Shown: one piece after another, positions 1 to 36,560 of the stretch
Numbering within the stretch: the stretch's first letter is position 1
How the letters are laid out: each line of letters opens with the position of its first letter
From: Candidatus Gastranaerophilales bacterium
GTDB lineage: Bacteria; Cyanobacteriota; Vampirovibrionia; Gastranaerophilales; Gastranaerophilaceae
Direction: 5' to 3'
DNA length: 36,560 nt
NCBI GenBank assembly: GCA_944325605.1
Contig: CALVAX010000016.1
Coordinates: forward strand, 1-36,560
The notes under the pieces: generated by a model
What the model was told of the DNA's origin: nothing
Databases searched by the model: none
The model's input: the letters and a program-made list of their open reading frames with translations, nothing else
Program-made: the position numbers and the translations under genes

Positions 1-1
1 G

Positions 2-76
2 CAGGAGGACGCAGCCAAGAAAGCCCCGAAAAAGGGCATACCAGACTACTCATGCAAGGAGGGCGAGAGTTTATGA
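2..76 (+). CDS. Possible 3' end of a CDS cut by the window edge
   Basis: This frame is open from the window edge and ends in TGA at 74-76. The tail reads as a hydrophilic Lys/Glu-rich C-terminus (..KKGIPDYSCKEGESL). The first 75 bases are clearly richer in GC than the AT-rich DNA after them, which fits a coding end or a different origin. The other two forward frames are also open here, so the frame is not certain. I do not recognise the protein. Two direct copies of ATTGTTCCCAA follow at 77-98. Confidence 0.15.
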   Translation, partial: QEDAAKKAPKKGIPDYSCKEGESL

Positions 77-107
77 ATTGTTCCCAAATTGTTCCCAAGA
101 AAAAATA

Positions 108-298
108 TTATATATTATCTCTTTTTAACAAACTAAGTATTTTAATTCTATCTAATCTAAAAATTCTTTCTTCTTCTCTTAATTCGCATAAAGCATTTAC
201 ATATACTTTTTTTTGAAAAAGCGAGTCATTAATTTCACATCCTAATTTTATACTAACTGGTAGTATAATTGTAATTTCACGTCCGGATTGATTTGTAC
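108..298 (-). pseudogene. C-terminal fragment of a WYL-domain-like protein
   Basis: On the minus strand this reads as the end of a WYL-type domain. The stretch KKVYVNALCELREEERIF followed by RLDRIKIL resembles the terminal beta strands of WYL domains, where a 'Y-x-x-A-x-C-x-L-R-x-x-x-R-x-F-R-L-D-R-I' pattern is usual. The frame stays open to 377, but upstream of about 298 it runs through the TGTACGGATA repeat at 293-310, so the N-terminal part is probably replaced by mobile DNA. WYL proteins bind ligands or nucleic acid and often regulate defence or DNA-damage genes; this remnant is too short to be functional. The family call rests on this motif alone. Confidence 0.4.
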
Positions 299-470
299 GG
301 ATAGATTGATATTTTTGGAAAGCCCGCTTTGTGTGGGCTTTTTTAGGTCGGAATTTTAAGTATTCCAAAAAAATCAAACTGCCGAAATGGACTTTTTTCG
401 GACTGTACGGATAGATTGAGATTTTCTTAATATAGCTGAATTACGCACCAATTTTGAAGTGTACGGATAA
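293..470 (+). repeat. Three direct copies of TGTACGGATA, possible transposon-end sites
   Basis: TGTACGGATAGATTGA occurs at 294-309 and 404-419, and a third version starting TGTACGGATA lies at 460-469. All point the same way and are followed by T-rich sequence. The first copy coincides with the point where the WYL-like reading frame loses sense. Repeats of this kind near a Mu-like transposase gene recall the multiple transposase-binding sites at Mu ends. That function is inference. Confidence 0.45.
319..344 (+). terminator. Rho-independent terminator-like hairpin
   Basis: AAGCCC and GGGCTT arms with a short loop are followed by a run of T on the plus strand. No plus-strand gene ends just upstream, so it may belong to the small repeat element at 293-403. 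Confidence 0.4.
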
Positions 471-548
471 AATGATTATTTTGGTAAAGTCCAGTTCCGC
501 AAATAATTAAAATTTTGGTTCCTCCTTTTTAAGGAATTTATATTTTTC

Positions 549-673
549 CGTCCGGTTTGAGAAAAACAGCCAGTTTGAGATTTTTCACCGAAAGGCTTGA
601 TTTTATTGAATTTTAAAGTCGGAAAAATCGTGAATAAAAAATTCTCAAACTGCTCACACTCGGACTTTATCTT
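549..673. mobile_element. MITE-like mini-element with inverted two-site ends
   Basis: The left side carries GGTTTGAGA and CAGTTTGAGATTTTT 18 bp apart (553-585). The right side, read on the other strand, carries GTCCGAGTGTGAG and CAGTTTGAGAATTTT (about 641-668). Both sides start with GTCCG. The centre holds AGTCGGAAAAATCG. No gene is present. The same ends and centre recur at 721-780 and, inverted, at 2288-2332. Confidence 0.45.
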
Positions 674-720
674 CCTATTATTCTCCACACTTTAAATCGT
701 TGTTGTATAAGGAATTACAC

Positions 721-780
721 CCAGTGTGAGAAATAACAGCTAGTTTGAGATTTTTGGAATTTTTCTCGAAGTCGGAAATT
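721..780 (+). repeat. Left-end-type site array beside the transposase gene
   Basis: CCCAGTGTGAGA and CTAGTTTGAGATTTTTGG lie 19 bp apart, followed by AGTCGGAAATTT at about 770. This matches the left side of the 549-673 element, and the inverted array at 2288-2332 matches it on the far side of the transposase and terminase fragments. I read it as the left end of the Mu-like remnant. Confidence 0.45.
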
Positions 781-909
781 TAATTTTTTTAAGTTGGTAG
801 TGAAAATTTTTTTGATAATAATTTCCTGTTAGCATAAATTAGCAAAAGGCTTAAATCTTTCTGCATATGCGCCATAATAACAATAATGGAACTGAATAAG
901 AGGTCAAAA

Positions 910-1372
910 ATGGCGGCAGAAAAGAATTTAAGTCTTAATAAATATATTAGTATAGATAAAATTGCAGAATTAAAAGGTCTAAAAAGCAACCGTTCAATAA
1001 GAATAGAAATAAACAAACCCGACAGCAAATATGTTTCAAGAAAAATTAAGGTCAAAGGCGGTTTTACTTATGAAGTCCTTGTTTCAAGTCTAGAACCGGA
1101 TCTCCAATCAAAATTGCTTGATGAAAGTATAAAATCAACGCAGCTTATTCCTTTAAATACAGGTGCCACCACTTTTGCCTCAGAAAAATCAAAACTTGAG
1201 GCTCTTGCAAAGATTGATTTAATACATGCATTGTATAAATTCAGAGAAAAATTTAAAACAAAACAAGAAGCAGACAAACAATTTTTAGAATTGTATAACT
1301 CGGGAGAATATTTAAAAAAGATTTTTCAGACTCTCGGCAGTATTTCAAAATCAACACTATATAGATATATAG
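910..1372 (+). pseudogene. Mu-like phage transposase (MuA family), N-terminal part only
   Basis: The start at 910 is chosen over 886 because AAGAGG sits 6 nt upstream of it. The protein begins with a winged-helix DNA-binding region (IAELKGLKSNRSIRIEINK, then VKGGFTYEVLVSSL) like domain I of MuA-type transposases, which binds the element ends. A linker with FLELYNSGEYLKKIF and STLYRYIG follows, as in the next DNA-binding part. The DDE catalytic domain is missing. After about residue 154 the frame runs antisense through terminase sequence and stops at 1494. Intact relatives are about 600-700 residues, so this copy is dead. It could at most still bind end repeats. Confidence 0.7.
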
Positions 1373-1668
1373 GCTTTTACATCTTTTTCTTTATCCAAGA
1401 CCTGTTCGCCCAAGTCTTTTGCGGCAACATTAAACAAGTTCGCCCATATTTTACAATAGTCAATGTACTCACGAGCGGCGGATTCATCGGCTGATGAAAA
1501 CCATACAGCAGGAACTGTTTTTTTGACGCAATCCCGTACATCTTCATAGCTTTGAACGTAGGTTGCACCAATTCTTCGGGTTTTCTCCCATATTTTTACT
1601 TTTGAATTGTCGTTCAGCCATCTTAATTGATATGGCAGAAAAAACGGGGTTTTATTCTTGTTCGGCAT
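1357..1668 (-). pseudogene. Phage terminase large subunit (Mu gp28-like), N-terminal fragment
   Basis: The 103-residue reading contains FLPYQLRWLNDNS, then IWEKTRRIGATYVQSYED, the adenine-binding and deviant Walker A region of Mu-like large terminases, then VWFSSADESAAREYI. The large terminase is the ATPase/nuclease that packages phage DNA; family members have about 450-550 residues. The ATPase core and nuclease are missing because the sequence joins the oppositely oriented transposase at about 1357-1375. The start at 1668 overlaps the end of the small-terminase-like frame (stop 1652) by 17 bp, as expected of neighbouring packaging genes. Confidence 0.7.
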
Positions 1669-1990
1669 TTGAATGTTTTATTCCGAGTATTTCTTCTTCA
1701 ATTTGAGAAATAAGTTCAGGAGTCAAGCCTTTTGGCTTGTTAGGTTCATCTTTTTTTGCAACAACATCTTCATAGTCTTTGACTTTGGTAAACATTGGAA
1801 TAATTCTGCAAAACGCATACATTCTGCCTGGATCTATTTTTTCTCCGTTATCCATATCACAGGAGATATCTTTCATTAGCTTGCGTGCAAACTCGTAGAG
1901 TTCTTCGTGGAAAGATTGTTTTGATTTTAAGAAATCTTTGCGTTTTTTATCCCAATCACCTTGCTCTTTCCAAAGCCAAGCATTTCAGTT
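1652..1990 (-). pseudogene. Small terminase-like (Mu gp27-like) C-terminal fragment
   Basis: The frame ending at 1652 stays open upstream of its first ATG (1876) to about 1990. It reads ..WLWKEQGDWDKKRKDF.. and then ..HEELYEFARKLMKD.., ..GRMYAFCRIIPMFTKVKDYED... This resembles the C-terminal half of Mu-like gp27/DUF3486 proteins, thought to be the small terminase subunit that recognises phage DNA. An in-frame TGA lies just beyond 1990, where the frame meets the 5' part of the 72-aa gene, so the N-terminal half is lost, probably by deletion. Its place directly upstream of the large terminase fragment supports the call. Confidence 0.5.
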
Positions 1991-2145
1991 GCAAAACTAA
2001 TGGCTTCATTTAAATCTGTAATTACAGAGGTTTCATTTGAATCATTTTGCTGAATTTCTGTATTTACCCACTTTATAAGACCTTTTTCTGTAAAAAGTCT
2101 ATATTCGTAAATACCGTCAATATCCGTTTTTAAATAACATTTCAT
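1927..2145 (-). CDS. Small hypothetical protein, perhaps a fusion product of a deletion
   Basis: This is a 72-residue protein starting at 2145, with AGGAG 10 nt upstream. Residues 1-55 form a plausible small acidic domain (..EYRLFTEKGLIKWVNTE.. and ..DLNEAISFATEML..). The last 16 or so residues are encoded by DNA that in another frame reads as small terminase. The native C-terminus was therefore probably lost at a deletion junction near 1985. I do not recognise the family. Confidence 0.4.
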   Translation of the reverse strand: MKCYLKTDIDGIYEYRLFTEKGLIKWVNTEIQQNDSNETSVITDLNEAISFATEMLGFGKSKVIGIKNAKIS

Positions 2146-2206
2146 ATATTTTTTACTCCTTTAAAAAGTTTCCTTTAATATTATGAAATGTCGAATATAA
2201 AAAATA

Positions 2207-2231
2207 AGCCGTTTGCTAACTTTCGCAAACG
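2207..2231. other. Short inverted repeat
   Basis: CGTTTGC and GCAAACG arms are separated by 8 bases. No T-run follows on either strand, so it is not an obvious terminator. It lies between the small phage ORF and the right-end repeats. Confidence 0.3.
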
Positions 2232-2287
2232 TAAATTTTATAAAATTATTCAGAAAATTTTTAAATTTTTCAGTGAAAGCGTACCAA

Positions 2288-2332
2288 AATTCTCAAACCG
2301 GCTGTGATAATTTCTCAAACTAGGTGTTATTT
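2288..2332 (-). repeat. Right-end-type site array of the Mu-like remnant
   Basis: Read on the minus strand, CCTAGTTTGAGAAATT and GCCGGTTTGAGAATTTTGG lie 22 bp apart. They match, in inverted orientation, the sites at 553-585 and 723-757. The left and right arrays bracket the transposase and terminase fragments. The spacing is 22 bp here and 18-19 bp on the left. Just outside lie two direct copies of TTTTGGGTGAC (about 2350-2371). Confidence 0.45.
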
Positions 2333-2414
2333 TACATTGTATTTTTTCATTTTGGGTGACTTTTTGGGTGACTATTCCTGTAATGAAGTGAGTATTTTGC
2401 GTATGGCAGATGGT

Positions 2415-2481
2415 GCGATTATTTCGGGCAATCGGCTTGTGTTGCGGATTTGAGGGTAGGAAATAATCAAACCATGTGGTT
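2415..2481. repeat. 67-bp dispersed repeat, copy 1 (identical at 7052-7118)
   Basis: The 67 bases from GCGATTATTTCGGGC to AACCATGTGGTT are identical to 7052-7118. The unit contains 9-bp arms GATTATTTC and GAAATAATC, so it can fold into one long hairpin. Its 3' end, ATAATCAAACCATGTG, recurs at 8799-8814. On the minus strand it also reads open as ..RLPEIIAPSAIRKILTSLQ and a stop, so a broken gene tail cannot be excluded. Confidence 0.55.
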
Positions 2482-2485
2482 TACA

Positions 2486-2790
2486 CTTTGACAGACATTG
2501 CAGGAATTTGATTTTTTGAACCAATAGGGGTGTGTTTCAAATATATCTTGATTTTTTTAGTCGGAAATCGCTAAAAATGAAATTACTGAACTGGCAAAAA
2601 GTCCGATTACTGTCTGTCAATGTCTAAAACAAGACAGTGTCTCAAAAACTTAAATGGCGAAAATTTAGACACAGTTCAGGAAATTTGGGACAGTTCAGGA
2701 ATTTTGGGACATGACAGTGTTAAAAATTTTTTCAAAATTTTAAATTTATGTGGAAATTTATTTCAATTTACTTGGAAATATAAAAATTGT
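2486..2790. repeat. About 300-bp dispersed repeat, copy A
   Basis: This stretch aligns along its length with 4925-5249, with scattered substitutions and small indels. It begins with CAGACATTGCAGGAATTTGA, holds an inverted site (CTGAACTGGC, about 2586), and then two tandem 19-bp units of the form ACAGTTCAGGAATTTTGGG at about 2673-2711. GTGTCT and AGACAC form a small inverted repeat just before the units. An 80-residue ORF crosses it but is broken by unit number in copy B, so I treat the repeat as non-coding. Confidence 0.6.
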
Positions 2791-2803
2791 ATTAATTTGA
2801 TTA

Positions 2804-2880
2804 GCATGAGTAGCTCAACTGGTGTGATTATTTTGGGTAATCGACATTTGGCGTGGGGTTGAGGGACAAGCAGACCATTT
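2804..2880 (+). other. Degenerate tRNA-like stretch
   Basis: GAGTAGCTCAACTGGT looks like a tRNA D-arm. It is followed by GATTA-TTTTGGG-TAATC, a perfect 5-bp stem with a 7-nt loop like an anticodon arm (the anticodon would be TTG). The T-arm and acceptor stem do not pair, so it is not a working tRNA. The DNA is related to the 67-bp repeat, whose corresponding arm is TTTCGGG. Confidence 0.25.
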
Positions 2881-3009
2881 GAACCAGCAACCGGTCAAAT
2901 TACTCTTTTGCTGGTCAGGGTAGATGTATAAAAAATAAATGTTGTCTGCTTAGTAAAAGCGAGAATAATAATTAATTGTTGGGCTATAAGTCCAACCTAC
3001 AAACTAATA

Positions 3010-4428
3010 TTAGATTAAATCTATCATATCTTCTGTAATTACAAAATCTTTTATAGGTATTTTAAAAGGAAATTTAATCTCTTTTGTTGATAAATTCAGT
3101 TTTATATCAGTTGGAATAATTGAATAATTATCATATAAGTATAATCTTCCATCTGCAGAAATCATTTTTAGATATCTCATAAATGCTGCAGAAAGTTTTT
3201 TATTAGTTTTTATTCTTTTATAATTTGATTCTGCAAGTTTTTTTTCAGGATCGATTCTCTTTATATTTTTAAAACCATTTGGATTTTTATGTTTATAAAA
3301 ATTTTCCATCCTTCCTGATGCGATGAATATTCGTGTATTATATTTGCTTAATATTTTTTGAAACTCTTTTAAATCCTTTTTATTTAAGAGCCCACAAAAA
3401 CTTCTCAAATACAGTTCTTGCATAATATGTTTTAATGTTTCTCGAAAATCATTAATTCTAAAGCCTTTCATTTCTTCTATATTGTTATCTAATGCCCTTA
3501 TTATTGTTTGAAGTTTTTTAGTTTTTAAAAGAGGTTTAAAAGTTATTAAAGTATTTGCAACATCTTTAACATAATCGGTATATAAATCTCTGTACTTTTT
3601 ATAATCATCAGATAGTAAAGCTTCTTCCTGTTCAAAATCATCTCCAACTTTTCTTATTGGCTGATAGAGTTCATCAAGAGAATAACCGGATTTTAAAACC
3701 CTCACATACTCAGGTCTAAAGGGATTAATAGAAATATTAATTTGATAAAAATTTTTGTAGTTATTATCTTTTAATAGTTTTTCAACATATTCTTCTGCTA
3801 TTTTTTGTTTTTCTTTATCTTTCCTTTTCCAGCCATTTGTATCAAAAACAGGAGCAGCACCCAAATTTTCTTTCATCAATTTTGCTATTTCTACAAAATC
3901 ATGTTTATTCCCATTTTTATCAAATAAATGACAATCTAAAGCATCTGAATCAAAAGAGCAATCAGTATAAGAAAGACTATGATGATAAGTTGGACTTACT
4001 CCAAGGCGATTTTTTAATTCTTTTATATCATTACAAATTTGTACTAAATCTTCAAATGGATATTGTTTAATAAATGGTTGAGCATTTGCATAACAATGTA
4101 GGCAATGATTTTTACATCCCGTTATTAAGTTTATGGAATGTAAATCTGTCAAAGCAAATGCTATTTGTTTTAATGAAAGCCCTTCAAAAGTTTTTAAACC
4201 TCTTTGTATTCCTTCATATTCTTCAAAATTTAAATTACATAATTTTTTATTTAAAAGCTTGTTTTTAAATTTTGATTTCTTAGCATAAACTAGAGCTTCT
4301 TGATATCCGTTAAAAGATAGAACAAATCTATCATCTGGATAAGAAACCCTATTTAAGTTTTGTCGATTTGCCTTATTTACTTTTAAATTATTAATATTAT
4401 TTTTAATAGAATATTCCGTTAAAATCAT
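3010..4428 (-). CDS. Radical SAM protein of unknown substrate
   Basis: This 472-residue protein has one clear CX3CX2C motif (C105, C109, C112 in TGCKNHCLHCYA), which binds the 4Fe-4S cluster that cleaves S-adenosylmethionine. Few other cysteines are present, so there is no SPASM-type auxiliary cluster. Residues 140-260 fit part of a TIM-barrel. The C-terminal 200 residues are Lys-rich and not recognisable to me. The N-terminus has VLSFNG at 36-41, like the SF-x-G motif of other proteins here. A 63-codon gene ends 20 nt upstream on the same strand, so the two are probably co-transcribed. No Shine-Dalgarno site is visible. The substrate may be a peptide, given the small partner, but this is a guess. 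Confidence 0.75.
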   Translation of the reverse strand: MILTEYSIKNNINNLKVNKANRQNLNRVSYPDDRFVLSFNGYQEALVYAKKSKFKNKLLNKKLCNLNFEEYEGIQRGLKTFEGLSLKQIAFALTDLHSINLITGCKNHCLHCYANAQPFIKQYPFEDLVQICNDIKELKNRLGVSPTYHHSLSYTDCSFDSDALDCHLFDKNGNKHDFVEIAKLMKENLGAAPVFDTNGWKRKDKEKQKIAEEYVEKLLKDNNYKNFYQINISINPFRPEYVRVLKSGYSLDELYQPIRKVGDDFEQEEALLSDDYKKYRDLYTDYVKDVANTLITFKPLLKTKKLQTIIRALDNNIEEMKGFRINDFRETLKHIMQELYLRSFCGLLNKKDLKEFQKILSKYNTRIFIASGRMENFYKHKNPNGFKNIKRIDPEKKLAESNYKRIKTNKKLSAAFMRYLKMISADGRLYLYDNYSIIPTDIKLNLSTKEIKFPFKIPIKDFVITEDMIDLI

Positions 4429-4448
4429 AAATTCTTAAAATCATTCTT

Positions 4449-4640
4449 TTATAAAACAATTTTTTTATAATCTTTTATCATTAATTCAGGATAGTTATTT
4501 TTTAATTCATTTATTTTTCTAGTTGACAATTTTCTAGAAAAATTCACTTTAATTTTTGGTTTTGAATTTCCTTTTATTCCTTTTCTTGTTATTATATCCG
4601 CCATTCTTATATGTTCATTTCTACTTTTAAAACTTATCAT
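4449..4640 (-). CDS. Small basic protein upstream of the radical SAM gene
   Basis: This is a 63-residue Lys/Arg/Asn-rich protein without cysteine, glycine-rich leader or signal peptide. It lies 20 nt upstream of the radical SAM gene in the same direction. It could be a substrate peptide, a partner subunit or a small DNA/RNA-binding protein. An alternative start is Met13 (4604). No good ribosome-binding site precedes either start, so translation is uncertain. Confidence 0.4.
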   Translation of the reverse strand: MISFKSRNEHIRMADIITRKGIKGNSKPKIKVNFSRKLSTRKINELKNNYPELMIKDYKKIVL

Positions 4641-4924
4641 ACTGTTTTAAAACACATAAAAAAATAATTTGCTGTTAAAATTTTAATACATCTTTATACA
4701 ATTCAATGCAAAGATAAATTTTATACTCTAAAATATTCAATATGAAATGCGTATAATTATTTTCTTATTGTTAAAATAAGTTTTATTTCATCTTTTGATT
4801 GTTAGAAATATTATGTAAAGAAAAAGTTCCTTGTATTTTTTTTTTTATGTAGTTTAATTTTTAAATTTTAACAATTAACACTTTTAAAAGTGTTGATATA
4901 TCTGGCACTTGAGGTACTTCTATG
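4641..4924. other. AT-rich intergenic DNA with an 18-bp palindrome
   Basis: I see no gene here. The perfect palindrome AACACTTTTAAAAGTGTT lies at 4877-4894 and has no T-run after it, so it looks more like an operator or element end than a terminator. The repeat copy B begins about 30 bp further on. Confidence 0.35.
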
Positions 4925-5249
4925 CTTTGGCAGACATTACAGGAATTTGACTTTTTTTGAACTAATATGGCTGTGTTTTATATATATCTTAATTTTTTAG
5001 TAGGAGCACGTAAAAAATGAAATTCCTGAACTGGCAAAAAAGTCCGATTACTGTCCGTCAATGTCTAAAACAAGACAGTGTCTCAAAACCTTAAATGGCG
5101 GGAATTTAGACACAGTTCAGGAATTTTGGGACAGTTCAGGAATTTTGGGACAGTTCAGGAATTTTGGGACATGACAGTGTTAAAAATTTTTTCAAAATTT
5201 TAAATTTATGTGGAAATTTATTTTAATTTACTCTAAAATATAAAAATAT
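4925..5249. repeat. About 300-bp dispersed repeat, copy B
   Basis: This is homologous to 2486-2790. It differs mainly by carrying three 19-bp units (ACAGTTCAGGAATTTTGGG) at about 5111-5168 instead of two. An inverted site, TCCTGAACTGGC, lies at about 5029. The region from GACATGACAGTGTT to TGTGGAAATTTATTT is identical in both copies. Copy B ends about 60 bp before the next gene and may carry its promoter. Confidence 0.6.
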
Positions 5250-5312
5250 TGTGTAAATATGAGCAAATTTTATTTTTAGGAGTGTTAAATATTACATAGG
5301 GAGTATTTTATA

Positions 5313-6965
5313 ATGCGCATACAATATAATATTAATAATAATTATAATCAAAATGCTCAAGTTAGGCAGAGAGGTTTGAATAATTCTAATCTAGAATCTA
5401 AAAAGTTAGAAAATAGAACTCAAAAATATTCAACAAATGAAAATATATCGTTTGGAATGGGAACAATTAACCCCCAAAAAGGCAATAATGTACTTGCTAA
5501 GATTATAAGTCGTATAGTTAAGATTGGACAACAAGAAGCAAATGCGAATAGTATAGAGAAAACTGATAATATTATTAATGAAGTCGTAAAAAAAGTTACT
5601 GATAATAGTTCAAACTTCAAGAATGAAATAAAAAAAGTAGATTCTGTCATAGAAAATCAGAATTTAAAAATGAGCTCAGATAATAACGCTCCAATTGCAA
5701 ATATAATAGAAAATAATACCGAAGTTAATGAGATTATCATGCCTAATTATTCTGAGGAATATAATTTTTTCAAAAATCTTGCAGATAAAGCTCCATACAA
5801 AGGCGATTGGTATGCAGAAAATGGTATGATTAAAGCATACTACCATGACTCAGGTGCTCTTATGCAGGTATCAGAGCGTGATTCTAAAAACACAAAATGG
5901 CTTAACTTGGCTTTTTTTGATAAAAATGGTAAGTTAGAGTCTGGTGAAAGAACGTATCCTGAAATTATAAAAAGATATTCTTTTTATGGAAATGGTAGAT
6001 TAAAGCAAGCTGGCGAGTATAATCCCACAACCAATAAATGTGTTCAATTCAATTCTTTTTATGAAGATGGAACACTAGAATCAATTATAAATTTTGATCC
6101 AATAACAAAGAAAAAACTTAAACAAACATGCTATCTCCCAGAGGGTAAGGGTATAGGGTGTATCGTAGAATATGACCCTATAACTGAAAATGAACTAAAA
6201 GAAATAGTTTATCATTCAGATGGGAAGAATATAAAAAAAATTACTGATTATGATCCAAAAAATTTGGGTATTACTAAAAAAGAAAAATATTATCAAGCAG
6301 ACGGTAAAACTTTGGAAAGAATTATTGATTATAATACATCGGAAGAATTAGTTATTGGTAAAGTTGAAAAAATGGAAGTTTTTTCAAGAGTTTTGAAAGA
6401 CACGTATTATCATGCTGATGGCAAAAATATAAAAAGACTTATAGTATATCCAGATTTCGACAGTAGCGAGTTTGATAAAATACAAACAGATTATCAAATA
6501 ATCAATGGTACAAATCGTAAAATTAAAGAAACATTTTTTTGTGACGAAGCTCTGGAGCAGACCATTGAATATGATCCAACTACAGGACATGTAGTTAAAG
6601 ATATTGAATATTATGACGAAGAAATAGAACGCATTTCTGAATACTGGCCAGCAACAGGAAATAAACTAAAAGAAACAGTTTATCCTCGTGGCGGTAAAGC
6701 CTATTCTTTTATAATTGATTATGATTCAAATGGAAATATGTTAAAAGAAACATATTATCACGCAGATGGTCAAACAATAAAAACTATTGCCACACCTGAT
6801 TATGATCAAAATGGCAACAAAATAATAAAAGAAATTGAGTATTGCAAAGATGGTAAGACTATAAAATGGATTTTAGAGAAAGAGCCTGAAACAAAAAAAG
6901 TATTAAAACAAACAAATTATGAGGCAGATGGTAAAACTATAAAAGAGGTTATTGAGTATAGTTAG
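5313..6965 (+). CDS. DUF2963-like tandem repeat protein
   Basis: This 550-residue protein starts at 5313 after GGGAG. Residues 1-145 are Asn/Lys-rich and carry NISFGMG (44-50). From about 165 to the end there are some 12-14 repeats of about 22-30 residues, with a core like YHADGKTIKRIIEYDP and T-x-K-x-L-K-E-T-x-Y. This resembles DUF2963 repeats, known in phytoplasma and mycoplasma proteins, and is distantly like MORN-type or YwqK-type beta-hairpin repeats. No signal peptide or membrane segment is visible. The gene sits alone between repeat copy B and the inverted sites at about 6999-7045. The function is unknown; surface or effector roles are possible but not shown. Confidence 0.7.
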   Translation: MRIQYNINNNYNQNAQVRQRGLNNSNLESKKLENRTQKYSTNENISFGMGTINPQKGNNVLAKIISRIVKIGQQEANANSIEKTDNIINEVVKKVTDNSSNFKNEIKKVDSVIENQNLKMSSDNNAPIANIIENNTEVNEIIMPNYSEEYNFFKNLADKAPYKGDWYAENGMIKAYYHDSGALMQVSERDSKNTKWLNLAFFDKNGKLESGERTYPEIIKRYSFYGNGRLKQAGEYNPTTNKCVQFNSFYEDGTLESIINFDPITKKKLKQTCYLPEGKGIGCIVEYDPITENELKEIVYHSDGKNIKKITDYDPKNLGITKKEKYYQADGKTLERIIDYNTSEELVIGKVEKMEVFSRVLKDTYYHADGKNIKRLIVYPDFDSSEFDKIQTDYQIINGTNRKIKETFFCDEALEQTIEYDPTTGHVVKDIEYYDEEIERISEYWPATGNKLKETVYPRGGKAYSFIIDYDSNGNMLKETYYHADGQTIKTIATPDYDQNGNKIIKEIEYCKDGKTIKWILEKEPETKKVLKQTNYEADGKTIKEVIEYS

Positions 6966-6989
6966 TAGAATTAATTTAAATTTCTAAAA

Positions 6990-7118
6990 TTATCTGTCCC
7001 AAAATTCCCGAACTGGCTGTCAAATATTCCTGAACTGGTTGTTCTTTTACAGCGATTATTTCGGGCAATCGGCTTGTGTTGCGGATTTGAGGGTAGGAAA
7101 TAATCAAACCATGTGGTT
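6990..7118 (-). repeat. Inverted TTCAGGA-type sites followed by the second 67-bp repeat
   Basis: Read on the minus strand, CCAGTTCAGGAATATTTGACAG and CCAGTTCGGGAATTTTGG lie 22 bp apart (about 6999-7041). They are inverted relative to the 19-bp units at 5111-5168, so the DUF2963-like gene is bracketed by opposed site arrays. The 67-bp repeat identical to 2415-2481 follows at 7052-7118. A separate hairpin with 10-bp arms (GTACATTAAA/TTTAATGTAC) lies at 7144-7170. The rest of the gap to 7298 shows nothing recognisable. Confidence 0.5.
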
Positions 7119-7298
7119 CTTAACAGTGGGCTTTGATATTTGTGTACATTAAAGTTCTATTTTAATGTACTGTTTGTTGAGTAATTATAAAATGTCGGTG
7201 TGTGGGGTGGGGATATTGAATTGTCCACCTAAAATACGGAATTCACCAGCAGGCAAAATTAGAATCAAAAAAAACAGGAAAAGGGTTTAAAATTCTGA

Positions 7299-8639
7299 TT
7301 ATTGTGGATAATCTTTTCTTATTGTTCCGCCTACTTTAATATTAGCAAAATCTTTTTGTTTTAATTTGGAACATCTTATATATACATTCCCGCCGATAGA
7401 TTTAAGATTTCCTAAACTTGTTACATTTGAATCACGGAAGTCAGCATCCTCGCCGATAGATTCTAGATTTCCTAAATTTGTTATCTTTGAATCACTGAAG
7501 TCAGCATCCCTGCCGATAGATTCTAGATTTCCTAAATTCGTTATCTTTGTATCACTTAAATAAGCACTCCCGCCTATGGATTTAAGATTTCCTAAATCTG
7601 TTATCTGTGAATTTGAAAAATCAGCATACCCGCCTATGGATTTAAGATTTCCTAAATTCGTTATCTTTGAATACCGGAACTTAGCATCCCCGCCGATAGA
7701 TTTAAGATTTCCTAAATTCGTTATCTGTGAATAACTGAAGTCAGCATCCCCGCCGATTGTTTTAAGGTCGCCTAAATCTGTTATCTGTGAAGCAGAGAAA
7801 TCAGCATCCCTGCCGATAGATTTAAGATTTCCTAAATTCGTTATCTTTGAATACCAGAACTTAGCATCCCCACCTATAGATTTAAGATTTCCTAAATTCG
7901 TTATCTTTGAATCACTGAAGTCAGCATCCTCGCCGATAGATTCAAGATTTCCTAAATTCGTTATCTTTGTATCAATGAAATAAGCACTCCCGCCGATAGA
8001 TTTAAGATTCCCTAAATTCGTTATCTGTGAAAAACTGAAGTGAGCATCCCTGCCGATAGATTCTAGATTTCCTAAATTCGTTATCTTTGTATCACTTAAA
8101 TAAGCACTCCCGCCTATGGATTTAAGATTTCCTAAATCTGTTATCTGTGAATTTGAAAAATCAGCATACCCGCCTATGGATTTAAGATTTCCTAAATTCG
8201 TTATCTTTGAATCACTGAAGTCAGCATCCTCGCCTATGGATTTAATGCTGCCTAAATTTTCTATCCGTGACCTGTAGAAATTAGCATTTCCTTTGATGTA
8301 TTTGACTTTCTCAAACAGTTTGTTTTCATCCATACCTAAATCTTCAAATGTATAATCATAAGAAGGCTGTTTATATGAAGAAATTGTTAAATATCCCTCT
8401 TTATCTTCGTCTACATCTATGCCAAAATATCTATAGATTGTTTTAGCATCATTATTTTTTATTGCATCTTTCAAATCCGCTTTTATTTTGTCTATTTCAA
8501 TTTGTTTATTTTCTTTTCCACTGAAAGAAACAGTATCATATGCTAACGGTGCAAGATTTGGTTTTATTACACGCTGATTTTGCACACTTCTATTAGTTGT
8601 TTTGTGTTGAAAACTTATAGGGACAAGATTGACTAACAT
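7299..8639 (-). CDS. 20-residue leucine-rich-type repeat protein
   Basis: This 446-residue protein starts at 8639 with GGAG 9 nt upstream. Residues 1-110 are a non-repeat N-terminus with TVSFSG at 36-41. Then come 15 regular 20-residue repeats and one degenerate repeat, of the form DADFSDSKITNLGNLKSIGG. This pattern suggests a curved beta-solenoid of the leucine-rich or bacterial-LRR kind, usually a binding surface. No signal peptide, membrane anchor or sorting motif is seen. At DNA level the repeats form an exact 60-bp period, and 7503-7672 is identical to 8043-8212, so units were recently duplicated as a block. The biological role and location are unknown. Confidence 0.75.
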   Translation of the reverse strand: MLVNLVPISFQHKTTNRSVQNQRVIKPNLAPLAYDTVSFSGKENKQIEIDKIKADLKDAIKNNDAKTIYRYFGIDVDEDKEGYLTISSYKQPSYDYTFEDLGMDENKLFEKVKYIKGNANFYRSRIENLGSIKSIGEDADFSDSKITNLGNLKSIGGYADFSNSQITDLGNLKSIGGSAYLSDTKITNLGNLESIGRDAHFSFSQITNLGNLKSIGGSAYFIDTKITNLGNLESIGEDADFSDSKITNLGNLKSIGGDAKFWYSKITNLGNLKSIGRDADFSASQITDLGDLKTIGGDADFSYSQITNLGNLKSIGGDAKFRYSKITNLGNLKSIGGYADFSNSQITDLGNLKSIGGSAYLSDTKITNLGNLESIGRDADFSDSKITNLGNLESIGEDADFRDSNVTSLGNLKSIGGNVYIRCSKLKQKDFANIKVGGTIRKDYPQ

Positions 8640-8937
8640 TATTTTACACTCCGCTTAAAATTACATAAATTACGTAATATTATAAATCGGCTAAAAATAA
8701 ATTTTGCTAGTTTATTAAGAATCTTTTACAAAAAAACAAACTACCTAATCTGGTACTTATATCGCAATTTATCGAAAATAATCAGAATATCTGTACAATA
8801 TAATCAAACCATGTGTTCTTTTACAAAAGGTATATGCAATTAATAAATAAACAGACTTTGCAGGAAGTTTACAAACCTTTACTAATACGCAAATTTATTT
8901 TTGTTTCGTTTTAAAATATAACAAAGGAGAATTTAGC
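8640..8937. other. Intergenic DNA with third copy of ATAATCAAACCATGTG
   Basis: ATAATCAAACCATGTG at about 8799-8814, then CAGACTTTGCAGGAAG at about 8852, repeat in order the junction of the 67-bp repeat and repeat copy A (2466-2505). This is a worn copy of the same boundary. The promoters of the divergent neighbours must lie here, but I cannot pick them with confidence. Confidence 0.35.
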
Positions 8938-9456
8938 ATGAATAATAATATAGACAACAAAATTAATTTTGGAGCATTTTACGCTTCCACCTCAGGAGCA
9001 CGCCAACTTGTAGAAGGGTTTGAAGATAAAAAACTTCTCAAAAATTTAATTGATTATACTCAAAAAAACATTTCTGCTGATGTTTTTGTGAAAGAAAATG
9101 AAATTCTTGTTAAACCGCATCAGCTCACAGACAAACCTGTGATGAGAATGCGGGAGCTGCTTGACAGTGAAAAATATTTTGACCGTTACAAAGGCTATCG
9201 TGTCGATTATTTTGAACACGATATTTACCCTGCAGCTAATGATGCTTATTATAGTCTGGAAAATAAAATGATATCCGGTTTTCCGTCTTTCAAACCTAAT
9301 AAACCGGTTAATAATTTTGGCAGACTTTTTGATGCTGCATGTCATATTGCTGCCGATATTGACGCGCGTTTCCATAATAAAATTGTAAAGTCATTGGAAA
9401 AAGAAAAAAAGCTTGATAATATTGTTAAAGAATTTGGAATTAATATTATAGATTAA
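8938..9456 (+). CDS. Hypothetical protein with N-terminal INFG motif
   Basis: This is a 172-residue protein with AAGGAG 8 nt before its ATG. The N-terminus reads KINFGAFYAS (8-17), the short motif shared by several proteins in this window. The rest is mixed alpha/beta, with no signal peptide, membrane segment, cysteine pair or motif I recognise. Residues 95-115 are rich in Tyr and Asp. It stands alone between repeat DNA and a repeat element. I cannot assign a function. Confidence 0.6.
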   Translation: MNNNIDNKINFGAFYASTSGARQLVEGFEDKKLLKNLIDYTQKNISADVFVKENEILVKPHQLTDKPVMRMRELLDSEKYFDRYKGYRVDYFEHDIYPAANDAYYSLENKMISGFPSFKPNKPVNNFGRLFDAACHIAADIDARFHNKIVKSLEKEKKLDNIVKEFGINIID

Positions 9457-9530
9457 ATTGCAGAGTAACTTATTTTATATGAATAAGTCCGGTATTTTAA
9501 ACTGCTTTACAATTTTAGTCAGGGAAAAGC

Positions 9531-9605
9531 CTGCAGGTTGTGGTAATTTTTAATTTACAGCAACTAATGTTTCGGTAATCTGAGATTACCAAAACCTGCT
9601 TTTTA
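9531..9605. repeat. Two-hairpin dispersed repeat, copy 1
   Basis: CTGCAGGTTGTGGTAA is followed by TTTAATTTACAGCAAC, which pair as one hairpin. GGTAATC-TGA-GATTACC forms a second. The first part recurs at 15670-15705 (CTGCAGGTTGTGGTAAATTT..). No gene is present. It looks like a small intergenic palindromic repeat. Confidence 0.45.
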
Positions 9606-9632
9606 GCGTTAAATCTTTTAACACACAGGCTC

Positions 9633-9662
9633 TTGACAATATTCAATTTAAAGTGATAATTA
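9633..9662 (+). promoter_or_regulatory. Sigma-70-type promoter for the glycosyltransferase gene
   Basis: TTGACA at 9633-9638 and TAATTA at 9657-9662 are 18 bp apart, 40 nt before the proposed TTG start at 9703. The -35 box is perfect. Confidence 0.5.
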
Positions 9663-9702
9663 TAAAAAGTCATAGACGTTCAAGAATAAAAGGGATTATC
9701 CG

Positions 9703-10908
9703 TTGACAATTTTTGAATATACAAAATCAAAAAACGTTAGAACTGCCAGAATATTTGGATTTCCGCTTTATGTTCAAACAAAAGATGTTTTGACCAAAAA
9801 CAAAAGCCAAACTTTTTGCGGAGGAATGTTCTCAACAACTTTTAAAGATTTTGCCGGCAATAAAGAAAAATTATTTAAAATATTTAATCTTACATTCTTT
9901 AAAATTACAGACGATGGCTTTAACAAAACTGACTACTTATTTAATATTAAAATCCGAAAAAGACAAATTAAAAATATTTTCTTCAATAAATACAAAAAGT
10001 TTATTCCGGCAAAATATGACGACATTTATATCTTGAATGCAAACAGCGGTGAGATTTATTTATTTCTAACATATATACTTAAGGCATTGTTAAGCAAAAA
10101 CAACAGTAAAACCCCTTTACTTATTGCAACAAAAAAATACCATCTGGAAATGCTCAAAGTAATTGCCCCTGAGATTGACTGTATTTTAATTGAAAAAATA
10201 AAACCGGCAGTTGGAGAATATTGTTTTTCAATAAATAAACAGCGGTTTTTTGTAATATTTCCATACACACATTATTTAACCCTGGAAAAAAATATAAAAA
10301 ATTCAACCGGCACAGAATATCATTATTTTAAATATATGCTTGAAAAATTAAATCTTGAGCCTGACAATATCAGAGAAACCCCGATTAAAATACCGGAAAG
10401 TCAAGAAATAAAAATACTTCAAAAAGCATCCTCAACAGGATTAAACATTGAAAATTTTGTATTTATATCTCCAGAGGCAGCTACTTGCAAGCTGCTGCCC
10501 GAATATTTCTGGAAAGATTTGATTAAACAATTCCGGCAAAAAGGACTCGACGTTTTTGTTAATCTTGCAGACAACAAGGTTAACCTCGGAGACAGTGACT
10601 ATAAAACCTGCAATTTAACATATATAGAGGCATTTGGACTTGCGGCAAAATCAAAAAAAATAATTTCTTTAAGAAGCGGGCTGACAGAATTTTTAATGCA
10701 AACAAATGTTCCGATGGTTGTTTTTTATACGGAATTTCAGAACAGAGCCCCCTCACAAAGCATGAACATCAATCAAATCATAAATAATTACGGGCTTTCG
10801 CAAATTCCGCATAATAAAACTAATACCATAGAAGAATACGCATTTTTGGAGGCTGAATATGCCGATATGCTAAAAATAGCACAAAACATTTCAGTTTCAG
10901 CCGGTTAA
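9703..10908 (+). CDS. Glycosyltransferase, GT9/LPS-heptosyltransferase-like
   Basis: This is a 401-residue protein. The start is TTG at 9703: AAAGGGA lies 9 nt upstream, and no ATG occurs until codon 46. The N-terminus (ARIFGFPLYVQTKD) is typical of short membrane-proximal segments in LPS and capsule transferases. The C-terminal half has FVFISPEAATCKLLPEYFW and, at about 315-335, YIEAFGLAAKSKKIISLRSGLTEFL, the nucleotide-sugar binding layout of GT9-like enzymes where a 'D/R-SG-H/T' motif follows the 'aaLiaks' helix. It probably adds a sugar to surface glycan at the inner face of the membrane. It ends convergently with the next gene, overlapping by 4 bp. The exact sugar is unknown. Confidence 0.6.
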   Translation: MTIFEYTKSKNVRTARIFGFPLYVQTKDVLTKNKSQTFCGGMFSTTFKDFAGNKEKLFKIFNLTFFKITDDGFNKTDYLFNIKIRKRQIKNIFFNKYKKFIPAKYDDIYILNANSGEIYLFLTYILKALLSKNNSKTPLLIATKKYHLEMLKVIAPEIDCILIEKIKPAVGEYCFSINKQRFFVIFPYTHYLTLEKNIKNSTGTEYHYFKYMLEKLNLEPDNIRETPIKIPESQEIKILQKASSTGLNIENFVFISPEAATCKLLPEYFWKDLIKQFRQKGLDVFVNLADNKVNLGDSDYKTCNLTYIEAFGLAAKSKKIISLRSGLTEFLMQTNVPMVVFYTEFQNRAPSQSMNINQIINNYGLSQIPHNKTNTIEEYAFLEAEYADMLKIAQNISVSAG

Positions 10909-11462
10909 TTCAACTTTGCGCCCCAGAATTCCAGTTTTTCGAGATTTTCCTGAAGATACTGTGCATCACGATCTTTCGGCTGGAAATAGAAATACAAAGC
11001 TTTTTTCTTAGGATTTACAACACAGAAACTTCTGCAAACTTTTCTTAAAGCTTTTTCACCTTTAAGAATTTTTTCACCCTTTTCGCCTTCAAAGAGAATG
11101 TTATTTCGATATGGCTGCAATTCATGGAAATTATATATCTCTTCCAAATCAGACACTTTTTGAACGGCATCTAATGCATCCTGAAACCGTTTTGGATAAT
11201 TATATTTTCTGTCGCGCTGGAGCATATAAAGCACCATCATTTTCCCGCTGTTATAGTCTGATGCATAGTAGTTTCCGGAACCGGAAAGATAAGTGATAAC
11301 CTCCTCCGGAATTTCAGCATAACCATAAGGCGTCTTATCCACATAGAAAAACATAAAATAAATGACAACAGCCAGAATAATACCAAATACAACTGCCAGT
11401 TGTTCTCTAATACCAAAAGTTGAAACCTGTTTGTCGAATTTATTAACGTAATTATTTTTCAT
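10905..11462 (-). CDS. Single-pass membrane protein of unknown function
   Basis: This 185-residue protein has one strong membrane segment at residues 21-40, with basic residues before it, so the bulk (41-185) is probably outside the cytoplasm. The soluble part is Tyr- and Lys-rich, with two nearby cysteines (RKVCRSFCVVNP) that could form a disulfide. I do not recognise the family. No ribosome-binding site precedes the ATG. Instead TAAAAT (11469-11474, minus strand) ends exactly 6 nt before it, so the mRNA may be leaderless. Confidence 0.6.
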   Translation of the reverse strand: MKNNYVNKFDKQVSTFGIREQLAVVFGIILAVVIYFMFFYVDKTPYGYAEIPEEVITYLSGSGNYYASDYNSGKMMVLYMLQRDRKYNYPKRFQDALDAVQKVSDLEEIYNFHELQPYRNNILFEGEKGEKILKGEKALRKVCRSFCVVNPKKKALYFYFQPKDRDAQYLQENLEKLEFWGAKLN

Positions 11463-11468
11463 ACCAAG

Positions 11469-11474
11469 ATTTTA
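11469..11474 (-). promoter_or_regulatory. -10 box for a probable leaderless mRNA
   Basis: TAAAAT on the minus strand is followed by six bases and then the ATG at 11462. Transcription would begin at or next to the start codon. Confidence 0.4.
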
Positions 11475-11545
11475 TATAATATTATTACTACTGTCAATCA
11501 AAAATATAAAAAATACACCAAAAATATTATGCAAAAACATCAGAA

Positions 11546-12820
11546 TTAACACAAATTATTCATCAAGCGTTCAAACTCAGGAAAAGAAATATCAACCCAT
11601 TCAAAACCGTTTATACCGATTGATTTGTCACAGATAAGCCCTGCCACATACAGACTCATCGCGAGCCTGTGATCGTGAAAGGCTTCAACCTGCACGCCGC
11701 CTGTAAGAGGGCTTTTCCCGCAAACAATAAATCCGTCCGGAGTTTCTTTTATATTTGCGCCCAATTTAGTCAGTTCACCAACCACAGCCTTAATCCTGTC
11801 CGATTCTTTATTTCGCAAATCTTCTGCGTTTTTGACAATAGTTTCACCCTGAGCCTGCGTTGCAAGAACAGCGATAACAGGCAATTCGTCAATCAGCCTC
11901 GGAATTAAATCTTTCTCAATCACGCAGCCCTTCAAATCTGAATACTGCACCCTTATATCACCAGCAGGTTCTCCTGACTTTATTGTTTCATCGAGGATTT
12001 GAAGCTGACCGCCCATCATCTTTACAACATCAATAATTCCTGTTCTGGTCGGATTAAGCCCGACATGTTTCAAAATAATATCAGATCCGGGCACAATCAA
12101 ACCTGCGGCAATGAAAAAAGCTGCAGAAGAAATATCCCCGCAAATATCAATATTAACCGGACTCAGATTAGAAGGTTTAATAATTGAAGTACAGCCCTCA
12201 GTCCGAATATCAGCCCCCATGTACTTAAGCATTATTTCAGTATGATTTCTTGACAAATAAGGTTCAGTGAAGGACGTCACGCCTTGAGCAAAAAGCCCTG
12301 CAAGAAGAACGCAAGACTTAACCTGAGCAGATGCAAGTTTTGAAACATAATCAATACCGCAAAGTTTTTTGCCGGAAATAGTAAGCGGGGCATGACCGTT
12401 TGGAGCCTGAATATCAGCACCCATAAGCGAAAGAGGTTCAATAACACGCCTCATCGGACGTTTTGAAAGGCTTTCGTCGCCTGTCAGGGTAGACTTGAAA
12501 CCTTGTCCTGCCAGAATACCAGCCATAAGGCGCATGGTAGTGCCGGAATTTCCGCAATCAAGCGAAACAAAAGGTTTTTGCAAAATTCCGGAAGAAGTAA
12601 TTTCAATAGAATCGTCATTTTTAAATTCAGCCTGCACCCCAAGTGCTTTACAAACAGCAAGTGAAGACAGAGGATCCGCACCTTTTGAAAAATTATTTAT
12701 AACAGAAGTTCCATTAGCCAGAGAAGAAAAAATAACAGCCCTGTGCGAAAGCGATTTGTCAGAAGGTATAGTAACAAAGCCTTTTAAAGATTTTTTGGGA
12801 GGTGAAACAAATTTAATCAT
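11546..12820 (-). CDS. aroA: 3-phosphoshikimate 1-carboxyvinyltransferase (EPSP synthase)
   Basis: This 424-residue enzyme joins shikimate-3-phosphate and phosphoenolpyruvate in the shikimate pathway to aromatic amino acids. The length is normal. It has the family signatures: SDKSLSHRA near residue 20 (catalytic Lys and substrate binding), DCGNSGTTMRLMAG near 90-103 (PEP site), and RPMRRVIEPL near 125. The C-terminal DHRLAMSLYVAG motif is also present. aroQ lies 8 kb away, so the pathway genes are scattered. There is no Shine-Dalgarno site; TGC-TACAAT ends 6 nt before the ATG. It is divergent from tRNA-Ser and shares the promoter region. Confidence 0.95.
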   Translation of the reverse strand: MIKFVSPPKKSLKGFVTIPSDKSLSHRAVIFSSLANGTSVINNFSKGADPLSSLAVCKALGVQAEFKNDDSIEITSSGILQKPFVSLDCGNSGTTMRLMAGILAGQGFKSTLTGDESLSKRPMRRVIEPLSLMGADIQAPNGHAPLTISGKKLCGIDYVSKLASAQVKSCVLLAGLFAQGVTSFTEPYLSRNHTEIMLKYMGADIRTEGCTSIIKPSNLSPVNIDICGDISSAAFFIAAGLIVPGSDIILKHVGLNPTRTGIIDVVKMMGGQLQILDETIKSGEPAGDIRVQYSDLKGCVIEKDLIPRLIDELPVIAVLATQAQGETIVKNAEDLRNKESDRIKAVVGELTKLGANIKETPDGFIVCGKSPLTGGVQVEAFHDHRLAMSLYVAGLICDKSIGINGFEWVDISFPEFERLMNNLC

Positions 12821-12826
12821 AAAAAA

Positions 12827-12835
12827 ATTGTAGCA
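12827..12835 (-). promoter_or_regulatory. Extended -10 for leaderless aroA
   Basis: On the minus strand TGC-TACAAT (hexamer 12827-12832) is followed by six T and then the ATG (12820). It overlaps the divergent tRNA-Ser promoter. Confidence 0.45.
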
Positions 12836-12856
12836 TAAAAATGTTTGTGATATAGT
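12828..12856 (+). promoter_or_regulatory. Promoter for tRNA-Ser
   Basis: TTGTAG (12828-12833) and TATAGT (12851-12856) have the ideal 17-bp spacing. The tRNA begins 50 nt downstream. Confidence 0.55.
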
Positions 12857-12906
12857 AAAGAAAGAAGCGATGCTTAAAGCAATCGACTTAAACCAAAAAA
12901 TAAAAT

Positions 12907-12994
12907 AGAGAGGTGTCCGAGCGGTTTAAGGTGCAATCTTGGAAAGGTTGTGTGGGATTATGTTCCACCGTGGGTTCGAATCCCATCCTCTCTG
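12907..12994 (+). tRNA. tRNA-Ser (GGA)
   Basis: The acceptor arms AGAGAGG and CCTCTCT pair fully, with G as discriminator. The anticodon arm CAATC-TTGGAAA-GGTTG gives anticodon GGA. A long variable arm (GTGTGGGATTATGTTCCACC) marks the serine type, and the T-arm is TGGGTTCGAATCCCA. CCA is not encoded. A run of seven T follows and may end transcription. Confidence 0.97.
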
Positions 12995-13003
12995 TTTTTT
13001 TAT

Positions 13004-13080
13004 GTCATTCTGAGGGCAAAGCCCGAAGAATCTCATCGGATTTTCAGGAGATCCTTCGGCTGGCGCCTCAGGATGACGTC
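13004..13080. repeat. GTCATTCTGAG-type palindromic intergenic repeat
   Basis: GTCATTCTGAGG at the left and CCTCAGGATGAC at the right are inverted. Between them lie GAAGAATCTC and its complement-like GAGATCCTTC. The same modules recur at 13090-13383, 13568-13655, 16071-16300, 16585-16640, 32740-32815 and 36211-36245. No real gene is encoded, although the repeats give false open frames. Confidence 0.6.
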
Positions 13081-13089
13081 TTTTTCCAC

Positions 13090-13383
13090 GTCATTCCGAG
13101 CGGAGCGTAGCGGCTGAAAAATTTTCCAGCACCCGACATGTCATTCTGAGGGAGTGAAACGACCGAAGAATCCCCCACGCCAGACACGTCATTCTGAGCG
13201 GAGCGTAGCGGCTGAAAAATTTTCCAGCACCCGACATGTCATTCTGAGGGAGTGAAACGACCGAAGAATCCCCCACGCCAGACACGTCATTCTGAGCGGA
13301 GCGTAGCGGCTGAAAAATTTTCCAACACCTGACATGTCATTCTGAGGGAGTGAAACGACCGAAGAATCCCCCACGCCAGACAC
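13090..13383. repeat. Three 98-bp tandem repeats
   Basis: Units start at 13090, 13188 and 13286 with GTCATTC(C/T)GAGCGGAG and are nearly identical. A fourth begins at 13384 but switches after GTCATTCTGAGC into the palindromic element below. Each unit holds the pair GAGCGGAGCGTAGCGGC and GAGGGAGTGAAACGACCG. Confidence 0.85.
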
Positions 13384-13394
13384 GTCATTCTGAG

Positions 13395-13478
13395 CACTCT
13401 GCCGAACAAAACGATTAAGTATCGTTTTGTGAGAGGACGAAATTTCGTGCAAAATGTCCGGTTTTCCACAGGATCTCA
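13395..13478. repeat. Palindromic element shared with the tRNA-Pro flanks
   Basis: ACTCTGCCGAACAAAACGAT and ATCGTTTTGTGAGAG form a hairpin. The same hairpin, with AATTGTTTTG arms, occurs three times near the tRNA-Pro genes. The following GCAAAATGTCCGGTTTTCC recurs at about 32790-32809. Confidence 0.6.
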
Positions 13479-13480
13479 AC

Positions 13481-13866
13481 GTCATCCTGAGGCGCACGAG
13501 CAGAGGGTGAAAGGCGTTAGCCATACCCGTTTACTGCGAGTGCGAAAAGCCGAAGGATCTTCTTAAAAATTTTACTGTCATCCTGAGGCTTAGCCGAAGG
13601 ATCCCCTTAAAACGCCATGAGATTCTTCGGGCTTTGCCCTCAGAATGACATGACTTAGACAAAATGGGGCGCTCCTTATCGTCTTTATGCCAAAACTAAC
13701 CTTTCAACCATTCAACTTTTCAACTCTCCTCACCCTTCACTCTTCACCCCTCACTTTGTTAGAACCTGACTTACAAATCACCCACACCCGAAATTGTAAG
13801 TTTGCTAATGCTCACTAACAATTTCTTCCCTCTCCCCTCAAGGGAGAGGGAATTATTTTACGTAAA
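13481..13866. repeat. Large direct repeat, left copy
   Basis: This block, from GTCATCCTGAGGCGCACGAG to GGGAATTATTTTACG, recurs at 16071-16506 with few changes and one extra stretch of about 50 bp (16241-16291). It contains pyrimidine-rich TTCAACC runs and a CTCTCCC-GGGAGAGGG hairpin. No gene is present. Confidence 0.8.
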
Positions 13867-14180
13867 GAACTTTTCGCCTTAACGTCCTATCGTCTTTATT
13901 TAAAGTGAATAAGTGAATAGGTGATGAAGTGAATAAGTTCTTTGCGGCGCTCCGCGCAAATTTTAATTAAACATTACGCACTTATTCACCTATTTACTTA
14001 TTTACTTATTCACTTTGTTTTGAACTTTTCGTCTTATCGTCCTAACGCCTTTTTTAAAGTAAATAAGTGACGAGGTGATGAAGTGAATAAGTTCTTTTCG
14101 GCGCTCCGCGCAAATTTTAATTTAACGTAACGCACTTATTCACCTATTTACTTATTCACTTATTCACTTTGTTACGAACT
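13867..14180. repeat. Two tandem copies of a long inverted repeat
   Basis: Each copy has a left arm rich in GTGAATAAGTGA and GGTGATGAAG, a centre CGGCGCTCCGCGCAAATTTTAAT, and a right arm of CACTTATTCACCTATTTACT. The arms can pair over 30 bases or more. Units start with GAACTTTTCG at 13867 and 14032, and a partial third starts at 14176. I see no gene. Confidence 0.6.
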
Positions 14181-14279
14181 TAACGTCCTAACGTCTTTTA
14201 TTCCGAAACAAACCATTCAACCATTCACCCGTTCAACTGTTCAACCCTCTTCTCTCTTCACTTATTCACTTTATTAAAA

Positions 14280-14320
14280 CAAAAAACACCGCAATCTCCT
14301 GGAAAAGAAACTGCGGTGCT
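14280..14320 (-). terminator. Rho-independent terminator of the prepilin gene
   Basis: CACCGCA (14287-14293) and TGCGGTG (14312-14318) form the stem. On the minus strand a T-rich run follows. It lies 55 nt after the prepilin stop codon. Confidence 0.75.
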
Positions 14321-14374
14321 TGATGTAACTTATATTGCGAGGTATTTACGCAATATACTTATTATGCAAAGCTA

Positions 14375-15163
14375 TTATTTGTTGTACAATACTGCACGAG
14401 CTGCTGCTGATGCAGGGATTACTGACTGGTTGAACATAGCAATCGGGTAGATATCAGTCGGGTTTGATACTGTACAAGTTGCATCTGGTTCACCTGCATC
14501 TGTCAAAGTGCCAGTATCACACTGAACAACACGGTTCGGAGCTTTTTGTCCGTTTACATCAATGTAACCATAGCAGTATTTATTTGCAGCTAAACCAATA
14601 CCATCATCTGCCTCATGGCAATCTCCTTGCGTATTATCAAATATAAATGTAATACCATCATTCATAAATAATGCAGTCATATCAAGAGATGATATGGTTG
14701 CGTTTTCAGGCATAGCATGGAAAGCATCAGCTTCAACACCACCTTTTCCTGCTCCACCATCACCAGTCAAGAATCCGGAGATATCATCCTTATCAGTATT
14801 ACTTACAATAATCCAAGCATCAGCATCACCAGCTGCCCCATCAAATTCATTAGTGTTAGCCCTTCTGACAATATTTAAACGCTTGTCAAACAAATCATAC
14901 AAAGTCTGGGCACCCATATCTGGCGGGGTTTCTGAATCGTAATTAGTAGTACCTGCAACAACCTGAGACAGGTCATAGTCGTTCAACGCAATGTTCATTA
15001 CAACAGCCTGTGAAAGTACTGTCAATGATTTTTTAAATGCTGTTTTGTACTGTGCACCCTGTGTTGAGTTAATCAAGGTCGGCATTGTCATTGCGGCAAC
15101 TACACCGATAATACCCAAAGTGATTAACACTTCAGCAAGAGTAAAACCTTTGAATTTTGTCAT
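14375..15163 (-). CDS. Type IV prepilin-like / type II secretion pseudopilin
   Basis: This is a 262-residue protein. The start is ATG 15163 because GAAAGGTGAG lies just upstream; an in-frame GTG at 15172 lies inside that site. A short leader (MTKFKG) is followed by FTLAEVLITLGIIGVVAAMT, the class III signal cut after Gly by prepilin peptidase. Glu+5 and a hydrophobic helix are present. The body is Asp/Asn/Gly/Ala-rich and ends with several cysteines (CHEADDG, CYGYID, VVQCDTG, ATCTV) that can form disulfides. It is probably a major or minor pilin assembled by the machinery that PilT (29893-30978) serves. It has its own terminator and a long leader, and is flanked by large direct repeats. Confidence 0.85.
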   Translation of the reverse strand: MTKFKGFTLAEVLITLGIIGVVAAMTMPTLINSTQGAQYKTAFKKSLTVLSQAVVMNIALNDYDLSQVVAGTTNYDSETPPDMGAQTLYDLFDKRLNIVRRANTNEFDGAAGDADAWIIVSNTDKDDISGFLTGDGGAGKGGVEADAFHAMPENATISSLDMTALFMNDGITFIFDNTQGDCHEADDGIGLAANKYCYGYIDVNGQKAPNRVVQCDTGTLTDAGEPDATCTVSNPTDIYPIAMFNQSVIPASAAARAVLYNK

Positions 15164-15173
15164 AATTCTCACC

Positions 15174-15390
15174 TTTCTTTTTTACTGTGGACTTCTCACC
15201 GCATCTCCTCATACCTCACCGTATGCAGTGTGTCCAAATAACCTCCGGACTTCACGTTTTCAGTCCGAAAACCAACTATGTACAAATATTTCGCCCTGCG
15301 CCCATTTGCATCATCTTTTTCACCTCTTAACCCTCGTTAATCAGGTAAACCCATCCGGTGCAGGTATCTTGAAAACTATTTGTTATAAAC
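15174..15390 (-). promoter_or_regulatory. Long, possibly structured 5' leader of the prepilin gene
   Basis: About 200 bp upstream of the prepilin is less AT-rich than the surroundings, and on the minus strand can form CGGACT-GAAAACGTGA-AGTCCG and other hairpins. A short frame, MMQMGAGRNICT, with AGAGGTGA before it, lies inside (around 15285-15325). I checked for the c-di-GMP-I riboswitch core and did not find it. The class is unknown. Confidence 0.3.
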
Positions 15391-15669
15391 ATATTTTATA
15401 TCCTGTTTCAGATATTGTCAAGTCCTCTAAACGTATGAAGGCCTGAATTGTTACATTTCTGTCTGTTTTTTGAGTGCATTTTTCCGGCGCTTTTCCGCCT
15501 GAATTCTACATTTCAGCCGACGCATCTCTAATTCTCAGGGCTTAATACTTTAGTATTAGTTTTTAATAATTCGTAATAAAAGACGATAAGACTAAAAGAC
15601 GTTAGGACGATAAGTTCGTTACGTCTTTTCGTCTTTTAAAACGAAATTTCTTAGTACCCTAGCGCCTTA
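15391..15669. other. Intergenic DNA upstream of the prepilin leader, no gene seen
   Basis: This holds the probable prepilin promoter area and then low-complexity stretches of the GACGATAAGAC/GACGTTAGGACG kind at about 15580-15645, also found near 13870-14050 and 14180. No convincing reading frame is present. Confidence 0.4.
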
Positions 15670-15750
15670 GTCTGCAGGTTGTGGTAAATTTTAATTTACC
15701 GCAACAAATATGTTCCGATAAGCGGAAATTACATAAACATACTTTGCTTT
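15670..15750. repeat. Two-hairpin dispersed repeat, copy 2
   Basis: CTGCAGGTTGTGGTAAA and TTTACCGCAAC form a hairpin. This matches 9531-9605 in sequence and layout. Confidence 0.45.
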
Positions 15751-15762
15751 TTTGTTGCTAGT

Positions 15763-15945
15763 TGGTACTTTCTTGTACCGACAAGAAAGTACCGCAAACA
15801 AGCTCCCGACCCGAGCTTCACTCGCTAATCAATTGTAACCGTTTCAATTGAAGCAAGTAAACTCGCTTTCGCTCAAACAACACTTGCTTTGTTGTTCTGA
15901 AACGGAACATTGGTTGCTCATTCCGCTATGGTCGGATGTTTTGTT
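15763..15945. repeat. Multi-hairpin intergenic element, copy 1
   Basis: GGTACTTTCTTGT-ACCG-ACAAGAAAGTACC (13-bp stem) is followed by ..CACTCGCTAAT.., CCGTTTCA.., and AAGCAAGT with loop AAACTCGCTTTCGCTC.. closing on ACTTGCTT, then TGAAACGG. A related element with different but still paired stems lies at 32546-32715. No protein is likely. Confidence 0.55.
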
Positions 15946-16049
15946 GCCGCGGGAGAGGTTTTTTATTATTTCCTCGCTCCTTGCGATAGAGGGGAAATAT
16001 TTTCCGAAATAAACCCTTCAACCTTTCAACGTCCTTTATCCTTCTCTTC

Positions 16050-16312
16050 CGCCCCATTTTGTCCACCACTGTCATCCTGAGGCGCACGAGCAGAGGGTGA
16101 AAGGCGTTAGCCATACCTGTTTACTGCGAGTGCGAAAAGCCGAAGGATCTCCTTAAAAATTTTACTGTCATCCTGAGGCTTAGCCGAAGGATCCCCTTAA
16201 AACGCCATGAGATTCTTCGGGCTCCGCCCTCAGAATGACATGTCCGAGGTGCAATGGGGTTCTTCGGTCGTTTCACTCCATCAGAATGACATGACTTAGA
16301 CAAAATGGGGCG
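16050..16312. mobile_element. Element with 14-bp terminal inverted repeats
   Basis: CGCCCCATTTTGTC (16050-16063) and GACAAAATGGGGCG (16299-16312) are perfect inverted repeats. They bound a stretch made of GTCATCCTGAGG-type modules. It encodes no transposase, so it would be non-autonomous. Confidence 0.5.
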
Positions 16313-16506
16313 CTCCTTATCGCATTTATGCCAAAACTAACCCTTCAACCATTCAACTTTTCAACTGTTCAACCATCTTCACCCTTCACGCCTCACTATG
16401 TTAGAACCTGACTTACAAATCACCCACACCCGAAATTGTAAGTTCGCTAATGCTCACTAACTATTTCTTCCCTCTCCCCTCAAGGGAGAGGGAATTTATT
16501 TTACGA
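16071..16506. repeat. Large direct repeat, right copy
   Basis: This is near-identical to 13481-13866 apart from an extra segment of about 50 bp around 16241-16291. Together the two copies flank the prepilin gene in direct orientation. Confidence 0.8.
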
Positions 16507-16572
16507 AACGAACATTTTAACTTTTCAACCTTTCACCCATTCAACTGTTCAACTCTCTTCACCCTTCACTTT

Positions 16573-16661
16573 CGCCCCATTTTGTCATCCTGAATTTATT
16601 TCAGGATTTAGATGAGATTCTGAAACAAGTTCAGAATGACAGTGTAAGACAAAATGGGGCG
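16573..16661. mobile_element. 89-bp palindromic element with the same 14-bp ends
   Basis: CGCCCCATTTTGTC (16573-16586) and GACAAAATGGGGCG (16648-16661) bound a core with TCATCCTGAA..TTCAGGAT and TTCAGAATGA. This is the smallest form of the element at 16050-16312. Confidence 0.55.
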
Positions 16662-16756
16662 ATTTCTTATCGCCTTTTTCCGAAACAAACCATTCAACCT
16701 TTCACCCGTTCAACTGTTCAACCCTCTTCACCTATCACTATAAATCACTATTTATC

Positions 16757-17335
16757 TCAATATTTTTCGCAAAGTATTTCAAAATAGGCTCTCGGGTGAT
16801 GGCAATTGGGGCATTTTGCCGGGGCTGACGCTCCATGATAAATATATCCGCACTCCCTGCACATCCAGTCGGTTTCGTAATCTTTTTTGAATACTGTGTC
16901 ATTTTGAATGTTTTCCAGCAGTTTTTTAAATCTTGCTTCGTGATGCTCCTCGGCGCGTCTTACGTGTTTGAAGGTTTCCGAAATTTCGTCAAACCCTTCT
17001 TCCCTTGCGGTTTCTTCACCATTTTTATACAAAAATGACCACTCTTCATGTTCTCCGTCAATTGCACTTTTGAGGTTCTCTTCTGTTGTGCCGAGGAAAA
17101 ACGGATACGCGCCTGTGACTGCGCCTGTTGTGTCGCCGATGTATTCATAAAATAGTTTCGCATGTTCTTTTTCGTTTTCTGCAGTTTGAAGAAAAATATC
17201 CGCGATTTGTTCGTAACCTTCCTGCTTGGCAACTTTTGCAAAATAGGAATATCTGTTTCTGGCCTGTGATTCTCCGGCAAATGAATTTATTAAAATCTGT
17301 TCTGTTTTTGTGCCTCTTAATTTTTCGCTGTTCAT
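16757..17335 (-). CDS. rbr: Rubrerythrin
   Basis: This 192-residue non-haem iron protein reduces hydrogen peroxide in anaerobes, with electrons from rubredoxin or NADH-linked donors. The start 17335 is chosen because GGAGG sits just upstream; the longer frame to 17374 has no such site. The N-terminal four-helix ferritin-like domain has FAGESQARNRYSYFA near 19-33, ENEKEHAKLF, EEWSFLY and RRAEEHHEARF, supplying the Glu and His ligands of the diiron centre. The C-terminal rubredoxin domain has CRECGY and CPNCHHPRAYFE, two CxxC pairs for one Fe. It stands alone, fitting an anaerobe that meets oxygen at times. Confidence 0.95.
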   Translation of the reverse strand: MNSEKLRGTKTEQILINSFAGESQARNRYSYFAKVAKQEGYEQIADIFLQTAENEKEHAKLFYEYIGDTTGAVTGAYPFFLGTTEENLKSAIDGEHEEWSFLYKNGEETAREEGFDEISETFKHVRRAEEHHEARFKKLLENIQNDTVFKKDYETDWMCRECGYIYHGASAPAKCPNCHHPRAYFEILCEKY

Positions 17336-17504
17336 AAAATCCTCCGTTTGTATTTTTAATGATAATTTTGTCACCGGTTTTCAGCAATCAGCATGTTCGG
17401 GTAAACACAAGGGCTATATTCAGGCTGAAAGATTACCCTTTTTCGGGATTATATCGGCAATCAGAAAAATAATAATACATGTATGTAATGTTAAGGATGG
17501 TTAT

Positions 17505-17678
17505 ATGAATTTATTTAATTACACAAAGAAACTTTCCGAAAAAATTTCATATTACGACCGCCTGACGCGTGAGGCAAAAAAAAACTTTTGTGCTTCAAAC
17601 CCGTTTGTTGTGCCTGTAAATAAGACCGTTGTCTGGGTTGAAAACTGTTCTGAAAAAGATATTAAAGACAGAAATTAG
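17505..17678 (+). CDS. Small hypothetical protein convergent with an XRE regulator
   Basis: This is a 57-residue protein with AAGGA 9 nt before the ATG. It is Lys/Asn-rich with two cysteines and no membrane segment. A 10-bp palindrome, ATACATGTAT, lies 20 nt upstream of the start (17475-17484). The stop overlaps that of the regulator by 4 bp, tail to tail. I do not recognise it. Confidence 0.5.
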   Translation: MNLFNYTKKLSEKISYYDRLTREAKKNFCASNPFVVPVNKTVVWVENCSEKDIKDRN

Positions 17679-17884
17679 TCAAAATCAATCAATTTGGAAA
17701 GTGAAACTTCAAGAATATCTGCAATAAGAAAAAGTTTTCTAAGACTTATATATTCTTTGCCGGTTTCGATGCAGGCGAGATGTTCTCTTGACAGGTCAAC
17801 AAGTTCGGCAAGTGTATTCTGCGAAAAATTTTTAGATTTTCTGTATTTTTTAATATTTTTGCCTAAAGCTTCAAGTCTTGACAT
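17675..17884 (-). CDS. XRE-family HTH transcriptional regulator
   Basis: This 69-residue protein is essentially one Cro/CI-type helix-turn-helix: IKKYRKSKNFSQNTLAELV, then SREHLACIETGKEYISL, the usual 'LA..-G-S...is.iE.G...s...' spacing with Ser in the turn. The start 17884 (MSRLEALG) is chosen because this fits the normal domain start; the longer frame runs through promoter DNA. There is no Shine-Dalgarno site; CAAAAT lies 6 nt before the ATG. A perfect palindrome lies where the -35 would be, so autoregulation is likely. Confidence 0.8.
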   Translation of the reverse strand: MSRLEALGKNIKKYRKSKNFSQNTLAELVDLSREHLACIETGKEYISLRKLFLIADILEVSLSKLIDFD

Positions 17885-17918
17885 AAAAACATTTTGCAAC
17901 AATAATATATGTAAATAT

Positions 17919-17935
17919 GTAAGATGATATCTTAC
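17919..17935. promoter_or_regulatory. Palindromic operator of the XRE regulator
   Basis: GTAAGAT-GAT-ATCTTAC has 7-bp arms around a 3-bp centre. It starts 34 bp upstream of the regulator's ATG, at the expected -35 of a leaderless transcript. This fits a homodimer binding site. Confidence 0.5.
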
Positions 17936-17979
17936 AAGATACAAAAAAGCACTTTCAGAAAAAGATTATTTCTCAAAAC

Positions 17980-19023
17980 TTAATTATTAATGCGCATGCC
18001 GGTTTCGGTGTCGAAAAGGTAGATATCTTCTTCTCTTAGGCTTAAGTTTATTGTTTCTCCAATTTCATAGTCAGGCGGAAGCTTTGCACTGCATTTTGAA
18101 GTTCCGATATTAAAGTAGACTATCTTTTCGCTTCCGAGAAGTTCATACATATCTATTGCCGCGCTGAATTTGATATTTCCGCCGCAAACCATCTTTTCAG
18201 GTCTTATGCCGAGTGTAACGGTGCCTGAGTTTGGAAGTCCTGCTATTTTAGCCTTTACTCCTGCGAATTCCGCCTGCCCGCCGCTGATTTCCGCCTGAAT
18301 AAAGTTCATCTGCGGAGAGCCGACAAAGCCTGCGACAAATGTGTTTGCCGGATTATTGTAAATTTCCTCCGGCGGCGCCACCTGCTGGATTTTACCTTTA
18401 TCAAGCACGACAATTCTGTCGCCCATTGTGAGTGCCTCTGTCTGGTCGTGGGTTACGTAAATAAAAGTCGTCTGGAGTTTTTCGTGAAGCTTTTTAATCT
18501 CCGAACGCATCTGGACTCTGAGTTTGGCATCAAGGTTTGAAAGCGGTTCGTCCATCAAAAACACCTTCGGGTTTCTGACTATCGCACGCCCGAGCGCAAC
18601 CCTCTGCCGCTGGCCTCCGGAAAGCTGTTTTGGTTTTCGCTCCAGATATTCTGTAAGATTCAGGATTTCTGCAGCTTCTTTAACCTTTTTCTCAATCTCG
18701 TCTTTTGGAACTTTTCGCATTTTTAAGCCAAAAGCAATGTTTTCTCTGACCGTCATGTGAGGGTAAAGTGCGTAACTCTGGAAAACAAACGCAATATCAC
18801 GGTCTTTTGGCGGAATATCATTGACTTTTTTGTCGCCGATAAGGATATCGCCGCCGGTGATTTCTTCCAATCCGGCTATCATCCTTAATATTGTAGATTT
18901 CCCGCAGCCGGACGCCCCGACCAGCACTATAAATTCTTTATCTTTAATTTCAAGGTCAATATTGTCTATTACGACTTTGCTGTCGTATTTTTTACAGATA
19001 TTTTTTAATGTTACGCTACTCAT
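17980..19023 (-). CDS. ABC transporter ATP-binding protein, MalK/UgpC type
   Basis: This 347-residue ATPase has Walker A GASGCGKST (36-44), Q-loop FQSYALYPHMTV, signature LSGGQRQRVALGRA, Walker B VFLMDEPLSNLD and H-loop VTHDQTEA. The C-terminal 110 residues fit the TOBE/OB regulatory domain of carbohydrate importers. These ATPases power uptake of sugars or glycerol-3-phosphate, and one can serve several permeases. No permease or binding protein is nearby, which suggests such a shared role. Its ATG lies inside the end of the kinase-like gene (ATGAGTAG, 8-bp overlap), so the two are translationally coupled. Confidence 0.9.
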   Translation of the reverse strand: MSSVTLKNICKKYDSKVVIDNIDLEIKDKEFIVLVGASGCGKSTILRMIAGLEEITGGDILIGDKKVNDIPPKDRDIAFVFQSYALYPHMTVRENIAFGLKMRKVPKDEIEKKVKEAAEILNLTEYLERKPKQLSGGQRQRVALGRAIVRNPKVFLMDEPLSNLDAKLRVQMRSEIKKLHEKLQTTFIYVTHDQTEALTMGDRIVVLDKGKIQQVAPPEEIYNNPANTFVAGFVGSPQMNFIQAEISGGQAEFAGVKAKIAGLPNSGTVTLGIRPEKMVCGGNIKFSAAIDMYELLGSEKIVYFNIGTSKCSAKLPPDYEIGETINLSLREEDIYLFDTETGMRINN

Positions 19024-20149
19024 CTTCTAAATTAATTCCTTTTTCAACAGGCAATATTATATTAAACGTTGTTCCTTTCATTATTTCTGTTTCAACCCAG
19101 ACTGTGCCGTTGAGTCTTCCAAGAAGTGTTCTCACCGTCCCGAGCATTACGGATCTTAAAAAATTCTTTTTGTTAATCTTGTCAAGCTGTGAATACGGTT
19201 CAAAAAGTCCGTCAAGTTCAACCTCTTTAAGTCCCATTCCGGTGTCTTTTACCGAAATTTGAAGATATGCACGGCTGTCAGCTTGATTAATTACTTTAAC
19301 ACCGCGTTTTATAACATTTTCCATATCCGGATTGGTCAGCGTAATCGTAATAGAACCGATTTCGGTCAGCTTTAAAGATACTTCAAGAATATTTTGAAGT
19401 ACGGTTTTTAGAACACTTTCATCTGTTGTAACAGTTTTTGAAGCAAGTTCTTCAAACTCGAGATTAACTGTCAGCTTTTTAGCATTTACAGCATTTTCGT
19501 TCGCTCTTATTACTTCCTGAATTTTATTCACAACATCAAAAGTTTTCATATCAAATTTGACAAGGTTTGATTCGGCTTTTGAAAATTCAAAGAATTTATC
19601 CATAAAATAAAGAAGTTCAGCAGCATTTTTGTTGATAATTTTAACGTATTTGCTCTGTTTTTCGCCGATTTCTCCGCCCAGTCCGTCCGTGAGTGCGTTA
19701 GAAAAACCTATGATTGATTGGAGCGGGGATTTAAAATCATTTGCAAGTTTAGTCAGCATAAGGTTTTTATCTTTATTAAGCTTGCCCGTCTTTTCGGCAT
19801 TGGCAAGGACTTTAGTCATAGCGGTCACGTCACGGATTGTTACGATAAACTGATCTTCCATAAGAGAAGCATTAAGTTCAATAAAAAATTCAGTATTTTC
19901 GCCGGTTGCAGCTCCTGCAATAACCGGAACATGTTTGTCTGACGAGCGGTTTACAAGTTCCAGGCCTTTGTTTACAAAATCATCAAAATAAAGATCTACT
20001 TCTTCTGATGTATCTATATTAAAAAGATACTCGGCCTCCCGGTTTGTCCAGAGAATCCGTCCGCTGTTATCCAGCAATATGACGGCATCCGGCAGGTTTC
20101 TTAAAATTTCTTTCAAATTTATTCCGCTAAACAAATTAGTAAAATTCAT
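19016..20149 (-). CDS. Degenerate PAS-histidine-kinase-like protein
   Basis: This 377-residue soluble protein has a PAS domain (about 15-110: LPDAVILLDNSGRILWTNRE), a dimerisation-helix region (125-195) and a HATPase-like domain (225-370). In the H-box, ANDFKSPLQSIIGFS (136-150) aligns with the usual S-H-E-L-R-T-P-L, so Asn137 stands where the phosphorylated His should be. The N-box (LQNILEVSLKLT) keeps the first Asn but has Val in place of the second. The G1 box VKDTGMGL is intact, while the glycine-rich G2 region is not recognisable. It probably senses or binds but does not autophosphorylate. The start has AAGG 5 nt upstream. It is coupled to the MalK-type gene; no response regulator is adjacent. 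Confidence 0.8.
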   Translation of the reverse strand: MNFTNLFSGINLKEILRNLPDAVILLDNSGRILWTNREAEYLFNIDTSEEVDLYFDDFVNKGLELVNRSSDKHVPVIAGAATGENTEFFIELNASLMEDQFIVTIRDVTAMTKVLANAEKTGKLNKDKNLMLTKLANDFKSPLQSIIGFSNALTDGLGGEIGEKQSKYVKIINKNAAELLYFMDKFFEFSKAESNLVKFDMKTFDVVNKIQEVIRANENAVNAKKLTVNLEFEELASKTVTTDESVLKTVLQNILEVSLKLTEIGSITITLTNPDMENVIKRGVKVINQADSRAYLQISVKDTGMGLKEVELDGLFEPYSQLDKINKKNFLRSVMLGTVRTLLGRLNGTVWVETEIMKGTTFNIILPVEKGINLEDE

Positions 20150-20314
20150 ATTGCCTTAGATCCCATTTTATTATATAATAAATGATAACATAAAAATTTT
20201 TGCTCTAATTTCCTGAAATATTAATTTTTGTAATTTTTTTTATAAAAACTAGCAAAAAAAAGTTTTTTTAGGTTTTAAAGCAAAAAAGCGCGAGTGAGAT
20301 TTACAGAATAAGTA

Positions 20315-20419
20315 ATGAAGATATTAGTTGATAGAAAAGCTGTAAGATCATCCCGGTGTTTTAAAGGTATTAGAAAAGTGCGTAAGGAAACTTCGCAAAG
20401 CAAAGGATGTGAACCATGA
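20315..20419 (+). CDS. Possible 34-residue basic ORF coupled by ATGA
   Basis: This short frame (MKILVDRKAVRSSRCF..) ends in TGA overlapping the ATG of the next gene as ATGA. It has many Arg and Lys and two Cys. No clear ribosome-binding site precedes it. It could be a leader ORF or chance. Confidence 0.2.
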   Translation: MKILVDRKAVRSSRCFKGIRKVRKETSQSKGCEP

Positions 20420-20748
20420 GAGAAATCAATAACAACACAAACAATTTGAATTTTTCAGGCGTTCAGAAGTTTGACCAGCAAAAAGAAAACCAGACACCTT
20501 TGGCTGATATGCAACCGGAACAGACCCAGCAGAAAGAATTGCAGGATCTTTCGCAAATGCCGTCTGCTGTTACAGGGCGTTCACTCGTATTCACCGGCAA
20601 TGCTATTGATAAAGATCTTCAATTTTTGATGAAAAATCCGGAATTCTGCGAAAAAGCAAATGCGTTTTTTGATGCTGCAGAATCTCAACACGGCTATGAA
20701 GAAGCATCCAGACTGATGGACGGATTTGTAAACGAGTTTAAAAATTAA
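20416..20748 (+). CDS. Hypothetical protein with N-terminal NLNFSG motif
   Basis: This is a 110-residue protein with AAAGGA 8 nt before the ATG. The first 60 residues are Asn/Gln-rich and probably disordered, with NLNFSG at 10-15. Residues 65-110 look like two or three helices (KDLQFLMKNPEFCEKANAFF and YEEASRLMDGFVNEF). There is no signal peptide. It ends 2 nt before the end of convergent aroQ. The function is unknown; the N-terminus links it to the other SF-x-G proteins here. Confidence 0.65.
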   Translation: MREINNNTNNLNFSGVQKFDQQKENQTPLADMQPEQTQQKELQDLSQMPSAVTGRSLVFTGNAIDKDLQFLMKNPEFCEKANAFFDAAESQHGYEEASRLMDGFVNEFKN

Positions 20749-20750
20749 TT

Positions 20751-21191
20751 TCAAATCTGGTTTTTAAGCATTGAACACAGCGCTTGCATTGCAAGCTTGT
20801 AGCTGTTAATGCCGAAACCCGATATTTGACCTTTGCAGACGCCTGCAATCAGTGACTTTTGCCTGAAATCTTCACGTGAATGAATGTTTGTCATATGTAC
20901 TTCTATTGTCGGTATATTTACAGAAGCTATAGCATCTCTTATTGCAACGCTGGTGTGAGTATAGGCTGCGGCATTTAGAACAATTCCGGAGGCATTATGG
21001 TAAGCCTGTTGAATTTTTTCGACAATTTCGCCTTCGTGGTTGCTTTGGAAGGTTTCAATGTCAATACCAAGTTCAAAAGAATATGCATACAATTCTTTTT
21101 CAAGATCCTTCAATGTCATATGACCGTACTTTTCAGGCTCCCGAACCCCAAGCATATTCATATTTACGCCGTTTATAACCAGAATTTTCAT
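20751..21191 (-). CDS. aroQ: Type II 3-dehydroquinate dehydratase
   Basis: This 146-residue enzyme removes water from 3-dehydroquinate in the shikimate pathway; the type II form is a dodecamer. Family motifs are present: NGVNMNMLG (the usual N-G-P-N-L-N-L-L-G with conservative changes), catalytic Tyr22 in EKYGHMTL, QSNHEGE, NAAAYTHTSVAIRDA and EVHMTNIHSREDFR with the catalytic His. The length is normal. AGGAG lies 8 nt before the ATG. With aroA at 11546-12820, two pathway steps fall in this window. Confidence 0.95.
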   Translation of the reverse strand: MKILVINGVNMNMLGVREPEKYGHMTLKDLEKELYAYSFELGIDIETFQSNHEGEIVEKIQQAYHNASGIVLNAAAYTHTSVAIRDAIASVNIPTIEVHMTNIHSREDFRQKSLIAGVCKGQISGFGINSYKLAMQALCSMLKNQI

Positions 21192-21472
21192 GACATTTTC
21201 TCCTGCAATAATTCTACAATAAAATCAACTAATTGTAAATTTTTATTAAAATTTGTATGACTCATGTAACAAAAATAGCATGCTTATTTTATCATGCATG
21301 TACAACTATCCCCAAATCTCCTCCCAAGATTATTGTTCAAAGTCGCACTAAAAAGTGTGGCTTTTTTTTATGTTTATAATGTATAAAAAAACAGTTAAAA
21401 GAATATTTTTAGGGAATAATAGATATATAGGAAAATATTATTTGAGGTATTACGCCTGAGAGTTAATTATAC
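21192..21472. other. Intergenic region with a terminator but no visible gene
   Basis: From 21250 to 21340 I see no protein frame. GCATG and CATGC repeats flank TTATTTTAT at about 21279-21298. The hairpin AGTCGCACT-AAAA-AGTGTGGCT with a following T-run at 21339-21369 faces the plus strand. A small RNA could end there. Confidence 0.3.
21339..21369 (+). terminator. Plus-strand terminator, possibly of a small RNA
   Basis: Stem arms AGTCGCACT and AGTGTGGCT (one G-U pair) with an A4 loop are followed by eight T. No plus-strand gene lies directly upstream; the nearest one ends at 20748. Confidence 0.5.
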
Positions 21473-21500
21473 TTGACTTTATTGAAAAAAAAGCTAAAAT
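21473..21500 (+). promoter_or_regulatory. Promoter of the 83-aa gene
   Basis: TTGACT (21473-21478) and TAAAAT (21495-21500) are 16 bp apart, about 62 nt before the ATG at 21563. The leader contains GGGGAAGGCTCC and a long T-run, which might attenuate. Confidence 0.45.
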
Positions 21501-21562
21501 ATAATTATAGACCATACTTTCAGGGGAAGGCTCCGATTATATTTTTTTTAAGGATTTATTTT

Positions 21563-21814
21563 ATGCGTTTGATTGAGAAGTTAAAAGAATTTGAACAGCA
21601 ATATATGTTTATCCGTTGGGCGACAGGCGGCGAATACGGCAAGCTTGTTTATGCCGGAGATGACTTCATTGAGTTTGACGTAATTAACGTAGACACAATG
21701 GATTACTCTGAAACAGTATTCATCCAGAGTCCTTTGATTCTGGAGGTTGCAATCGGCGGCTCTGATATTGCAAGAATTGTTGCAGAAATGTCTTCTAAAA
21801 TTACGCTTGAATAG
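21563..21814 (+). CDS. Small conserved-looking hypothetical protein
   Basis: This is an 83-residue acidic protein. The start 21563 is chosen because AAGGA lies 8-9 nt upstream; the frame extends further only through promoter DNA. Residues 18-60 (GKLVYAGDDFIEFDVIN) suggest a small beta barrel, perhaps Sm- or SH3-like, followed by a beta strand and a C-terminal helix. No motif I can name. It has its own promoter. Confidence 0.65.
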   Translation: MRLIEKLKEFEQQYMFIRWATGGEYGKLVYAGDDFIEFDVINVDTMDYSETVFIQSPLILEVAIGGSDIARIVAEMSSKITLE

Positions 21815-21996
21815 AATTTGCTGATGAAATGTCTGTTGGTGTCTGCATGATGCAGGTTAAATAGATGGAGTGTTATCAAATTGGTTTAATCAGGAGTAAT
21901 CACTGTTTTGTTGACTTTGGTCTGGTAAGTTTTGCAAAAATCTAAATCAATAAAATTCACTGATTTGTTCTATTAACAAAACAGAATAAAAATGTT

Positions 21997-22362
21997 TTAT
22001 ACAATAGCATTTATTCCGTTTCTTGTATATAATCTGAATTTCTCGTCTTTGTTATTAAGAGCATATTTTTTGTTTTTTTCTTCATCTAGTATGCAATTTA
22101 AAATAATACCGTTTGCAAAAAGCAGCATAAACAAAGAATTATTTAAAGGTTTTTTATTTTTAGATTTAATCCAAAAAACGGCATATAACAGATCCATTGC
22201 GGCAAGAAGACCAAATGTTTTAGCATTGTTAAAGTTATGAGTCTTGTCATAAACATAGCTGTCTAACTTTTTAGAAGTTTTATTTATATCGACTTCTTCT
22301 TTTCTGCTTCTTAAGTAATTATATTCTTTTTTTATTTCTCTGGATGGAAAACTTATAATCAT
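21997..22362 (-). CDS. Two-TM hypothetical membrane protein
   Basis: This 121-residue protein has two membrane segments, at about 49-66 (FGLLAAMDLLYAVFWI) and 77-92 (SLFMLLFANGIILNCI), joined by a short Lys/Asn-rich turn. Its ends are charged. AGGA lies upstream of the ATG. It begins 11 nt after the stop of the 214-aa gene, so the two form an operon. I do not recognise it. Confidence 0.55.
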   Translation of the reverse strand: MIISFPSREIKKEYNYLRSRKEEVDINKTSKKLDSYVYDKTHNFNNAKTFGLLAAMDLLYAVFWIKSKNKKPLNNSLFMLLFANGIILNCILDEEKNKKYALNNKDEKFRLYTRNGINAIV

Positions 22363-22373
22363 TGGATATCCTG

Positions 22374-23018
22374 TTAAATATTAAAACTTTTTCTTGTTCC
22401 TTCTTCGTGGTAGAAACCGCCGCCGCAGATGGTTTCAATTACCTTAAGCACAAATTCTCTGGGGGCATCCTGCTGATTAAGATAGAATTCGCGATTTGTC
22501 AGGTGTTTAATCTTCATAATGCAATTCTGGTTGCTTTCTGCCGGAACAAATAATGAAGCAACTTCGTTATCAAGAAGTCTGCCCATTTCTTCATCGTGCT
22601 CATTCAGACCTTTCATAATTTCGTAGTAGTTACCTCTGATTGCCATAATTCTTCCTGAAAAAACGTGCTGTCCGTTTTCTCTGTAAAGAGCCTGCGGCTG
22701 AAAATTGCAGCGGGTTGTGAAACTTATTTTATGCCAGAGAATGTTCACGATAATAACCGATTTTTGCGGATCAATGTCAAGGTAAATGTTTTGAGTCGTA
22801 ACATTTCTGGATGCAAAGGCTTCTTTTAGCGTATCAACGACATCCTGAAGATCTCCCGCCATGCGGGCAAAAATTTCTGCAGTATTCATCGTCGCATGCT
22901 GATAGTCCAAAAACTGCTTGTACATATGAGTTGACACAAGACCGATTCGTTCCTGTATAAGAGCGGACTTTCTTGATGATGTTTCTGAATTATCAAAGCT
23001 TTCGTAGTTGTTAAGCAA
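22374..23018 (-). CDS. Conserved-looking hypothetical protein, 214 aa
   Basis: The start is TTG at 23018, supported by AAGGGG 8 nt upstream; the first ATG would be codon 32. The N-terminal 70 residues are helical (RIGLVSTHMYKQFLDYQ, MAGDLQDVVDTL). The rest is mixed, with ICGGGFYHEEGTRKSF at the end. It has no signal peptide or membrane segment. It heads an operon with the two-TM protein. The family is unknown to me. Confidence 0.6.
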   Translation of the reverse strand: MLNNYESFDNSETSSRKSALIQERIGLVSTHMYKQFLDYQHATMNTAEIFARMAGDLQDVVDTLKEAFASRNVTTQNIYLDIDPQKSVIIVNILWHKISFTTRCNFQPQALYRENGQHVFSGRIMAIRGNYYEIMKGLNEHDEEMGRLLDNEVASLFVPAESNQNCIMKIKHLTNREFYLNQQDAPREFVLKVIETICGGGFYHEEGTRKSFNI

Positions 23019-23149
23019 TTTTTAAGCCCCTTTATTAATTTATAACATATTTTAATAATAAACATGTATCTATGTAAAGATTATATGTTTTTTCGTTACA
23101 AATTTGAATACATACAAATATCTATTTATTTTGTTTTTGATAAGAAAAT

Positions 23150-23890
23150 TTAGTTTAATTTTTGAGCGACTACAAGAATCGGTACGTATGTAAGAGTAAC
23201 ATTTTCAAAATTTTTCAGATATTTCCTGCAGAAGTTTTTTACATCGGCAAAATCCCATTTTTTATCACCAAGAGAATTCACGCCTGTATTTTTGAGATGG
23301 TAAAGAAGTTCAAGCGGGGTTGAGAAGGCTAAAACTTTTTTAAAAGTTTCAAATTTCAGGATTTTGTAATTTTTTTGAAGAATTTCTTTTAATTCATTTT
23401 CGGGCTTGTAATCGAGCGAAAGGCCGGTGATTGTTTCTAGTTCGGGAAAATTTTCCGGCGAAAAGGTTGTGAAGGCGAGAATTCCATCAGGATTTAAAAT
23501 TTTAGCGTATTTAGCAAGAATTTCATCAAGGTTTGTGAACCACTGAAACATTGCGTTTGAAATTATCAAATCATAAGTGGATGTCATCGGGATTTTAGCC
23601 GCATTTCCTCTGATAAAAATGTAATTTTTTAGAATTTTATCCAGATATTTTTTTGATTTTTCGCTGAGGTCGTTGGCTGTGTAGCTGTCAAAGCAGAGTT
23701 TTTGCCGGATTTGCCTGGTTAACATTCCTGTGCCGCAGCCAAGTTCAAGGATTTTTGAGAACCCTGTTTTGCAAGAGGCAGTTTCTGAGGCGAGAGTTTC
23801 CGCCAAAAACCTCTGAACAATTGCATTTTCGTCATATTTATCCATACTTTTTTCAAAATGTAATTTAACAGATTTAGGGTTTACCTGCAT
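23150..23890 (-). CDS. bioC: Malonyl-ACP O-methyltransferase
   Basis: This 246-residue SAM-dependent class I methyltransferase caps the malonyl group so that fatty-acid synthesis can build pimeloyl-ACP for biotin. Motif I is ILELGCGTGMLTRQ (47-60). The AND/DLSEKSK acidic loop, the ISNAMFQWFTNLDE segment typical of BioC, and an N-terminal FEKSMDKYDENAIVQ stretch are present. It is last in the run bioF-bioG-bioC, 79 nt after bioG. The product is demethylated by BioG after elongation. No clear Shine-Dalgarno site is visible. Confidence 0.9.
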   Translation of the reverse strand: MQVNPKSVKLHFEKSMDKYDENAIVQRFLAETLASETASCKTGFSKILELGCGTGMLTRQIRQKLCFDSYTANDLSEKSKKYLDKILKNYIFIRGNAAKIPMTSTYDLIISNAMFQWFTNLDEILAKYAKILNPDGILAFTTFSPENFPELETITGLSLDYKPENELKEILQKNYKILKFETFKKVLAFSTPLELLYHLKNTGVNSLGDKKWDFADVKNFCRKYLKNFENVTLTYVPILVVAQKLN

Positions 23891-23969
23891 AATTCAAATT
23901 CAGCCTTTACTGTCCTCACTGACTTTTTTCAGGAACTATGCAAAAATTCGCAAGCCTTCCAAAACAGCT

Positions 23970-24638
23970 TTATTGAATTTCCACTATTTCATTCCAGCCT
24001 TTAAAATTATAAAACGGAAAGTGTCCGCTTTCAACTAATTTATAAGGCGCATTGTCCTGCCAGAAGTTAATCTGGTTTTTAGTAGGGATTATCTTGTCGC
24101 TGCAGCTTATCAGGGTAAAGTCATAGAATTTTTTGTATTCAAAATTTTCTGTTTTAATTCTGTCGTAGAGGCTTTTTAATTCGTCTTCTCTGTTTTCTAT
24201 AGAACGCCGGACAGGGTTTATGGAATATTTTTCGAATTCCTCGTCTGTGTTGAATACGTTACGGTAGAATTTTCCCTCCAGTCCTGTTTTTGCGTGGCGG
24301 AGGGTCAGAAGAAACGGTTTTTGCGGAATTCCAAGGGTGTCGTGAACTGGAAACGGTGTTCCGTTAACAGCGATTTTTCTGTCAAAATCTTTGAACAAAT
24401 CTTTCAGAATATATCCTGCAAAAACTCCCATTGACCAGGTTATCAGAAATTTTTCACTGTATTCGCCGGAGTTTGGAAGTTCCGGAGCATTCCCGCTGAT
24501 TGTATTGTAATCATAGACAAACAGAACATCTGACTTTCCGCAGTCCAGAAATTCAAACGGGTAAAAATCAAAGCTCCAGCCGGTCAGAAATACTATGAGT
24601 CTTGAGTTGTTTTGTTTGTTAAGCCAGTGATAGTGCAT
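23970..24638 (-). CDS. bioG: Pimeloyl-ACP methyl ester esterase, BioG type
   Basis: This 222-residue alpha/beta hydrolase (DUF452 family) removes the methyl group from pimeloyl-ACP methyl ester, ending the chain-building phase of biotin synthesis. The nucleophile elbow is ITWSMGVFAG (Ser69), and the C-terminal SGHFPFYNF supplies the His. The N-terminal LTGWSFDFYPF is typical. BioG replaces the better known BioH. The start overlaps the end of bioF by 46 bp, so translation is coupled. Confidence 0.88.
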   Translation of the reverse strand: MHYHWLNKQNNSRLIVFLTGWSFDFYPFEFLDCGKSDVLFVYDYNTISGNAPELPNSGEYSEKFLITWSMGVFAGYILKDLFKDFDRKIAVNGTPFPVHDTLGIPQKPFLLTLRHAKTGLEGKFYRNVFNTDEEFEKYSINPVRRSIENREDELKSLYDRIKTENFEYKKFYDFTLISCSDKIIPTKNQINFWQDNAPYKLVESGHFPFYNFKGWNEIVEIQ

Positions 24639-25735
24639 AATTTAGCCAAGTCCTTTTCTTCAATGTCTGTCGTAAGCGAAATTCTGATACGGGAAGTTCC
24701 GTCAGGCACCGTCGGCGGACGGATTGGAAGCGTGAAATAACCGGCATCAAAAAGTCTTTTGCACATTTGTTCTGTTTCAGCGTTTCCTCCGATTATAACC
24801 GGAATTATGTGGCTCTGGCTTCCGAGTTTATTACCGAGCGCAAGCATTTTTTGCCGTTTTTCCAAAGTGTAAGGAAGCTTGTTTTCGATAATCCACTTTG
24901 AAAAAGCAATGCTGATGGGCGGAAGCGCAGTTGAAAAAATAAAAGAACGGGCTTTGTTTGTCAGATAATCAATCAGAACCCGGTTTCCGACGGCAAAAGC
25001 CCCCATAGAGCCGATAGATTTGCCGAAAGTTCCGACAAGAATATCAATTTCCGGCAAAAGTCCGAGTGTTTCGCAAATTCCGAGTCCTTTGCTGCCGAAA
25101 ACTCCGAATGCGTGCGCCTCGTCAACTATCAGAATACAGTTGTATTTTTTCTTGAACTCGGCAATTTTTCTTAAATCAGCGATGTCGCCATCCATTGAGA
25201 ATACGCTTTCCGTCACAATAATCGCATTATCAAAGTTTTTGCGTTCTCTGATTAAAAGTTTTTCAAGGCTTTCCATATTGTTGTGCTGATAGCGGAAGAA
25301 TTTTGCCTGAGAAAGCCTCATTCCGTCGATAATGCTTGCGTGATTAAGCTTGTCTGAAAAAATAACATCATTTTTGCCGGCGATTGAGGATGTAATCCCG
25401 ACGTTTGCGTGGTATCCGCTGTTAAATAACAGTGCGCTTTCCTTATCGAATAATCTGCACAGCAAAGCTTCAAGTTCTTTATACACAGGCAGCGATCCGG
25501 TCAAAAGCCTTGCGGAAGCGCTTCCGAAAGAGTATTTTGCACCGGCAAATTCCAAAAATTCCCGTGTAATATCTTCGTTATCCGCAACTCCGAGATAATT
25601 GTTAGAAGAAAGATTAATCAGCGGGCGACCTTCAAAAGTGATATATTTACCTGATTTCCGGGAAAAATCTTTAATAGAACGCAGGTGTGAGTTGAGTTTT
25701 AAAGCATCAAGTTCTTGTTTGTATTGTTCAAACAT
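24593..25735 (-). CDS. bioF: 8-amino-7-oxononanoate synthase
   Basis: This 380-residue PLP enzyme condenses pimeloyl-ACP with L-alanine, the first ring-forming step of biotin synthesis. The signatures are NLSSNNYLG (41-49), VDEAHAFGVFG (204-214, Asp205 and His208 contact PLP) and GTFGKSIGSMGAF with Lys239 as the Schiff-base lysine. The length is normal. It heads the operon bioF-bioG-bioC. bioA, bioD and bioB are not in the window. No Shine-Dalgarno site is visible; TAAAAT (25742-25747) ends 6 nt before the ATG, suggesting a leaderless message. Confidence 0.93.
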   Translation of the reverse strand: MFEQYKQELDALKLNSHLRSIKDFSRKSGKYITFEGRPLINLSSNNYLGVADNEDITREFLEFAGAKYSFGSASARLLTGSLPVYKELEALLCRLFDKESALLFNSGYHANVGITSSIAGKNDVIFSDKLNHASIIDGMRLSQAKFFRYQHNNMESLEKLLIRERKNFDNAIIVTESVFSMDGDIADLRKIAEFKKKYNCILIVDEAHAFGVFGSKGLGICETLGLLPEIDILVGTFGKSIGSMGAFAVGNRVLIDYLTNKARSFIFSTALPPISIAFSKWIIENKLPYTLEKRQKMLALGNKLGSQSHIIPVIIGGNAETEQMCKRLFDAGYFTLPIRPPTVPDGTSRIRISLTTDIEEKDLAKLCTITGLTNKTTQDS

Positions 25736-25741
25736 AGATAA

Positions 25742-25747
25742 ATTTTA
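25742..25747 (-). promoter_or_regulatory. -10 box for leaderless bioF
   Basis: TAAAAT on the minus strand is followed by TTATCT and the ATG at 25735. No BirA-type operator is obvious around it. Confidence 0.4.
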
Positions 25748-25849
25748 CCCCAAATTTATATGAAGTTTTGTAACAAAAATTGTAAACTCTGAAATTGTAT
25801 ATAAAATATATACTTTTTATATATAAGAAATAAGATAAAGGAGCGAGCC

Positions 25850-27397
25850 ATGGGCGGCGTATCTAACAACTACAATTTAGATTTGCAAAAACTGCAGGGT
25901 CAGCAGGGTACTACCAAGACAGTTAATCGTACTGCGCTCCAAAAAGATTCCCGGCTAAGTATGAATGGCAGTATCTTTTCGGGAAAAATGAATAATTCTT
26001 CAGGCACAAGCAGTGCAGGAACAACTCAGTCTGTAAACAAGGATTACAGTGATGTAAGCACATCAGAGGCTAAAAGCATGAAGAGCAGTTCGCAAGCTCA
26101 GGCTTCAAGCTATAGCAGTGATATGGACGCTTTCGCCTTGGAAACTGCAAGCTATAGAGCAGCCGCACAGGGCGATATGTCCGATTCGGTTTCTATTCAA
26201 AAAGATTTGAATAAAGAGACAAAAGCTTTGAATAAAGCCCAGAAAAATTATACAAAATTTGCAAAGCAGGAGTTGCAGAACCAGAAGCAGAATGCCCAGA
26301 TGATAGAAGATAACAATATGCAGATGACTCAATTGCAGAGCAGATTGAACAATGCAATGAGTATGCAAGCAGCATCAGGTGCAACAGGATTTATGGGTGA
26401 CGGTACAAGCGACATTAACGCAATGACTGCGGAATTGGAATCGCTTGGAGCAACTACAACTTCATTGCAACAGAACAATACTGTTTCAACAACAAATTCA
26501 ACCAAACAGTATAAAACAATGACAAAAACATCAAAAAATGCAAACAAACTTGCGACAAAATACAATAAAGTTACTACCAGTGCTTTAGCCCGTACAAATC
26601 AAAGTTTAGCGGCAACAGATGCAGGCACCACAAAAGCTGAAAAAATAACCAAAGCAGGCGGTATATTACAAAACACCGGATCCGGATTGATCTCTGTTGG
26701 ATCAGCACTGATGGCTACAGGATATGGTGCTGCCACAGGTAAAGTCTTAGTGATGGCAGGAACAGGAATTTCGGTTGCCGGCGGAACAATGACTACAGTC
26801 GGTACCAAAGGTCAGGATAATGGTGCTGCGGCTACAGCATCCTTGACTCAGGCTGCATCCGCGTTATCAGGTGCATTTGGTACAACTAAATCAGCACAAA
26901 AAGAGATCAAGACTGTAGATAAAACAACAACACAAAGTAACAAACAGGTTCAAGCACAGACAAAACAAAATACTAATGCTTTGAATACAAATGCGCAGAC
27001 CCTTGAAGCAACAAGATCAACAGCAAGCAGCATTCAGTCAAATCAATCAGGCAGCGGTGATCAGCAAGGTATTGGTTTAAATACCGGGGTAACTAATAAC
27101 GCAAGCCTTGCTTCCAACGGTCAGGGTATCGGTTTGAATACCGGTATCAGCGGTAACGCAAGTATGTCCAGAGGTATCGGCGGAAATACAGGCATGTCCA
27201 ACCCGATTGGCGGCGGTAATAACGGTGCCGCTGGCGGAATAGCTAATAATGATTCCGGCTCTCAGACAGGTGCAGGTAATATCGGCAGCTTCGGCAAGTC
27301 AGAAGCCGGTAAGAAAAATGTACAAAATATGTCTGAAGGTTCAACCTTCTCCGCCAACAATAACATCAAAAAGAAAGAAGATGAAATGCAGGCTTAG
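25850..27397 (+). CDS. Large Ser/Thr/Gln/Gly-rich protein with a Gly/Ala-rich hydrophobic core
   Basis: This is a 515-residue protein with AAGGAG 6 nt before the ATG. There is no cysteine and no classical signal peptide. SIFSG lies at 41-45, the short motif of other proteins here. Residues 112-172 form a likely coiled coil rich in Gln and Lys. Residues 270-318 are Gly/Ala/Val-rich and hydrophobic (LISVGSALMATGYGAA..), enough for one or two membrane-active segments. Residues 405-500 are Gly/Asn repeats of the GIGLNTG(V/I) type. The order coiled coil, hydrophobic hairpin, flexible tail resembles secreted translocator or surface proteins, but I see no family match. A prepilin-like gene follows after about 55 nt. 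Confidence 0.6.
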   Translation: MGGVSNNYNLDLQKLQGQQGTTKTVNRTALQKDSRLSMNGSIFSGKMNNSSGTSSAGTTQSVNKDYSDVSTSEAKSMKSSSQAQASSYSSDMDAFALETASYRAAAQGDMSDSVSIQKDLNKETKALNKAQKNYTKFAKQELQNQKQNAQMIEDNNMQMTQLQSRLNNAMSMQAASGATGFMGDGTSDINAMTAELESLGATTTSLQQNNTVSTTNSTKQYKTMTKTSKNANKLATKYNKVTTSALARTNQSLAATDAGTTKAEKITKAGGILQNTGSGLISVGSALMATGYGAATGKVLVMAGTGISVAGGTMTTVGTKGQDNGAAATASLTQAASALSGAFGTTKSAQKEIKTVDKTTTQSNKQVQAQTKQNTNALNTNAQTLEATRSTASSIQSNQSGSGDQQGIGLNTGVTNNASLASNGQGIGLNTGISGNASMSRGIGGNTGMSNPIGGGNNGAAGGIANNDSGSQTGAGNIGSFGKSEAGKKNVQNMSEGSTFSANNNIKKKEDEMQA

Positions 27398-27440
27398 CCG
27401 CTGATACATTAGCCTGTTTTAAACCGTCAATTTTCGGGCA

Positions 27441-27449
27441 TGATATAAA
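27441..27449 (+). promoter_or_regulatory. Extended -10 for a leaderless prepilin-like mRNA
   Basis: TGA-TATAAA (27441-27449) is followed by six bases and the ATG at 27456. This favours 27456 over the ATG at 27450. Confidence 0.4.
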
Positions 27450-27455
27450 ATGTAT

Positions 27456-28169
27456 ATGATATTAGAGAAGCTGAAAAAGTTGTTTTGGCCATTCTTTCGC
27501 AAAAACAATGAAAAATTTGTATTTTGCGCAATTACTCTGCCTGAATTTCTGCTGACTATGGCTATAATCGGTATTGTCGCTTCTCTTACATACACAGGAC
27601 TTCAAAGGCATATTGAAGAAAAGAAAAGCGCTGTTGCTATTCAGAAAATCTATACGGTGCTTTCTCAGGTGACTCTGTACGTAATAAGCGACAGAGATTC
27701 TTCTATCAACTGGCCTCTGGAAAGCTATTCTTATAACGCCTCAGCGCTTGCTTTTCAGTATTACAAACCTTATTTCAAGACACTCAGAGTCTGTTCAAAT
27801 GACCCCGGCTGCTGGAGATATCCGAGCTGGTTCCTGAGCGGGTATCCATACCTGAGAGAAACCGAGTTTTATAATTATATGTTTACACTCGCCGACGGCA
27901 TGAATGTTATTATCAACGTTTACCCGCCGGAAGTTGTTGTAAGAGATTTCGGGGTAAATGTCGACCGCCCGACTGTCGTTTTTCTTGCTGATATTAACGG
28001 AGATACTCCGCCGAATACCATCGGTAAAGATATTTTCGCATTTGTTTTAAGAGGGGATGCCATTGTCCCAAGCGGAGTTGATGATTCTTACAGCTGCAAT
28101 GTTAAAAGTACGGGGCTTACGTGTACTTCAAGAATTATTAATGACAATTACAAGTTTACTTACTACTAA
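27456..28169 (+). CDS. Prepilin-like protein with an Ala-type processing site
   Basis: This is a 237-residue protein. The start 27456 fits the promoter spacing; 27450 is also possible. A basic leader of about 26 residues precedes A-ITLPEFLLTMAIIGIVASL, a class III prepilin helix with Glu+5. Residue -1 is Ala rather than the usual Gly, which some prepilin peptidases accept poorly. The body has paired cysteines (CSNDPGC; CNVKSTGLTC) and a DINGDTPPN loop like Ca-binding or pseudopilin loops. It is probably a minor pilin or pseudopilin of the type II secretion/type IV pilus class. A terminator follows at once. Confidence 0.75.
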   Translation: MILEKLKKLFWPFFRKNNEKFVFCAITLPEFLLTMAIIGIVASLTYTGLQRHIEEKKSAVAIQKIYTVLSQVTLYVISDRDSSINWPLESYSYNASALAFQYYKPYFKTLRVCSNDPGCWRYPSWFLSGYPYLRETEFYNYMFTLADGMNVIINVYPPEVVVRDFGVNVDRPTVVFLADINGDTPPNTIGKDIFAFVLRGDAIVPSGVDDSYSCNVKSTGLTCTSRIINDNYKFTYY

Positions 28170-28181
28170 TCCCAATAAATA

Positions 28182-28210
28182 AAAAAGTCCGTTTTAAAAA
28201 CGGACTTTCT
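28182..28210. terminator. Bidirectional terminator between prepilin and lysS
   Basis: AAAGTCCG (28184-28191) and CGGACTTT (28201-28208) form the stem, with A-rich and T-rich flanks on both sides. It serves the plus-strand prepilin and the minus-strand lysS, which converge here. Confidence 0.75.
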
Positions 28211-28230
28211 TATATGTTTTTATGTTATTC

Positions 28231-29730
28231 CTATTGTTTTTTCTTTAATGTCGGGAATGCAATTACATCTCTGATTGACGGTGAATTTGTCAAAAGCATT
28301 ACAATTCTGTCAATACCGATTCCCAAACCGCCTGCAGGAGGCATGCCGTGTTCAAGCGCACAGATAAAGTCTTCGTCAATTTCCATTGCCTCTTCATCTC
28401 CGTTGGCTTTTGCGCGGGCCTGTGCTTCAAACCTCATTCTCTGATCAATCGGGTCTGTTAGTTCAGAGAATGCGTTTGCGATTTCCCAGCCGTTTACGCG
28501 GGTTTCAAAGCGTTCGGTGAGTCTTTCGTTATCTCTGTGCACTTTCGCAAGCGGTGAAATGTCGCGCGGATAATCAATAATGTGTACAGGCTGGATTAAG
28601 TGCGGCTCAACTTTTTCTTCAAAGATTAAGTCAAGCACCTGACCCCAGTTTTCGCATTCTGAAGCATCAATTCCGATTGATTTAGCCTTTGCTCTGGCAT
28701 CTTCTGTCGTGAAACAGTTGTTGAAATCAATGTCTGTGTATTCTTTAATTGCGCCGAGCATTGTCTTTCTGTCCCACGGAGGAGTCAGGTCAATTTCGTT
28801 TTCTCCGTACTGGATTTTCATTGTACCGAGAAGTTCCTGCGCTATTGAAGAAACAAGATTTTCTGTCAGAACCATCATGTCATTGTAATCAACATAAGCC
28901 TGATAAAGTTCCATCATAGTGAATTCAGGGTTGTGACGGATGTCGATACCTTCGTTGCGGAAGCTTCTGTTAATTTCAAAGATTTTCTCAGAAAGTCCGC
29001 CGACCATAAGTCTTTTCAGGTATAATTCCGGCGCAATCCTCAAATACATATCCATATCAAGCGTGTTGTGGTGTGTAATAAAAGGTCTTGCGTTAGCACC
29101 GCCTGCCTGTGGATGAAGCATGGGGGTTTCAACTTCAAGAAATCCTTGTTTTGTCAGGTGTTCACGAATTTTCTGAATAATTTTGCTTCTTAATACAAAT
29201 GTTTTTCTGACATCTTCATTCACAATCATATCAACGTAACGCTGGCGGTATCTTGTTTCAACGTCAGTCAGTCCGTGGAATTTTTCAGGAAGCGGAAGAA
29301 GCGATTTTGAAAGAATTTTCAAAGAGGTTGCTTTTATTGAAAGTTCGCCTCTCGGAGTCCTTCTGATTGTTCCTTTAAACCCTACAATATCGCCTATATC
29401 AATGAGTTTTAAGATTTTCAACTGGTCTTCGGATAAGTTTTCCTTGTGCGAAAATATCTGGATTTTACCTGAAGCATCCATAAGATCAATGAACATACCG
29501 GAGTTTCTGATAGCCATTACACGGCCGGCAACGGAGTATGTGTCTTCTGTTTCAACACCGGCTTCAAGGTCTTTGTATTTTTCCTGAAGGTCAGAAGCAT
29601 TTATGTCTTTGTCAAATGAATACGGATAAGGGTTTACACCTTTATCTGCAAGATCAGCAAGTTTCTGGATTCTTGTCTGTCTTATCTGGTCTATTGCCGA
29701 ATTCGGCTCGTTTGCAACCTGTTGTGTCAT
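28231..29730 (-). CDS. lysS: Lysyl-tRNA synthetase, class II
   Basis: This 499-residue enzyme charges tRNA-Lys. The N-terminal OB fold (about 60-150; YSVAGRVMAIRNSG and FIDLMDASGKIQIF) binds the anticodon. Class II motif 1 lies at FLEVETPML, motif 2 at FEINRSFRNEGIDIRHNPEFTM and motif 3 at GMPPAGGLGIGIDRIVML. The length is normal. AGGA lies upstream of the ATG. It follows pilT on the same strand, with a terminator between, so it is probably a separate unit. Confidence 0.97.
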   Translation of the reverse strand: MTQQVANEPNSAIDQIRQTRIQKLADLADKGVNPYPYSFDKDINASDLQEKYKDLEAGVETEDTYSVAGRVMAIRNSGMFIDLMDASGKIQIFSHKENLSEDQLKILKLIDIGDIVGFKGTIRRTPRGELSIKATSLKILSKSLLPLPEKFHGLTDVETRYRQRYVDMIVNEDVRKTFVLRSKIIQKIREHLTKQGFLEVETPMLHPQAGGANARPFITHHNTLDMDMYLRIAPELYLKRLMVGGLSEKIFEINRSFRNEGIDIRHNPEFTMMELYQAYVDYNDMMVLTENLVSSIAQELLGTMKIQYGENEIDLTPPWDRKTMLGAIKEYTDIDFNNCFTTEDARAKAKSIGIDASECENWGQVLDLIFEEKVEPHLIQPVHIIDYPRDISPLAKVHRDNERLTERFETRVNGWEIANAFSELTDPIDQRMRFEAQARAKANGDEEAMEIDEDFICALEHGMPPAGGLGIGIDRIVMLLTNSPSIRDVIAFPTLKKKQ

Positions 29731-29835
29731 AATTTTTATTCCTTTATTTTTATTTGTGTCTTGTACTCAAATTTTAACACAAACAAACAGGTATTCAAAA
29801 TTTTATCAACAGCTAATTGCAATAAATCAAATGCG

Positions 29836-29872
29836 CAACAAAAAAGTTCACAACCTGTGTGAACTTTTGTTG
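29836..29872 (-). terminator. Terminator after pilT
   Basis: Arms AAAAAGTTCACA and TGTGAACTTTTG form a long stem. On the minus strand, T-rich sequence follows. It lies about 20 nt after the pilT stop. Confidence 0.7.
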
Positions 29873-29892
29873 TATGAAAAATTTCTGTCAAT

Positions 29893-30978
29893 TTATTCAA
29901 CCGGAGTCGGATTGTAATCAATCATACGTTTTAATTCATCCGGTCTTGAAGTTTTTGAAAGCGCATCTTCAAGAGTAATGTTACCGGCTTTGTAGTGTTT
30001 TGCAAGAGCCATCTCAAGCGTTTGCATTCCTATTGATGTATTCATCTGGATTGTTGAGTAAATCTGGGCGGCTTTACTTTCTCTGACAAGGTTTGCGATA
30101 GCCGGAGTTACAAGCATGATTTCCTGCGCCATTACACGGCCTTTTTTCTGACCGTTCGGAAGTGTTTTCGGAACAAGTGTTTGCGCAAATACCGCAACAA
30201 GTGAGTTTGCAAGCTGTACTCTGATTTGCTGCTGCTGCCCTTCCGGAAATACGTCTATGATACGGTCAATTGTTTGTGAAGCGGATGAGGTGTGAAGTGT
30301 TCCGAATACAAGGTGGCCTGTTTCTGCGGCAGTCAGAGCCAGAGCAATTGTTTCATGGTCACGCATCTCACCTACCAGAATGATATCAGGGTCTTCACGG
30401 AGTGCGGATTTAAGAGCATTTGCAAAGCTTCTTGTATCCATTCCGAGTTCGCGCTGGTGAACAATACTTTTTTTAGACGTGTGAACAAATTCTATCGGGT
30501 CTTCAATTGTCAAAATATGTTCGGCTTTTGTGTCGTTAATGTAGTCAATCATTGCGGCTAAGGTTGTTGATTTACCTGAACCGGTCGGGCCGGTTACAAG
30601 AATAAGTCCGCGGGGTTTTTCTGCTGTAGTTCTTACAATATCAGGAAGCCCGAGCTGGTCAAATGACGGAACTTTATCTGTAATAGTACGGAAGGCAGCC
30701 GCATAGTTGCCTTTATCTTTGTAGAAGTTAACCCTGAAACGGCTTAAACCTTCAATCCCATAAGAAAAGTCTAACTCCCAGTTTTGTTCAAGAGTACGTC
30801 TTTGTTCGTTCGAAAGCATCGGGAAAAGCAGACTTTCAACTTCATCCGGAGAAAGCGGTTCCATATCAACACGGGTAAGCTTGCCGTCTATTCTTATTGC
30901 CGGCGGCAGGTTGCTTGATATATGCAAGTCACTTCCGCCGTCTTTAACTAATTTTTCCAATAATTCCTCAATTACCAT
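29893..30978 (-). CDS. pilT: Twitching motility ATPase PilT
   Basis: This 361-residue hexameric ATPase drives retraction of type IV pili. Walker A is GPTGSGKSTTL (130-140), and the Asp box and Walker B lie in REDPDIILVGEMRD. The His box is GHLVFGTLHTSSA, and the PilT-type AIANLVRE motif stands near the C-terminus. The N-terminal PAS-like domain begins ELLEKLVKDGGSDLHIS, typical of PilT. The length is normal. AGG lies before the ATG. An 83-aa gene ends 32 nt upstream and is likely co-transcribed. It would act on the pilins encoded in this window. Confidence 0.95.
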   Translation of the reverse strand: MVIEELLEKLVKDGGSDLHISSNLPPAIRIDGKLTRVDMEPLSPDEVESLLFPMLSNEQRRTLEQNWELDFSYGIEGLSRFRVNFYKDKGNYAAAFRTITDKVPSFDQLGLPDIVRTTAEKPRGLILVTGPTGSGKSTTLAAMIDYINDTKAEHILTIEDPIEFVHTSKKSIVHQRELGMDTRSFANALKSALREDPDIILVGEMRDHETIALALTAAETGHLVFGTLHTSSASQTIDRIIDVFPEGQQQQIRVQLANSLVAVFAQTLVPKTLPNGQKKGRVMAQEIMLVTPAIANLVRESKAAQIYSTIQMNTSIGMQTLEMALAKHYKAGNITLEDALSKTSRPDELKRMIDYNPTPVE

Positions 30979-31010
30979 GTTTTACCTGCCTTTATTAATT
31001 TTAATAATAG

Positions 31011-31262
31011 TTATTCGTTAAAAGATATTAATGCGTCATCTTCTTTCATTGCAAGTTCCAGAAGCAGATATGTCATATATGCTCCGAGCGCAACGGCTTT
31101 CGGATCCAAATCCGTATTGTTTGCTGCTTCAATTATTGCAGTGTTGATTTCAGGATTTTCATCCTTTATATAATGTATCATTTTCTTACGCCAGCCCGGC
31201 ATATCTTTAAAAATTTCCGAAAATACCTTTGCCGCTGTTTCTTCTGATATAATTGGAAGCAT
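31011..31262 (-). CDS. Small helical protein upstream of pilT
   Basis: This 83-residue acidic, mainly helical protein has no cysteine or membrane segment (KVFSEIFKDMPGWRKKM; AVALGAYMTYLLLELAMKED). GAGG lies 6-7 nt before the ATG. It is the first gene of a probable two-gene unit with pilT, so a role in pilus function is possible. The family is unknown to me. Confidence 0.6.
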   Translation of the reverse strand: MLPIISEETAAKVFSEIFKDMPGWRKKMIHYIKDENPEINTAIIEAANNTDLDPKAVALGAYMTYLLLELAMKEDDALISFNE

Positions 31263-31350
31263 ACTCTACCTCTTATTCTATCACATTACAATTTTACATT
31301 ACTTATTTGCATTTAACAATAGATATTTATAAATAATCCTTTGTTTAATG

Positions 31351-31356
31351 TATAAT
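31351..31356 (+). promoter_or_regulatory. -10 box for leaderless recF
   Basis: A perfect TATAAT is followed by TCGGGT and the ATG at 31363. An upstream ATG at 31348 overlaps the box and is unlikely to be used. Confidence 0.5.
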
Positions 31357-31362
31357 TCGGGT

Positions 31363-32466
31363 ATGAAACTGAAAAATCTGAAGCTTTCAAATTACAGAAA
31401 CTGCCAGGATTTAGAACTTAATCTTGACTCTGATAAGATTCTGATTATAGGGAAAAACGCGCAGGGCAAAACTAATATCTTAGAAAGCATTTACTTTCTA
31501 TCGGCCTTAAAAAGTCCAAGAACTTCAAACAATATTGAAATAATAAACTTTAACGCCGACTCGGCCCAGATTGACGCTGAACTTGTAAAATCTGATACTT
31601 CAGTTTCTTTAAGTTATTTTTATAACAGAGATAAAAGTCGCATTTTAAAGGTTAACGGACTTAAGACAACACCTAAGAATTTCAAACAGGTATTAAAGAC
31701 AGTATTATTTTCGACGAATGACCTGCTGTTATTGCGCGGCAACCCTTCTGACAGACGCGACTGGCTTGACAGGGCAATTTCACAAATTTATCCGGCTTAT
31801 GATGAAAGACTTTCAAAATATGACAAAATCCGCATTCAGAAAAACAATTTTCTGAAAGAAATTGTAAAAGGTGCAAATTTAGACGAAACACTTCTTGAAG
31901 TTTTGAATGAACAGCTTGTGATTACCGGAAGCAACATAATTTATTTGAGGATAAAGTTTTTAGCGGAAATCGAGCGGATTGCACGTGAAAAGCACAAAAC
32001 AATCAGCGAAACCGAAGAATTAAAACTTGTTTATGACTGCTCATTTCTTGATGGCGAAACTGAACTTGAAGAAATTGTTCAAAAATTCAGGCATGCTCTG
32101 GAAGAACGTAAAGTCGAGGAATTTCGCAGGGCACAGGCATGTGTCGGCCCGCACCGCGACGATATTATTTTCTACATAAACGAAAACGAAGCAACAAAAT
32201 TTGCCTCACAAGGCCAGCAAAGGACGGTTGTACTTGCCCTGAAGCTGTCAGAACTGGACATAATCACCGCAAAGACAGGGGATGAGCCTGTATTATTACT
32301 AGATGATGTTTTGGCAGAGCTTGACGATATTAGGCAGAATTATCTTTTAAAATCGGTTTCCAAAGCAACGCAGGTTGTCATAACGTCTGTTGACACAGTG
32401 CTTTTTGAAGACGAATTTTTGAAGGATGTTAAAATATACAAAATTGAGGCCGGGGCTGTTATTTAA
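31363..32466 (+). CDS. recF: DNA replication/repair protein RecF
   Basis: This 367-residue SMC-like ATPase loads RecA at gaps with RecO and RecR. The start 31363 is chosen because of the promoter spacing and the usual N-terminus MKLKNLKLSNYRNCQDLEL. Walker A is IGKNAQGKTNILES (29-42), the signature motif is FASQGQQRTVVLALKLSE, and Walker B is PVLLLDDVLAELD. The length is normal. It is not beside dnaA, dnaN or gyrB, unlike in many bacteria. It diverges from the pilT unit. Confidence 0.95.
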   Translation: MKLKNLKLSNYRNCQDLELNLDSDKILIIGKNAQGKTNILESIYFLSALKSPRTSNNIEIINFNADSAQIDAELVKSDTSVSLSYFYNRDKSRILKVNGLKTTPKNFKQVLKTVLFSTNDLLLLRGNPSDRRDWLDRAISQIYPAYDERLSKYDKIRIQKNNFLKEIVKGANLDETLLEVLNEQLVITGSNIIYLRIKFLAEIERIAREKHKTISETEELKLVYDCSFLDGETELEEIVQKFRHALEERKVEEFRRAQACVGPHRDDIIFYINENEATKFASQGQQRTVVLALKLSELDIITAKTGDEPVLLLDDVLAELDDIRQNYLLKSVSKATQVVITSVDTVLFEDEFLKDVKIYKIEAGAVI

Positions 32467-33133
32467 CATAAAATATGTTATTTGAATATATTTTTTAATT
32501 ATGTTAATTCATTTCTTTTAAAAACAATTTAGTCCTCCGGACGGGGGCACTTTTGGTGGCAAAAGTGCCTCAAAACCAGCCACACGCTTCGTTCGCTAAT
32601 AATATGCAAAGGCTCGGCATTAAGGCGGGTAAACTCGCTACGCTCAAACAATACCCGCCTTTGATATTTGCCTCGCCTGCAATTATTGCTCACTCCGCTA
32701 TCGTGGCGTTTTGTACAACTACAATAGTTTGTCTTTCACTGTCATTCTGAACTTGTTTGACTACTTTTGCCGAAATCTTTGATTTCGTGCAAAATGTCTG
32801 GTTTTCCACAGAATCCCATTGAGATACTGAGATAAAACTCCGCATACGGTATATTTCCTAAATTTTAGCATCTCTTAGCGAAACATTAACATGGCGAGCA
32901 TTGTCTGAGCGAAGCGAGTCTGCGAGCCTCGAGTTGAGCCTTAGAGATGCTTTTTGGTCGCATGTTTTCTTTTCTTGGTTCATTCTTTTCTTTTGCATTG
33001 CAACAAAAGAAAAGAATGAACATAATAAAAAAATATATTATCATCACAAAATACTATATTGCAAAACAGTTACAATTAATTAATGACCTGCGTAAGACCC
33101 GCCGGAGGCTTAATAATATTAAAATAACATACT
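32467..33133. other. Repeat-filled intergenic region, no gene seen
   Basis: It holds the multi-hairpin element at 32546-32715, GTCATTCTGAA-type modules (32740-32815) and GCAAAATGTCTGGTTTTCC (about 32790), which recurs near 13450. A palindrome CTTTTCTTTTGCATTGCAA..AAAGAAAAG lies at about 32985-33014. Short open frames here have no ribosome sites and look spurious. Confidence 0.5.
32546..32715. repeat. Multi-hairpin intergenic element, copy 2
   Basis: GGCACTTTTG-GTGG-CAAAAGTGCC is followed by ..TTCGTTCGCTAAT.., then AAGGCGGGT with loop AAACTCGCTACGCTC.. closing on ACCCGCCTT, and an outer AATAATATGC/GCAATTATT pairing. It ends GCTCACTCCGCTATCG. The loops match 15763-15945 while the stems differ. 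Confidence 0.55.
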
Positions 33134-33484
33134 TTATGAAAGAGAAACATTCTTAAGATGTTCAATCTTAATCTGCGGACGCAGAGTTATCCCGATTACA
33201 TCAATCCTGTAATCCTTAACTTTGTTTTCGGATAAGTAAAACTGTACCCCTTTTAAAATATTCTCAAACTTTGTCTTTGTAATCGCCTCGAATGGCGTGC
33301 CAAAACCTGCGGTTTTTCTGGTCTTTACCTCCACAAAAACTGTTGTGTTCTTATATTGCGCAATAATATCAAGCTCACAGAAACGTGAATAATGTTTGTT
33401 CCTCTCAAGAATTTTGTAACCTTGTTTTTCAAGGAATTTGCAGGCTATGTCTTCTCCATTGTCACCGAGTACGCGGTTCTTCAT
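33134..33484 (-). CDS. yraN: YraN family protein (UPF0102), nuclease-like fold
   Basis: This 116-residue protein has the conserved GDNGEDIACKFLEKQGYKIL, then CELDIIAQYKNTTVFVEVKTR, the Holliday-junction-resolvase-like D..EVK core, and a C-terminal RIDVIGI strand. The biochemical role is unproven in most species. GGGAG precedes the ATG. It starts 12 nt after the queF stop and is in one unit with it. Confidence 0.88.
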   Translation of the reverse strand: MKNRVLGDNGEDIACKFLEKQGYKILERNKHYSRFCELDIIAQYKNTTVFVEVKTRKTAGFGTPFEAITKTKFENILKGVQFYLSENKVKDYRIDVIGITLRPQIKIEHLKNVSLS

Positions 33485-33496
33485 AGGTTTCTCCCG

Positions 33497-34396
33497 TTAT
33501 TGCTTAATCCCGTGACGGGCAAGCGTTGTAACATCAAGAAGCGCCGAAATATCTTCTATCCTGCAGTTTTTCGACCACCTTGCAGGGCAAATGTCTATTC
33601 CGCCTCTTCTGGTGTACAGCGCACAGACAAAAAGTTCGTCGACTTTGTCCAAGATATCGTAAAGCCGTTTGAAAATCATCTCGCAGCATTCCTCGTGAAA
33701 ATGAAATTCCGAACGAAATGAAACAAGATATTCTACAAGTTTTTTTTCCAGAATGTGTTTTTTGGATTTGTAATAAATAAAAACATCGCCAAAATCCGGC
33801 TGGTGCGTGACCCGGCAGTTTGAGCGCAGAGAATCAAATGTCAGATAATATTTTTCTTCTCTGCCGGTCTGTTCCGTTTTCAAAACTTCTGGCGCCTCTT
33901 TAAATTTTTCGATTTTAATGCTTTTCTCGTCAACAAAATCCATTATGTTCCGGAAGTTTTTAAAGATTTCAATCCGCTCTGCTGTGTTGTCAAGAAAATT
34001 CGCCTCAACTTTTGTATTGAGTTTTTCGCCTAAATCGTGTTCGATTTTTTGCTTGCAGATTTCAAGACATTCTTTTGAAGTGGCGCCAAACTTTGACATA
34101 TTAAAAGAATTCAGGTAAAGCTTGAGTGACTTTGACTCGACAAGAAATTCACTTTCGCAGTTGTACTTAAGTTTCAGAACCCTTGTGACAGGCAGGGCGT
34201 TTTCGGTGAGTGCTGAAAATTCATAAGCGTGCCAGACATCCCGGCCGTCAAAAGGAAGATTGCGGCTGTCGATATTGTACTGCAAGCGGTTTTCGCACCT
34301 TGGAATTGGCACAATAAGCGACGGATCATAATTTTCGCTTCCGCCGGCTTTTCTGCCAAGATATGTCGATGCGATTTTGTCTGTTTGGTTTTGCAT
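33497..34396 (-). CDS. queF: NADPH-dependent 7-cyano-7-deazaguanine reductase
   Basis: This 299-residue enzyme reduces preQ0 to preQ1 in queuosine synthesis. It is the long, two-domain form. The catalytic Cys194 lies in LRSNCRVTHQPDFGDV with Asp201, and the NADPH motif and Glu/His lie in FRSEFHFHEECCE. The N-terminal half has YELSAL-like EFSALTE. No Shine-Dalgarno site precedes the ATG; TGC-TAATAT ends 6 nt upstream. yraN follows after 12 nt. No other queuosine genes are in the window. Confidence 0.93.
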   Translation of the reverse strand: MQNQTDKIASTYLGRKAGGSENYDPSLIVPIPRCENRLQYNIDSRNLPFDGRDVWHAYEFSALTENALPVTRVLKLKYNCESEFLVESKSLKLYLNSFNMSKFGATSKECLEICKQKIEHDLGEKLNTKVEANFLDNTAERIEIFKNFRNIMDFVDEKSIKIEKFKEAPEVLKTEQTGREEKYYLTFDSLRSNCRVTHQPDFGDVFIYYKSKKHILEKKLVEYLVSFRSEFHFHEECCEMIFKRLYDILDKVDELFVCALYTRRGGIDICPARWSKNCRIEDISALLDVTTLARHGIKQ

Positions 34397-34402
34397 ATTG
34401 AA

Positions 34403-34411
34403 ATATTAGCA
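34403..34411 (-). promoter_or_regulatory. Extended -10 for leaderless queF
   Basis: On the minus strand TGC-TAATAT (hexamer 34403-34408) is followed by TTCAAT and the ATG at 34396. It overlaps the tail of the symporter's terminator. Confidence 0.4.
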
Positions 34412-34450
34412 TAAAATAAAAAACCAGGTATTGCGAAAAACAATACCTGC
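34411..34450 (-). terminator. Terminator of the symporter gene
   Basis: CAGGTATTG (34425-34433) and CAATACCTG (34441-34449) form a 9-bp stem. On the minus strand a T-run follows. Confidence 0.75.
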
Positions 34451-34475
34451 CTTATAATTCCAAGAACTTTATATC

Positions 34476-35798
34476 TTAAGCAATTTCTTCATACGCTGCC
34501 GGATTGTTCAGTAAGTCGTAATTGATTTCATTTTCGTTATCGGCAATTGCTGCTGCCACAACAACGTCAGAAGTTACATTGACAAGTGTTCTCATCATAT
34601 CCGTAATTCTTTCGATTGTGAACAGGAAGGCAAAACCTGTAACGAGTTGTTCGGGGCTTAATCCCATTCCGTTAAGAATAAGCGCAATCGTAATCAAACC
34701 GGCTCCGGGGATTCCGGCGCAGGTTGAAGATGCGATTATTGCAAGGATTGCAATCTGAATGATTAAAAACGGATCAAGCGCCACACCGTAAGCCTGTGCA
34801 AGGAAAATTACCGCAACAACCTGAAGAAGTGCTGTTCCGTCCATATTTAGAGTTGCGCCGAGCGGAAGCACAAAGCTTGAAATTTTATGCGAAATCCCTC
34901 TCTTCTCACAGCACGCAATAGTCAAAGGCAGTGTAGCAGACGAACTTGCGGTGCCAAATGCTACCATCATGGCTTCAGTTACCGCAGAATAAAGCATTAC
35001 AACCGATACTTTTGAAACTTTTTTTAAGAACAGAGGATAAACAACGCATAACTGAATCAAAAATCCTATCAAAAGCACAAGCAGGTATTTTGAAATACTT
35101 GAGAAAATTTCAATACCAAAGCTTGAAACTGCGCTTGCCGTAAGTGCAAAAACACCTGGCGCTGCCAGAAACATAATCCAGTCAGTTATTTTCATCGTTG
35201 CAGCAAAAACTGATTCAAAGAATGAAACTATCGGTCTGTTTACGTCGCCGACCTTAGATAAAGCAATTGCAAAAATAAGGCAGAATACTATAATCGGCAC
35301 CATATCTCCTGCTGCTACCGAATGGAAAGGGTTACTCGGTATAAATCCCAGAAAGAGGTTCAGAATATTTCCCTGCTGCTGCTGCATTGTAGCGGCAACA
35401 GTTGCCTGAACTTCGCTCGCGGCATTTTGTGCAATATAGCTTGCCGCGCCTACTCCAGGTTTAATCAAAAGTGCTAAAGCTGCACCGATAATAACTGCAA
35501 GAGTCGTAATTATTCCGTAATATACAACCATTTTTGAACCGAATTTGCCAAGCTGTTTGTTATCCCCGACGCTTGTAATCCCGATTATTATTGCTGATAC
35601 CACAAGCGGAATTACTACCATTTGAATTAATCTTATGAACACCTGACCGATAAATGTTAAAATATTTGACGCCAGAATATTCGGATGACTGTGTAAAAGA
35701 ATTCCGACGATTATACCGCCGATAATTCCTAAAAATATATGTCCGTTTCGTTTTATACCAAGACCTAGTGCAATCAGGATCTGCATGTGTAATTTCAT
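34476..35798 (-). CDS. Dicarboxylate/amino acid:cation symporter (DAACS family)
   Basis: This is a 440-residue membrane protein. The start 35798 is chosen because GAGGG lies 8 nt upstream; the frame extends to 35831 without such a site. It has about eight membrane helices and the two re-entrant loops of the GltPh fold: GTASSSATLPLT (serine-rich HP1) and GIPGAGLITIALIL (HP2), with GATLNMDGTALLQ in TM7 (NMDGT binds Na+). It takes up glutamate, aspartate or C4-dicarboxylates with Na+ or H+. The exact substrate cannot be read from sequence alone. It has its own terminator and stands alone. Confidence 0.92.
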   Translation of the reverse strand: MKLHMQILIALGLGIKRNGHIFLGIIGGIIVGILLHSHPNILASNILTFIGQVFIRLIQMVVIPLVVSAIIIGITSVGDNKQLGKFGSKMVVYYGIITTLAVIIGAALALLIKPGVGAASYIAQNAASEVQATVAATMQQQQGNILNLFLGFIPSNPFHSVAAGDMVPIIVFCLIFAIALSKVGDVNRPIVSFFESVFAATMKITDWIMFLAAPGVFALTASAVSSFGIEIFSSISKYLLVLLIGFLIQLCVVYPLFLKKVSKVSVVMLYSAVTEAMMVAFGTASSSATLPLTIACCEKRGISHKISSFVLPLGATLNMDGTALLQVVAVIFLAQAYGVALDPFLIIQIAILAIIASSTCAGIPGAGLITIALILNGMGLSPEQLVTGFAFLFTIERITDMMRTLVNVTSDVVVAAAIADNENEINYDLLNNPAAYEEIA

Positions 35799-35964
35799 CG
35801 TATTGTCCCTCTTTTTTGCTTTACCTGTCAATTATACAATCATTTGTTTTAATTTTCAAATGTTAAGAAAAAAATCGTAAACTTGAGGGAGAAAATCTTA
35901 TCTATTAATTTTGTTTTCGTTTGAATATATAAATCTTAAGTTTTCCATATACTTCAATCACATA

Positions 35965-35999
35965 AAAAAACATCCTGAAATATTTCCGGATGTTTTTTT
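35965..35999. terminator. Bidirectional terminator after tRNA-Pro(TGG)
   Basis: AAAAAACATCC and GGATGTTTTTT pair around a 12-base loop. On the minus strand it lies just after the tRNA. Confidence 0.7.
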
Positions 36000-36002
36000 A
36001 AA

Positions 36003-36079
36003 TGGTCGGAACGACAGGATTTGAACCTGCGACCTCTACCACCCCAAGGTAGCACGCTACCAAGCTGCGCCACGTCCCG
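36003..36079 (-). tRNA. tRNA-Pro (TGG)
   Basis: The acceptor arms are CGGGACG and CGTTCCG (one G-U), the D-arm is GCGCAGCTTGGTAGCGC, and the anticodon arm CTACC-TTGGGGT-GGTAG gives TGG. The T-arm is CGCAGGTTCAAATCCTGTC-like. The discriminator is A and CCA is encoded. Confidence 0.96.
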
Positions 36080-36100
36080 ATTATTTCAACGGGAAATGTT

Positions 36101-36180
36101 CTCTGCTTGGCAGCTACGCTACCAGACCTCTCGCAAAACAATACTCAATTGTTTTGCTCGGCAGAGTGCCACGTCCCGAT
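36101..36180 (-). repeat. Partial tRNA-Pro(TGG) copy with a palindrome in the D-arm
   Basis: On the minus strand ATCGGGACGTGGC repeats the tRNA's own 5' end. ACTCTGCCGAGCAAAACAAT..ATTGTTTTGCGAGAG (a hairpin) follows, and then GGTCTGGTAGCG, like the rest of the D-arm. The anticodon and T-arms are absent, so it is not a tRNA. Confidence 0.6.
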
Positions 36181-36289
36181 AAAATAATATTTAATTGTCA
36201 ATATTTCTAATGTCATTCTGAGCCGCAAGGCGAAGAATCTCATTAATATTTTATACAAAACCAACTTTACCGATTTTTTGTATAAAAAA
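36181..36289. other. Spacer with a GTCATTCTGAG module
   Basis: GTCATTCTGAGCCGCAAGGCGAAGAATCTC at 36211-36240 is the dispersed intergenic module. CGATTTTTTG..AAAAAATCG near 36271-36292 can act as a terminator for the tRNA-Pro(CGG) on the minus strand. Confidence 0.45.
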
Positions 36290-36363
36290 TCGGGATGACA
36301 GGATTTGAACCTGCGGCCCCCGCGACCCGAACACGGTGCGCTACCAAGCTGCGCTACATCCCG
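36290..36363 (-). tRNA. tRNA-Pro (CGG)
   Basis: The acceptor arms CGGGATG and CATCCCG are perfect, the D-arm is GCGCAGCTTGGTAGCGC, and the anticodon arm CCGTG-TTCGGGT-CGCGG gives CGG. The T-arm is GCAGGTTCAAATCCTGT. CCA is not encoded, unlike the neighbouring tRNA-Pro(TGG). Confidence 0.95.
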
Positions 36364-36560
36364 ATTTATTTATATTTTGTTTGTCATTCGGGAGTTTCTC
36401 TGGTAACCAGCGCTACCAAACCTCTCACAAAACAATACTTAATTGTTTTGCTCGGCAGAGTGCTACATCCCGATTTATTTATATTTTGTTTGTCATTCGG
36501 GAGTTTCCTTTGGTAACCAGCGCTACCAAACCTCTCACAAAACAATACTTAATTGTTTTG
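36364..36560 (-). repeat. Tandem partial tRNA-Pro(CGG) copies with a D-arm palindrome
   Basis: On the minus strand CGGGATGTAGC is followed by the hairpin ACTCTGCCGAGCAAAACAAT..ATTGTTTTGTGAGAG and GTTTGGTAGCGCTGG. The unit, including the upstream spacer ATTTATTTATATTTTG, recurs after 109 bp and runs off the window end. It is the same design as 36101-36180, but the acceptor matches its own tRNA. Confidence 0.65.

Follow-up and report, generated by a model that had tools for sequence, protein, structure and literature searches.

A 41-bp palindromic element within duplicated tRNA gene ends of Gastranaerophilales

The stretch of DNA analysed here (36,560 nucleotides, hereafter the window) is from Candidatus Gastranaerophilales, an order of cyanobacteria-related bacteria of the gut. 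The window and related genomes contain a 41-bp hairpin, element E or type A (ACTCTGCCGAR-stem-loop-YGAGAGG), which at tRNA genes is located in the D-arm (sense) or the T-arm (antisense) of a duplicated tRNA end. The reading that we favour, with a probability of roughly 0.55, is that E is a mobile palindrome which targets hairpins and which, by duplicating the gene end as it inserts, leaves the tRNA whole. It is drawn from direct observation of the architecture of the units, their tRNA specificity and polarity, the duplication, filled and empty sites, a covarying stem and a host-specific reverse complement. Short palindromic repeats and tRNA-regenerating insertions are already known kinds; what appears to be new is that the two come together here, with duplicated tRNA arms throughout one order holding several hairpin families. 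The first-pass annotation of the window had called the element seemingly undescribed, and the open-licence papers on Gastranaerophilales, palindromic repeats and tRNA yielded no earlier description of gene-sparing insertion of a hairpin at tRNA ends.

The units occur family-wide, interrupt assemblies at tRNA genes and would pass for junk or pseudo-tRNAs. On the favoured reading, they show a route by which a mobile hairpin could land in essential genes without destroying them, and the mechanism can be tested on the filled and empty sites of close relatives. Should there be a dedicated enzyme, it would provide a compact system for insertion at tRNA genes in which the genes are kept whole.

Units at the tRNA-Pro genes

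Two intact tRNA-Pro genes, identified by ARAGORN and the Rfam tRNA model, lie on the minus strand of the window, tRNA-Pro(ggg) at 36003..36079 and tRNA-Pro(cgg) at 36289..36364. Beside both genes, the first-pass annotation had seen copies of the tRNA's own 5' end broken by a common hairpin, which is confirmed. In minus-strand order, the locus of tRNA-Pro(ggg) starts with the first copy of a 13-bp duplication, ATCGGGACGTGGC, which forms a pseudo tRNA 5' end (36168..36180; defined by the duplication measurement and the empty site in G002). This is followed by E (ACTCTGCCGAGCAAAACAATTGAGTATTGTTTTGCGAGAGG, 41 bp, 36127..36167; pattern search and covariation), by a post-element segment of 45 bp (TCTGGTAGCGTAGCTGCCAAGCAGAGAACATTTCCCGTTGAAATA, 36082..36126; read from the sequence) and by the second ATCGGGACGTGGC (36069..36081; sequence and duplication measurement), which opens the intact tRNA. 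Within the 45-bp segment, the tRNA D-arm resumes and is followed by a degenerate reverse complement of tRNA nt 24 to 1.

The arrangement at tRNA-Pro(cgg) is parallel, with its own 5' end copied as CGGGATGTAGC (36462..36472, minus strand; sequence) next to E at 36421..36461 (minus strand; pattern search), and with a tandem array that runs off the contig inside a third, truncated E copy (36531..36560, minus strand; sequence). The E 3' ends at 36421 and 36531 correct the tandem spacing from the 109 bp given previously to 110 bp. Contig C17 opens with a unit like those of this array (E at C17:44-84). Many contig ends in G000 (C2, C12, C15, C16, C17, C18, C22 and C23) fall in E units or arrays, and array lengths are therefore underestimated. 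The core hairpin pattern matched three times in the window (0.00 expected from 100 shuffles), two of these matches being the two strands of one copy. At gathering score, Rfam 15 returned only tRNA matches in the window, with weak matches lying far below gathering; a known RNA family or a T-box was rejected, as neither gave an Rfam match.

The cgg-ggg tRNA-Pro pair is adjacent in most genomes of the genus, and species of this one genus differ in the presence and number of units at the same pair. Ahead of the ggg tRNA, G002, G005, G009, G011, G012 and G013 have an empty spacer, and units are found there in G000, G003, G006, G007 and G010. The empty site of G002 is nearly identical to the filled one: its flank shares 95.5% identity with the upstream flank of the window and lacks exactly the unit. 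Thus, insertion of the window unit added 99 bp, with 13 bp duplicated. Assembly artefacts, considered from the outset as a possible source of the copies, were rejected, since the units recur within contigs of many independently assembled genomes, with differing sequences and a clean empty site. A CRISPR array was likewise rejected, as the segment between hairpins is, on inspection, a copy of the local tRNA end.

Duplication lengths range from 9 to 94 bp with a median of 20 (n=59), the longest arising partly from arrays. In a tRNA-Val array of G108 (L271), two D-arm positions are occupied by E copies of different lineages, which indicates separate insertions into the same tRNA, each leaving the tRNA intact.

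After E, the tRNA sequence resumes and in many units is followed by the reverse complement of the same tRNA end. The reverse-complement score against the unit's own tRNA has a mean of 15.1 for 85 units, compared with 10.9 (sd 0.29, maximum 12.0 of 5,000) when hosts were reassigned. The bases replaced by E are present in this segment at L052, L224, L239 and L243; the segment was therefore copied from an intact tRNA, and not selected to pair with the broken copy. Some units lack the segment, for example that of tRNA-Lys in the window genome.

Element sequence and distribution

Genomes were searched with the pattern ACTCTGCCGARN{22,32}GAGAGG, and the reversed pattern served as control. The 2.15-Mb window genome contains 38 copies and no match to the control, which gave 0 in every genome set searched. 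The pattern was matched in 13 of the 14 genomes of the genus and, across the family, in 172 of 191 genomes and 38 of 41 genera (1,344 copies in all). In the rest of the order, E is present in 3/4 genomes of family f6 and 1/3 of family f7; the genomes sampled from the order's other families, from other members of the class and from other members of the phylum have none.

The E hairpin is under constraint. Among 57 distinct 41-mers, the outer stem positions are paired in 507 of 513 cases, with at most 431 in any of 1,000 shuffles. The stem pairs switch type (GC, AT, CG, TA) with the ends constant, a constancy that is partly built in by the ends required in the search pattern. The motif ACTCTGCCGAR alone has 42 matches in the window genome, 38 of them in full elements; since nearly every occurrence lies within a full element, this lends independent support to the constant ends. 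Among the loci fetched for comparison, 230 distinct copies start with ACTCTGCCGA and end with GAGAGG.

A perfectly palindromic form of E, ending in ACTCTGCCGAA and its complement, is found in G108 (L270, 420-466). The unpaired ACTCTGCCGAR matches read in this genome were considered as possible gene-bearing elements, and proved to be a full-palindrome form and a contig-end truncation, with no gene. More generally, E carrying a gene was rejected: the sole gene found, a RAYT lying within an E tip, comes with a repeat of its own.

Outside the sampled hosts, a true E hairpin was found in a record titled Heliobacteriaceae (L105) and in viral contig L285 (IMGVR_UViG_3300011008_000426), which is perhaps a phage of this group. 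A phage-borne element was rejected, as 28 viral contigs have the bare pattern and only L285 has the hairpin, the rest being stemless chance matches. Spread to other phyla was rejected as well: the bare-pattern matches in Clostridia, Dehalococcoidia, Oscillatoria, Planktothricoides, Komagataeibacter and Prevotellaceae lack the stem.

Placement at tRNA genes and elsewhere

When their flanks were read, 21 of the 38 copies in the window genome were assigned to tRNA-end copies and the other 17 to GTCATYCTGAGC-type hairpin repeats with no tRNA-end copy, so that the association first proposed holds for part of the copies only. Of these 21, the four at C2:218349 and C2:220626-220910 look like a tRNA-Arg 3' end but have no tRNA nearby; several others lie at contig ends, with the tRNA out of view.

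The fetched loci show that placement relative to tRNAs is not random. An intact tRNA lies 3' of E, no more than 700 bp away, in 119 of the 230 distinct hairpin-bearing copies (94 on the same strand and 25 on the opposite strand); only two copies have one on the 5' side alone. The loci were fetched via E and partly via tRNA-Pro genes, so genome-wide fractions are not estimable from them; the polarity, unlike the fractions, is independent of how loci were fetched.

The borders of E are clustered across Val, Pro, Lys, Met, Leu, Ile, Thr, Glu, Phe, Arg and Gln tRNAs. Those in sense are found in the D-arm, at nt 11-12 or 18-19 of the tRNA, apart from nt 26 in tRNA-Ile and nt 8 in initiator tRNA-Met, and antisense borders lie mostly 11-14 nt from the tRNA 3' end, in the T-arm. 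At D-loop sites, GTAG is often found directly 3' of E and belongs to the tRNA. The proposal of a palindrome that inserts into tRNA D-arms is thus upheld by the non-random placement and the empty site, although the range of sites has to be widened to antisense T-arms, the anticodon arm of tRNA-Ile, antisense 5S rRNA and other hairpin repeats. The idea that the element keeps the sequence of its host tRNA is not borne out; the tRNA part comes from duplication of the local tRNA end and is not carried by E.

Two loci, L050 and L059, have E in apparent antisense 5S rRNA 3' sequence (GTTCGGGATG|E|GGGTGG), and L050 contains two such copies 213 bp apart. The further hairpin reported at 13395-13432 is indeed an E copy (13396..13436, plus strand; pattern search), and, judged by its flanks, it is embedded in a GTCATTCTGAGC-type palindromic repeat and does not adjoin a tRNA end. 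A cluster of GTCATTCTGAGS...GAAGAATC-type palindromic repeats occupies window positions 13000-13700. Elsewhere in the window genome, E-bearing copies lie inside a larger repeat that starts with ATAGCAAATTCC and ends with GGAATTTGCTAT (inverted ends, MITE-like).

E does recur at tRNAs as first described, but at least one other hairpin family occupies the same slot. Type B (AAGGACTCC-hairpin-GGAG) is found in 13 of the 14 genomes of the genus. An intact tRNA lies within 500 bp on the 3' side of 24 of its 28 distinct copies, and three of the remaining four are at contig ends. Still other insert types are found at D- and T-arms, hairpin tips are common to different types, and hairpins nested in hairpins are general here. 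In G083 (L224, 901-2400), the tip loop of a type A element has given way to a RAYT transposon that brings its own REP (GTAGGTTGGG..CCCAAC); the type A element itself sits in a T-arm pseudo-copy of tRNA-Phe, so that hairpins are nested at three levels. A larger T-arm insert family (GTCTTGCTCRYTCGCG..CCTCAGCTCGYTCGCGC) is seen upstream of tRNA 3' ends at L173, L046 and L068, in antisense copies of tRNA-Val, -Arg and -Lys 3' ends.

Proposed mechanism, alternatives and known systems

According to the favoured explanation, E would be a short, non-coding mobile palindrome of Gastranaerophilales that inserts into DNA hairpins on their 5' strand, taking the place of some 5-6 bases of stem or loop. In a tRNA gene, the target would be the first arm from either gene end, i.e. 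the D-arm in sense or the T-arm in antisense. Insertion would duplicate the outer end of the gene, over lengths from about 9 bp to above 50 bp and in many cases together with a flanking promoter or terminator, leaving the broken copy outside, on the 5' side of E, and the intact tRNA on the 3' side. Tandem arrays would then be built by repeated insertion and unequal recombination. Insertion probably acts on DNA, with one machinery for both insertion and duplication. As the duplication would be limited to the stretch 5' of E, only insertions near an edge would leave an intact copy, and only sense D-arm and antisense T-arm sites would be expected. Counting against this explanation are the variable duplication length, which is unlike that of a standard transposase, the reverse-complement segment, which is not predicted by simple transposition, and the E copies in GTCAT repeats, which show no obvious duplication of the upstream flank.

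A further point against it is that no mobilising enzyme was found; the window genome has no Y1 transposase (PF01797) and no Cas1 (PF01867). Tentatively, a dedicated Gastranaerophilales machinery, distinct from transposases, casposases and integrases, may insert several small-hairpin families into tRNA arms with fixed polarity and rebuild the intact tRNA each time.

Alternatively, the units could be functional structured RNAs in tRNA leaders that regulate tRNA expression or processing. Such a leader would be transcribed from the duplicated tRNA promoter with a start near nt 1, the tRNA end and its complement forming P1 and E a side arm. The preponderance of sense tRNAs beside type A, the almost invariable location of type B units upstream of a same-strand tRNA, and the TTGACA-like promoter copies upstream of many units are consistent with this model. 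So are the folds of the window units, which beat shuffles with z-scores of -5.4 (the unit by 36082..36126) and -4.2, and the unit shared by G000 and G006, which is identical at 77/77 bases (one BLAST segment) beside a 1.3-kb downstream tract of 90.0% identity, a difference that fits recent transfer or selection. However, T-arm units are antisense and lie beside terminators, the 17 window-genome copies are in GTCAT repeats, and units are missing at the same tRNA in many related genomes. Moreover, no Rfam family was matched, and neither a terminator-like site nor a consensus promoter was called on the window minus strand. Sense units may function as RNA; the antisense units, GTCAT copies and many empty sites make such a function an improbable main explanation.

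Somewhat less probable is a by-product of replication, in which forks stall at tRNA hairpins and template switching duplicates tRNA ends, inverted and in tandem, with E copied in. The fold-back copies of the tRNA end, the varying duplication length and the microhomology (TTGA) at one duplication junction of a tRNA-Val (L042) would suit such a process. It does not sit well with borders and ends of E that are constant over dozens of genera, with a 5' border at which no microhomology was seen, with empty Pro loci free of E-less duplicated ends, or with distinct element families in the same slot.

Mobilisation of E as a REP-type repeat by a RAYT (Y1 HUH) transposase, with single-stranded hairpins as its substrate, is unlikely. 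RAYT-like Y1 genes are present in 62 of the 191 family genomes, where E is slightly more numerous (median 5 vs 3, p=0.005), and the transposon of L224 sits in the tip of an E; that RAYT, however, has its own repeat and not E. A Y1 transposase is not required in cis, given that 113 of the 129 Y1-negative genomes carry E and that the window genome has its 38 copies without one. E resembles REP/BIME repeats in being a short palindromic non-coding repeat with dozens of copies per genome, nested and in tandem, with a variable stem and kept ends. It differs in having no cognate RAYT in the genome, in lying in duplicated tRNA ends with fixed polarity, and in lacking the 5' GTAG or CGTC tag, unpaired at one palindrome end, by which most REPs are defined (PMC3733652).

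Integration of the Cas1/casposase type is very improbable: the Aciduliprofundum casposase has a similar outcome at the tRNA-Pro 3' end, with a 14-15-bp duplication (PMC6614799), but cas1 is found in only 32 of the 191 family genomes, without association with E, and need not be present in cis. Casposons and CRISPR spacer acquisition share with E the polarised insertion at a fixed site, the duplicated target, the regenerated tRNA and the tandem arrays; E is distinguished by a genome without cas1, a 41-bp non-coding hairpin without terminal inverted repeats, a duplication that is not constant in length (9-94 bp as against 14-15 bp) and the use of both tRNA ends.

Genomic islands and integrative elements at tRNA genes likewise have a partial tRNA copy on one side and the intact tRNA on the other. 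The E unit, by comparison, is non-coding and smaller than about 130 bp (about 100 bp in the window), has neither cargo nor integrase, and has its border in the D-arm or T-arm together with a reverse-complement copy. Unlike a MITE, E has no constant short target duplication, and its ends, ACTCTG and CCTCTC (reverse strand), match at 4/6 positions. Rickettsia palindromic elements, mitochondrial double-hairpin elements and GC clusters are mobile hairpins that enter genes, RNA genes included; to our knowledge, they are not tied to a duplicated tRNA end, and E differs from the Rickettsia and mitochondrial hairpins in keeping the gene intact by duplication.
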